Source: Thermoanaerobaculia bacterium
GTDB taxonomy: Bacteria; Acidobacteriota; Thermoanaerobaculia; Multivoradales; JAHEKO01
Direction of reading: 5' to 3'
Length of the DNA: 47,809 nucleotides
Assembly (NCBI GenBank): GCA_945787575.1
Contig: CALZKB010000032.1
Location: forward strand, 1-47,809
Part shown: positions 1 through 47,809 of the stretch, one piece after another
Numbering within the stretch: position 1 is the first letter of the stretch
How the letters are laid out: the number at the start of each line of letters is the position of its first letter
The notes under the pieces: generated by a model
Database searches by the model: none
What the model was told of the DNA's origin: nothing
The model's input: the letters and a program-made list of their open reading frames with translations, nothing else
Program-made: the position numbers and the translations under genes

Positions 1-415
1 GTACGGGGGAAGCTGCACCGCCGGCAAGATCGACGATCTCAAGTTCTACCATCAGGTCGTCAAGGAGGCGGTGGCCGCCGGCCTGAGAGTCCCGGACCAT
101 ATCGACTTCTTGATTCAGTTCGGCTCCCGGGAGGTGGAGGACTACTGCCGCGAAGCCGGCTTCATCGAACCGTTCACGGAGGCCGGCGTACGGCTGATCC
201 GGCCGGGCTGCGGCGCTTGTATCGGTTGTGGGCCGGGAGTCTCGGAGAACGAGGAGCAGGTCACGGTCTCCGCCATAAACCGCAACTACAAGGGGCGATC
301 GGGACCGGGACGCCTCTACCTGGCCTCGCCGTTGACCGTGGCCGCCTCCGCGTTCACCGGTCGAATCACCCCCTACCGCCCGGGGATGTTCGGCGAAGTC
401 ACGCCGGGGGGGTGA
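1..415 (+). CDS. Aconitase / isopropylmalate dehydratase large-subunit family protein (3' part)
   Basis: Only the last ~137 codons are present; the frame is open at the left edge, reading from base 2. The visible part begins in the family motif GGSCTAGKIDDL and contains CGACIGCG, which supplies [4Fe-4S] cysteine ligands, followed by NRNYKGR and YLASPLTVAASA, the usual end of the large subunit. The protein stops there, so no swivel domain is fused; in this family the small subunit is then a separate gene, not visible here. The enzyme would isomerise a hydroxy-tricarboxylate through a cluster-bound dehydration step in the cytoplasm. The tail looks more like the LeuC/homoaconitase branch than AcnA. 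Nearby icd, sucCD and sdh favour an aconitase role, but isopropylmalate dehydratase is not excluded. Confidence 0.85.
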   Translation, partial: YGGSCTAGKIDDLKFYHQVVKEAVAAGLRVPDHIDFLIQFGSREVEDYCREAGFIEPFTEAGVRLIRPGCGACIGCGPGVSENEEQVTVSAINRNYKGRSGPGRLYLASPLTVAASAFTGRITPYRPGMFGEVTPGG

Positions 416-417
416 CG

Positions 418-936
418 ATGGACGGCGCCTTTGCGCTCGTCGCCCGCTCCCGAAGTCGGCGACATTCTGCCGGTCACCGAGCTCGAGCGCTCAGGAGGTT
501 GCGGGCGGCATGGCTGGTCGTCGCGCTTCTAGGCTGTGCCGGAGCCCCCGGCGCAAAGCCGGAGACCGGGAGCCGATTTCGAGTTGTCCGCGCGACGGTC
601 GCTTCGGAGATGATCCGGGACAATCCGGAGCTCCTGATTCTCGATGTCCGCCCGGCGGAGGAGTACTCATCGCCGGCCGGCCACCTCTCCGGAGCCCAGA
701 GCGCTCCGTTGGCCAAGCTCGACGAGTCGTGGGCGAAGCTCGAGCTCTCGGACGAGGACACGGTTCTCCTCTATAGCGGCGACGGCGGCCGGGATCAGCG
801 CGAGGCCGCGGTCTACCTAATCGACCGCGGTCAGCGCTTCGTCGTCCAGATCGACGGCGGCCTGGAGGGTTGGCTCGACGCCGGCTTCCCGGTCGTCGCC
901 GAGGACCCTCTGAGCCCTACGCGAACCCAGCCGTAG
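418..936 (+). CDS. Rhodanese-fold lipoprotein, catalytic Cys replaced by Ser
   Basis: A 172-residue protein starting at ATG 418, three bases after the aconitase-family stop, so probably co-transcribed. An Arg-rich N-region and a hydrophobic stretch end in LLGC (Cys40), a lipobox, which predicts lipidation and export. The rest is one rhodanese domain: LLILDVRPAEEY at residues 72-83 and GGLEGWLDAGFPVV at the end. The active-site loop usually reads Y-C-xxGxR; here it is LYSGDGGRDQ with Ser120 in the Cys position. Sulfurtransferase activity is therefore unlikely, and a binding role is inferred. The start is uncertain because about 30 residues precede the hydrophobic core; an in-frame TTG lies just before it but has its purine-rich motif too close. 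Confidence 0.75.
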   Translation: MDGAFALVARSRSRRHSAGHRARALRRLRAAWLVVALLGCAGAPGAKPETGSRFRVVRATVASEMIRDNPELLILDVRPAEEYSSPAGHLSGAQSAPLAKLDESWAKLELSDEDTVLLYSGDGGRDQREAAVYLIDRGQRFVVQIDGGLEGWLDAGFPVVAEDPLSPTRTQP

Positions 937-965
937 TCTCGCTTCGCACGAGGCGCGGGTAGAGG

Positions 966-1340
966 TTAGGCGGCGTAGCCGAGCGCGGTCAGCGTCTCGC
1001 GATCGTCGTCGGGGACGCGGTCGAAGGCGATACCGGCGGCGATCAGGTCGGAAGCGGTGGGAGGCAGGTGGACGACCGTGGCTTCGGCGTGCACGATTTG
1101 GGAGCCCACTGCGATCTCGAGGAGTAGCTGATCTCCGACCCGCAGGGCGCTGTCGGTCTCGAGTCGGATCCCACCGGCGCCGAGGTCGAGAGTCCGGCCG
1201 AGTCTGGAGACCGGTTCGATCGGCGCCCCGGACACCAGGTGGGCGAACGAGACCATGTGCTGCGCCGAGACGCGCTCGAATCGTCGCTTCTCTTGAGGAA
1301 CGGTCGCCCTGCTCATCGGACTGGGCCTCAGGGTCACCAT
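966..1340 (-). CDS. PilZ-domain protein, putative c-di-GMP receptor
   Basis: A stand-alone PilZ domain of 124 residues. The two signature elements are visible: RxxxR as RRFER (residues 19-23) and the D-x-S-x-x-G element as DLGAGG (52-57), with Gly in place of Ser. PilZ domains bind cyclic di-GMP through these motifs and pass the signal to a partner. The protein has no membrane segment or output domain, so it probably acts by protein contact in the cytoplasm. Met9 (base 1316) is an alternative start; neither start has a strong ribosome-binding site. It lies downstream of and parallel to the acyl-CoA oxidase-like gene across a 128-base gap with no clear feature. No diguanylate cyclase is present in the window. 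Confidence 0.8.
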   Translation of the reverse strand: MVTLRPSPMSRATVPQEKRRFERVSAQHMVSFAHLVSGAPIEPVSRLGRTLDLGAGGIRLETDSALRVGDQLLLEIAVGSQIVHAEATVVHLPPTASDLIAAGIAFDRVPDDDRETLTALGYAA

Positions 1341-1468
1341 ATTGTGGCGTCATCGGCACCCTGTTGTCACCCCGATTGTACGACGACTTGTTGAAGACCG
1401 TGGCAGGCCGCCCCCGGATCAATACCTGCCAAGGAGGTCGTCCCCGGCACCACCTCGACCACGTGCCG

Positions 1469-3769
1469 CTAGATCGCGATCGGTGCTGCGAGCAGCGCGT
1501 CCGGAATGCCGAACGCATCGACCAGGCCGAGCGCGTCGGGACGCAGTTCCCGACAGAGGCTCTCGACTTCCTTGCGGATCGCCCTGGCCTTCCCGCTCTC
1601 CACGTAACCGTGCGCCTGGTACCAGCCCCGATGAGTCGAGATCCGGTCGAGGGCGTAGAGCGAGGCGAGCTGCATGAGGACCTCGGTCAGGGCAGGATCG
1701 TCGGTATTTCCGAGAGCGGCGTGGAATCGTGACAGAACGTGGTTCTCGACGTGCGCCTTGGCGAGCGCGATGGCGTGATCCTGGCACTCGACCAACGCGT
1801 CGAAGCTGTCCATCCCCTTCTTGATTCGGTTTCGCAGCCGGCGGGCCAAGCTGCTGAGCAGGTGCTGCTCCCGCCAGGTCAGGGCATCGGCTTGAAAGTC
1901 GACGGAACGAAGGTGCGTTCTCGCCGTCTCGCGAGTGACCATCGGGTTGAGCTCGGCGACGGCCGTACCTGCCTGGGCGGCGACGAACCGCAGGAGGTCG
2001 AGGAATTTCATGTCGCCGAACTGTTTGCGGTAGCTAGACAGCAGACCCTTGGCCAAAAGCTGCAGCAACACCGTGTTATCACCCTCGAACGTAGTGAAGA
2101 CGTCGGTATCGGCCTTGAGGGAGGCGAACCGGTTGACCGCGAGGTAGCCTTGCGCTCCGCAAGCCTCTCGACTCTCCTGGATCGAGTCGGTCGCGTGCCA
2201 GGTGGCCATCGCCTTCAGGCCAGCCGCCAGCCCCTCGAGCTCACGCCTGGACTCTTCCGGGCCGTGAAGATACTGATCCGCGAGGTCACGCAGAGCAAAG
2301 TGAAGCCCGTAGCTCTTCGCGAGCCGGGGCAGTAGCCGCAGCTGGTGCGTCTTGTAGTCGAGCAGCAGAGTCTCGGCCTCGCCGGCGGGGCCGAACTGCC
2401 GGCGCCGGGAGGCGTAGCGAACGGCGATGGTCAGCGCCGACTTGGTGGCGGCGAGGGCGGCCATGGCGACGCTGACTCGGCCACCGACGAGAGTTCCGAG
2501 CATCGTGAAGAAGCGCTTCGAGGAGCTGGAGATGGCGCTCGAGTAGTTGCCCTCGGCGTCGACTTGGGCGAAGCGATCGAGCAGCTCGGTGCGGGGGACG
2601 CGCACGCCGTCGAAGGAGAGCTTGCCGTTGTCGACGCCGTTGAGGCCGAGCTTCTCGCCACAGTCTTCGATCCGCACGCCGGGCATCGGTTTCCCGCTCT
2701 CGTCCCGGATCGGCACGACGAAGGCGTGGACGCCATGCCCGACGCCGGAGATCTCGAGCTGCGCGAAGACGGTCGCCATCCGTCCGTGCCTCGCGGCGTT
2801 CCCGATGTAGTCCTTGCGAGCCTCCTCGTCGGGTGTCGAGAGCACGAACTCCTCGGTCGCCGGGTCGTAGGTGGCGGTCGTCTCGAGCTCCGCGACGTTG
2901 GATCCGTGGCCCGTCTCGGTCATGGCGAAACAGCCTGGCATCTCGAGGGACGAAGCGGCCGCAAGGTAGTTCTCGTGGTGCCGCTCGGTGCCGAGCTGGT
3001 GGAGACTCCCAGCGAACAGTCCGAACTGAACTCCGAACTTCACGAGCAGGCTGAGGTCGTGGCTGGCGAGGGTCTCGAAAGCGGCGAGGAACGCGCCGGG
3101 GTCGTCCCCTCCTCCGAAACGCTCGGGGAAGCCCAGTCCGCCGTATCCCTCGGCCGCGAGTCTGCGGCACCAGTCGAGCACCTGTTCGCGATACTCGGTG
3201 GTCCCGAGGCCGTAGCGATAGCTGAAATCGGCGGTCGAAAGAAGCTCGCGAAGCCGTCGGCGGCAGTCTTCGTGGGGCCTGTCGAGGAGGCTTCGCAGTG
3301 CCGCCACATCGAACGAGGCGAGGGAGGCAGGTGTTTCCGCTTCCCGGCGCCTGCCGCTCAGGACGTGGCGGGCGGCCTCGCTACCGACGACTCCGAGAGC
3401 GTCGGCGAGGCGGCCGAGCGCCGCTACTTCGGGTTCGTTCGGCTCGTGACCTTCCGCCCTCGCGAGGCGCTGTCCGAGGGCGGTGAGATCGAGCTTCTCG
3501 TCGCGAGACCAGTCCAGCGCGGCTTCTCGGATGCTCGCCAGCAGCCGCTGCAGCTCGAGGGGCGACGGGGGGTCGTCGGGATCGAGCCAGTGGCCCAGCC
3601 CGGTCCTGCAGTCGAGATCGAGGTCGTCCGCGCCGTGGACCGCCGCGCAGATCTCGCGAATCTCGTCGTCGGTCAGATTGCCGTCCGCCCAGGCGACGTA
3701 GACCAGCGGCAGGAAGGCGCGAAGGCGAGGGTCGATCGAAGTGGCATCGGTGGGGCGAGTCGGGTTCAT
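1469..3769 (-). CDS. TerB-like / acyl-CoA dehydrogenase-oxidase fusion protein
   Basis: A 766-residue protein. Residues ~15-145 look like two copies of a TerB-like helical unit: VYVAWADGNLTDDEIREI near the start and LAR(A)EGHEPNEPEVAALG near residue 120. Residues ~175-700 follow the acyl-CoA oxidase layout: GCFAMTETGHGSNV, KDYIGNAARHG, DCGEKLGLNGVDNG, RFFTMLGTLVGGRVSV and TFEGDNTVLLQLL, whose Glu562 is the expected catalytic base. The enzyme should oxidise an acyl-CoA at the alpha-beta bond with FAD. Whether electrons go to oxygen or to an electron-transfer protein cannot be told from sequence. The ATG at 3769 follows GGGAGT. The gene is divergent from mqnD, with a long inverted repeat between them. 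Confidence 0.85.
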   Translation of the reverse strand: MNPTRPTDATSIDPRLRAFLPLVYVAWADGNLTDDEIREICAAVHGADDLDLDCRTGLGHWLDPDDPPSPLELQRLLASIREAALDWSRDEKLDLTALGQRLARAEGHEPNEPEVAALGRLADALGVVGSEAARHVLSGRRREAETPASLASFDVAALRSLLDRPHEDCRRRLRELLSTADFSYRYGLGTTEYREQVLDWCRRLAAEGYGGLGFPERFGGGDDPGAFLAAFETLASHDLSLLVKFGVQFGLFAGSLHQLGTERHHENYLAAASSLEMPGCFAMTETGHGSNVAELETTATYDPATEEFVLSTPDEEARKDYIGNAARHGRMATVFAQLEISGVGHGVHAFVVPIRDESGKPMPGVRIEDCGEKLGLNGVDNGKLSFDGVRVPRTELLDRFAQVDAEGNYSSAISSSSKRFFTMLGTLVGGRVSVAMAALAATKSALTIAVRYASRRRQFGPAGEAETLLLDYKTHQLRLLPRLAKSYGLHFALRDLADQYLHGPEESRRELEGLAAGLKAMATWHATDSIQESREACGAQGYLAVNRFASLKADTDVFTTFEGDNTVLLQLLAKGLLSSYRKQFGDMKFLDLLRFVAAQAGTAVAELNPMVTRETARTHLRSVDFQADALTWREQHLLSSLARRLRNRIKKGMDSFDALVECQDHAIALAKAHVENHVLSRFHAALGNTDDPALTEVLMQLASLYALDRISTHRGWYQAHGYVESGKARAIRKEVESLCRELRPDALGLVDAFGIPDALLAAPIAI

Positions 3770-3795
3770 CTGGGACTCCCATCGAGGGTCTATTC

Positions 3796-3877
3796 GGTGA
3801 CAGGATACTGATTTCCGGCGAACTCGTACGTCGAGCTCCGACTTCGCCGCGAGATTCGAAGTGGGTATCCTGTCACC
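3796..3877. repeat. 13-bp perfect inverted repeat with nested stem (REP/BIME-like)
   Basis: GGTGACAGGATAC at 3796-3808 is exactly complementary to GTATCCTGTCACC at 3865-3877. Inside lies a second pair, CGGCGAA (3816-3822) and TTCGCCG (3843-3849), so the segment can fold as a stem within a stem. It fills most of the 168-base gap between two divergent genes. Each outer arm carries TATCCT facing the gene on its side, a possible -10 element, but no convincing -35 accompanies either. The layout resembles REP/BIME elements mobilised by RAYT transposases. It could equally be an operator for the divergent pair. Confidence 0.6.
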
Positions 3878-3937
3878 CTACGACCTCGCTCATCGATTCG
3901 ACCCGTCCCCGAACAATACTGATACCCTGCGCGCCCG

Positions 3938-4789
3938 ATGAGCGACGAGATCCACATTCGCATCGCACACAGCCCGGACTCCGACGACGCGTTCATGTTC
4001 TACGCCTTGACGCAGGGCATGCTCGATACCCAGGGGCTCAAGATCAGCCATGTCTTGGAGGACATCGAGACCCTCAATCAAGCCGCCTTCGAGGGCACCT
4101 ACGAGATCACGGCCCTGTCGATTCACGGCTACGCCTATCTGGCCGATCGCTATGCGCTTATGCCTTCGGGCGCGAGCTTCGGTGACGGCTACGGTCCGGT
4201 CGTCGTCTCTTCCGAGCTGCTCGATCGCGAGGCGTTGGTCGGTCGCGAGGTCGCGATTCCGGGAAAGCTGACGACCGCGCATCTGGCGCTCAAGCTCTGG
4301 CAGCCGGCGGTCAAGACCCGGATCGTGCCGTTCGACGACATTCTCGACGTCGTGAAAGCGGGCGAGGTGCCGGCCGGGGTCGTCATTCACGAGGGGCAGC
4401 TGACCTTCCAGGACGAGGGTCTCCAGGCGGTCGTCGATCTCGGCGCCTGGTGGCGGGAGGAGACCGACGGACCGCTGCCGCTCGGCGGCAACGGCATTCG
4501 CAAGGACCTGGATCCGGCGCTGCAACGCCGCCTGTGCACGCTGTTGCGCCAGAGCATCGACTACGCGCTCGATCATCGCGAGGAGGCGCTGGGCTATGCT
4601 CTGCGCTACGCTCGAGGCCTCGAGGACGACCCGGTTCGCTCCGATCGTTTCGTCGGCATGTACGTCAACGACTGGACGCGGGACTACGGTCAAGCGGGCC
4701 GGCGAGCCGTTCAGCTACTGCTCGATCGAGGACACGAGGAGGGTCTGCTCGATCACCGGCAAGTGGCCGAGTACGTCGAGTACGCCTGA
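3938..4789 (+). CDS. mqnD: 1,4-dihydroxy-6-naphthoate synthase-like protein (MqnD)
   Basis: A 283-residue protein of the MqnA/MqnD family, whose fold resembles periplasmic binding proteins but which lacks a signal peptide and acts in the cytoplasm. The start holds HSPDSDDAFMF (residues 11-21), matching the family's SPxxxDxFxF. GVVIHEGQLTF places His151 where the catalytic histidine of MqnD lies. MqnD converts cyclic dehypoxanthine futalosine to 1,4-dihydroxy-6-naphthoate in the futalosine route to menaquinone. No other mqn gene is in the window, so the route is inferred from this member alone; the diheme SdhC nearby fits a menaquinone pool. Some family members have drifted in function, so the exact substrate is less certain than the family. 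Confidence 0.75.
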   Translation: MSDEIHIRIAHSPDSDDAFMFYALTQGMLDTQGLKISHVLEDIETLNQAAFEGTYEITALSIHGYAYLADRYALMPSGASFGDGYGPVVVSSELLDREALVGREVAIPGKLTTAHLALKLWQPAVKTRIVPFDDILDVVKAGEVPAGVVIHEGQLTFQDEGLQAVVDLGAWWREETDGPLPLGGNGIRKDLDPALQRRLCTLLRQSIDYALDHREEALGYALRYARGLEDDPVRSDRFVGMYVNDWTRDYGQAGRRAVQLLLDRGHEEGLLDHRQVAEYVEYA

Positions 4790-4835
4790 ACCGCGAGCCA
4801 ACTTGATACCCACTGTGGAACCAGGACGCTGAACC

Positions 4836-6080
4836 ATGACTTTCGAGAACCTCGCAGTACCAGCAGACGGACAGGAGATTCACTTCGAAGACGGCACTCT
4901 CTTGGTGCCGGAACGGCCGATCGTCCCCTTCATCGAGGGCGACGGCATAGGACCCGACGTATGGTCCGCGACTCGCACTGTTCTCGACGCCGCGGTCGAG
5001 AGCCGTTACGGCGGCGGCCGATCGATCGCCTGGATGGAGGTCTATGCAGGTGAGAAGGCGAAGCAGAAGCGGGACGAATGGCTGCCGTCGGAGACGGTCG
5101 ACGCCATCCGCCACTTCCGAGGCGCGATCAAGGGGCCTCTGACGACGCCGGTCGGTGGCGGAATCCGCAGCCTCAACGTCGCCTTGCGGCAGATTCTCGA
5201 TCTCTACGCGTGCATCCGGCCGGTGCGCCACTACAAGGGCGTCCCCTCACCAGTCAAGGCTCCGGGTCGCGTCAACATGGTCATCTTCCGCGAGAACACG
5301 GAGGACGTCTACGCCGGTATCGAGTGGGAGCAGGGAACCCCCGCCGCGAGCGAGCTGATCGAGTTCTTGGGTAACAAGCTCGGCAAGCGAATCCGCGAGG
5401 ACAGCGGAATCGGTATCAAGCCGATCTCTTTGACCGGCTCCCAACGGCTGGTGCGCAAGGCTCTCAACTACTGCGTCGAGCAGGGTCGGACCGACCTCAC
5501 CCTGATGCACAAGGGCAACATCATGAAGTTCACCGAGGGGGCATTCAAGGAATGGGGCTACCAGGTCGCGGCCCAGGAGTTCGACGACCAGACGGTCAGC
5601 GAAGCGCAGCTGTGGGACGAGTTCGACGGTCGGCTGCCGGAGGGCAAGATCCTCGTCAAGGACCGCATCGCGGACGCGATGTTCCAGCAGATTCTGCTGC
5701 GGCCGGACGAGTATCAGGTCATCGCCACGACCAACCTCAACGGGGATTACATCTCCGACGCGTTGGCGGCCCAGGTGGGCGGTCTCGGGATCGCTCCGGG
5801 CAGCAACGAGGGTGATGGGCTCGCAATCTTCGAGGCGACTCACGGAACGGCTCCCAAGTATGCCGGTCAGGACAAGGTCAATCCGGGCTCGTTGATCCTC
5901 TCGGGCGCGATGCTCCTGCGGTGGCTCGGATGGGGAGAAGCGGCCGACGCCGGGGAAGAGGCGATAGAGCTCACGATCTCGGAAAAGCAGGTCACCTACG
6001 ACTTCGAGCGGCAGATGAAGGACGCGACCCTGCTCAAGACATCCGAGTTTGCCGCCGCCATCGTCGGCAATCTCGGCTAG
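4836..6080 (+). CDS. icd: Isocitrate dehydrogenase (NADP+)
   Basis: 414 residues, the usual length for the homodimeric bacterial enzyme. It decarboxylates isocitrate to 2-oxoglutarate in the TCA cycle. Visible motifs are [11 protein letters not shown] (Ser112, equivalent to the substrate-binding, phosphorylatable serine of E. coli), [29 protein letters not shown] and [34 protein letters not shown] has the Lys-Tyr pair typical of NADP+ specificity. The ATG lies 10 bases after AGGACG. It is 46 bases after mqnD and may share its transcript. No isocitrate dehydrogenase kinase gene is visible. Confidence 0.96.
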
Positions 6081-6141
6081 CCGCCGCCGCCCTCCTGCAA
6101 CCCTCGGTTGGAGCAGACGTAGGTCCGAGGAGGAGTCTCGG

Positions 6142-8493
6142 ATGAAGTGGAAGGCACTTCTCGCATGGATCGTCCTCGGCGTCGCTGCGGCCGCCGTCTT
6201 CGTCCAGCTGTATCCCGAGCTTCGGCCGTTCGAGCCGTCCAGCTGGACCGTCGACCGCGCCACGGCGGAGGTTGTTGCGCTCGAGCTGGCGGAAGACCTG
6301 GACGGAGTGCCGCAGCCGGCCTATGTGGTCGTCACCCGTCAGTCGGCGAATCCGGTGCTGCTGCGGATGCAGGACGCCGCGGCGGCCGGGGAGTCGGCCG
6401 AACGGTTACGCGAGAGTCGAGCCGCCGACCAGGCGCGCTATTGGAACGTCACGCTGCACGACCGCAGCTCGCCGAGCCAGCGCTGGAGCCATCGCGTCCG
6501 CATCGCGGCGGACGGCAGGCTGCTTCAGCTCGAGCGCCAGATCGGAGACAGCGAGAGCTCGGGCTCCCTGGCACCCGAGATGGCGCGGCAGCGGGCGGAC
6601 GCCCTCTTGGCCGATCACGGTTTCGAGCTCTCCCTCTATGGCGATCCGGGAGTACGTTTCGTCGAGCGCGAGAATCGAGTCGACACGATGCTTCGCTACA
6701 CCGATCCCGAGGCGGCGCTCGGCCCGGCCGTGACCTACGGCGTCGAGGTGCGCTTCGCCGGGGACGATCTGCTCGGTTTCGACAGCTTCTTGGACGATCC
6801 GGATCGGGACGCTCTCGTCACCCGTTTCCAGTCGGCCAACTTGCTCGAGCAGGTTTGGGTCTTCCTGCCCATCGTTCTCCTCCCACTCGTGGCCGTACCG
6901 TTCGTCCGCCGGTACCATGCGGGCAAGATCGGCGTCCACCAGGGTCTCCGAGTCGGCGCGGTGGTCCTCGCGGGTGGCATCCTCGCGGCGCTCTTTACGG
7001 CCAAGGGAATCTCCGCCGACGCCAGCTTCGGCGGTGTCTCGAAGCCGCAGGTCGTGTTGGCGATCATCTTCCAGTTCAGCGTCGTCTTCTACGTCCCGAT
7101 GGCGGTGCTCTCGTTCCTCAGCTGGTCGGTGGGGGAGTCGCTCTGCCGCGAGCGGTGGGGGCACAAGCTCGCCGGCTTCGACGCGCTCTTCCGCGGCGCC
7201 TGGAACAACGCGACGTTCGCGAGAGCGACGGCGCGTGGCGTGGCGTGCGGACTGATCGGTCTCGGCGTCGTGGCCCTTCTTCTCGTGCTGCGGCCGAAGG
7301 AGTGGGCGGCGTTCGGCCTAGGTACCGCCGGGCCCGCCTGGGACAGCGTGCAGTGGGCTTTCATCCCGGCGTTCGCTTTCGGTTTGAGCTACTCGCTCTA
7401 CTCGGCGCTCCTCGGTCAGCTGTTCCTCGTGCCGTGGCTCTCGAGCCGGCTCGGCCGGGTGGGCGGTCCGCTGGTCGCGGCGGCGCTCGGGGCGCTGCTG
7501 TTCTTCCCGCTGGCGATCGTGCTGCCGCTGCCGGCGACGATCGGGCTCAGCGTGCTCGTCGCGGGCAGCACCATCCTCGTCTTCCTGAAGTACGGGATCT
7601 TCGCCAGTTTCATGGCCCAGCTGACGATCAGCCTCTTTCCCGCCGCGGTCAGCCTCTTCTCCTCCGGTCACCCGACGATGAAGCTCAACGGCGCCCTCAT
7701 CCTGCTGGCGATGCTCGCCCCCGTGCTGCTGAGCTTCAAGCACATCCTCAGCAGCCGCGAATTCGTCTACCGCTACGATGACGTCCCGCCGCACGTGCGC
7801 CGGATCGCCGAGCGCGAGCGCCAAAAGGTGGAGCTCGAGACGGCCCGCGGGATTCAGTCTTCGATCCTTCCCGAGCTTCCGCCCGAGCTCAACGGCGACG
7901 TTCTCGCCCTCGGAGACGGCAGACTCGCGATCGCGGTCGGCGATGTCGCCGGCCATGGGGTGTCGAGCGGTCTCGTGATGTCGATGGCGAAGTCGGCGCT
8001 CGCGGTTCAAGTGACCTTCGACCCGGAGGTCGAATCGGTCTTTCGAACGGTCAATCGGATGGTCTACCAGAGCGCTCGCCGCCGGCTGCTGACGACGCTG
8101 TGCTATGCGCTCATCGATCCCGGTGAACGGGAGATGCACTTCGCCAGCGCCGGCCACCTCTTCCCCTACCGCGTCGCCGAAGGAGGGAAGGTCGAGGCGC
8201 TCGAGTCGATCTCCTACCCGCTCGGGGTGAGGGACACGATCGAGGTTCGCACCCGGGCGTCGAAACTCGACCCTCGCGACAAGCTCTTCCTCTACAGCGA
8301 CGGTGTCGTCGAGGCGAGTGCCGAGGGCTCCCCCGAGCCGTTCGGTTTCGAGCGACTCGAGGCGAGCCTCGCGCGGCACGCCGCGAGCAGCGTCAGCGGG
8401 CTACGAGACGGCGTACTCGGCGATCTCGGCACCTTCGTCGGCCGGCGTCGCCTCGACGACGACCTCACGGTCCTCGTCCTCCAGATCCCCTGA
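6142..8493 (+). CDS. Membrane-anchored SpoIIE/PP2C-type serine phosphatase
   Basis: Starting at ATG 6142 behind GAGGAGG, the protein has 783 residues. One membrane helix at ~5-22 is followed by ~210 mostly polar residues, probably periplasmic, then a block of about ten hydrophobic helices (~237-540). A C-terminal SpoIIE-type PP2M phosphatase domain begins near residue 569. Metal-binding motifs are present: GDVAGHG near residue 600, SDGVVEAS near 719 and DDDLTVLVLQ at the end. Such enzymes dephosphorylate anti-anti-sigma proteins in partner-switching cascades. No STAS or HPK-like partner is encoded in the window, so the target is unknown. The large membrane block suggests direct sensing of an envelope signal. 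It lies 61 bases after icd. Confidence 0.85.
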   Translation: MKWKALLAWIVLGVAAAAVFVQLYPELRPFEPSSWTVDRATAEVVALELAEDLDGVPQPAYVVVTRQSANPVLLRMQDAAAAGESAERLRESRAADQARYWNVTLHDRSSPSQRWSHRVRIAADGRLLQLERQIGDSESSGSLAPEMARQRADALLADHGFELSLYGDPGVRFVERENRVDTMLRYTDPEAALGPAVTYGVEVRFAGDDLLGFDSFLDDPDRDALVTRFQSANLLEQVWVFLPIVLLPLVAVPFVRRYHAGKIGVHQGLRVGAVVLAGGILAALFTAKGISADASFGGVSKPQVVLAIIFQFSVVFYVPMAVLSFLSWSVGESLCRERWGHKLAGFDALFRGAWNNATFARATARGVACGLIGLGVVALLLVLRPKEWAAFGLGTAGPAWDSVQWAFIPAFAFGLSYSLYSALLGQLFLVPWLSSRLGRVGGPLVAAALGALLFFPLAIVLPLPATIGLSVLVAGSTILVFLKYGIFASFMAQLTISLFPAAVSLFSSGHPTMKLNGALILLAMLAPVLLSFKHILSSREFVYRYDDVPPHVRRIAERERQKVELETARGIQSSILPELPPELNGDVLALGDGRLAIAVGDVAGHGVSSGLVMSMAKSALAVQVTFDPEVESVFRTVNRMVYQSARRRLLTTLCYALIDPGEREMHFASAGHLFPYRVAEGGKVEALESISYPLGVRDTIEVRTRASKLDPRDKLFLYSDGVVEASAEGSPEPFGFERLEASLARHAASSVSGLRDGVLGDLGTFVGRRRLDDDLTVLVLQIP

Positions 8494-8609
8494 TCGGGCA
8501 GTCCCTCCTCTGGTAGACTCGTCGCTCTCGCGGGCCGGTTGTGGCCGCGATCCCGGAGTCCCCGGGCACCGTGATCACCGGATCCACCCCAGGCATCCAG
8601 GAGGGCGAG

Positions 8610-9778
<1,169 letters not shown>

Positions 9779-9779
<1 letters not shown>

Positions 9780-10651
9780 TGGCGATCTGGGTGAACGAGG
9801 ACACGCGCCTCATCGTGCAGGGGATCACCGGTAACGAGGGAACTTTCCACGCGCTCGGTTGCCGGGAGTACGGAACCGAGGTGGTGGCTGGCGTGACCCC
9901 CGGCAAGGGCGGTCAACGGGTCGAGGGCATCCCGGTCTTCGACTCCGTCTGCGAAGCTCGCGAGCAGACCGCATGCAACGCCACGATGATCTTCGTGCCG
10001 CCGCCGTTCGCCGCCGACGCGATCATGGAAGCCGCCGCCGCCGGCATCGAGCTCGTCGTCTGCATCACCGAGGGGATTCCGGTAGCCGACATGCTGCGGG
10101 TCAAGGCTTTCCTGCGCGATCATCCGACCCGGCTGGTCGGGCCGAACTGTCCGGGGATCATCACACCGGGCGTTGCCAAGATCGGGATCATGCCCGGACA
10201 CATCCACCGCCCGGGACGGGTCGGCGTCATCTCGCGATCGGGCACCTTGACCTACGAGGCTGTCTGGCAGCTCACCAATCTCGAGCTCGGGCAGACGACC
10301 TGCGTGGGAATCGGGGGAGATCCGATCAACGGCACCAGCTTCATCGACGCGTTGGAGGCGTTCGCCGCCGACGACGCCACCGAGGCCGTGATCGTCATCG
10401 GCGAGATCGGCGGCAGCGCGGAGGAGGAGGCCGCGTCGTGGGTGGCCGAGAACTACGAGAGGCCGGTCGTCGGCTTCATCGCCGGCCGTAGTGCGCCCCC
10501 CGGCCGCCGGATGGGACACGCCGGAGCGATCGTGGCCGGTGGCAAGGGCACGGCCGAGGCCAAGATGGTCGCGATGCGCGAGGCCGGAATCCACGTCGTC
10601 GAATCGCCGGCCGATCTCGGCAAGACGGCCGGCGAGCTGCTCGGCGGGTGA
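9779..10651 (+). CDS. sucD: Succinyl-CoA synthetase alpha subunit
   Basis: 290 residues. The N-terminal CoA-binding Rossmann domain shows [13 protein letters not shown] and [19 protein letters not shown] and [15 protein letters not shown] are family signatures. RRMGHAGAI carries His247, the residue phosphorylated in the reaction. It forms the catalytic heteromer with SucC. The ATG is formed in TGATG at the end of sucC. The next gene starts 13 bases downstream, so sucCD, the S51-like gene and ndk are probably one transcript. Confidence 0.96.
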
Positions 10652-10664
10652 CGGGGAGACTCGA

Positions 10665-11342
10665 GTGTCGCTGCAACGGTTGGCCGGCTCCGGCTGGCTC
10701 GTTCTGATCGGTGGCGGTGAGTTCACCTTCGGCGAGACGGTCGCGGCCGATCGGGCGTGGATGCTCAAAGCGGCGGACGGATCGGTGGCGTTCTTGCCGA
10801 CCGCCAGTGGCTCCACCGACTACGGCGAGCTCTTCGAGGCCTACGTCAAAGAGGGGTTCGATCGGCCGGTCGACGTCGTGCCGATCTACCGGCGGCGCGA
10901 TGCCCGGCGCGCCAGGAACCTGGACCGACTCGGAGCCGCCACGGCGGTCTACATCGGTGGCGGCGTGACCGACCACCTGCTGGAGACGTTCATGGGCGAG
11001 CCGGCGCTCACGACTCTCGCCCGCCGGCTCGGTGAAGGCGCGGTCGTCGTAGCCATCGCGGCCGCCGCCCAGGCATTCGGTGTGGCGGCCCGCTCGATCT
11101 TCGGGGGCAAGACGGTGCCCGCCTTCGGCTGGCTGCCGGGCGGTGTCGTCGAGCCCAACTTCGACCCGGCCCACGATCGACGGCTCCGGACTCTGATGGA
11201 GGTGAACGGCGTCCAGTGGGGGCTCGGCATCCCTGCAGGGTCGGCGGTGTTGCTGGGCCCCGAAGACCAACTCGAAACCGTGGGCACCGTCTTCACACTC
11301 GACGGGCCCGATGAAGATTTTGCGGTCGTCGAAGCCGGATAG
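10665..11342 (+). CDS. S51 peptidase-like (cyanophycinase/dipeptidase E fold) protein, nucleophile missing
   Basis: With GTG 10665 behind GGGGAG the protein has 225 residues. The layout is that of the class-I-glutaminase-like S51 fold: LVLIGGGEF near the start, VAFLPTASGS (42-51), VYIGGGVTDHLLE (95-107), then the nucleophile region. That region normally reads GTSAGAxxMG but here is AIAAAAQAFG (130-139), putting Ala132 in place of the catalytic Ser. Peptidase activity of the usual kind is therefore unlikely. It sits between sucD (13-base gap) and ndk (39-base gap). A role in succinyl-CoA or nucleotide metabolism is suggested only by position. Fold assignment is good; function is unknown. Confidence 0.7.
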   Translation: MSLQRLAGSGWLVLIGGGEFTFGETVAADRAWMLKAADGSVAFLPTASGSTDYGELFEAYVKEGFDRPVDVVPIYRRRDARRARNLDRLGAATAVYIGGGVTDHLLETFMGEPALTTLARRLGEGAVVVAIAAAAQAFGVAARSIFGGKTVPAFGWLPGGVVEPNFDPAHDRRLRTLMEVNGVQWGLGIPAGSAVLLGPEDQLETVGTVFTLDGPDEDFAVVEAG

Positions 11343-11381
11343 CCTCGACCGACCTCGACATCGACAGGAGACAAGCACGAC

Positions 11382-11801
11382 ATGTCCAGAACCCTCGCGA
11401 TTCTGAAGCCCGACTGTGTGCGGGACGGCAATACCGGGAAGATCCTCGCCCACCTCGAGAGAGAGGGTTTCGAGATCGTCGCCCTCCGCAAGATGAGACT
11501 CTCGACCGACCAGGCGAAGGCCTTCTACGAAGTTCATCGTGAGCGTCCGTTCTACGACAGCCTCGTCGAGTTCATGACCGGCGGACCGATCATTCCGCTG
11601 GCGCTGGAGCGCGAGGACGCGGTTCCGCACCTCCGGCGGGTGATGGGCGCCACCAACCCGGAGGAAGCGGAAGGGGGGACGCTCCGCAAGCTCTACGCGG
11701 CTTCGATCGAGTCGAACGCCATTCACGGTAGCGACTCGCCCGACAACGCCCGGGACGAGCTGCGTTTCTTCTTCTCGCGCGCCGAGCTGATCGCGTCCTA
11801 G
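11382..11801 (+). CDS. ndk: Nucleoside diphosphate kinase
   Basis: 139 residues, standard length. It transfers the gamma-phosphate from one nucleoside triphosphate to another diphosphate through a phospho-histidine. Visible are TLAILKPDCVRDG at the N-terminus, FYEVHRERPFY (48-58), FMTGGPIIPLALER (64-77) and NAIHGSDSP with active His115. The ATG follows AGGAGAC. Its place just after sucCD makes sense, since it can interconvert the ATP or GTP that succinyl-CoA synthetase produces. A GC-rich hairpin follows the gene. Confidence 0.97.
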   Translation: MSRTLAILKPDCVRDGNTGKILAHLEREGFEIVALRKMRLSTDQAKAFYEVHRERPFYDSLVEFMTGGPIIPLALEREDAVPHLRRVMGATNPEEAEGGTLRKLYAASIESNAIHGSDSPDNARDELRFFFSRAELIAS

Positions 11802-11805
11802 CTCG

Positions 11806-11823
11806 GGCCGCGCCCTCGCGGCC
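11806..11823 (+). terminator. GC hairpin after ndk (weak terminator candidate)
   Basis: GGCCGCG (11806-11812) pairs exactly with CGCGGCC (11817-11823) across a 4-base loop, five bases past the ndk stop. No T-run follows, so it may be a transcript 3' end stabiliser rather than a classic intrinsic terminator. Further on, a run of ten C bases lies at 11856-11865. Confidence 0.4.
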
Positions 11824-11934
11824 GCGGAAGCTCGCCAGGCCCCGGGGGCCGTGCGCCCCCCCCCCGACGCGCCGCTCAGGATAGAAGCGAAACGGCGCGA
11901 GCGCCGTAGTAGGGTCGATCAGAGAGGAGGCGAA

Positions 11935-13197
11935 ATGAACACCACCGAACGGGTCGAGTTCGCCGGCGCCGGCGGACAGACGATCGCCGGCCGCCTCGAG
12001 CTGCCGGCCGACATGCCCCGGGCCCTGGCGATCTTCGCGCACTGTTTCACCTGCTCGAAGGATCTGAAGGCGGTCGTGCGGATCAGTCGTGCGCTGGCCG
12101 GCCGCGGCATCGGCGTCCTCCGCTTCGACTTCACCGGCCTCGGCGAGAGTGAAGGTGTCTTCGCGGAGACCGACTTCAGGTCGAACGTCGGAGATCTCGT
12201 GGCCGCGGCCGATTACCTGCGCGCGCGCCTCGAGGGACCGCAGCTGTTGATCGGTCACAGCCTCGGCGGGGCGGCGGTGTTGGCGGCGGCCGCCGCGATC
12301 GAGGAATCGCGGGCGGTGGTGACGATCGGGGCGCCCAGCGATACCGATCACCTGCGCAAGCAGTTGCTCGCGAGCGAGCCAGACCTCGAGGCGACCGACT
12401 CCGTGGAGGTCGAGCTCGGTGGCCGGCCGGTGCGGATCGGACGCAAGCTGGTCGAGGATCTGGGACGCCAGGACGTCGAATCGGCGATCGGTGCGCTCGG
12501 CAGGCCGCTGTTGATCCTCCATTCGCCCGTGGACGGGACCGTCGGCATCGATCACGCCGCCCGCATCTACGAGGCGGCTCGACATCCCAAGAGCTTCGTC
12601 TCGCTCGATGGTGCCGACCACTTGCTTCTCGAGCGGGACGGCGACTCCAGGTTCGTCGCCGAGATCATCGCCGCCTGGGCGAGCCGCTACCTCGTCGGGG
12701 ATAGAGATCTCGCAGTCGTCGAAGCCGCGTTGGAGTCGGGAGAGGGCGACGCCCGACATGACGGGGTTGGGCAGGGCGAGGTCGTGACGTCGAGTCGCGG
12801 GGCCTCGTTCACCCACGACATCCGCAGCGAGCATCATCGGTGGCTCGCCGACGAGCCCGCCTCGGCCGGCGGTGACGACCTCGGACCCTCGCCCTACGAA
12901 CTGCTCCTCTCGGCGCTAGCCGCGTGCAAGGCGATGACCCTGCGCATGTACGCGGACCGCAAGGGATGGCCGCTCCAGGCGGTTCGGGTCCGAGCTCGCC
13001 ATTCGCGAATCCACGCCGAGGACTGCGTCGACTGCGTGACCGAGAAAGGTCTGGTCGATCGTATCGACGTCGAGCTCGAGGTGTTCGGCTCGCTCGACGC
13101 CGACCAGCGCGATCGTCTGCACGAGATCGCGGACCGCTGTCCGGTGCATCGCACGCTCCAGAGCGAGACCAGAATCGAGACCGCGCTCGTACGCTGA
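11935..13197 (+). CDS. Alpha/beta hydrolase - OsmC fusion protein
   Basis: 420 residues from ATG 11935, which follows GAGGAGGCG. Residues ~1-260 form an alpha/beta hydrolase with nucleophile elbow GHSLGG (Ser109) and a likely late acidic/His pair in HSPVDGTV and GADHLLL. Residues ~285-420 form an OsmC/Ohr-type domain with the two expected cysteines, Cys331 in ACKAMTLRMY and Cys402 in CPVHRTL, which act in thiol peroxidase chemistry on organic hydroperoxides. This fusion occurs in many bacteria and probably pairs ester or acyl removal with peroxide reduction. The substrate is unknown. There is no signal peptide, so it is cytoplasmic. The gene stands alone, with a gap on either side. Confidence 0.9.
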   Translation: MNTTERVEFAGAGGQTIAGRLELPADMPRALAIFAHCFTCSKDLKAVVRISRALAGRGIGVLRFDFTGLGESEGVFAETDFRSNVGDLVAAADYLRARLEGPQLLIGHSLGGAAVLAAAAAIEESRAVVTIGAPSDTDHLRKQLLASEPDLEATDSVEVELGGRPVRIGRKLVEDLGRQDVESAIGALGRPLLILHSPVDGTVGIDHAARIYEAARHPKSFVSLDGADHLLLERDGDSRFVAEIIAAWASRYLVGDRDLAVVEAALESGEGDARHDGVGQGEVVTSSRGASFTHDIRSEHHRWLADEPASAGGDDLGPSPYELLLSALAACKAMTLRMYADRKGWPLQAVRVRARHSRIHAEDCVDCVTEKGLVDRIDVELEVFGSLDADQRDRLHEIADRCPVHRTLQSETRIETALVR

Positions 13198-13324
13198 ATG
13201 TCACCCAAAGGGGACGATCGGACGACCATCGGTTCGTCCAGGTCTGAGGTAAGTGTTTTGTACTCAGTGATTTGGATGATCCGGCACGCATCGTGAAACC
13301 TTGCGGGAACAGGAGGTGCAAGCC

Positions 13325-13921
13325 ATGAAGAAACCCGCTCTGATTCTCGCCCTCGCCGCTCTCGCGATCCCGCTGATGGGAGCCTCGACGCCGGCCCAGG
13401 CCAGCGTCCGCTGGCACGCCGGGGCCGGCTTCCGCGTCGGCGGGCTCGACTTCTCGATCGGCTTCAATGCACCGAGCTACTTCGCGCCTGGTTATCGCCC
13501 GGTCTTCTTCTATCGGACCCGAGCGCCTCTGCACTTCGACGGCTACGCGTGCACCTCGGCCTGCTACATCCGTGATTCCTACCGCTATCACGATCGGGCG
13601 TGCCCGTTGGTCCGACGTCATTTCGCGGCTTACCGCTTCGATCCGTTCAACGCTTGGCGCTACGTCGACTACGGCAGATTCGGCTACGACCGTCGTCCCT
13701 ACGACTATCGATGGCGCGACCATGACCGGTACCGCTACGACCGGCACCGTTACGACCGGCACCGTCACGATCACCGCTACGACTCTCGCCGCGGCGACTA
13801 CCGGTACGAGGTCGATCGACACCGTCGCTTCGACGATCGGGCGTACCGACGCTATCGCGATGATGCGGACTCGGACAGCGATTCCGGACGCCGGCGGCAC
13901 CGGGGTCGCGGCAGGGACTAG
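13325..13921 (+). CDS. Secreted Arg/Tyr/Asp/His-rich low-complexity protein
   Basis: 198 residues from ATG 13325, behind AGGAGGTG. A clear signal peptide covers residues 1-26 (Lys-Lys, hydrophobic core, cleavage after AQA). The mature part has an aromatic N-half with FFYRTRAPLHFDGYACTSACY, holding the only Cys pair plus one more Cys, then from about residue 120 a strongly biased region of repeated RYDRH units. The DNA there shows 15-base imperfect tandem units around 13726-13790. No family is recognised. The composition suggests a periplasmic or surface protein binding metal, nucleic acid or polyanion, but that is inference. The gene is isolated and followed by a strong hairpin. Confidence 0.7.
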   Translation: MKKPALILALAALAIPLMGASTPAQASVRWHAGAGFRVGGLDFSIGFNAPSYFAPGYRPVFFYRTRAPLHFDGYACTSACYIRDSYRYHDRACPLVRRHFAAYRFDPFNAWRYVDYGRFGYDRRPYDYRWRDHDRYRYDRHRYDRHRHDHRYDSRRGDYRYEVDRHRRFDDRAYRRYRDDADSDSDSGRRRHRGRGRD

Positions 13922-13952
13922 CAGCCTCCGACGCGGTCGGAAGCAGACCTTG

Positions 13953-13977
13953 GCCGGCCGCCCCTAGGGCGGCCGGC
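13953..13977 (+). terminator. Intrinsic terminator-like hairpin
   Basis: An 11-bp perfect stem, GCCGGCCGCCC (13953-13963) with GGGCGGCCGGC (13967-13977), around a 3-base loop. It lies 32 bases after the secreted-protein stop. The bases after it (TCTCTCGTTC) are pyrimidine-rich but lack a run of T, so termination strength is uncertain. Confidence 0.6.
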
Positions 13978-14066
13978 TCTCTCGTTCGGGCTCGAGCTCG
14001 AGCCCCTCTCGGTCGCTTCACGGTAGACGGGGACATGGCACCGGCGTGTGATCTACTCTGTGCGCG

Positions 14067-15335
14067 ATGTCGGACCCTCCTGCACCGCGAATCCTCTCCC
14101 GCGCCGAGCACCCGATCTCGCGCAAGAACATGGGCGCCGAAGCGCTCAAGGTCCTGCAGCGCCTCGATGGGCGTGGCTTCAAGGGCTACCTCGTGGGCGG
14201 CGCGGTGCGCGACCTCATGCTGAGGCGCCAGCCGAAGGACTTCGACATCGCTACCAATGCCAGCCCGGGACAGGTCCGGCGCCTGTTCCGCAACTCCCGA
14301 ATCATCGGCCGGCGGTTTCGCCTCGCTCACATTCTCTTCGGGCCGACCGTCATCGAAGTGGCGACCTTCCGGCGAGATCCGGATCCCGACGAACAGGCCT
14401 CGGCTCCTGGGGATCTCCTGATCACGAGCGACAACGTCTTCGGCACGCCGCGCGAGGACGCGTTCCGTCGGGACTTCACGGTCAACGCGCTCTTCTACGA
14501 CATCTCCAGCCTCGGCGTGATCGACTATGTCGGCGGCATCGACGATCTGGAGGCGGGCGTCATCCGCACGATCGGCGATCCCGAGGTGCGGTTTCGCGAG
14601 GACCCGGTCCGAATGATGCGCGCCTGCGAGATGGCCGGGCGGCTCGATTTCACGATTGACCGGCAGTCGCAGCTGGCGATTCAAGGGCTGGCGGGGGAGA
14701 TCGGAAAGGCCTCGGCCGCGCGCCTCACGGAGGAGATCGTGCAACTGCTGCGTTGCGGCGCCGCCGGCCCCGCGATGCAGTGGATGCACGACCTCGGACT
14801 GCTCGAGATCGTGCTCCCCGAAGCGAGCGTCGTCGTCGCCGGGCGTCAGCACGGGCTCGAGGAGTTCGAGAATCTCGTGCCGTCGATCGATGTCCTCGTC
14901 CGCGCCGGTCGGTCGCTGACCGACGCCACCCTGCTCGGCACGCTGCTGCTGCCCTCGGTGCTGGTGCGTCGCCGCCAGGTGGAGAAGGAGAGCGGCAGGC
15001 GGATCCTCCGACGCCGGCTCCGTCAGCTCACCGAAGAGGTGGCCGAGCCGTTCTTTGCGCGTCACACGGTGGCGAAGTTCAAGGCCCAGGCGACTCTCCA
15101 GGCGCTCGACACTTTCCACAGCCTGGGCGAGCGGCGGTGGAGCGTCCAGGAGAGGATCCAGCTGGCGCGCCGGACCTCGTTTCTCGATGCCCTCAGACTG
15201 TTCGAGATTCTGGTCGAAGCCACCGACGAAGGGCGCGACGACTTCGCCGCCTGGGAGCGGGTCAGCCACGAAGTGTCGAGCCGCAGACCCAAGGGTCCGC
15301 GGCGGCGCCGTCGTCGCCGCCGAAGAACTCGATAG
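14067..15335 (+). CDS. pcnB: Poly(A) polymerase / tRNA nucleotidyltransferase family (PcnB type)
   Basis: 422 residues. It begins with the PcnB-like ISRKNMGAEALKVLQRL and YLVGGAVRDLML, then PKDFDIAT, whose Asp58 and Asp60 are the metal-binding pair of class II nucleotidyltransferases. RRLFRNSRIIGRRFRLAHI and VIEVATFRRD follow, then FRRDFTVNALFYD and an RMMRACEMAGRL helix. The C-terminus is very basic (a run of arginines from about 405), as in gammaproteobacterial PcnB, where it binds RNA. The enzyme adds 3' A-tails that promote RNA decay. Residue patterns separating PcnB from CCA-adding enzymes favour PcnB, but a CCA role cannot be fully excluded. ATG 14067 lacks a strong ribosome-binding site. 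Confidence 0.88.
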   Translation: MSDPPAPRILSRAEHPISRKNMGAEALKVLQRLDGRGFKGYLVGGAVRDLMLRRQPKDFDIATNASPGQVRRLFRNSRIIGRRFRLAHILFGPTVIEVATFRRDPDPDEQASAPGDLLITSDNVFGTPREDAFRRDFTVNALFYDISSLGVIDYVGGIDDLEAGVIRTIGDPEVRFREDPVRMMRACEMAGRLDFTIDRQSQLAIQGLAGEIGKASAARLTEEIVQLLRCGAAGPAMQWMHDLGLLEIVLPEASVVVAGRQHGLEEFENLVPSIDVLVRAGRSLTDATLLGTLLLPSVLVRRRQVEKESGRRILRRRLRQLTEEVAEPFFARHTVAKFKAQATLQALDTFHSLGERRWSVQERIQLARRTSFLDALRLFEILVEATDEGRDDFAAWERVSHEVSSRRPKGPRRRRRRRRRTR

Positions 15336-15403
15336 AGCCGACCCCGCCTCTCGACCGAGTTGGACCGGCAAGGGCGCTCTCCGAGATCGGCAGGCACAAA
15401 AAT

Positions 15404-15434
15404 GGTGGGCTCTTGCACTTTGCCGGAGCCCACC
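15404..15434 (-). terminator. Hairpin with T-tract on the - strand
   Basis: GGTGGGCTC (15404-15412) pairs with GAGCCCACC (15426-15434). Read on the - strand, the stem is followed by ATTTTTG, the look of an intrinsic terminator. No - strand gene ends nearby, so it would act on antisense transcription. On the + strand it lies 68 bases after pcnB but has no T-run. Confidence 0.4.
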
Positions 15435-15475
15435 TTGGGGGGACGCCCGAGTTGGGCGAGGAACCCGATTTTGGG

Positions 15476-15510
15476 GCGGCTCGGTTTGGTTCCGAACGGG
15501 TCCGAGCCGC
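15476..15510. promoter_or_regulatory. 9-bp dyad upstream of sdhCAB
   Basis: GCGGCTCGG (15476-15484) is exactly complementary to CCGAGCCGC (15502-15510), with the smaller dyad GTTCCGAAC in the spacer. It abuts the next palindrome and belongs to a run of folded segments between pcnB and sdhC. Its role is unknown. Confidence 0.4.
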
Positions 15511-15567
15511 TGTGACAATTTGTACCGTAGCACACACCGTAATAATGGTGTGTGAAAAATGTCACAG
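15510..15567 (+). promoter_or_regulatory. Nested palindrome with embedded -10-like sequence, possible sdh promoter/operator
   Basis: The outer arms CTGTGACA (15510-15517) and TGTCACAG (15560-15567) are exact complements, as are the inner arms CACACACC (15531-15538) and GGTGTGTG (15547-15554). TAATAAT (15540-15546) spans the inner loop and TTGTAC lies at 15520-15525; a 14-15 base spacing makes only a weak sigma-70 promoter. This is the most AT-rich spot in the 497-base gap before sdhC. A repressor covering the -10 is a reasonable idea. Transcription from here would give sdhCAB a leader of about 280 bases. Confidence 0.45.
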
Positions 15568-15640
15568 TCCTGCCGAGCGTCAAGATCTGCCAAGAGACCC
15601 TCTCGATGTCTCAACCGCCGTTGTCGCAGGCGGCGGTGGC

Positions 15641-15773
15641 AGCTGGAGACAAACCAGCTGGAGACAAACGGCTGGCACCTCTACTGAGGCACCTCTACTG
15701 AGGCGTACCTTTACCAAGGCGGCACCCAGGCAGGGGGCAGGCGAAACGGCTGGCACCTTTACCCTTTACCAAG
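15641..15773. repeat. Cluster of short direct repeats in the sdhC leader
   Basis: Four repeat pairs interlock here. AGCTGGAGACAAAC occurs at 15641-15654 and 15656-15669; GGCACCTCTACTGA at 15674-15687 and 15688-15701; AAACGGCTGGCACCT at 15666-15680 and 15744-15758; CCTTTACCAAG at 15708-15718 and 15763-15773. The gap 15336-15832 holds no credible gene. The motif TGGCACCTTTACC resembles intergenic REP-type repeats seen in many genomes. The array looks like the debris of repeated short insertions or slippage. Confidence 0.65.
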
Positions 15774-15832
15774 TCGGTAGTTGGGGCCTATGATTGACGG
15801 TGAGGCCCCAACCTGGGCGGGGAGGAACCGAC

Positions 15833-16501
15833 GTGTTGAACCTTTATCGATCGGCGGTCGGCAAGAAGGTCCTGATGGCCCTCACCGGATTGATGCTCTT
15901 CGGGTTCGTCCTGGGGCACATGGTGGGGAATCTGAAGATCTACCAGGGACCGGAAAAGCTCAACGCGTATGCCGAGTGGTTGCGCGAGGTCGGCTCGCCA
16001 GCGGTGCCCCACGGTGGGGTTCTCTGGATCGCGCGGATCGGCCTGCTGGCCGCCGTCGGGATCCACATTCTCTCGGCCTGGCAGCTGACCCGGATGAGCC
16101 GCAAGGCGCGCCCCCACGACTACGCGAAACTGGAGTCGGTGCAGTTGACCTACGCCTCACGCACCATGCGGTGGGGAGGGGTGATCGTCGCGCTCTTCGT
16201 CGTCTATCACCTGATGCACTTGACCTGGGGCTCGCTGCACTCGGACTTCATCCCCGGTGACGCGTACCACAACGTCGTGGCGGGCTTCCAGGTGCTGCCG
16301 ATCAGCCTGTTCTACATCGTCGCCCAGGTTGCGCTGGCGCTCCACCTCAACCATGGGCTGTGGAGTCTGTTCCAGTCGCTGGGCTGGAACCACCCCAGTA
16401 TCAACCCGTGGCGACGAAGGCTGGCGGGGGCGTTTGCCGCCATCGTCTTCATCGGGAACGTGTCGTTTCCGATTGCGGTCCTGACCGGGCTGGTGGCCTG
16501 A
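15833..16501 (+). CDS. sdhC: Succinate dehydrogenase, diheme cytochrome b subunit
   Basis: 222 residues from GTG 15833, which has GGAGG seven bases upstream; a TTG at 15794 in the same frame lacks this. Five membrane helices are expected, and histidines fit a two-heme b-type anchor: His29 (GHMVGN), His78 (GIHIL), His126/His129 (YHLMHL), His171/His174 (HLNHG). A single large anchor subunit and no SdhD is the type-B arrangement, found where menaquinone is the partner quinone. It anchors SdhA and SdhB to the membrane and passes electrons to quinone. sdhA follows after 12 bases. Confidence 0.93.
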   Translation: MLNLYRSAVGKKVLMALTGLMLFGFVLGHMVGNLKIYQGPEKLNAYAEWLREVGSPAVPHGGVLWIARIGLLAAVGIHILSAWQLTRMSRKARPHDYAKLESVQLTYASRTMRWGGVIVALFVVYHLMHLTWGSLHSDFIPGDAYHNVVAGFQVLPISLFYIVAQVALALHLNHGLWSLFQSLGWNHPSINPWRRRLAGAFAAIVFIGNVSFPIAVLTGLVA

Positions 16502-16513
16502 GGAGATGAGCCG

Positions 16514-18429
<1,916 letters not shown>

Positions 18430-18430
<1 letters not shown>

Positions 18431-19182
18431 TGCAAATGCGACTGCGCGTGTGGCGCCAGAAGAACCGCGATACACAAGGCTCGCTCGTCGACTACGCCGT
18501 CGACGACGTCTCGTCCGAGATGTCTTTCCTCGAGATGCTCGACGTCTTGAACGAGCGGCTGGCGGGAGAGGGCGACGACCCGATCGCCTTCGACCACGAC
18601 TGTCGCGAGGGGATCTGCGGGACTTGCAGTCTGATGATCAACGGCCAGGCGCACGGTCCGAATCGAGCGACGACGACCTGCCAGCTTCACATGCGCAGCT
18701 TCGAGGACGGCGACACCATCCGGATCGAGCCGTGGAGGGCGGCCGCCTTTCCGGTGCTCAAGGATCTGGTCGTCGATCGCGCTCCACTCGACGCCATCGT
18801 GCAGGCGGGCGGCTACATCTCCGTCAATACCGGCAGCGCTCCCGACGCCAACCTCATCCCGATCGGCAAACCGGTCGCGGATCGTGCGATGGACGCGGCC
18901 GCCTGCATCGGCTGTGGCGCGTGCGTCGCGCAGTGCCCCAACGGCGCCGGGCAGCTGTTCACGGCAGCGAAGGTCTCTCAGCTCGCGCTGCTGCCCCAGG
19001 GAAAACCCGAGCGGACGAAGCGGGTGCGATCGATGGTGGCGACCATGGAGGACTACTTCGGCTCCTGCTCGAATTTCGGCGAGTGCGAGGCGGTCTGCCC
19101 CAAGGAGATCTCGCTCGATTTCATCGCCGTGATGAACCGCGAGTACGTCCGAGCGGCCTTGGTGAGCGATCCTGGCGACTGA
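18430..19182 (+). CDS. sdhB: Succinate dehydrogenase iron-sulfur subunit
   Basis: 250 residues. The plant-type [2Fe-2S] site is [10 protein letters not shown] with Cys58, Cys63, Cys66 and distal Cys84. The second domain holds [12 protein letters not shown] (Cys159, 162, 165, 169) and the later Cys213, Cys219 and Cys223 of [13 protein letters not shown], the ligands for [4Fe-4S] and [3Fe-4S] centres. It relays electrons from FAD to the SdhC hemes. The ATG lies inside the sdhA stop (TAATG), so translation is coupled. No clear terminator follows, and 19183-19348 shows nothing else. Confidence 0.96.
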
Positions 19183-19348
19183 GGAGACCACCTCCGGACC
19201 GTTTCGCCATATGATCCGTGCCGCCGGGGCGTCTTCCGGACGGCCAGGGAAGATCCCCGGGGCGGCTGGTGTTGCACCGGCGTAACCCGCACGGCTCTGC
19301 CCGCATCCAGATAACGGGAGTCTGTGCCCAGCTCGATCTCGGTTCGCG

Positions 19349-22300
19349 ATGAAAGCCAAGACCAACCCCATCGTCCGCTTCTCGGTCCAGCGCCGCATCA
19401 CCCTGGTGATGGCGGTGGCGGGCGTGCTGGTGCTCGGCTGGATGTCGCTGACGCGGCTGCCCCTCGAGTTCCTCCCCTCGTTCTCGTCATCGAGCATCTC
19501 CGTCAACGCCAGCTACTCGTCCTCGTCCCCGGAGGAGGTCGCCCGTCTGATCGTCCAGCCGCTCGAGGATTCGCTGGGCACGATCAACGGCATCGACACT
19601 ATGTCGTCGTCCGCCAGTGCGGACTCGGGGAGAGTCTCCCTCACTTTCATCGACGGCACCGATATGGACCTGGCGGCGGTCGACGTCCGCGACCGGATCG
19701 ACCGAATCCGCCATCTTCTGCCTTCGGACCTCGAGCGCATCTGGATCCGACGCTTCCAGAGTAGCGACATCCCCGTGATCAGCGCGCACTTGAGCGCCGA
19801 CTGGCCGCGCGACCGTCTCTTCGACTTTGCGGAGAACACCTTGCAGCGCCGGCTGGAGCGCCTCGAGGGGGTCGCCCAGGTCGCGATGCGTGGCGTGCAA
19901 AGCCCGAACGTCCAGATCGATCTCGAACCCGACCGTCTGCGAGCCCACCGGATCAGCGTCCGGGAGCTCGTCGGCCGCATCCGCGACGAGAACCGCGACG
20001 TGACGGCGGGCGACGTCACCGACGGCGGTCGCGAGCTTCTCGTCCGCACGGTCGGGGAGTTCCGCAGCCTCGACGAGATACGCCGTCTGCCGATCAACGA
20101 CCAGGGGCTGCGACTCCAGGACGTCGCCGAGGTCAGCTACGCCTTTCCGAAGCAGGACAACTTCTCGTTTCTCAACGGCGCCGAGGCGTTGACGGTGAGG
20201 ATCAACAAGACGTCGACCAGCAACGTTCTCGACGTCGTCGACGTCGTTCAGGCGGAGGTTGCCGAAGTTCTCGAGCTGCCGCAGGCCGAAGGGCTGGCCT
20301 GGCGGCCCTACCACGACGCGTCGATCGAGGTCCGCGAGGGACTGGCGCAGCTGCGCAACGCCGGTCTCTTTGGCGCCGGTCTCGCCGTTCTCGCCGTCTT
20401 CGCCTTCCTGCGACGGGTGCGGACCACCCTGCTCGTCGCGTTGGCGATGCCGGTTTCGGTCGTCGCCACCTTCGCCGCCATGTACCTGATGCGGCAGGGC
20501 GGGATTTCGGACATCACCTTGAACGTCGTGAGTCTAGCGGGCTTGATGCTGGCGCTCGGCATGCTCGTCGACAACTCGATCGTCGTCATCGAGTCGATCT
20601 TCCGCCACCGCAACGAGCTGGGCGAGGACTCGCGCCAAGCGGCTCTCAAAGGGGCGAGCGAGGTCGCACTCCCGATCCTCGCCTCCACCGCCACGACGCT
20701 GTGCGTGTTCCTGCCGATCATCTTCTTGAGTGGCAGCGGCTTCATGCAGACCTACATGAAGAACATCGCGACGACCATCTGCCTGGTGATCGCGGCGTCG
20801 CTGTTGGTGGCGTTGACGGTAGTGCCGATGGCGGCCGTGCTATTGCTCGAACGGCAGGAGGCACGGCCGCCGGGCTTGATCAGCCGTTGGCGCGACAACT
20901 ACGCGCGGGTTCTCGCCTTCACCCTCCACCATCGGGGTCCGTTCGTCATTTCCATCGTCGCCATGCTCGCCGGGGCGGTCTACTTGTTCGGGACCATCGA
21001 CCGGTCGTTCTCGAGTGGTGGCGAAGAGCGCCAGGTCATCATCTCCGTGGACACCCCACGCCAGTACTCGTTTGAGCAGACCCGCGCGCTCTACCAGGAG
21101 CTCTACGACCTCTTCGACGCTCGTCGCGAGGAGCTCGAGATCGCCGACATCACCCACTCCTACGATCGCGGCACCGGACGCTCGCGAGGCGGCTGGGGCG
21201 GCAATCGTCGAGTCGAGATCTACTTGACCGACGAATCGGAGGCGAAGACGACGACCGCGGAGATCAGGGATCGAGTGCGTGAGCTCCTTCCCAAGAGAGC
21301 CGGTGTGGGACTACGGATCGCTCAGAGCCGTCATCGCTCCGGCTCGGGTGGCATCGAGATCGAGCTCTCGGGCGACGATTTGGGCGTCCTCGAGCAGTTG
21401 AGCGCTCGGCTCACCGCGCAGCTGGAGACGATGCCGATTCTCAAGGATATCGATACTTCGCTCGAGTCGGGAGACGAGGAGATCCACGTTCTCGTCCGGC
21501 GGGACCGAGCGAGCCAGGCGGGCGTCTCGAGTGCCGCGGTGGCGGCGACGGTCTCTAGTTCCCTCTCCAGTCGCGCGGTCAGTCATCTGCGGTCGGCGGA
21601 CCGCGAGGTCGACATCATCGTCCAGTATCGCGAGGATGAACGCGAGACGCTCGATCAGCTCAAGACCGTGCCTGTCTTCGGCGCCGGACTGCCGTTGCCG
21701 CTGTCGGCTCTGGCCGACTTCGAGCAGGTGGCCGGTCCCCAGCAGGTCGAGCGCGAGAACCACCGCTCGAAAGTGCGGGTGACCGCCAACGCGGAAGCGA
21801 GCGCGGCGTTCATGGCGATGGGGAAGGTGGGCGATTTGATGCGGCAGTTTCCGCTCCCTCCCGGCTACGAATGGAGCTTCGGACGTTGGAATCGGTATCA
21901 GCAGCGGGACCAGAGCCAAGGCAACTTCGCCCTGATCTTCGGCCTGTTGCTCGTCTACATGCTGATGGCGGCCCTTTTCGAGAGCTTCGCTCAGCCATTC
22001 ACCATCATGTTCTCGGTACCGTTCGCGCTTCTCGGCGTCGCCGTGGTCCTGAAGATCTTCGGCCAGCAGCTGACCCCGATGGCGATGCTCGGTCTGGTGA
22101 TCCTCATGGGCGTGGTCGTCAACAATGCGATCGTCCTGATCGATCACATCAACCGACTTCGCAGCCAGGGCCTCGATCGCGAAGCGGCGATTCTGCAGGG
22201 CGGCAAGGATCGACTGCGACCGATCCTCATCACTGCGGTCACCACCATCGTCGGCTTGATGCCCCTCGTCGCTCCGATCCTCCTGCCGTCCGTCTTCGGG

Positions 22301-22459
22301 CCGATCGAGGGGCGCGCCGGGTCGTGGGCGCCGATCGGACTCGTCATCATGGGTGGGCTCACCACCTCCACCTTCCTTACCCTGATCATCATCCCGACCC
22401 TCTATTCCTTGATCGACGATCTCACCGGCTTTGCGCGCCGTATCGCGCGAGCCGTCTAG
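19349..22459 (+). CDS. RND (HAE1/AcrB-like) inner-membrane efflux transporter
   Basis: 1036 residues, full length for the family: one N-terminal helix, large periplasmic loop, TM2-6, second loop, TM8-12. TM4 reads LALGMLVDNSIVVIES, with the proton-relay Asp kept and its usual acidic neighbour changed to Asn. TM10 reads MGVVVNNAIVLIDH, so the relay Lys of AcrB is replaced; both patterns are common in non-enteric HAE1 pumps. It should drive drug or lipid export with the proton gradient. It heads an operon with an adaptor (39-base gap) and a second pump subunit. The substrate is unknown. No regulator gene adjoins it. Confidence 0.92.
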   Translation: MKAKTNPIVRFSVQRRITLVMAVAGVLVLGWMSLTRLPLEFLPSFSSSSISVNASYSSSSPEEVARLIVQPLEDSLGTINGIDTMSSSASADSGRVSLTFIDGTDMDLAAVDVRDRIDRIRHLLPSDLERIWIRRFQSSDIPVISAHLSADWPRDRLFDFAENTLQRRLERLEGVAQVAMRGVQSPNVQIDLEPDRLRAHRISVRELVGRIRDENRDVTAGDVTDGGRELLVRTVGEFRSLDEIRRLPINDQGLRLQDVAEVSYAFPKQDNFSFLNGAEALTVRINKTSTSNVLDVVDVVQAEVAEVLELPQAEGLAWRPYHDASIEVREGLAQLRNAGLFGAGLAVLAVFAFLRRVRTTLLVALAMPVSVVATFAAMYLMRQGGISDITLNVVSLAGLMLALGMLVDNSIVVIESIFRHRNELGEDSRQAALKGASEVALPILASTATTLCVFLPIIFLSGSGFMQTYMKNIATTICLVIAASLLVALTVVPMAAVLLLERQEARPPGLISRWRDNYARVLAFTLHHRGPFVISIVAMLAGAVYLFGTIDRSFSSGGEERQVIISVDTPRQYSFEQTRALYQELYDLFDARREELEIADITHSYDRGTGRSRGGWGGNRRVEIYLTDESEAKTTTAEIRDRVRELLPKRAGVGLRIAQSRHRSGSGGIEIELSGDDLGVLEQLSARLTAQLETMPILKDIDTSLESGDEEIHVLVRRDRASQAGVSSAAVAATVSSSLSSRAVSHLRSADREVDIIVQYREDERETLDQLKTVPVFGAGLPLPLSALADFEQVAGPQQVERENHRSKVRVTANAEASAAFMAMGKVGDLMRQFPLPPGYEWSFGRWNRYQQRDQSQGNFALIFGLLLVYMLMAALFESFAQPFTIMFSVPFALLGVAVVLKIFGQQLTPMAMLGLVILMGVVVNNAIVLIDHINRLRSQGLDREAAILQGGKDRLRPILITAVTTIVGLMPLVAPILLPSVFGPIEGRAGSWAPIGLVIMGGLTTSTFLTLIIIPTLYSLIDDLTGFARRIARAV

Positions 22460-22498
22460 CTGCTATAGCCTCCCGTCTACCGAGGAAGGGACGATCCG

Positions 22499-23932
22499 AT
22501 GCTGCCACTGAAGAGGACAACACTGCGCCCGGTCTCGCCGGCCACGGTCCCGTGGCTCTTGTGCGGCGCGCTCCTCGTGGCCTGTTCGGGAGGCGGCGAG
22601 AGCGAGGGCGACAGGCGGGGCGGGGGGAGACCGGGCGGTGGGCCTCCGGGCGCCGGTTTCGGCGGAGAGCGCCCGGCCGCGGCGGTACCGATCGAGGTCA
22701 CGGCGGTCGAACGTCGGGACATCGCCTCGTATATCGAAACCAACGGTACGCTGGAAGCCGAGAAAGAAGTCGATCTCGTCGCCCGTACGGCAGGGCCGAT
22801 CGTCGACCTTCGCGGCGAAGAGAACCAAGCGGTTCAAAAGGGGCAGGTCCTAGCCCGGCTCGACGAGGACGAGATCCGTGCCCGTCTCGAGATCTCACGG
22901 GTCGCGCTACAGGAGGCGGAGACCGAGTTCGCCCGCGCCGAGGAGCTGCAGCGGGCCAGTCTGATCAGCGGTGAGGAGTTCGATCAGGCTCGCAACCGCC
23001 TCGAGTCGGCTCGAGCCGAGTTTCGCGGCAACGAGATCCAGATCGGCTACACCGTCATTCGGGCACCCTTCAGCGGCCTCATCGTCGAGCGCTACGTGAA
23101 GTTCGCGGAGACGGTCAACGTCAATCAGCCGCTCTTCCGGATCTCGGATTTCGACCCGCTGCTGTGTCTGATCCAGGTGCCCGAGCGCGAACTGTCGCGG
23201 CTGGCGGTCGGCCAGTCCGCCTATCTCGAGGTCGACGCCTGGTCGGGCGAGCGCTTCGAGGCGCAGGTCCTCAGACTCTCGCCGGTCGTCGACGCCGCTA
23301 CCGGCACGATCAAGGTGACGCTGGAGGTCGAAGGAAAGGGCAAGCTCCGGCCCGGGATGTTCGCCAGTGTCTTCCTGCAGACCGAGACGCATGTGGGGGC
23401 GCTGGTGATCCCCAAGTCGGCGCTGGCTCTCGACAGCATCGGAGACGCCGTCTTCGTCGCCGAAGAGGGCTCGGCCGCGCGCCGAGATGTGACTCTGGGT
23501 GTGCGCGAGGGAGACTTCGTCGAGGTGGTGGCGGGGCTGTCCGAGGGCGACGCGGTGATCAGCGTCGGCCAGGACTCGCTGTCCGACGGGACACCGATCG
23601 AGCTCGTCGGCGACGAGGCGCCCGGGTTTCGGAGGGACGGTCGAGACGCTGCCGGCGACGATCCGCCCGCCGGAGGTGGAGCCGATTCCCCTGGGCGCCC
23701 CGGGAATCGCACCGCCGGCTCGGCGGCGCCGGATCCCGAGCGCCTCGAGATGATGAGGCAGCGGATGCGGGACGGCGGCATGAGCGACGAGCAGATCGAG
23801 GAGCGTGTCCGCCAGATGAAGCAGAGCTCCGGTAGCGGCTCCGGCTCCGGTCAAGGCGGTTCGGCCGAGGGTGGGGAGGCCGAAGGGACCTCCGAATCGG
23901 CGCCCGACACTTCGGACGGCGAAGGCCGGTAG
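22499..23932 (+). CDS. RND periplasmic adaptor (membrane-fusion) lipoprotein
   Basis: 477 residues. The N-terminus is a lipoprotein signal with lipobox LLVAC (Cys29), followed by a Gly-rich linker (~30-58). Adaptor features follow: barrel-sandwich/lipoyl half GTLEAEKEVDLVARTAG near 82, a short helical hairpin (~125-180), the second half GYTVIRAPFSGLIVERYV near 182, then beta-barrel domains. A C-terminal tail from about 375 is unusual: low complexity with a charged helix around residue 415 (MRQRMRDGGMSDEQIEERV), then a Ser/Gly stretch. It links the inner-membrane pumps to an outer-membrane channel encoded elsewhere. The six-base gap to the next pump gene implies co-translation. Confidence 0.9.
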   Translation: MLPLKRTTLRPVSPATVPWLLCGALLVACSGGGESEGDRRGGGRPGGGPPGAGFGGERPAAAVPIEVTAVERRDIASYIETNGTLEAEKEVDLVARTAGPIVDLRGEENQAVQKGQVLARLDEDEIRARLEISRVALQEAETEFARAEELQRASLISGEEFDQARNRLESARAEFRGNEIQIGYTVIRAPFSGLIVERYVKFAETVNVNQPLFRISDFDPLLCLIQVPERELSRLAVGQSAYLEVDAWSGERFEAQVLRLSPVVDAATGTIKVTLEVEGKGKLRPGMFASVFLQTETHVGALVIPKSALALDSIGDAVFVAEEGSAARRDVTLGVREGDFVEVVAGLSEGDAVISVGQDSLSDGTPIELVGDEAPGFRRDGRDAAGDDPPAGGGADSPGRPGNRTAGSAAPDPERLEMMRQRMRDGGMSDEQIEERVRQMKQSSGSGSGSGQGGSAEGGEAEGTSESAPDTSDGEGR

Positions 23933-23938
23933 CAGCGC

Positions 23939-26900
23939 GTGAAGCTGATCGAGCTTTCGACCCGCCGGCCGGTCACGGTCTTCATCTTCGCCGTGGCCGC
24001 TGTGGTCTTCGGCCTCGTCGCGCTCGGCAGGTTGGCCACCGACCTGCTTCCCGACATCACCTATCCTTCGCTCACGGTGCGCACCGATTACGAAGGGGCA
24101 GCGCCCATCGAGGTCGAGAGCCTCATTACGCGCCCGATCGAGAACGCCGCCGGTGTCGTCAACGGGGTGGAGCGAGTCACGTCGAGCTCGCGCGCGGACG
24201 TCGGCGAGGTCACCCTCGAGTTCGGTTGGGGCACGAACATGGACATCGCCGGCCTCGACGTCCGCGAGCGACTCGATCAGCTAGACCTGCCCGACGACGC
24301 CGATCGCCCGGTGCTCCTGCGATACGACCCGTCCCTCGATCCAATCGTCCGCATCGGCGTCAGCGGCGAGGACGATCTGATTCGGCTCCGGCTGCTGGCG
24401 GAGGAGGAGATCAAGCGCGCGCTCGAACGGCTCGAGGGAGTTGCCGGCGTCGTCGTCAGCGGCGGCCTGGAAGAGGAGATCCAGGTCGAGCTCGACGAGC
24501 GTCGGATGGCCAATCTCGGCCTGTCCGCGGATCTCGTCCGCACCCGTCTCGCCCAGGAGAACGTCAACTTGACCGGGGGACGATTGATCGAAGGGCAGAG
24601 CGAGTATCTGGTCCGAACAATCCAGGAACTCGTGAGGGCGGAAGACCTCGAGCAGATCGTCATCACCAGCGACCAGGGGGCGATCGTCCGGCTACGCGAC
24701 GTCGGCCGGGTCGTCAGCGGAAGCAAGGAGCGCGAGATCATCACCCGGATCGGGGGTCTCGAGAGCGTCGAGGTCGCCGTCTACAAAGAGGGTGGCACCA
24801 ACACGGTAACCGTGTCGGATGCCGTCCGCGCAGGCGTCGAGCAGCTCGGAGAGGAGCTCCGCAAGATCGATCCGGGTCTCCAGTTGACCCTCGTCACCGA
24901 CCAGGCGCGCTACATCCGGCAGTCGGTCAACGAGGTGCTGAAGACCGCCGCCATGGGTGGAGTGCTCGCTGTGCTCGTCCTCTATTTCTTCCTGCGCTCG
25001 TGGAAGACGACGTTCATCATCGGAGCGGCGATCCCGATCTCGGTGGTCGCGACGTTCTTCCTCATGTACTCGACCGACATCTCACTCAACATCATGTCGC
25101 TCGGCGGCCTGACCCTCGGCATCGGTCTGCTGGTGGACAATGCCATCGTCGTTCTCGAGTCGGTGCAAAGACAGCGAGACAAGGGACTCGACGACGTCGA
25201 CGCGGCGGTGACCGGTGCGAGCCAAGTAGGCCGCGCGGTCGTCGCTTCGACACTGACCACCATCTGTGTGTTTCTGCCGATCGTCTTCGTCGAGGGGGTC
25301 GCCGGCCAGCTTTTCGGCGACCAGGCGATGACGGTGACCTTCTCCCTCGTGATCTCGTTGATCGTCGCGCTCACCGTGATTCCGATGCTTGCTTCGCGCT
25401 CGTTCGAGGCGTCGGAGGACGAGGAGCCGGTCGGCGGCAAAGCGGCGCCTCAGTCGAAGCTCTTCGGTGCCGTCGCCTCGGTGCAACGGCTCGTTTCACG
25501 AGCGTTCTTCTGGTCAGGAGTCGGAGTGGCACGGTTGATCCGTGCTCTCCGCGATGGAGCGGAATGGCTCGTCGACAAACTCCTGGCGATCCCGCTCATG
25601 CTCTTCGAACGGGCATTCTCGAGGCTCGCCGACCTCTACGTTCGGGTCCTCGACCGAGCGATCGCACGGCCGTTCGTCGCCGTCGCGTTGGCTACCGTCC
25701 TGCTGGCGGTGAGCCTTCTTCTCTACCCCAGGCTCGGCAGCGAGCTGGTGCCGGAAATGGTGCAGGGAGAGTTCTTCGTCGACATCGAGCTGCCGCCGGG
25801 CACTCATCTCGACGTCACCGAACGGCGCATGCGAGCGCTCGAGCGCTTTGCCGGGGGCCTCGACGGCGTGGAGTCGGTCTACGCGTTGGTGGGAACCTCG
25901 AACGAGCAGGGGGGAGTGGCGGGAGAGCGGCGCGAGAACCTCGCGCAGCTGACGTTGCGGGTCGAGCCTCCCTTCGATCGCGAAAAGGAGGAAGCGTTGA
26001 TGGCTCGCGTGCGCGAACCGCTCGACGCTCAGGAGGACTTGGAGTACAGCTTCGGGTGCCCGTCGTACTTGAGCTTCAAGACGCCGGTCGAGCTCGAGAT
26101 CCGTGGTTACAACCTGGACCTGCTCGCGCGGCTGGCCGCCGATGCAGTGGCTCGGCTCGAGGGGATCCGGGGGCTTGCCGACGTCAAGTCGTCGACCGAA
26201 GGGGGCAATCCGGAGCTGCAAATCCGCTTCGATCGTGAGCGGCTGGCGAGCCTCGGCCTGAGTCTCAGCGAGCTGGCCGACACCGTCCGCTCCAAGGTGC
26301 AAGGGACGATCGCCACCGACATTCAGCGTGAGGATCGGACCATCGACATCCGGCTGCGTGCAGACGAGCAGTACCGCGACAGCGTCGAGGATCTCCTCGA
26401 GCTCACCATCGACCAGGTCGGCAAGACGGCGGTGCCGTTGTCGGCGGTGGCGGAGGTGACTCGCGTGGAGGGGCCGGCCGAGATTCGCCGTTCGGAAGGC
26501 AACCGGATCGCTCTGGTGAGCGCCAACTTGGTGGACCGCGATCTCGGATCCGTCACCCGCGAGATCGAGGCCGCAATGAGCGAGTTCAAGATGCCGAGCG
26601 GCTTCGATTGGCAGATGGGCGGGCAGCAGGAGGAGATGGAGACCTCCTTCGACAGCATGCGAATGGCGATCCTGCTGGCGATCTTTCTCGTCTACCTGGT
26701 CATGGCCTCGCAGTTCGAGTCGCTCATCCATCCGCTGGTCATACTCTTCAGCATCCCTTTCTCGATCATCGGGGTGCTGATCGCGCTCTTCCTCGGTGGC
26801 ATCGCGGTGAGCATCGTCGTCCTCATCGGCGCCATCTTGCTGACCGGCATCGTCGTCAACAACGCGATCATTCTCGTCGACTACACGAACACCCTGCGGC

Positions 26901-27139
26901 GCGACGGCGAGACGAAGCTGGCGGCGCTCAGGAAGGCCGGAAAGGTGCGGCTGCGCCCGATCCTCATGACTACGGCGACGACGGTCCTCGGTCTGCTACC
27001 GATGGCGATCGGGCTCGGAGAGGGGGCGGAGCTCCGCACTCCGATGGCGTGGACCGTGATCGGCGGTCTGCTGACCTCGACGTTGCTGACGCTGGTGATC
27101 GTGCCGGCCGCGTACAGTCTCGTGGATCGCAGCTCCTAG
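23939..27139 (+). CDS. Second RND (HAE1/AcrB-like) efflux transporter
   Basis: 1066 residues from GTG 23939, six bases after the adaptor stop. It has the same topology as the first pump but is clearly diverged. TM4 is GIGLLVDNAIVVLES and TM10 GIVVNNAIILVDYT. A ~70-residue cytoplasmic insert (~490-560) with an amphipathic stretch connects the two repeats. Two different RND subunits sharing one adaptor recall MdtBC, where the active pump is a heterotrimer; that is inferred from the operon layout. It ends four bases before a convergent gene. Confidence 0.92.
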   Translation: MKLIELSTRRPVTVFIFAVAAVVFGLVALGRLATDLLPDITYPSLTVRTDYEGAAPIEVESLITRPIENAAGVVNGVERVTSSSRADVGEVTLEFGWGTNMDIAGLDVRERLDQLDLPDDADRPVLLRYDPSLDPIVRIGVSGEDDLIRLRLLAEEEIKRALERLEGVAGVVVSGGLEEEIQVELDERRMANLGLSADLVRTRLAQENVNLTGGRLIEGQSEYLVRTIQELVRAEDLEQIVITSDQGAIVRLRDVGRVVSGSKEREIITRIGGLESVEVAVYKEGGTNTVTVSDAVRAGVEQLGEELRKIDPGLQLTLVTDQARYIRQSVNEVLKTAAMGGVLAVLVLYFFLRSWKTTFIIGAAIPISVVATFFLMYSTDISLNIMSLGGLTLGIGLLVDNAIVVLESVQRQRDKGLDDVDAAVTGASQVGRAVVASTLTTICVFLPIVFVEGVAGQLFGDQAMTVTFSLVISLIVALTVIPMLASRSFEASEDEEPVGGKAAPQSKLFGAVASVQRLVSRAFFWSGVGVARLIRALRDGAEWLVDKLLAIPLMLFERAFSRLADLYVRVLDRAIARPFVAVALATVLLAVSLLLYPRLGSELVPEMVQGEFFVDIELPPGTHLDVTERRMRALERFAGGLDGVESVYALVGTSNEQGGVAGERRENLAQLTLRVEPPFDREKEEALMARVREPLDAQEDLEYSFGCPSYLSFKTPVELEIRGYNLDLLARLAADAVARLEGIRGLADVKSSTEGGNPELQIRFDRERLASLGLSLSELADTVRSKVQGTIATDIQREDRTIDIRLRADEQYRDSVEDLLELTIDQVGKTAVPLSAVAEVTRVEGPAEIRRSEGNRIALVSANLVDRDLGSVTREIEAAMSEFKMPSGFDWQMGGQQEEMETSFDSMRMAILLAIFLVYLVMASQFESLIHPLVILFSIPFSIIGVLIALFLGGIAVSIVVLIGAILLTGIVVNNAIILVDYTNTLRRDGETKLAALRKAGKVRLRPILMTTATTVLGLLPMAIGLGEGAELRTPMAWTVIGGLLTSTLLTLVIVPAAYSLVDRSS

Positions 27140-27143
27140 CGGA

Positions 27144-27584
27144 CTAGGGCTGCTCGTCGGTGACCGAGCCGCTCGCGGCGGGTTCGCGGGTGAGAGCCAG
27201 GCTGGAGAACTCGCGGCAGTCGAGCGGGTCGCAGCCGTACGACGAGGCGGTGCCGAGGTCGGCTTCGAACCAGACGTGGAGGCGGCGCTGGTGGATGACG
27301 GCGTTCTGGGCGACGTCCAAGAAATACTCGAGGAGGTTACCCTGGCTGCCGAGCAGCGGCTGAAAGTTCTGCGAGACCATCGGGTAGGCGAAACGGTGGA
27401 CTTCGCGGAAACGATCCTGGGAGCGGTCGTTGAGGACGATCGGCTCCGCGCAGAGGATCTCGATCTTCTGCAAGTCGACCTTGACGGCGGACGGCGTGCA
27501 GCTGAAGTCGCGCATCTCGGCGGCCGAGGGGATGGCCAGAAGGCTCATCAGAAGCGCCGCGGACGCGGTCTGGTTCCAGTTCAT
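27144..27584 (-). CDS. Small secreted four-Cys protein of unknown function
   Basis: 146 residues with a signal peptide (hydrophobic core at ~8-18, cleavage near SAAE at 20-23). The mature part has cysteines at about 29, 45, 118 and 123, enough for two disulfides. It ends with a low-complexity acidic tail. No family is recognised. It converges with the RND operon with only a four-base gap, so the two transcripts must overlap. Upstream lies a long repeat element that may carry its promoter. Confidence 0.55.
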   Translation of the reverse strand: MNWNQTASAALLMSLLAIPSAAEMRDFSCTPSAVKVDLQKIEILCAEPIVLNDRSQDRFREVHRFAYPMVSQNFQPLLGSQGNLLEYFLDVAQNAVIHQRRLHVWFEADLGTASSYGCDPLDCREFSSLALTREPAASGSVTDEQP

Positions 27585-27662
27585 CTTCGTACCCTCGCCT
27601 GAGTTACGGTCCCTCCTGACCGTCCGTCTAGTCTACCGCCGAAACGGCCGGCCCCCTCCCAG

Positions 27663-28030
27663 TCCGTGCCCCGCTTCCCTTTGAGTCGTCGCTCCCTGGT
27701 ATCGGGCCCTCGTCGAGAAAGGGATGAGCCCCAGGGGTACGGCACGCGTACTCGGACTGCGTGTGGGCGACGCGCGCTCATTCGCCGTCGCCCCGGACGG
27801 CAATGTGATTCTGAGTGAATCAGAGGGCTCGGCTCAAGACCCCTGGGCCCTCATCCCTTTCTCGCCGGGGCCTACGGTCGTGAGCACGAAGCGGCGAGGG
27901 CTCACTCCTTGCTCCATCGGTAGGCCCAAGGCGAGATAGTGCTGACGGCCCAGGGGGCCAGCGGCTCTCTCGCCGCCAGGGCCGGCGATCCGGGATCGAA
28001 GACTCAAAGGAAACCGGGGGCCCGGGTCCC
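27663..28030. repeat. MITE-like element, copy A (with ~100-base internal insertion)
   Basis: This fills the 485-base gap 27585-28069, which holds no credible gene. The inner arms GGGATGAGCCCCAGGGG (27721-27737) and CCCCTGGGCCCTCATCCC (near 27840-27857) are near-complements. The core between them matches copy B (43507-43650) over about 145 bases without a gap. The outer arms (27663-27720 and about 27965-28030) also resemble those of copy B. Between core and right outer arm lies an extra ~100 bases with its own GGCCTAC...GTAGGCC pair. No transposase is encoded. Confidence 0.75.
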
Positions 28031-28069
28031 CGCGGACTCCCGGGGTGGGTGGGAGGCGGCCGAGTTCGG

Positions 28070-29608
28070 TTAGCGGAAGATCTTGAAGAACAGCCCGAAC
28101 AGCTTTTGGGCCGTCGGCGTCAGGCGGGTCCGGCTCCAGGCGTCGCCCGCCTTCTTGATCACCTCGGCCTGGGTCGGATAGGGGTGAATCGCGGCCGAGA
28201 TCTTGCCGAGGCCGATGCCGTGAGTCATGGCGAGCGACACCTCGCCGATGAGGTCTCCGGCGTGCGCGGCCACCACCGTGGCCCCAAGAATCCGGTCCGA
28301 TCCCTTCTTCACGTAGATACGCAAGAAGCCCTCATCCTCGCCGTCGAGGATCGCTCGGTCGACGCTCGCCATCGGCACTTCGAACGTCTCGAGCTCGATC
28401 CCGCTTTCCTCGGCGTCTCTGGGGTAGATCCCGACGTGCGCGATCTCCGGGCTGGTGTACGTGCACCAGGGGATCACGAGATCGCTCGCCTTCGCGCGGC
28501 CGAAGAACAGCGCGTTCCGGATCGCGATCCTGGCGAGCGCGTCGGCCGCATGAGTGAACTTGTATCGGCTGGCGATATCGCCGACCGCGAAGATGCGCCC
28601 GTTCGTCGTGCGGAGCCGGTCGTCGACGGTGACGCCGTGTTTCGAGTACTCGACGCCGGCAGCCTCGAGACCGAGCCCGTCGGTGTTGGGACGGCGGCCG
28701 ACGGAGACGAGCAGCTTCTCGACGTCGAGATCGAAGTGCTCGGGTTCGCCGTGCACCAGGTCGGCGTCCACGGTCATGTGGATCGAGCCGTCCTCGTTGC
28801 GAGAGAGCTTCGTGTTCTTGCCGCAGCAGTAGATCTTGACCCCGTCGGCGAGCATCTGTCGACGGACGAGGGCGGCCGAATCCTCCTCCTCGACGGTGAG
28901 AATCCGATCCATCGCCTCGAGCAGGTGGACCTCGCTGCCGAGGCGGGCGAGACTCTGCGCCATCTCGCAGCCGATCGGACCGGCGCCGATGATGCCGATC
29001 GAGCGCGGCGCTTCGGTCAGGTTGAAGAGGTTCTCGTTGGTCAGGTGCTCGACTTCGTCGAGGCCGGGGATCGGTGGGGCGGCCGCCCGAGCTCCGGTGG
29101 CGATGATCGCCTTGCGGAAGCGGAGCCGCTTGCCGTCGACCTCGACGGCGTCGGAGGCGACGAATCGGCCCTCGCCGATGAAGACGTCGATCCCGAGATC
29201 GCGGAAGCGCGCGGCACTGTCGTGGTGGCTGATGCCGGCGCGGAGCTGACGCATCCGTTCCATCGCCACATTGAAGTCGCCCGCACCGTTGACCGGCGGT
29301 CCGCCGAAGCGCTCGGCCGCCGTCCGGGCGTCGTGCCAGGCGCGGGCGGCGCGGATCACCCCCTTCGATGGCACACAGCCGACGTTGAGGCAGTCGCCGC
29401 CCATCAGATTGCGCTCGACGAGCGCCACCTTGGCGCCGAGACCGGCGGCACCCGCGGCGCTCACGAGGCCGGCGGTACCGGCGCCCACGACGACGAGGTG
29501 GTAGCGCTCGGCCGGCTGAGGATTCGTCCAGTCCGGCGGGTGGACGTTGGCCACCAGCTCGCGGTCGTGGGGGCTCGACCCGAGCAGAGTGGTTTCGGGC
29601 TCAGACAC
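28070..29608 (-). CDS. FAD-dependent pyridine nucleotide-disulfide oxidoreductase (mercuric reductase/lipoamide dehydrogenase-like)
   Basis: 512 residues from GTG 29608, which has AGGAGGT five bases upstream. The flavin-binding VVVGAGTAGLVSAAGAAGLG (39-58) precedes the redox disulfide GGDCLNVGCVPSKG with Cys73 and Cys78. A second Rossmann motif, IGIIGAGPIGCEMAQSLARL, binds NAD(P)H; the C-terminal interface carries HPYPTQAE, the His-Glu pair. The N-terminal metal-binding domain and C-terminal Cys pair of true MerA are absent, so mercury reduction is doubtful. The start overlaps the stop of a TVP38-family gene by 8 bases. The two occur as fused or adjacent genes in other bacteria, suggesting a membrane-associated redox function. 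The substrate is unknown. Confidence 0.88.
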   Translation of the reverse strand: MSEPETTLLGSSPHDRELVANVHPPDWTNPQPAERYHLVVVGAGTAGLVSAAGAAGLGAKVALVERNLMGGDCLNVGCVPSKGVIRAARAWHDARTAAERFGGPPVNGAGDFNVAMERMRQLRAGISHHDSAARFRDLGIDVFIGEGRFVASDAVEVDGKRLRFRKAIIATGARAAAPPIPGLDEVEHLTNENLFNLTEAPRSIGIIGAGPIGCEMAQSLARLGSEVHLLEAMDRILTVEEEDSAALVRRQMLADGVKIYCCGKNTKLSRNEDGSIHMTVDADLVHGEPEHFDLDVEKLLVSVGRRPNTDGLGLEAAGVEYSKHGVTVDDRLRTTNGRIFAVGDIASRYKFTHAADALARIAIRNALFFGRAKASDLVIPWCTYTSPEIAHVGIYPRDAEESGIELETFEVPMASVDRAILDGEDEGFLRIYVKKGSDRILGATVVAAHAGDLIGEVSLAMTHGIGLGKISAAIHPYPTQAEVIKKAGDAWSRTRLTPTAQKLFGLFFKIFR

Positions 29609-30323
29609 TCTCGACCTCCTGCTCCAGCGCGCGTTTGGCGATGCGACCGACGTAGACGGCGACGGCGACGGCGGCCAACAGACCGACACCAAAAGTGATC
29701 CACCCGGCGAGTCCACGTTCGACTTCGGCGCCTCCGGCCACCGCCGCCAGGCTCCCGAGAGCCTTGCCGTAGTACACGTAGAGGAACGTCCCGGGGATCA
29801 TTCCGATCGACGCGGCCACGTAGTGCCAGAACCGGACCTTGGTGAGACCGAGCCCGTAGTTCATGAGATTGAAGGGGAAGACCGGCGCGAGGCGCAGCAG
29901 CGCGACGATCTTGAACCCCTCTTTGGCAACCGCGCCGTCGATGGCGGCGAACTTCGGATTGTCGGCGATGCGCCGCTCGACGGCGCCGCGGGCGAGGTAG
30001 CGGGCGACGAGGAAGGCGAGTGACGCACCCAAGGTCGCTCCGATGAAGACGATGATCGAGCCCTCTGCGAGCCCGAAGATCGCACCCGCCGCCAGCGTCA
30101 GCAGCGAGCCGGGAATGAAGGCCACGGTAGCCGCCGCGTAGCCCAGGATGAAGACGACGGGCCCCCAGACGCCGAGGCCGTCGACCCACTGGGCGAAGGC
30201 AGGGATGTAGCCGCCAAGCTGCCGGCCGAGATAGATGACGGCGGCGAGGGCGGCGACGCCGAGGACGACTTTGAGCACCAGGGTGCCGGTCGAGCGATCC
30301 TCGGTAACCGCGATTTCAGTCAT
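29601..30323 (-). CDS. TVP38/TMEM64 (VTT/DedA-related) membrane protein
   Basis: 240 residues from ATG 30323, with GGAG upstream. An N-terminal helix (~15-37) leads to the VTT domain: FIPGSLLTLAAGAIFG, IIVFIGATLGASLAFLVARY, then LLRLAPVFPFNLMNYGLGLT, the typical R-x-x-P-F/PFN re-entrant segment, and a final helix (~205-225). Members are linked to lipid movement or membrane homeostasis. The gene overlaps the oxidoreductase, so the two are made together. About 115 bases upstream show nothing clear. Confidence 0.88.
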   Translation of the reverse strand: MTEIAVTEDRSTGTLVLKVVLGVAALAAVIYLGRQLGGYIPAFAQWVDGLGVWGPVVFILGYAAATVAFIPGSLLTLAAGAIFGLAEGSIIVFIGATLGASLAFLVARYLARGAVERRIADNPKFAAIDGAVAKEGFKIVALLRLAPVFPFNLMNYGLGLTKVRFWHYVAASIGMIPGTFLYVYYGKALGSLAAVAGGAEVERGLAGWITFGVGLLAAVAVAVYVGRIAKRALEQEVESV

Positions 30324-30439
30324 TGCCCATCTCCAGGTTTCGGCGGAACGCGAATCGCGTCGCCCTCTTGCCACACCTACGGATCGCTGCCGTTCCCGGA
30401 TCTGCGGCGCGGTAGCCGCGGCCGAAGGCAGCGAGTGGC

Positions 30440-30757
30440 TCAGGCCGCGACCCAGAGAGCTGCGGCTAGCAGTACGCCGCTGAGTCCGAGGAAAAGGCCA
30501 CCCACGGCGGCGAGGTTGCCCCAGAGGGTGCCTTCCTTGGCCGTCTTGCCGAGCACCATGAGGCTCGAGGAGGTGACGATCACTTGCACGAGGGCGAAGG
30601 CGAAGGTCGTGCCTCCCGAGAGCGAGACTCCCGGCTCCAGTCGCTGGGCGGCCAGCCAGTTGAGGGTCGCTACGGCGACGGCGACCGCGATCAGCGCGGC
30701 GGCGATCAGGTCCCACGTCTTGGGCTTGGGTCCAAGCTTGATGGAAGGCAGTTTCAA
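30440..30757 (-). CDS. Small membrane protein of unknown function
   Basis: 105 residues if translation starts at TTG 30757, which has GGGAGGG upstream; the open frame extends further but without an initiation signal. Three hydrophobic segments are visible (~15-32, ~48-66 and ~80-103), the last Gly/Leu/Ala-rich and reaching the C-terminus. No family is recognised. It lies between the Kbp group terminator and the TVP38 gene, probably with its own promoter in 30758-30850. Confidence 0.55.
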   Translation of the reverse strand: MKLPSIKLGPKPKTWDLIAAALIAVAVAVATLNWLAAQRLEPGVSLSGGTTFAFALVQVIVTSSSLMVLGKTAKEGTLWGNLAAVGGLFLGLSGVLLAAALWVAA

Positions 30758-30850
30758 GGTCCCTCCCCCCGACTCGATCAGCGTCTTCGAACTCGGCGGA
30801 TGGTAGCACAGGGTACGGGGGGAGAGGGGCACCGGAAGCGCCAGCAAAGA

Positions 30851-30879
30851 AGCGAGCCCGGCGTAACGCCGAGCTCGCT
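30851..30879 (-). terminator. Terminator hairpin after kbp
   Basis: On the + strand AGCGAGCCCGGCG (30851-30863) faces CGCCGAGCTCGCT (30867-30879): a 13-bp stem with one G-T wobble and a three-base loop. On the - strand it lies 25 bases after the kbp stop and is followed by TCTTTG, a weak T-tract. It probably ends the channel-DUF937-kbp transcript. Confidence 0.65.
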
Positions 30880-30903
30880 CCAAAGACGATGCTGTCGGGT
30901 CGG

Positions 30904-31380
30904 TCAGCCGGCGTCGGGGATCCGCAGAACCTGACCTGGAAAGATCTTGTCGGGGTGCTCGAGCATCGGGCGGTTGGCTTCGAAGATGGCTTGATACTTG
31001 TTGGCGTCGCCGTAGTGCTCACGGGCGATCTTCGAGAGCGAGTCGCCGGAGGCGACGGTGTAGAAGACCGCTTTCGGGCCGGTCACCTCGAGGCGATCGT
31101 CGACCGTGCCGATGCCTGCCGTGTTACCCACGGCCAGCGCGATCTTCTCCTTCGTCTCCTGGTCGGCAACGCTACCGGCAACGCGCACGGTCTCGCCGTC
31201 GACGTGGATCTGAAGTCCCTCGATGTCGAAACCGAGCGCCTTGACGTGACGCATGAGGCTCATCGCTCGCATCGCGTCGTTGGCCTTGTCGGCCTCTACT
31301 TCAGCCGGCGGCTGGACTTGCTCGTCGTCCTGACCGAGGAGCTTTGCACCGGCGTCCTTGATGAATGAAATCAATCCCAT
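30904..31380 (-). CDS. kbp: BON-LysM potassium-binding protein
   Basis: 158 residues, very like E. coli Kbp (YgaU, 149 aa) end to end. GLISFIKDAGAKLLG at the start, a BON domain (~33-100) with KEKIALAVGNTAGIGTVDD, then a LysM domain (~104-155) with FYTVASGDSLSKIAREHYG and FEANRPMLEHPDKIFPGQVLRIP. E. coli Kbp binds K+ in the cytoplasm and is induced by osmotic stress. There is no signal peptide here. The ATG follows GGAGAGG. Its place downstream of a CmpX-like channel and DUF937 supports a role in ion or turgor control. Confidence 0.93.
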   Translation of the reverse strand: MGLISFIKDAGAKLLGQDDEQVQPPAEVEADKANDAMRAMSLMRHVKALGFDIEGLQIHVDGETVRVAGSVADQETKEKIALAVGNTAGIGTVDDRLEVTGPKAVFYTVASGDSLSKIAREHYGDANKYQAIFEANRPMLEHPDKIFPGQVLRIPDAG

Positions 31381-31430
31381 GGATTCCTCTCCGTTCGTGT
31401 AGTGAAGGTTCCCTGTGGCGAAGATCGCAG

Positions 31431-32030
31431 CTAGCGCCTGCCTCCGAACATCTTGCCGAGCATTCCGGCACCGAGGGAGGCCACGTCGTCGGTGAAGCTG
31501 CCGTCACCATCGCGGTCGAGTAGTTTACCTACCATCCCCATCGCTTGTCCCGCTTCGGCGGGTGCTTGCTCCTGTTCGCGGCGCAGCAGTGAGCCGAGGC
31601 CGCGAGCGTCGAGGCCCTCTTGCCTGCGTTGCTTGCCGAGAGCGCCCATCACGACCGGCGCGAGCATCGCGAGGAGCTGTCCCGCCTTGCCCTGGTCGAG
31701 ACCGGTCATCTGACCGAGGCCCGATTCGACGGTCTGTCGGTTGCCGCCGAAGACGTGCCCGAGGATTCCGTCGCCATGACCGCTTCCGCCGGCCGAAACG
31801 TAACCGGCGAGGTCGTCGAGGACGCTGCCGTCGTGGTCGCGGTCGAGCGCGCCGAGAAGGGCATCGGCGCCGCCGCTCTGCTGGGCGTTGCGGGCGAGGC
31901 CGCCGAGGAGCATGGGAAGCGCTCCGGCGATCGCCTTCGAGGCTTGGCTTTCGTCGACGCCGAGCTGCCTACCGATTTGGCTGGCGGTTCCACCGCCGAG
32001 CTGCTGCATCAGGACTTCCACTAATGACAT
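31431..32030 (-). CDS. DUF937 protein with two DxDxDG loops
   Basis: 199 residues from ATG 32030, with GGAG upstream. The N-terminal part (MSLVEVLMQQLGGG, ASQIGRQLGVDESQASKAI) and the later MLAPVVMGALGKQ are typical of the DUF937/YidB-like family, whose function is unknown. Two acidic loops stand out, D63-R-D-H-D-G and D172-R-D-G-D-G, each followed by a double Asp. They resemble the first half of calcium-binding EF-hand or dockerin loops but lack the last acidic ligand at position 12. No signal peptide is seen. It sits 25 bases after the channel gene and 50 before kbp. Confidence 0.8.
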   Translation of the reverse strand: MSLVEVLMQQLGGGTASQIGRQLGVDESQASKAIAGALPMLLGGLARNAQQSGGADALLGALDRDHDGSVLDDLAGYVSAGGSGHGDGILGHVFGGNRQTVESGLGQMTGLDQGKAGQLLAMLAPVVMGALGKQRRQEGLDARGLGSLLRREQEQAPAEAGQAMGMVGKLLDRDGDGSFTDDVASLGAGMLGKMFGGRR

Positions 32031-32055
32031 TGAATTCTCCAGTCGTTGAGATGAG

Positions 32056-33477
32056 TTATGAGACTCGTGAGCGATCGAGGACTTCGCGGGCGCGCTCCTT
32101 GCCGCCCAGCCCGAAGGCGAGACCGACGGCGAGCGCGGCGCCACCGACAACGGCTCCCACGACCATCTGGACGACGTCTTCACCGACGCCGAGCTGGCTC
32201 AGCCCCATGCTGGCGCCGAGGAAGATGATCGCGTAGCGCGCGATGTTCGAGATCAAGCCCTGATGCTCGTTGCCGGCTAGAGCTGAAGCGACGAGCTTGC
32301 CCACGTAGTTGCCTATCGACAGAGCGGCCAGGATGACCACGAGGCCGACGGCGAGGTTGGGAAGGTATCGGATGAAGTCGCCTACGAGTGCCGACAGCCG
32401 ACCGAGGTTGACTGTCGCCAGCGCCTGCTCCGCGGTGAGCAGGAGGATCAACGCCATGACGATCGTTCCGCCGATCGTCGAGAGCGAGGCTCCTCCGTCC
32501 TTGGGCTCCAGGAAGTGCAGCCCGAACTTGGAGGGGAGCGCGTCGAAGCCGATACCGTTCAAGAACGAAGTGACGATTCCGCGTACGGTGTTGGCGATGT
32601 AATAGCCGATCGCGACGACGATGACGCCTCCGAAGAGCAGCGGCAGCATCGCGAGCAGCTGTTCGAGGGTGTTGCGCACGGGGGTCGCGATCGCTTCGAT
32701 CTTGAGCGCGTCGACGGCCGCGACCAGCACCGGCACGAGGATGAAGAAGAAGGCGACGGTGCCGGCGATCTCAGAGAGCGGCTTGACGTTCTCGCTCTTG
32801 CCGAAACCGACGCGCTCGGCGAAACGGTCGGCGCCGACGGCGGCCAGGAAGTTGCTGACCACCTCGCGGACAATCGTCGCGACCAGTCGGCCGATGAAGA
32901 CGAGGATGAGCGCGGCGATGATGTTCGGGACGTAGCCGAAGGCTTTCGCCAGCATGTCTCGAAGCGGCGCGACGAGCGATTGCTGGCCGAGCGCATCCAG
33001 GAACGGCGGGATTCCGAAGAGCAGGACGACGTAGAAGAGCAGTCGCCCGACGACGCCACTCGCCGCCACCATCTCCCCCTTGACCTCGCGGGGCGGAAAG
33101 TACTTTTCGGCGCGGGAGTCGAAGCCGACCGCCGCGAGGCCGCGGGTCGCGGCCAGTTTCAACACCGACGCCACCACCCAGTAACCGAGCAGAATCACTG
33201 ACGCCGTCAGCAGCGCCGGAATGGCGGAGAAGACCGTCGTGAGGATGCCTTGGAGCGGCCCGGCGACCATGTTGAGCTCGAGGGCGTCGAAGAAGGCGAC
33301 GAGGCCGAAGAGCAGAATCACCCACTTGACGATCTTGCCTCCGAACTCGTTGATCGACGCTTTCTCACCCTTGTCGCTTTCGAGGAACTTCTCGAGCCCC
33401 CAGTCTCGGGCGGCGCGCTCGTCGATCGTCGTCAGGCCCAGAAGCTTGGTCGTCGCGGCGCCCAACAGCACCGCCAC
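32056..33477 (-). CDS. CmpX-like mechanosensitive-channel-family membrane protein (main part, N-terminus frame-shifted)
   Basis: 473 residues from GTG 33477 as an open frame. It consists of repeated units: a helix pair, then a short amphipathic segment containing GFD, seen around GYWVVASVLKLAATRGLAAV, LVFIGRLVATIVREVVSNFL, AIGYYIANTVRGIVTSFLNG and LAALSIGNYVGKLVASALAG. It ends in a Gly-rich GLAFGLGGKERAREVL. These are the conserved TM-helix repeats of the CmpX/YnaI-related group; no MscS beta-domain is present. The GTG is doubtful: the same frame already reads LLVLGIFWL before it and no ribosome-binding site is near. The real start is probably at 33770 in another frame. Confidence 0.8.
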   Translation of the reverse strand: MAVLLGAATTKLLGLTTIDERAARDWGLEKFLESDKGEKASINEFGGKIVKWVILLFGLVAFFDALELNMVAGPLQGILTTVFSAIPALLTASVILLGYWVVASVLKLAATRGLAAVGFDSRAEKYFPPREVKGEMVAASGVVGRLLFYVVLLFGIPPFLDALGQQSLVAPLRDMLAKAFGYVPNIIAALILVFIGRLVATIVREVVSNFLAAVGADRFAERVGFGKSENVKPLSEIAGTVAFFFILVPVLVAAVDALKIEAIATPVRNTLEQLLAMLPLLFGGVIVVAIGYYIANTVRGIVTSFLNGIGFDALPSKFGLHFLEPKDGGASLSTIGGTIVMALILLLTAEQALATVNLGRLSALVGDFIRYLPNLAVGLVVILAALSIGNYVGKLVASALAGNEHQGLISNIARYAIIFLGASMGLSQLGVGEDVVQMVVGAVVGGAALAVGLAFGLGGKERAREVLDRSRVS

Positions 33478-33770
33478 GAGCCAGAAGATCCCCAGAACCA
33501 GGAGTGCCTGGCGCCGCCGACGGCGCCGACGATCGAAGTGGGCGCCTCGTCGGCTGTCGTTTCGGCTGGGTCGTCCGCGGCGGCAGCGACCGCCTCGGAC
33601 GCCGCCTCGACGGCCTCGTCACTCGGGTTCTCGGAGGTCATTGCGGACGCTGGTTCAGGCCCCGTTTCGGCCGGAGCCGGGGTCTCTTGGGCGATCGCCC
33701 CGGTCCATCCGAAGACGGCGACGAGCAAAAGAGCGCAGCAAATGGCGCGGAATCGGTAGGTTTCGGACAT
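33432..33770 (-). CDS. Signal peptide and linker, probable N-terminus of the channel protein in another frame
   Basis: ATG 33770 has GGAGAG eight bases upstream. The product opens with a signal peptide (hydrophobic core LLLVAVFGW, cleavage near AIAQE), followed by a ~65-residue Pro/Ala/Glu/Thr linker and GAVGGA, then loses sense in an out-of-frame tail ending at 33432. That tail overlaps the first helix of the downstream channel frame. A -1 change of frame near 33480-33540 would join the two into one ~570-residue protein. A lost base in the genome or the assembly is the simplest reading; a programmed shift is possible but no slippery heptamer is evident. Confidence 0.6.
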   Translation of the reverse strand: MSETYRFRAICCALLLVAVFGWTGAIAQETPAPAETGPEPASAMTSENPSDEAVEAASEAVAAAADDPAETTADEAPTSIVGAVGGARHSWFWGSSGSWRCCWAPRRPSFWA

Positions 33771-33803
33771 CGATATCTCTCCTTCCTGTCTACTTCCTAC
33801 TTC

Positions 33804-33833
33804 TGCGGTTAGACCGCATGCGGTTGAACCGCA
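33804..33833. promoter_or_regulatory. 30-bp near-palindrome between divergent osmotic-stress gene groups
   Basis: The central 12 bp ACCGCATGCGGT (33813-33824) is a perfect palindrome. It is flanked by TGCGGTT (33804-33810) and AACCGCA (33827-33833), exact complements, so four alternating GCGGTT/AACCGC half-sites share one axis. It lies 34 bases upstream of the channel-DUF937-kbp start and 218 upstream of mscL, in a 280-base divergent gap with nothing else clear. This looks like a binding site for a dimeric or tetrameric regulator. Confidence 0.5.
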
Positions 33834-34050
33834 AGGATACTCCCTCTCTGGTCTCCTGTGACCGGACTCTCGGCGGAAAGTCACGTCGCGAGACGTTCGC
33901 TACAATCCGCTTTTCCAGGGTATGGACCCATCGTTCCAGACCCCCTGGCGGTGACTGCGATTGTGACTTCCACGCCCGCGAGCGGTCTCGGTACCCAGAT
34001 GCGTCGAAACCGAGCCCATCAACCGGGCTCACTTGCTGGGAGGAACCAGA

Positions 34051-34473
34051 ATGCTCAAGGAATTCAAAGAATTCGCGATGAAGGGAAGCGTGCTCGACAT
34101 GGCGATCGGTATCGTCATCGGCGGCGCTTTCGCACCGATCGTCAAGTCGCTCGTCGATGATCTGCTGATGCCGGTCATCGGCCTGTTCATGGGCGGTGTC
34201 GACTTCGCCAACCAGTTCATGGTGCTGAAAGAGGGGGCGACGGCCGCACCCTACTTGACGCTCGAGGCGGCGGCCGAAGCCGGAGCCGTCACCATGAACT
34301 ACGGCATCTTCATCAACACCATCATCACCTTCTTGATCGTGGCGTTCGCCATCTTCATGATGGTCAAGAACATCAACCGATGGAAGACCGAGGAAGAGGA
34401 AGCGCCAGCCGAGCCCTCGCAGGACATCGTGCTCCTCGAGGAGATTCGCGACGCTCTCAGGTCGAGCGGATAG
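34051..34473 (+). CDS. mscL: Large-conductance mechanosensitive channel
   Basis: 140 residues from ATG 34051, behind GGGAGGA. The N-terminal amphipathic LKEFKEFAMKGSVLDMAIG and TM1 IVIGGAFAPIVKSLVDDLLMP match MscL closely, as does TM2 GIFINTIITFLIVAFAIFMM. The cytoplasmic end is acidic (EEEEAPAEP) and closes with VLLEEIRDALR, the usual C-terminal helix. It opens at high membrane tension to release solutes on hypo-osmotic shock. It is divergent from another channel gene, with a palindrome between them. Confidence 0.96.
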   Translation: MLKEFKEFAMKGSVLDMAIGIVIGGAFAPIVKSLVDDLLMPVIGLFMGGVDFANQFMVLKEGATAAPYLTLEAAAEAGAVTMNYGIFINTIITFLIVAFAIFMMVKNINRWKTEEEEAPAEPSQDIVLLEEIRDALRSSG

Positions 34474-34483
34474 ACTCCGGAGC

Positions 34484-34984
34484 TTGGAGCCTGGGGCCAG
34501 CCCCCGGCTCCAGGCTTTCCAACCCATCGCGGGAAAGGCGGGACCGCTGAATCTCTCGAACCCCAGCCGTTGGCTGACCGTGGTCGTCGGCATCGCCGCC
34601 GGCCTCTTCTGGCTCTACGAGCGGGCTCCCCTTCGGGAATCGGCCGGCCTGGGGGCTGGGACCGTCGAGAGTGCCTTCGAGAACCGGATCTCCGGCCAGA
34701 TGGTGGAGTTCAGCGGCCGAGTCGTCGAGCTCTTGTCGGACGACGACCACGGCGACCGTCACCAGCGCTTCATCGTCGCCGTCGACGAGAGCTTGACGGT
34801 GCTCGTCGCCCACAACATCGACCTGGCGCCGCGGGTTCCCTTGGACCGAGGCGACGAGGTGCGGCTGCGGGGTCAGTACGAGTGGAACGAGAAGGGCGGC
34901 GTCGTGCACTGGACTCACCACGACCCTGACGGAAGCCGCCGGGGGACCGGCTGGATCCGCCATCAGGGCAGGAGCTACAGCTAG
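34484..34984 (+). CDS. DUF3465 protein with N-terminal membrane anchor
   Basis: Up to 166 residues. One N-terminal helix (~30-45, WLTVVVGIAAGLFWLY) precedes a DUF3465 domain. Its hallmarks are SGRVVELLSDDDHGDRHQRF, VLVAHNIDLAPRVPL, GDEVRLRGQYEWNEKGG and VVHWTHHDP. The domain probably forms an OB-like barrel and is exported or periplasmic; its function is unknown. The start is uncertain: TTG 34484 falls in the hairpin, while GTG 34580 would leave a shorter signal-anchor. The stop lies 25 bases before an ECF sigma gene. Confidence 0.75.
   Translation: MEPGASPRLQAFQPIAGKAGPLNLSNPSRWLTVVVGIAAGLFWLYERAPLRESAGLGAGTVESAFENRISGQMVEFSGRVVELLSDDDHGDRHQRFIVAVDESLTVLVAHNIDLAPRVPLDRGDEVRLRGQYEWNEKGGVVHWTHHDPDGSRRGTGWIRHQGRSYS
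34485..34512 (+). terminator. Hairpin after mscL
   Basis: TGGAGCC (34485-34491) pairs exactly with GGCTCCA (34506-34512), continued by a GGGG/CCCC inner stem around CCAG. It lies 11 bases past the mscL stop. Only TTT follows within a few bases. It overlaps the 5' end of the next open frame, which casts doubt on that frame's earliest start. Confidence 0.55.
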
Positions 34985-35009
34985 CGCAAGTCGCCGGCGC
35001 TCGACGGAC

Positions 35010-35624
35010 ATGGACGCCCACTCACTCCAGGAACGTCCCGACGACGAGCTGGTCGAGCTCGCGCGGTCGGCGCCGTCCGGTGACATGCGGCCGTTCGAGA
35101 TACTCGTCCAGCGTCACTCGTCGAAGATTCTGGCCAACTGCCGATATCTCACCCGGGCTCCGAACGATGCCGACGACCTCGCCCAAGAGGTTTTCGTCAA
35201 GGCGTTTTTCGGCCTCAAACGCTTCGAGGGTCGTTCGAAGTTCTCGACCTGGCTGCAGCGAATCAAGATCAACCACTGCCTCAACTACAACCAGAAGAAG
35301 CATGGCAAGCACATGGTGGACGTCGAGGCGCCGGGGATGGAGATCGAAGCCGGCCTCTATCACGAGGCACTGGGCGAGAAGAACCTCGAGAGCCTCGATC
35401 AGCGCAGGCGGATCGAGAAGGTCCTCGACTCGATGTCCGACACCCTGCGGATTCCGCTGCTGCTGCGCGACCTCGACGGCTTGGCGTATCAGGAGATCGC
35501 CGACCAGCTAGCCATCGGCCTGTCGGCCGTCAAGATGCGCATCAAGCGAGCCCGCGAGGAGTTCCGCGAGCTCTACGATCGGCTGGGTCGGGGTGAGCCG
35601 CTCGACCGGGAGCGGCGGGCATGA
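35010..35624 (+). CDS. ECF-type RNA polymerase sigma factor
   Basis: 204 residues. Region 2 is at ~25-95: PFEILVQRHSSKILANCRYL, then NDADDLAQEVFVKAFFGLKRF and FSTWLQRIKINHCLNY. Region 4 is at ~130-190: KVLDSMSDTLRIPLLLRDL, LAYQEIADQLAIGLSAVKMR and IKRAREEFR, with a clear helix-turn-helix. It lacks regions 1.1 and 3, so it is a group 4 sigma. Its stop overlaps the start of an 88-codon gene by four bases (ATGA), which in turn overlaps a channel gene in the same way. The link suggests a sigma tied to membrane-tension or envelope stress. No zinc-type anti-sigma is adjacent. Confidence 0.93.
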   Translation: MDAHSLQERPDDELVELARSAPSGDMRPFEILVQRHSSKILANCRYLTRAPNDADDLAQEVFVKAFFGLKRFEGRSKFSTWLQRIKINHCLNYNQKKHGKHMVDVEAPGMEIEAGLYHEALGEKNLESLDQRRRIEKVLDSMSDTLRIPLLLRDLDGLAYQEIADQLAIGLSAVKMRIKRAREEFRELYDRLGRGEPLDRERRA

Positions 35625-35887
35625 GCGACGATCGTTTTCGCGATGACGTGGTCGACGACGAGGATCTCGGCGTGCCGGTGATCGAGCTCAACACGCTCAC
35701 CGAGGAGCTGCCTCGGAAGGGCTTCTTCGGGCGGATTCGCCGGACGATCGAGCGTCGCCGCCTGAGCTCCGATGTTGCCGAAATGTCGTTCGGCGGCGTC
35801 GTCACGGTGTTTCTCGAACTGGTTCGTGCCCTCTTCGGGATGGTGGAGGAGAGTGCGAGTCGTAAGCGGCAAGGAGACAAGCGATGA
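35621..35887 (+). CDS. 88-residue protein between sigma factor and channel genes
   Basis: It overlaps both neighbours by ATGA, strong evidence that it is translated. The N-terminal 30 residues are acidic (DDRFRDDVVDDEDLG), a basic stretch follows (RIRRTIERRRLSSD), then a hydrophobic helix at ~57-75 (FGGVVTVFLELVRALFGMV) and a basic end. No family is recognised. By position it could be a small anti-sigma or a coupling factor between the sigma factor and the channel. The hydrophobic helix may be amphipathic rather than spanning. This is inference. Confidence 0.65.
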   Translation: MSDDRFRDDVVDDEDLGVPVIELNTLTEELPRKGFFGRIRRTIERRRLSSDVAEMSFGGVVTVFLELVRALFGMVEESASRKRQGDKR

Positions 35888-36705
35888 ACGAAACCCTGGC
35901 AATCAAGGATCAGCTGATCCTGACCTTCCGCACCCTTCTGAGCCAGATCGTAGAGGCCGCGCCCAAGGTCATTCTCGGTCTCGTGCTGATCGTCGTTGCG
36001 ATCGTAACCGCGAAGATCATCCAGAAGGTCCTCAAGATCCTGCTTGAGCGCATCAAGTTCGACGGCCTGCTGTCGAAGGTGGGGATCGACCAGGCGCTGC
36101 AGCGGATCGGGCTGAAGCAGATGATGAGCGAGTTCCTGCCGCGGGCCGCCTATTATCTGCTGCTCTTTCTGTTCGCCAAGGCGGCCGCCGACAGCATGGG
36201 GCTGACCGCTCTGTCGGATGCGATCGGCGGATTCCTCGCCTATGTGCCGAATCTGCTCGGGGGCATCCTCATCGTGCTGATCGGCAGCACTGTCGGCCAG
36301 GTGGCGGGCAGCGCCGTCGCCTCGGCGGCGGAAGGCGCCGGAATCGAGTTCGGAGGAACTCTGGGCAAGCTCGTGTCGGCGCTCATCATGTTCGTCGCCG
36401 GCATCATGGCACTCGCTCAGCTTCAGGTCGACACCGACATCGTGCGTTTGGTCACCACCTGCGTCCTGGCGGGACTGGCTCTCGCTTTCGCGCTCTCCTT
36501 CGGATTGGGCACCCGGGAGATCGCACGCAACATCATCGCCGGCTTCTACGCCCGCAAGGTGTTCGAGATCGGCGAGGAGATGGAGATCGGCGAGGAGACC
36601 GGGATTCTCACGGCGATCACGCCGACTCAGGTGCTGCTCGATCAGGACGGCAGACGGGTCGCCATCTCGAACAGCGTCTTCGTCGACAAGGTCGTCAAGC
36701 AGTAG
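35884..36705 (+). CDS. CmpX-like mechanosensitive ion channel family protein
   Basis: 273 residues. N-terminal helices (~15-45) carry VILGLVLIVVAIVTAKIIQKV; the TM-helix repeat follows (GGILIVLIGSTVGQVAGSAV, GLALAFALSFGLGTREIARN). The C-terminus has a short MscS-like beta segment, VFEIGEEMEIGEETGILTA and VLLDQDGRRVAISNSVF, so a truncated MscS beta-domain is present but the alpha/beta vestibule is missing. It resembles the other channel gene (32056-33477) but is shorter. It is likely an osmolyte or ion channel controlled with the upstream sigma factor. Its last 11 bases overlap the convergent DUF4301 gene. Confidence 0.87.
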   Translation: MNETLAIKDQLILTFRTLLSQIVEAAPKVILGLVLIVVAIVTAKIIQKVLKILLERIKFDGLLSKVGIDQALQRIGLKQMMSEFLPRAAYYLLLFLFAKAAADSMGLTALSDAIGGFLAYVPNLLGGILIVLIGSTVGQVAGSAVASAAEGAGIEFGGTLGKLVSALIMFVAGIMALAQLQVDTDIVRLVTTCVLAGLALAFALSFGLGTREIARNIIAGFYARKVFEIGEEMEIGEETGILTAITPTQVLLDQDGRRVAISNSVFVDKVVKQ

Positions 36706-38212
36706 CCGGCTGGTGCTCCGGCCTCAGAAGGTCGAACACGGTCTTCACCGGTGCGAAGGTCGAGCCGGGGACCTCCACGAAGATGGTGTTCCAGCGGGCC
36801 ATCGAACCGTTCCATAGCCCGGGGCGCTCGAGGCTGCGAAGCGGTCGTCCCTCGTGGTTCTTGCTGCTGACGAACGCGGTGGCGGGGTCGACATAGTCGG
36901 CGAGCGCGTAGGCGCTGCCGTAGGCCCGCCGCATCGCGCAGACGAGGTCGACAGGGTTGAAGTGAGTCGCTCGCGACCAGATCGCCGCTTGCGAGGGCAG
37001 GTCGAAATCGACCTGGGACGACTCGACGATCTGACGGCTGGTGGAGGTCGTCGAGTCCTCTCGCGAGTCGGCGACCCAGAACGGGCCGCCGCCGGGCTCC
37101 CCCTCGTTGCGTACCATCCCGCAGACCCGCAAGGGGCGGTCGAGACAGGCGCGAGCCCAGGCGAGCAGCTCGTCCTCTCCGAGATCGGCGGCGGGCTCCA
37201 GATCCAGGGTCCGAGCCAGCTGCCGAGCGGCCTGCTCGCCGTCGACCTCGCCGCGGTCGATCCCCCGCTCGAGCTCTTTCAAACTCCGGCGACGTTCGAT
37301 CAGCAGGCCGACGAGGAGCCGCTTCCAATGGAGGACTTCCGGCTGTCTGCTCACGGGTTGGATGTTGTCGATGTTCTTGATCACGACGAGATCGCCACCG
37401 AGCGCCTCGAGGTTGCCCAGTAGCGCGCCGTGCCCCGCCGGCCGGAGGAGAAGCTCGCCCCGGGCGGTGTGGAACGGGTTCGACGAAGAGTCCACGCAGA
37501 CCGTGTCGGTCGCCGGGCTTTGGGTCGAGAAACCGACCTGGAAACGGCTGCTCAAGCCATCGTCGAGGCGGGCCTTCACCGCGAGCAGCGTCTCTTTGAA
37601 GAGGGAGAGATGCTCAGCCGAGACTGTGAAGTGCAGCCGGATCGGACCGCTTTCGCCGGCGATACCGGCGGCTTCCACGAGCTGTTCCTCGAAGGCGGTG
37701 CGCGAGCCGTCGCCGTAACGGTGAAATGCGAGCAGCGCCTTGGGGAGGCTGGCGTAGCGCAGTCCTTCGTCGCCGAGGAGAGCATCGCTCCAGGCGGCGT
37801 GATCGTGGCGATCTCCAGCAGCCGCGACGACGGCGGCGGAGAGCTCCCGTGAGAAGGCGAAGCGCTCTCGGGACTCGAACAGGCGTCGCTGCGCTTTGGG
37901 CCTCTCTGGAGAGTCGGCGGACAGGTCGTGGAACATCCGGGTGGCCGCTCCGGAGGCGGGGACGAACTTCGTGATCCGATCGCTTTCGGCGGCTTCGGCC
38001 CAGAGCGCGTTCAGCTCGGCGTGCCGAGCAGGCGGGATCTCCTCGATCCCGTCGCCGAGCGTACAGGGGCGCAGCAGCCGTAGCCGCGGTGGGGGATCGC
38101 GCAGGAGGGCGAGTTGCCGCTCCGCCTCGCTGCGGTCGATGCCGCGCTCGGCGAGGGCTCGCAGGTCGTCCGGGGTCAGCTGGGAGTCGTCGTTCGTCAA
38201 GGGATGCTCCAC
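36695..38212 (-). CDS. DUF4301 protein (nucleotidyltransferase-like)
   Basis: 505 residues from GTG 38212; the frame is open to TTG 38284 but would then include the promoter-like bases. Near the start, LTPDDLRALAERGIDRSEAERQL is typical of the family. The core has FVPASGAATRMFHDL, like the Gly-rich loop of sugar-nucleotide pyrophosphorylases, and later ELLLRPAGHGALLGNLEAL and IKNIDNIQP. The family is thought to bind a nucleotide and phosphorylated ligand, but its reaction is unknown. The C-terminal third holds FNPVDLVCAMRR and WNTIFVEVPGSTFAPVKTVFDLL. It is divergent from uppP and convergent with the channel gene. Confidence 0.85.
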   Translation of the reverse strand: MEHPLTNDDSQLTPDDLRALAERGIDRSEAERQLALLRDPPPRLRLLRPCTLGDGIEEIPPARHAELNALWAEAAESDRITKFVPASGAATRMFHDLSADSPERPKAQRRLFESRERFAFSRELSAAVVAAAGDRHDHAAWSDALLGDEGLRYASLPKALLAFHRYGDGSRTAFEEQLVEAAGIAGESGPIRLHFTVSAEHLSLFKETLLAVKARLDDGLSSRFQVGFSTQSPATDTVCVDSSSNPFHTARGELLLRPAGHGALLGNLEALGGDLVVIKNIDNIQPVSRQPEVLHWKRLLVGLLIERRRSLKELERGIDRGEVDGEQAARQLARTLDLEPAADLGEDELLAWARACLDRPLRVCGMVRNEGEPGGGPFWVADSREDSTTSTSRQIVESSQVDFDLPSQAAIWSRATHFNPVDLVCAMRRAYGSAYALADYVDPATAFVSSKNHEGRPLRSLERPGLWNGSMARWNTIFVEVPGSTFAPVKTVFDLLRPEHQPATA

Positions 38213-38258
38213 GAGGGCCTGCCGGAGACGGAATTGGCGAACCGCCGGGACGGGCGGG

Positions 38259-38285
38259 AGTATATCGGCGTGGGTGCCGTACAAT
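38259..38285. promoter_or_regulatory. Candidate divergent -10 elements for DUF4301 and uppP
   Basis: On the - strand TATACT (bases 38264-38259) lies 47 bases before GTG 38212, with TTGTAC 14 bases further upstream. On the + strand TACAAT (38280-38285) lies 37 bases before ATG 38323. Neither has a well-spaced consensus -35, so both are weak calls. Confidence 0.3.
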
Positions 38286-38322
38286 CCGGGCGCCCCAACC
38301 GAGCGATTCGACCCTCCCCATC

Positions 38323-39123
38323 ATGACCATCCTGCAAGCGATCGCCCTCGGCATCATCCAGGGGATCACGGAGTTCCTGCCGGTGAGCTCGTCCGCACAC
38401 TTGATTCTGGCGTCGAAGACGATCGGCTGGCCCGACCAGGGATTGGCCTTCGACATCGCCGCTCACTCAGGCTCTCTCTTGGCGATCCTCGTCTACCTTC
38501 GAACCGAGCTCCGGAACCTGGGGGCGGGCCTCGGCGAGGTGCTGGTCGGAAAGAGGACCACGCGCTCGCGGCTGGTCCTGCAGATCGCCGCGGCGACGGT
38601 TCCGGTGTTGCTGGCCGGCTGGCTCCTACGGGGATTCGTCGCGACCAAGGGTCGGGGCTTGGTCACGTTGGGGATCACCTCGGTGGTCTTCGGCCTCCTG
38701 CTGCTCTATGCCGACCGTCATCGTCACCCGGTGTCCGCCGACGGCAGGTGGTCATGGCCGGCGATGCTCCAGATCGGTTTGGCTCAGGCGTTCGCCGTCA
38801 TCCCGGGCACCTCTCGTTCCGGAGTCACAATGACGGCCGGCCTGCTCGCCGGAATGTCGCGACGAGACTGCGCCAGGTTCTCGTTTCTGCTCTCGGTGCC
38901 GGTAGGATTAATCGTCGGCGCCAAGGATGGATGGGACCTCTTGCGGCAGCCCGTGATCGAGGGCTCATTGTGGCCGCTGGTGGTCGGTTTCGCGAGCGCC
39001 GCCGTGTCGGCCTATCTGGCGATCGACTGGTTGCTGCGTTGGCTCAGGAGGCGAGGTTTCCGGCTGTTCGCCATCTATCGGATGGCGTTGGGCCTGTTGC
39101 TGCTGACCCTGGCATCGCTCTAG
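38323..39123 (+). CDS. uppP: Undecaprenyl-diphosphatase
   Basis: 266 residues. GIIQGITEFLPVSSSAHLI (10-28) with Gln13 and Glu17 and PGTSRSG (161-167) are the two catalytic motifs of the BacA/UppP family, which face the same side of the membrane. About eight membrane helices are evident. It removes phosphate from undecaprenyl diphosphate so that the carrier can be used again for peptidoglycan and other glycans; overproduction gives bacitracin resistance in other species. ATG 38323 has only a weak purine stretch upstream. It is followed after 47 bases by an ECF sigma gene. Confidence 0.96.
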   Translation: MTILQAIALGIIQGITEFLPVSSSAHLILASKTIGWPDQGLAFDIAAHSGSLLAILVYLRTELRNLGAGLGEVLVGKRTTRSRLVLQIAAATVPVLLAGWLLRGFVATKGRGLVTLGITSVVFGLLLLYADRHRHPVSADGRWSWPAMLQIGLAQAFAVIPGTSRSGVTMTAGLLAGMSRRDCARFSFLLSVPVGLIVGAKDGWDLLRQPVIEGSLWPLVVGFASAAVSAYLAIDWLLRWLRRRGFRLFAIYRMALGLLLLTLASL

Positions 39124-39170
39124 AACCCCGCGCCCGAGGGCGCCGTACGTCGGCCTGAGGTCGAAATCGA

Positions 39171-39761
39171 TTGGGACCTTCTGACCAACAGCTCGTCACC
39201 GAGGCGATAGGCGGCTCGCAAGAGGCCTACCGGCAGCTGCTCGAGCGCTATCGACAGCCGGTGGTGAGTCTGGTCTATCGGATCGTGAGGGATCTCTCGT
39301 GGGCGGAGGACGTCTCCCAGGAGGCGTTTCTCAAGGCGTTCAGAGCGCTCGCGAGCTTTCAGGTCGAGCGAAAGTTCTCGAGCTGGCTCTTCAAGATCGC
39401 CCACAACACGGCGATCGACGCCCTGCGGCGGCGGCGAATCGAGACGGTACCGCTCGAGACCGCCGATCCGGACAAGCCGGATTTGCTAGATTGTCTTCCT
39501 GGAGGAGATCTCGACTCGCCGGCGTCCAAGCTCCACAGCCGGACGCTCGGGATTGCGATCGCCGAGGCGATCGCGAACCTGAGGCCGGAGTACCGGAGTG
39601 CGGTCGAGCTCCGCTTCATCCAGGGGCTGCCCTACGAGGAGATCGCGGACATCATGCAGCTGCCTCTCGGGACCGTCAAGACGCACCTTCACCGTGCCCG
39701 GAAGGCCCTCGTCGAACAGCTCTCTGATGCGGGCTGGCGCCCCGAAACTTCCGGGAGGTAG
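39171..39761 (+). CDS. ECF-type RNA polymerase sigma factor
   Basis: 196 residues from TTG 39171, with GAGGT about ten bases upstream. Region 2 is at ~20-90: LLERYRQPVVSLVYRIVRD, WAEDVSQEAFLKAFRAL and FSSWLFKIAHNTAIDALRRR. Region 4 is at ~130-185: AIANLRPEYRSAVELRF, LPYEEIADIMQLPLGTVKTHLHRARKAL. The canonical layout matches RpoE-like sigma factors. The next gene, 31 bases on, looks like a membrane anti-sigma, and a bactofilin-like protein follows it. The group probably answers an envelope signal. Confidence 0.95.
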   Translation: MGPSDQQLVTEAIGGSQEAYRQLLERYRQPVVSLVYRIVRDLSWAEDVSQEAFLKAFRALASFQVERKFSSWLFKIAHNTAIDALRRRRIETVPLETADPDKPDLLDCLPGGDLDSPASKLHSRTLGIAIAEAIANLRPEYRSAVELRFIQGLPYEEIADIMQLPLGTVKTHLHRARKALVEQLSDAGWRPETSGR

Positions 39762-39792
39762 ACCGCGTAGGGTCGATTGAGGGCAAGTTGTA

Positions 39793-40308
39793 ATGAGCCG
39801 AGAACCCAGACAAGAGCTCGAACGGTGGCTCGAAGCGGAGCGCCACCTCGAGACGCCCGAGGCCGAAGCCGCCTTGGGTGCTTTGCTCGCGGCGTTGCCT
39901 CCGGTCCAAGTCTCCGAGGGCTTCGTTGATCGCGTTCTCGGTGCCGCCGACCGGATCGGCCGGCCGGTGTGGTGGCAGCGTCACGCCTGGCTCTGGCGAG
40001 CGGCCCTCGTCAGTTGGCTGGTGACCGGTTTCGCCGCCCTCGCAAGCACTCTTGGGCTCGTCGGCGGAGTTTGGCAATCCGGCCAGGCCGTCGGTCTGGC
40101 CTCGAGAGCGGCGGTGGGGATCGGTCGGCTTCTCGCCGGCCTTCTGGTGGGCGCGGACGGGCTCGCACGCGCGAGTCGTGCCGTGGCGCAGCTGTTCTCA
40201 GGCCCCTCCATCTTGTTGTTTCTCGTGATCTGCGCGCTCACTACCACGATCGCGGCTCGTGCGCTGACCGTGGTAATCGCCCCCGAGAGGAGTATCCGTC
40301 ATGTCTAG
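39793..40308 (+). CDS. Putative membrane anti-sigma factor
   Basis: 171 residues. About 65 cytoplasmic residues (ERWLEAERHLETPEAEAAL, then a SEGFVDRVLGAADR helix) precede two membrane helices at ~68-90 and ~138-160, with a Gly/Ala-rich stretch between. The zinc-binding HxxxCxxC motif of many anti-sigmas is missing. Position directly after an ECF sigma gene, with the size and layout, supports an anti-sigma role, but no family is recognised with certainty. Its end overlaps the next gene by eight bases. Confidence 0.6.
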   Translation: MSREPRQELERWLEAERHLETPEAEAALGALLAALPPVQVSEGFVDRVLGAADRIGRPVWWQRHAWLWRAALVSWLVTGFAALASTLGLVGGVWQSGQAVGLASRAAVGIGRLLAGLLVGADGLARASRAVAQLFSGPSILLFLVICALTTTIAARALTVVIAPERSIRHV

Positions 40309-41947
40309 CTGGAGTCGTTCCCTTGTGGTAATCGTGTTGGCCTTCGTGGCGCTGAACGCGGCGTCGGCCGCGACGATCGAGGAGCTTCTCGACCTGAGAA
40401 CCTCGCTCGAGGAGCACTTCACCGTGCTGCCGTTGACCGACGGTATCCTGCTGCAGCCTGTGGCCGGTGGGTCCGGCCCGCGGACGGTCGAGATCTCGGG
40501 CGCGAGGATCGCCCTCGACGGCGTACCGGTCGGCAGGGACGAGGTCCGCGTCCGGCTGGGTGTCGCGGCGGAGGCGGTGTTGGCGACGGCGGCGCTCGAC
40601 TCCGGCGAGCAGTCCGAACTGCTCGCCGTCTCGCCGGCCGATATCGTCCCGGCCGTCGAGGCGACCGTCGAGCGAGACGAGGATGCCTCGAAGGGCGAGG
40701 AGCTGGAGGAGCTCGAAGAAGCGGAGGCCGAAGTTGAGGCCGACCCGTCGGCCATCTCACGACGCGAGCGAGCCGAGCGGCCCGGGCCTCCACCGCCGCC
40801 ACCCCCCAGGGCTCCCAGGCGGCGCCGATCCCACAGCGGAGACACCGCGGTCGCCGTCGCCCGCAGCATGACGATCGCCGAGGACGAGGTCGCCGAGGAA
40901 GTCGTCGTCTTCGGCGGGTTCCTCAAGGTCGAGGGTCGGGTCGAAGGTGATGCGACGGTGATCGGCGGGAGCGCCACCATCGAAGGTGAAGTGACCGGCG
41001 ACGTGACCGCCATCGGCGGGCCGGTGCGACTCGAGAACGGAACGTATGTCGGGGGTAGCGTGGTCAGCGTCGGTGGCGAGGTCTACCAGGACGACGGCGC
41101 CCGCGTCGACGGCGAGGTCGAGCGGGTTCGCGTCGATGCCGACATCTCTTGGGCGCCGTGGGCGGGTTGGCGGGCGTGGGATCGCCACCGTTCGCACGAC
41201 TTCGATTTCAGTCCCTGGGGATGGTGGAGCGGTCTCGGCTGGAAGTTGATCTGGATCTTCTTCCTCGCCGGTCTGGCTTGGCTCGCCCTCCTGATCTTCA
41301 AGGGGCCGATCGAGCGGATGGAGCGGCGGATCGAACGGGAGCCTTGGAAGACCGGCCTCGTAGGTCTGTTGGCCGTCGCGCTCTTCTTACCGACGTTGGT
41401 GCTTCTGTGCGTGTTTCTGGCGATCTCGATCATCGGCATCCCGCTCCTGATCGTCGTTCCGTTCGGTTTGCTGGCGCTGGTCGTGATCGCCTGGCTCGGG
41501 TTCGTCGCCACGGCCGGTCGGGTAGGGAGCTGGTTCGAGGACAAGTTCGGCTGGAGCTTGGGAAGTCCCTTCTGGGTCGTGCTGCTGGGACTCGGAGTGA
41601 TCGTGGCGCTCTCCTTCGTGGGTGACTTGCTCAACTTCGGACTGGCGCCGCTGCGGTTCATGGCCGGTATGTTCCTCTTCTTTGGGGGCGTCGTCTGGTT
41701 CGCCGCTTGGGTTTTCGGCATCGGCGCCGCGGTCCTCACCCGTTTCGGCACCTCCGAGAGTTGGAGCCGGGCGGAGGAACTCGCCGCGCCGCTGCCCCCG
41801 GTGCCGGGGAGTGGGGCGGCCGACGACGAAGCGGTCGCCAGCACCGCGGACGACAGCTCCGGAGAGTGGGTCGACGAGCGTTTCGAGAACGAGCCGGAAG
41901 AGGGCGAGCGCGACGACGGCGATCCCGACGACCGCAAGAGCGAGTAG
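40301..41947 (+). CDS. Bactofilin-like polymer-forming domain protein with membrane helices
   Basis: 548 residues. There is a signal peptide (~1-23), a ~130-residue region ending in a long acidic stretch (EELEELEEAEAEVEAD), then a Pro run and a basic patch (~160-178). A right-handed beta-helix of the bactofilin/polymer-forming type follows at ~195-275, with repeating V-x-G-x-V-x-G units (KVEGRVEGDATVIGG, TIEGEVTGDVTAIGG). Several membrane helices (~308-470) and an acidic tail complete it. The beta-helix would then be periplasmic, unlike the cytoplasmic bactofilins. It may form an envelope scaffold regulated by the adjacent ECF system. Confidence 0.75.
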   Translation: MSSWSRSLVVIVLAFVALNAASAATIEELLDLRTSLEEHFTVLPLTDGILLQPVAGGSGPRTVEISGARIALDGVPVGRDEVRVRLGVAAEAVLATAALDSGEQSELLAVSPADIVPAVEATVERDEDASKGEELEELEEAEAEVEADPSAISRRERAERPGPPPPPPPRAPRRRRSHSGDTAVAVARSMTIAEDEVAEEVVVFGGFLKVEGRVEGDATVIGGSATIEGEVTGDVTAIGGPVRLENGTYVGGSVVSVGGEVYQDDGARVDGEVERVRVDADISWAPWAGWRAWDRHRSHDFDFSPWGWWSGLGWKLIWIFFLAGLAWLALLIFKGPIERMERRIEREPWKTGLVGLLAVALFLPTLVLLCVFLAISIIGIPLLIVVPFGLLALVVIAWLGFVATAGRVGSWFEDKFGWSLGSPFWVVLLGLGVIVALSFVGDLLNFGLAPLRFMAGMFLFFGGVVWFAAWVFGIGAAVLTRFGTSESWSRAEELAAPLPPVPGSGAADDEAVASTADDSSGEWVDERFENEPEEGERDDGDPDDRKSE

Positions 41948-42026
41948 CAGGTGACTCGTCGCGGGCGGCGCCCACCGTCCAGGTGGCGGATGGGCGGCGT
42001 CTTCGATGTGCCAAAATGGCTCGGCT

Positions 42027-43421
42027 ATGAGTGAGCTGCCGACCATTCTGGTGATCGATGACGAGACCGGCTCGCGCGAGTCGATGGCGCAGGCGGTCGA
42101 GAAGATCGGCGTCGGAGTGAGAACCTTCGACGATGCCCGCGAGGCGCTGGATCACCTCGATCGCTCGCCCGGTGCGGTCGTCGCCATCTGTGATCTGCGG
42201 ATGCCGGAGATGGACGGCATCGCCTTCCTCCAGGCGGTGCGCGAGCGGGAGCTCGACCTCGGTGTGATCCTCGTCACCGGCTACGGCTCGATCGAGTCGG
42301 CGGTCGAGGCGATGCAGGTCGGCGCTGACGACTACTTGACCAAACCGATCGATCTCTACGAGCTTCGCAAGCGGGTCACCAATCTGCTGGAGAACCGCCA
42401 GCTCAAGGAAGAGGTCACGAGTCTGCGTCAGATGCTCGACAAGCGCTACGGCTTCGACTCGATCATCGGCCGGTCGGCCGGCATGGAGAGACTCTTCGAG
42501 CAGATGAACCTGGTCGGGCCGACCCGCTCCACGGTACTCGTCGTCGGCGAGAGTGGAACCGGCAAGGAGCTCGTCGCCAATGCGCTGCATCGCGTCAGTC
42601 CGCGGCGTGACGACCGATTCCTGGCGATCAACTGCGGTGCCATCCCTCCCGACATTCTGGAGAGTGAGCTCTTCGGCCACGAGAAGGGCTCGTTTACCGG
42701 CGCCACCGGCCGCAAGATCGGCAAGCTCGAGCTGGCCCATGGCGGGACGCTGTTTCTCGACGAGATCAGCGAGCTCTATCCCGAGCTCCAGGTCAAGCTG
42801 TTGCGGGTGTTGGAGGAGCGCAGCATCATGCGGGTGGGAGGCAGCGAGCTGCTCGACGTCGACTTCCGGCTGATCGCCGCCACCAACCGCAATCTCGAGC
42901 AGGAGGTCGTGGAGGGGAGGTTTCGCGAGGATCTGTTCTATCGCCTCAAGGTGGTGACGCTGAGGATTCCGCCGCTGCGCGAGCGCCCGGAAGACATCCC
43001 TCTCCTGGCCGAGCACTACCTGGCGCGTTTCTGCGAGGAGCACGGGCGGGAGCCCAAGAGTCTGAGCCACGAGGCGCTCGACCTCCTCCAGGCGGCCGCC
43101 TGGCCCGGCAACGTTCGCGAGCTGAAGAACTTGCTGGAATCGCTCGTCATCTTCCATCAGGGGTCGGTGATCGACCGTTCGGAGCTGCCTGCCGATCTTC
43201 GAATGATCGCGCCGCTGGCCGGCACCGGCCGCATTCAGGCTGCCGATGGACCGGTGCGTACGATGGTCGAAATCGAGCGGCAGGCCATTCTCGAGACCCT
43301 CGAGCTCTTCGGCGGGCACCGCGCGAAGACCGCCAAGGCCCTCGGAATCGGACTTCGGACCCTGCAGCGCAAGCTCAAGGAATACCGCCGCGAGGAAGAG
43401 ACGGAATCGGTCGAAGCCTAG
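42027..43421 (+). CDS. NtrC-family sigma-54-dependent response regulator
   Basis: 464 residues. A receiver domain (1-~120) has phospho-acceptor Asp56 (ICDLRMPEMDG) and conserved Lys106. An AAA+ domain follows with Walker A GESGTGKE (~174-181), the sigma-54 contact loop as GSFTGA (221-226) rather than the usual GAFTGA, Walker B GGTLFLDEI and an RFREDLFYRL segment. A Fis-type helix-turn-helix closes it (HRAKTAKALGIGLRTLQRKL). It activates sigma-54 promoters after phosphorylation. No histidine kinase gene is adjacent, so it is an orphan here. No -24/-12 site was found in the window. The GSFTGA variant occurs in other active members. Confidence 0.94.
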   Translation: MSELPTILVIDDETGSRESMAQAVEKIGVGVRTFDDAREALDHLDRSPGAVVAICDLRMPEMDGIAFLQAVRERELDLGVILVTGYGSIESAVEAMQVGADDYLTKPIDLYELRKRVTNLLENRQLKEEVTSLRQMLDKRYGFDSIIGRSAGMERLFEQMNLVGPTRSTVLVVGESGTGKELVANALHRVSPRRDDRFLAINCGAIPPDILESELFGHEKGSFTGATGRKIGKLELAHGGTLFLDEISELYPELQVKLLRVLEERSIMRVGGSELLDVDFRLIAATNRNLEQEVVEGRFREDLFYRLKVVTLRIPPLRERPEDIPLLAEHYLARFCEEHGREPKSLSHEALDLLQAAAWPGNVRELKNLLESLVIFHQGSVIDRSELPADLRMIAPLAGTGRIQAADGPVRTMVEIERQAILETLELFGGHRAKTAKALGIGLRTLQRKLKEYRREEETESVEA

Positions 43422-43440
43422 CCGCCGATGACCGTAGACG

Positions 43441-43701
43441 GGGACCCGTGCCTCCAGTTCTTTGAGTTCCCGCTCCATGATGTCCGGCCCCCTTCGAGAG
43501 AGGGATGAGCCCCAGGGGGACGTCGCGCGTACTCGGACTGCGAATCGGCGACGCGCGCTCATTCGCCTTCGCCCCGGACGGCAATGTGTTCCTGGTTGAT
43601 TCAGAGGGCTCGGCTCAAGCCCCCTGGGCTCTCATCCCTCTCTCGCCGCCAGGGCCGGACATCATGGAGCGACGACTCAAGGAACTGGAGCCACGGGTCC
43701 C
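43441..43701. repeat. MITE-like element, copy B, with ~80-bp terminal inverted repeats
   Basis: The left arm (43441-43519) and right arm (43620-43701) are complementary over about 80 bases, with roughly seven in eight positions matching by eye. Both ends read GGGACCCGTG/CACGGGTCCC. The ~100-base core between the arms is nearly the same as in copy A. The element fills the 315-base gap 43422-43736 between convergent genes, so it could also end both transcripts. No transposase and no clear target-site duplication are seen. Confidence 0.85.
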
Positions 43702-43736
43702 GCACCGACCGGGAGGAGAAACGCGGTCTGCCGTCT

Positions 43737-44468
43737 TCAGGCGCCGATCGCGCCGAGCATCTCGCGCACGGCGGCGTCGATGCCGACGAGGACGGCGCGC
43801 GCCACGATCGCGTGACCGATGTTGAGCTCTTCGACCGGTTCGAGGGCGGCCACGGCGCCGACGCTCGCGACGGTCAGGCCGTGGCCGGCGTAGACCGCGA
43901 GTCCAAGATCGCGACCGTCCATTGCCGCGCGGCTGACCGCCGCGAGCTCGCGCTCGGTCGCGGACTGGTCGCCCGCAAGATGCGCCCGGGTGTAACGGTC
44001 GGTGTTGATCTCGAAGCCCGCGATCGACGGTCCCAGTACCGAGAGTCGTTCGATCTGCAGGGGATCGGGATCGAGGAAGACCGAGGTGTCGATTCCGGCT
44101 TCCTTCAGGCGCGCCGTCGCCTCCCGCGTGCGCTCGCCCTGGGAGCCGAGATCGAGGCCGCCTTCGGTGGTCACTTCCTCGGGGCGTTCCGGCACCAAGG
44201 TGACCTGGTCGGGTCGCAGGTGGGTGGCGATCTCGAGCATCTCGTCGGTGGCCGCCATCTCGAGGTTGAGCTTGCCTCGCGTCACCTCGTGCAGGGCTTC
44301 CACGTCGCGATCCTGGATGTGTCGACGATCGCTGCGTAGGTGGACGGTGATGCCGTGGGCACCGGCCGCTTCGGCGAGGCGCGCCGCCTCCAACGGATCC
44401 GGGTAGGAGACCCCCCGCGCCTCGCGAAGCGTCGCGACGTGATCGATGTTGACGGAGAGCCGAGTCAT
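43737..44468 (-). CDS. pdxJ: Pyridoxine 5'-phosphate synthase
   Basis: 243 residues, standard length. LSVNIDHVATLREARG at the start and HLRSDRRHIQDRDV (43-56) are PdxJ signatures; LVPERPEEVTTEGGLDL lines the TIM-barrel active site and YAGHGL follows late. It joins 1-deoxyxylulose 5-phosphate with 3-amino-2-oxopropyl phosphate to form pyridoxine 5'-phosphate, the last step of the DXP-dependent vitamin B6 route. Its start overlaps the glmM stop by four bases, making it the last gene of this operon. Confidence 0.96.
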   Translation of the reverse strand: MTRLSVNIDHVATLREARGVSYPDPLEAARLAEAAGAHGITVHLRSDRRHIQDRDVEALHEVTRGKLNLEMAATDEMLEIATHLRPDQVTLVPERPEEVTTEGGLDLGSQGERTREATARLKEAGIDTSVFLDPDPLQIERLSVLGPSIAGFEINTDRYTRAHLAGDQSATERELAAVSRAAMDGRDLGLAVYAGHGLTVASVGAVAALEPVEELNIGHAIVARAVLVGIDAAVREMLGAIGA

Positions 44469-45829
44469 CCTGTCTGTGATTCTGCCAGTTCGGCGGCGAT
44501 CGCGGCGAGAATGTCGTCGGCCATCTGCTCGATCATCGGCTGCTCGGGTCCTTCGATCATCACTCGCGCCAGCGGCTCGGTACCGCTGTAGCGCAAGACG
44601 ATTCGGCCGTCGCTCCCGAGCTGCTCCTCGGCTCGCCCAACCGCGGCTCGAACGCTCGGCAACCCCTCGAGAGGCGGCTTCGCCCGGACCTCGAGATTCT
44701 TGAGAACCTGCGGGAAGGTCTCGAAGCCGGCGAGCAGCTCGGAAAACGGCCGGGGCGCCGCGGCGACGAAGAAGGCGACCTGGGCCGCGGTGAGCAGGCC
44801 GTCACCCGTCGTCGACAACCCGAGATGGACGATGTGACCGGACTGTTCGCCGCCCAGCACCAGCCGCCTCTCTCGGAGGGTGTCGACCACCGCGCGGTCG
44901 CCGACGTCACAGCGCACGACGTCGATCCCCTCGCGGGCGAGCGCGCGCTCGAGGCCGAGATTGCTCATCGAGGTCGCCACGATCGCCGCCGGCGAGAGGG
45001 CTCCCGATGCGAGCAGTCGCTTGGCCCACAGGTAGAGAATGGCATCGCCGTCGACGAGATCGCCGCGCTCGCTCACGAAGAGAGCGCGATCGGCGTCGCC
45101 GTCGAAGGCGACGCCGAGGTCGAACGATCCGGAGGCCACCGTGTCGCAAAGCCCTCGAGGGTGAGTCGAGCCGCAGTCGAGGTTGATGTTCCGACCCGAC
45201 GGCTGGTCGAAGAGGATCGTCACCTCGGCGCCCAGCGCCTCGAACAGGGGGCGTGCGAGCGCGCTTGCCGCGCCGTTGGCGCTGTCGATCGCGATCCGTG
45301 TTCCGGCGAGAGCCCTGGGCTCGGGTGCCGTCTCGACGAGAGCGCGCCGATAGCCGGCGACGAGCTCGTCGTCGACGGCCAGTGCGGCCTTGCCGGACAC
45401 GGCTCTGCCGCGGCCGAGCTCCGCGCTGAGCCTGCTCTCGAGCGCCGCCTCCCGCGGGTGAGACCACTTGAAGCCGTCCTCGCCGATCAGCTTGATGCCG
45501 TTGTCGCGCCACGGGTTGTGACTCGCCGAGATCGCGACTCCCGTCGCGCCGAGCTTCCGGCACGCCCAGGCGACGGTGGGAGTCGGTACCGTACCCAGAA
45601 AGCGGATGTCGGAGGCGGCGCCCGAAAGTCCGGACGCCATCCACTCGGCGAGCCGGGGGGTGCTTTCGCGAGTGTCGCCGCCGAGCACGACCAGCGGCTG
45701 CCGGCCCTCCTCGCGGAGGGCTCTTCCGAGCTCGTGGCCGAGGGTGGTGACCGTCGCCTGATCTAACGGAAAGTCACCGGCCGGGCCGCGAATCCCGTCA
45801 GTCCCGAAGAGGCGGCTCGAGCTCTTCAT
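44465..45829 (-). CDS. glmM: Phosphoglucosamine mutase
   Basis: 454 residues. RLFGTDGIRGPAG opens the protein. The phospho-serine loop is AISASHNPWRDNG with Ser103; the metal loop is DGDADR (243-248). GGEQSGH binds the sugar and RYSGTEP the phosphate. It converts glucosamine-6-phosphate to glucosamine-1-phosphate, a step toward UDP-GlcNAc and peptidoglycan. In Firmicutes GlmM also binds and restrains CdaA, encoded two genes upstream here. It overlaps the cdaR end by 32 bases and pdxJ by four. Confidence 0.97.
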   Translation of the reverse strand: MKSSSRLFGTDGIRGPAGDFPLDQATVTTLGHELGRALREEGRQPLVVLGGDTRESTPRLAEWMASGLSGAASDIRFLGTVPTPTVAWACRKLGATGVAISASHNPWRDNGIKLIGEDGFKWSHPREAALESRLSAELGRGRAVSGKAALAVDDELVAGYRRALVETAPEPRALAGTRIAIDSANGAASALARPLFEALGAEVTILFDQPSGRNINLDCGSTHPRGLCDTVASGSFDLGVAFDGDADRALFVSERGDLVDGDAILYLWAKRLLASGALSPAAIVATSMSNLGLERALAREGIDVVRCDVGDRAVVDTLRERRLVLGGEQSGHIVHLGLSTTGDGLLTAAQVAFFVAAAPRPFSELLAGFETFPQVLKNLEVRAKPPLEGLPSVRAAVGRAEEQLGSDGRIVLRYSGTEPLARVMIEGPEQPMIEQMADDILAAIAAELAESQTG

Positions 45830-46481
45830 CGGGTGCGAGATGGGGAATCGCGAGCTCCACGTCCACGCGAACCGTACGTGGCTCGCGGATGCTGATCAGC
45901 GGATCGGGTGGTCTCACCGCGACTTCCTCCGAAAAATCCCGGGCGTGGCCGGTGAGGTCGATGGGGAGGGTGGAGACCCGTTCCAGCACCTCCAGGCGCG
46001 ACGCGGGGCCCTCCACGAAGGTCCTGTTGGGAACCGCTCGCCAGCTCAGGACCTTGGCGCCGGCCGCCGGCTCCCCTTCGAGCGCCGGTTCCACGAAGAC
46101 GAACTTGGTCACCTGACGGTCCATCGTCACCTCGATGACGTTGGGCTCGACCGAAACCAGCTCCAGCCCCTCGGGCAGGAGAACCTGGTCCTCGCCGATC
46201 GCGATCTGGTGGAGTCCCTCCTCGTCGGGAAGGTTGATGAAGACGTCGACGAAGGGTGCCGTCAGGTTGCGGATCTTGCTCAGCGGTCCGCGAGCGCCTA
46301 CCCGCACGGTCTCCACTCGCTTCAGGAGCAGGTAGGCGTCGGGTGGGTCGTAACGCACCGTCGCTTCGATCACCTTCTCGGACAGCGGCTCCCGCTTCTC
46401 ACCGCTGAAGGCCCACCAGGCTAGGGCCGCCAGCGCCAGTGCCAGTAGGCGCAGACCCCATCGGCTTCCAGCTTCGCTCAT
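45798..46481 (-). CDS. cdaR: YbbR-domain protein, CdaA regulator
   Basis: 227 residues. A single N-terminal membrane helix (~8-25, GLRLLALALAALAWWAFS) is followed by two YbbR-like beta domains, with VRVGARGPLSKIRNLT (~57-72) and FVEGPASRLEVLERVSTL. The bulk is outside the cytoplasm. CdaR is known to modulate the diadenylate cyclase CdaA. With about two YbbR repeats it is shorter than the Bacillus protein, which has four. Its start overlaps the cdaA stop by four bases. Confidence 0.9.
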   Translation of the reverse strand: MSEAGSRWGLRLLALALAALAWWAFSGEKREPLSEKVIEATVRYDPPDAYLLLKRVETVRVGARGPLSKIRNLTAPFVDVFINLPDEEGLHQIAIGEDQVLLPEGLELVSVEPNVIEVTMDRQVTKFVFVEPALEGEPAAGAKVLSWRAVPNRTFVEGPASRLEVLERVSTLPIDLTGHARDFSEEVAVRPPDPLISIREPRTVRVDVELAIPHLAPDEELEPPLRD

Positions 46482-47266
46482 TCGGGTCTCCCGACTTGCA
46501 GATTCACGTCGCGGATGAGGTACTGGTAGAGCTTGTTGCGGAGGTCCTTGGCATCGAGCCCGCGGAGCAGCTGGCCGCCGAGGGCGATCGAGATGCCGCC
46601 GGTCTCCTCAGAGACGACGACCGCCAGGGAGTCGGTCTCTTCCGTGATACCGACGGCGGCACGATGGCGAGTGCCGAGCTCCTGACCGAGGTTCGAGCGC
46701 GACGACAGCGGCAGGAAGCAGCTCGCCGCCGCGATCCGGTCTTGCTGGATGATCACGGCGCCGTCGTGGAGCGGGGTGTCCGGAGAAAAGAGGTTGGCGA
46801 GCAACTGATGGGAGGCTTTGGCGTCGATCTCGATGCCGTTCTCGATGTAATCGCGCAGCCCTTCGAGGCGTTGGAGGACGATGAGAGCACCGGTGTGGCT
46901 TGCCGCCAGTGAACTGGCGGCGAGCTCCACCTCCTCGATCGTCGAATGGACCTTCCTCTGGGTGTTGAGACCCCAGAGCGGGTTGCGCCCGAAGTTGGCG
47001 AGCGCGCGACGGATCTCCTGCTGGAACAAGACGATGATGGCGAGCGGCAGGAGGGTCAAGAAACGCGAGAGCAGCGATTGGAGTGTCAGCAACTGCGCCT
47101 GGCCGGCCACGTACCAGACGGCTCCGACGAAGAGGATGCCGAGCAAGATCTGGACGGCTCGGGTGCCGCGGATCAGCATCAGCAGGTAGTAGATGATGAT
47201 CGCGACGAGCAGGATGTCGATGATGTCCCGTCCGCCGACGATCTCCCGCCAACTCGTTAGATTCAC
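46478..47266 (-). CDS. cdaA: Diadenylate cyclase (c-di-AMP synthase)
   Basis: 262 residues from GTG 47266, whose GTGA overlaps the folP stop; GAGGAGAG lies upstream. Three membrane helices (~12-34, ~36-55, ~62-82) precede the DAC domain with active-site DGA (168-170, in PLHDGAVII) and RHR (200-202, in GTRHRAA). It makes cyclic di-AMP from two ATP. c-di-AMP commonly limits K+ and osmolyte uptake, which is notable given the channel and Kbp genes elsewhere in the window. Confidence 0.96.
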   Translation of the reverse strand: MNLTSWREIVGGRDIIDILLVAIIIYYLLMLIRGTRAVQILLGILFVGAVWYVAGQAQLLTLQSLLSRFLTLLPLAIIVLFQQEIRRALANFGRNPLWGLNTQRKVHSTIEEVELAASSLAASHTGALIVLQRLEGLRDYIENGIEIDAKASHQLLANLFSPDTPLHDGAVIIQQDRIAAASCFLPLSSRSNLGQELGTRHRAAVGITEETDSLAVVVSEETGGISIALGGQLLRGLDAKDLRNKLYQYLIRDVNLQVGRPE

Positions 47267-47809
47267 GCGCTCTCCTCGGCATCGATGGCGGCCCACACGT
47301 CGAGGAACTGACGAGTCTCGCCCACGTCGTGCACCCTGAGCAGCTCGACTCGGTACCGAGCGCTCCAGGCGGCGGCCGCCAGGCTCCCGGGCAGCCGTCG
47401 ACTCACGTCGGCCGTGGTCAGGGCTCCGATGAAGCTCTTGCGGCTCGCCCCGACCATCACCGGGTGACCGAGCCGCTTCAGGCGAGGGACGGCGCGGATC
47501 AAGCGGAGGTTGTGGGCGACGGCCTTGCCGAAACCGATACCTGGGTCGACGATGACCTGGTGCACGTCGATTCCAGCCGAGATCGCCCGCTGAACCCGCG
47601 CCTCGAGGTCTTCACACACCTCGCTCACGACGTTGGTGAAGCGGATGTCGCGCTGCATCGTCGCGAGCTCTCCGCGGCTGTGCATGACGATCACCGGGCA
47701 GCCGGCGCCTGCCACGACCGTCGCCATCTCTGGGTCGTCGAGGCCGCTCACGTCATTGACGAGGTCGGCGCCCGCCTCCAGCGCCGCCGCCGCGATCGAA
47801 GCCTTCCTG
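47263..47809 (-). CDS. folP: Dihydropteroate synthase (3' part)
   Basis: The gene enters from the right edge; about 181 codons are visible. AGADLVNDVSGL sits close to the edge, then VIVMHSRG, VIVDPGIGFGK and VGASRKSFIG, all typical of the pterin and pABA sites of DHPS. The end is HDVGETRQFLDVWAAI. It condenses a pterin diphosphate with p-aminobenzoate and is the sulfonamide target. It leads the coupled folP-cdaA-cdaR-glmM-pdxJ series; the true start lies outside the window. Confidence 0.95.
   Translation of the reverse strand, partial: RKASIAAAALEAGADLVNDVSGLDDPEMATVVAGAGCPVIVMHSRGELATMQRDIRFTNVVSEVCEDLEARVQRAISAGIDVHQVIVDPGIGFGKAVAHNLRLIRAVPRLKRLGHPVMVGASRKSFIGALTTADVSRRLPGSLAAAAWSARYRVELLRVHDVGETRQFLDVWAAIDAEESA

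What the first reader, a model, noticed from the sequence alone, without database searches (positions are those of the whole stretch)
43441..43701. MITE/foldback-like element with ~80-bp terminal inverted repeats, present twice in the window
The two arms of copy B are nearly complementary over about 80 bases and the ~100-base core is shared with copy A at 27663-28030, 15.5 kb away. Both copies lie in gene-free gaps. Length, ends and absence of an encoded protein fit a non-autonomous mobile element or a structured RNA gene family, and I cannot name a known family for it.
Basis: partly seen in the sequence, partly recalled or inferred. Interest (0 to 1): 0.72.

Follow-up and report, generated by a model that had tools for sequence, protein, structure and literature searches.

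The report
Long REP-ended hairpin element, internally deleted
The feature is one of about 17 scattered, gene-free copies of a strongly self-folding DNA element that ends in short GTAG-tagged repeats (REPs), so it is probably a passenger moved by a REP-type transposase; it is an oversized version of a known kind of bacterial repeat.

Summary
B (43434-43709) is a foldback element whose arms are 90% complementary over 50 bp plus 84% over a further 25 bp. It shares 189 bp at 87% with A (about 27653-28038). The host genome (5.59 Mb, 484 contigs) holds about 17 copies, all in gaps between different genes. Intact copies end in GTAG + CCGGGGGACCCGTGCCCCCGG, the layout of GTAG-type REP sequences. The hairpin alone has 66 hits in the genome against 0 for the reversed control, and 39 of 63 examined are preceded by exact GTAG. 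The full-length unit (C18, 584 bp) is REP-arm-alpha-mid-beta'-arm'-REP'. B and A are internal-deletion derivatives with decayed REPs. Copies lie only between tandem (8) or convergent (6) genes, never divergent. They show no target duplication, no coding signal and no Rfam match. At site A a same-genus genome keeps the neighbours but lacks the insert. Neither element nor REP was found in 58 relatives. Best reading: an oversized head-to-head REP dimer (REPIN/BIME-like), probably mobilised in trans by a Y1/HUH transposase. One short REP-transposase-like gene is present, but unlinked to any REP, so the mover is inferred. New variant of a known kind.

The parts
43434..43457 (+). Copy B, left terminal REP: GTAG + degenerate hairpin (GTAGACGGGGACCCGTGCCTCCAG)
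   Evidence: Read directly and compared with the genome-wide REP consensus GTAG-CCGGGGGACCCGTGCCCCCGG
43458..43490 (+). Copy B, left arm (TTCTTTGAGTT..GTCCGGCCC)
   Evidence: module mapping; inverted repeat
43495..43645 (+). Copy B, hairpin unit alpha (151 nt)
   Evidence: 10 copies aligned without indels; fold
43652..43684 (-). Copy B, right arm (inverted copy of the left arm)
43685..43709 (-). Copy B, right terminal REP, decayed (CTAC reads CGAC)
   Evidence: read directly
27653..27674 (+). Copy A, left terminal REP, strongly decayed, no GTAG
   Evidence: read directly; not recovered by the REP search, so assigned by position only
27679..27709 (+). Copy A, left arm
27714..27864 (+). Copy A, hairpin unit alpha
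27864..27939 (+). Copy A, shortened middle region (midL 1-31 joined to midR)
27931..27974 (+). Copy A, remnants of unit beta' (its two ends; the interior is deleted)
27979..28009 (-). Copy A, right arm
28014..28034 (-). Copy A, right terminal REP (3 mismatches to the hairpin consensus)

Best explanation
A and B are degenerate, internally deleted copies of a non-autonomous mobile element: a head-to-head pair of GTAG-type REP sequences enclosing a long, conserved, hierarchically palindromic spacer (arm-alpha-mid-beta'-arm'). Shown here: the REP ends, the full-length plan, dispersal to about 17 different intergenic sites, an element-free orthologous site for A, internal-deletion derivatives, and 3'-side placement relative to genes. 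Inferred: when single-stranded (for example at a replication fork) the element folds; a Y1/HUH transposase of the RAYT type supplied in trans recognises GTAG plus the REP hairpin, excises or copies the element as ssDNA, and joins it elsewhere without target duplication. Afterwards the palindromic interior loses segments between short direct repeats. B's junction lies in a stretch, about CTCTCTCGCC, that alpha and beta' share.
For: About 17 dispersed copies. REP hairpin 66 hits against 0 control; 46 against 0 with GTAG included in the pattern; exact GTAG before 39 of 63 hairpins although the pattern did not include it. Both ends are REPs in opposite orientation in C37, C18 and C1. A second, unrelated palindromic spacer family (C62 and about a dozen relatives) is capped by the same REPs, so the ends act as a module. 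Fourteen assignable sites: 8 tandem, 6 convergent, 0 divergent, as published for REPs (PMC3733652). No TSD of 3 or more bases at 4 elements. In G002 the genes flanking site A are adjacent with about 90 bp between them, against about 485 bp in the window. No coding signal in alpha. The genome encodes a 208-aa RAYT-like protein at C28 (60 bits to NF047646; DHLHW HUH motif and WQ....E motif) and about 12 longer Y1 proteins.
Against: The RAYT-like gene is not flanked by this REP (no match with up to 7 mismatches in about 1.5 kb each side), and its score is below NCBIfam's cut-off. The longer Y1 genes carry their own unrelated terminal repeats. Spacers of about 200-530 bp are far longer than the 20-110 bp usual for REP dimers. 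Both window copies have decayed REPs, so their ends are read from the family rather than from themselves. The empty site is resolved to the intergenic region, not to the base, because the flanks are only about 79% identical.
Confidence: 0.7

Rival explanations
1. A classical MITE: a deleted DNA transposon with long terminal inverted repeats, moved by a DDE transposase that makes target duplications.
For: Long terminal inverted repeats, no encoded protein, dispersed intergenic copies.
Against: No target duplication at the four elements with well-preserved ends. The terminal REP also occurs alone, fused as short dimers, and around an unrelated spacer, which is REP behaviour and not that of IS-type TIRs. 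DDE transposases with matching ends were not searched for.
Confidence: 0.1
2. Primarily a structured RNA: a hairpin at the 3' end of transcripts acting in termination or mRNA stability, kept by selection and copied by recombination.
For: Always on the 3' side of at least one gene, never between divergent genes. Extreme folding. Two pairs of the alpha stem changed on both sides, 5 cells against a shuffled mean of 1.3.
Against: No Rfam match. The changes are two events shared by subfamilies, which arm-to-arm copying could also give. The inner hairpin is broken in 3 of 10 copies. Copies are mosaic deletions. Absent from all relatives searched.
Confidence: 0.12
3. A REP-ended element spread without a dedicated transposase, by template switching or recombination between hairpins, or moved by one of the about 12 TIR-flanked 300-aa Y1 transposases instead of the short RAYT-like protein.
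For: No REP lies next to any Y1 gene examined here. Long Y1 proteins are abundant.
Against: Sharp, shared REP ends at unrelated sites are hard to get by template switching alone. The long Y1 genes carry different ends of their own.
Confidence: 0.2

Closest known systems
GTAG-type REP sequences and their head-to-head (HH) dimers / BIMEs (Di Nocera et al. 2013, PMC3733652)
   Same: GTAG tag beside a short GC-rich hairpin; singles and HH dimers; extragenic, between tandem or convergent genes; species-specific; spacers can contain stem-loops; REPs joined to unrelated stem-loops were also seen there in P. putida and P. fluorescens.
   Different: Spacers there are mostly 20-100 bp. Here the space between REPs is about 225 bp (B) to about 530 bp (C18), with a conserved multi-unit palindromic plan, and two unrelated long spacer families share one REP.
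REPINs (Bertels and Rainey 2011, PMC3116915)
   Same: Inverted REP doublet as the replicating unit, whole unit able to form a hairpin, compensating changes in the arms, singlets as likely remnants.
   Different: REPIN REP-to-REP spacings reported there are 71 and 110 bp; here about 260-585 bp. Their RAYT genes carry cognate REPs alongside; here none does.
REP-associated tyrosine transposases, TnpA-REP/RAYT (PMC6006769, PMC8266576)
   Same: The C28 protein has an HUH motif (DHLHW), a WQ....E stretch resembling the GTAG-contact region described there, and a best match to NF047646.
   Different: Below the curated cut-off (60 against 80 bits), and no REP next to the gene.
TIRYT transposases of Acidobacteria (PMC3733652)
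   Same: The about 12 Y1 genes of about 300 aa here are, where read, flanked by their own terminal inverted or tandem repeats unrelated to GTAG REPs.
   Different: They do not carry the ends of the element under study.

Membership tests
GTAG-type REP | Short palindrome preceded by GTAG | tested here: met
   39 of 63 hairpin hits preceded by exact GTAG. In window copy B the left GTAG is present and the right is CGAC; copy A lacks both.
GTAG-type REP | Interspersed in many copies, extragenic | tested here: met
   66 hairpin hits against 0 in the reversed control
GTAG-type REP | Located between tandem or convergent genes | tested here: met
   8 tandem, 6 convergent, 0 divergent of 14 assignable element copies
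GTAG-type REP | Cognate RAYT gene flanked by the same REP | tested here: not met
   No REP beside any of the Y1/RAYT-like genes examined. The literature notes such REPtrons can be missing from a species (PMC3733652).
REPIN / HH REP dimer | Two REPs in inverted, GTAG-outside orientation | tested here: met
   C37, C18, C1 and C62 (second family); A and B themselves are decayed
REPIN / HH REP dimer | Spacing of about 20-110 bp | tested here: not met
   Whole elements 276 bp (B) to 584 bp (C18)
REPIN / HH REP dimer | Whole unit folds into one hairpin | tested here: met
REPIN / HH REP dimer | Mobilised by RAYT through ssDNA | not testable with these tools
   needs biochemistry or population sequencing
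MITE (DDE type) | Terminal inverted repeats, no coding capacity, many copies | tested here: met
MITE (DDE type) | Target site duplication | tested here: not met
   none of 3 or more bases at C37, C62, C18, C1
MITE (DDE type) | Full-length parent IS with the same ends | not tested
   only Y1-type transposases were searched by profile
Known structured RNA | Match to an Rfam family | tested here: not met
   no match at gathering cut-off in the window
Known structured RNA | Compensating changes in many pairs | tested here: inconclusive
   2 of 32 pairs

The most novel reading that the evidence does not exclude
REP sequences in this genome act as interchangeable ends that carry long, dedicated, multi-hairpin cassettes: at least two unrelated ones of about 475-585 bp. 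The unit moved by the RAYT would then be a large folded ssDNA with its own internal architecture, a class of REP-capped cassettes beyond REPINs.
Probability: 0.3. Interest if true: 0.55.

Novelty: new variant of a known kind. Interest (0 to 1): 0.38.

Why it matters
It suggests REP ends can capture unrelated long palindromes, and it gives a concrete set of sequences for asking how much DNA a RAYT-type transposase can move.

Tried and rejected
Coding: the open frame in the core (MSPRGTSRVLGLRIGDARSF...) shows no codon-position bias and no excess of synonymous changes in its frame over 10 copies, so it is rejected as a gene. Rfam: nothing. Named genomes: an exact scan for the core motif hit four records; the one read (L120) is a chance match inside a coding region and the other three were not examined. 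Relatives: no copy of the element in 58 relatives, no REP in those 58 or in 395 genomes drawn across the phylum. Site B as an empty-site test: inconclusive, because the intergenic sequence is too diverged and rearranged in the relatives; site A worked. REPs next to Y1 transposase genes: none. A MAFFT alignment of site A misplaced the flanks; the gap lengths were read from the sequences instead.

Full report
OBSERVATION. The inverted repeat at 43441-43701 is real: outer arms 43441-43490 / 43652-43701 are 90% complementary over 50 nt, continued by 43495-43519 / 43621-43645 at 84%. The strand folds at -184.7 kcal/mol, z = -8.7; copy A at z = -5.1. A and B share 189 bp at 87%. Both lie between genes: B between a sigma-54-activating response regulator, ending at 43421, and pdxJ on the other strand; A between a pyridine nucleotide-disulphide oxidoreductase gene and a small gene starting at 27584 on the same strand.

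COPIES. The window is contig C32 of a 5.59-Mb, 484-contig genome. DNA searches with B and with A find copies on C1, C3, C5, C17 (two), C18, C21, C32 (two), C35, C37, C45, C66, C73, C123, C165, C266 and C339, about 17 in all. Several are cut by contig ends or truncated. The flanks differ from copy to copy.

ANATOMY. C18 holds the longest copy, 584 bp, and gives the full plan: REP - arm - alpha (151 nt) - mid - beta' (161 nt) - arm' - REP'. Alpha and beta each fold on themselves; they are also related to each other (B matches the beta-bearing copies C17b and C123 at about 73%), so the whole element is also one long imperfect palindrome. The other copies are mosaic deletions of this plan. B is REP-arm-alpha-arm'-REP' and A keeps alpha, shortened mid and the two edges of beta'. 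B's deletion joint lies in about CTCTCTCGCC, present at the end of both alpha and beta', as expected of deletion between short direct repeats in palindromic DNA (inference from the sequences).

ENDS. The outer tips of well-preserved copies read GTAGCCGGGGGACCCGTGCCCCCGG. With up to 3 mismatches this occurs 46 times in the genome and never as its reversed control. Searching the hairpin without the tag gives 66 hits against 0, and 39 of the 63 distinct hits examined are preceded by exact GTAG. This is the signature of GTAG-type REPs (PMC3733652). The REP also occurs alone and as short fused dimers (for example C6:97094). It also caps a second palindromic spacer family with the motif GGATTCAGGCGAAGAA, whose best copy on C62 is about 475 bp with REPs at both ends and has about a dozen relatives. 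In the window the REPs are decayed: B keeps GTAG on the left and CGAC for CTAC on the right; A keeps only a 3-mismatch hairpin on the right. Their identification therefore rests on the family.

INSERTION. No target duplication of 3 or more bases flanks C37, C62, C18 or C1. At site A, the same-genus genome G002 keeps both neighbouring genes side by side with about 90 bp between start and stop codons, against about 485 bp in the window; the difference is the size of the element. The flanks are too diverged for a base-exact empty site. At site B relatives carry no element after the regulator, but the intergenic sequence is rearranged. Neither element nor REP was found in 58 relatives, including two of the same genus, nor the REP in 395 genomes drawn across the phylum.

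POSITION. Of 14 copies with callable neighbours, 8 lie between tandem and 6 between convergent genes, none between divergent genes (genes called by a simple codon-usage script, so approximate; the window itself has few divergent gaps, 3 of 27, so the avoidance alone is suggestive only). This is how REPs are distributed elsewhere (PMC3733652).

CODING OR RNA? Ten alpha units align without an indel, but changes are spread evenly over the three codon positions and the apparent open frame shows no synonymous excess. Two stem pairs show changes on both sides (6-146 G-C to A-T in A and C266; 25-126 G-C to T-A in A, C37 and C339), 5 cells against a shuffled mean of 1.3, while an inner hairpin is broken in three copies. 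That supports keeping the arms complementary, as reported for REPINs (PMC3116915), but does not separate RNA function from ssDNA function or arm-to-arm copying. There is no Rfam match.

WHO MOVES IT? The genome encodes about 13 Y1/HUH proteins. Most are about 300 aa and, where read, have their own flanking inverted or tandem repeats unrelated to the REP, like the TIR-flanked Y1 transposases noted in Acidobacteria (PMC3733652). One, C28:21707-22327, is short (208 aa) and has an HUH motif DHLHW and WQ followed by E, resembling some of the GTAG-contact residues named for E. coli TnpA-REP (PMC6006769). It matches NF047646 best at about 60 bits, below the curated 80, with weaker homologues in some relatives. 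No REP lies beside it. It is the best candidate, not a shown one.

CONCLUSION. A and B are decayed, internally deleted members of an oversized head-to-head REP dimer family. It works like a REPIN or BIME in the respects that could be tested except two: the spacing is several times longer, and no cognate REP-flanked RAYT gene was found. I therefore call it a REP-ended element and a new long variant, not a typical REPIN.

Noticed in passing
L149 (C62:7385-9251) 697-1171; also L138, L140, L143, L158, L165, L187, L189, L205: A second palindromic spacer family (motif GGATTCAGGCGAAGAA...TTCTTCGCCTGAATCC, up to about 475 bp) capped by the same GTAG REP.
   Followed up: partly
L060-L070, L207-L217 (genome contigs C19, C57, C110, C116, C121, C124, C136, C138, C242, C261, C312, C77): About a dozen 300-aa Y1/HUH transposase genes, several with tandem or inverted repeats of their own at both sides (for example GACGTTACGGTTCCAGGTGAATAGAGC at C136) and often a CCGTCTAGT motif just upstream of the start.
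   Followed up: partly
L155 about 685-725 (C6:97094); also L167, L169, L174, L193: REPs fused head to head with almost no spacer, or overlapping, forming very short palindromes.
   Followed up: no
window 27625-27640 and L232: TCTAGTCTA upstream of the small gene at 27144-27584 (-) is kept in G002; it may be part of its promoter, and element A lies just outside it.
   Followed up: no
window 43422-43736; L133, L134, L135, L136: In G003, G005, G008 and G013 a small conserved open frame (about 75 aa, starting MELP or MEIP) directly follows the regulator; it is absent in the window genome, where element B sits, and was not seen just downstream of the regulator in G002.
   Followed up: no
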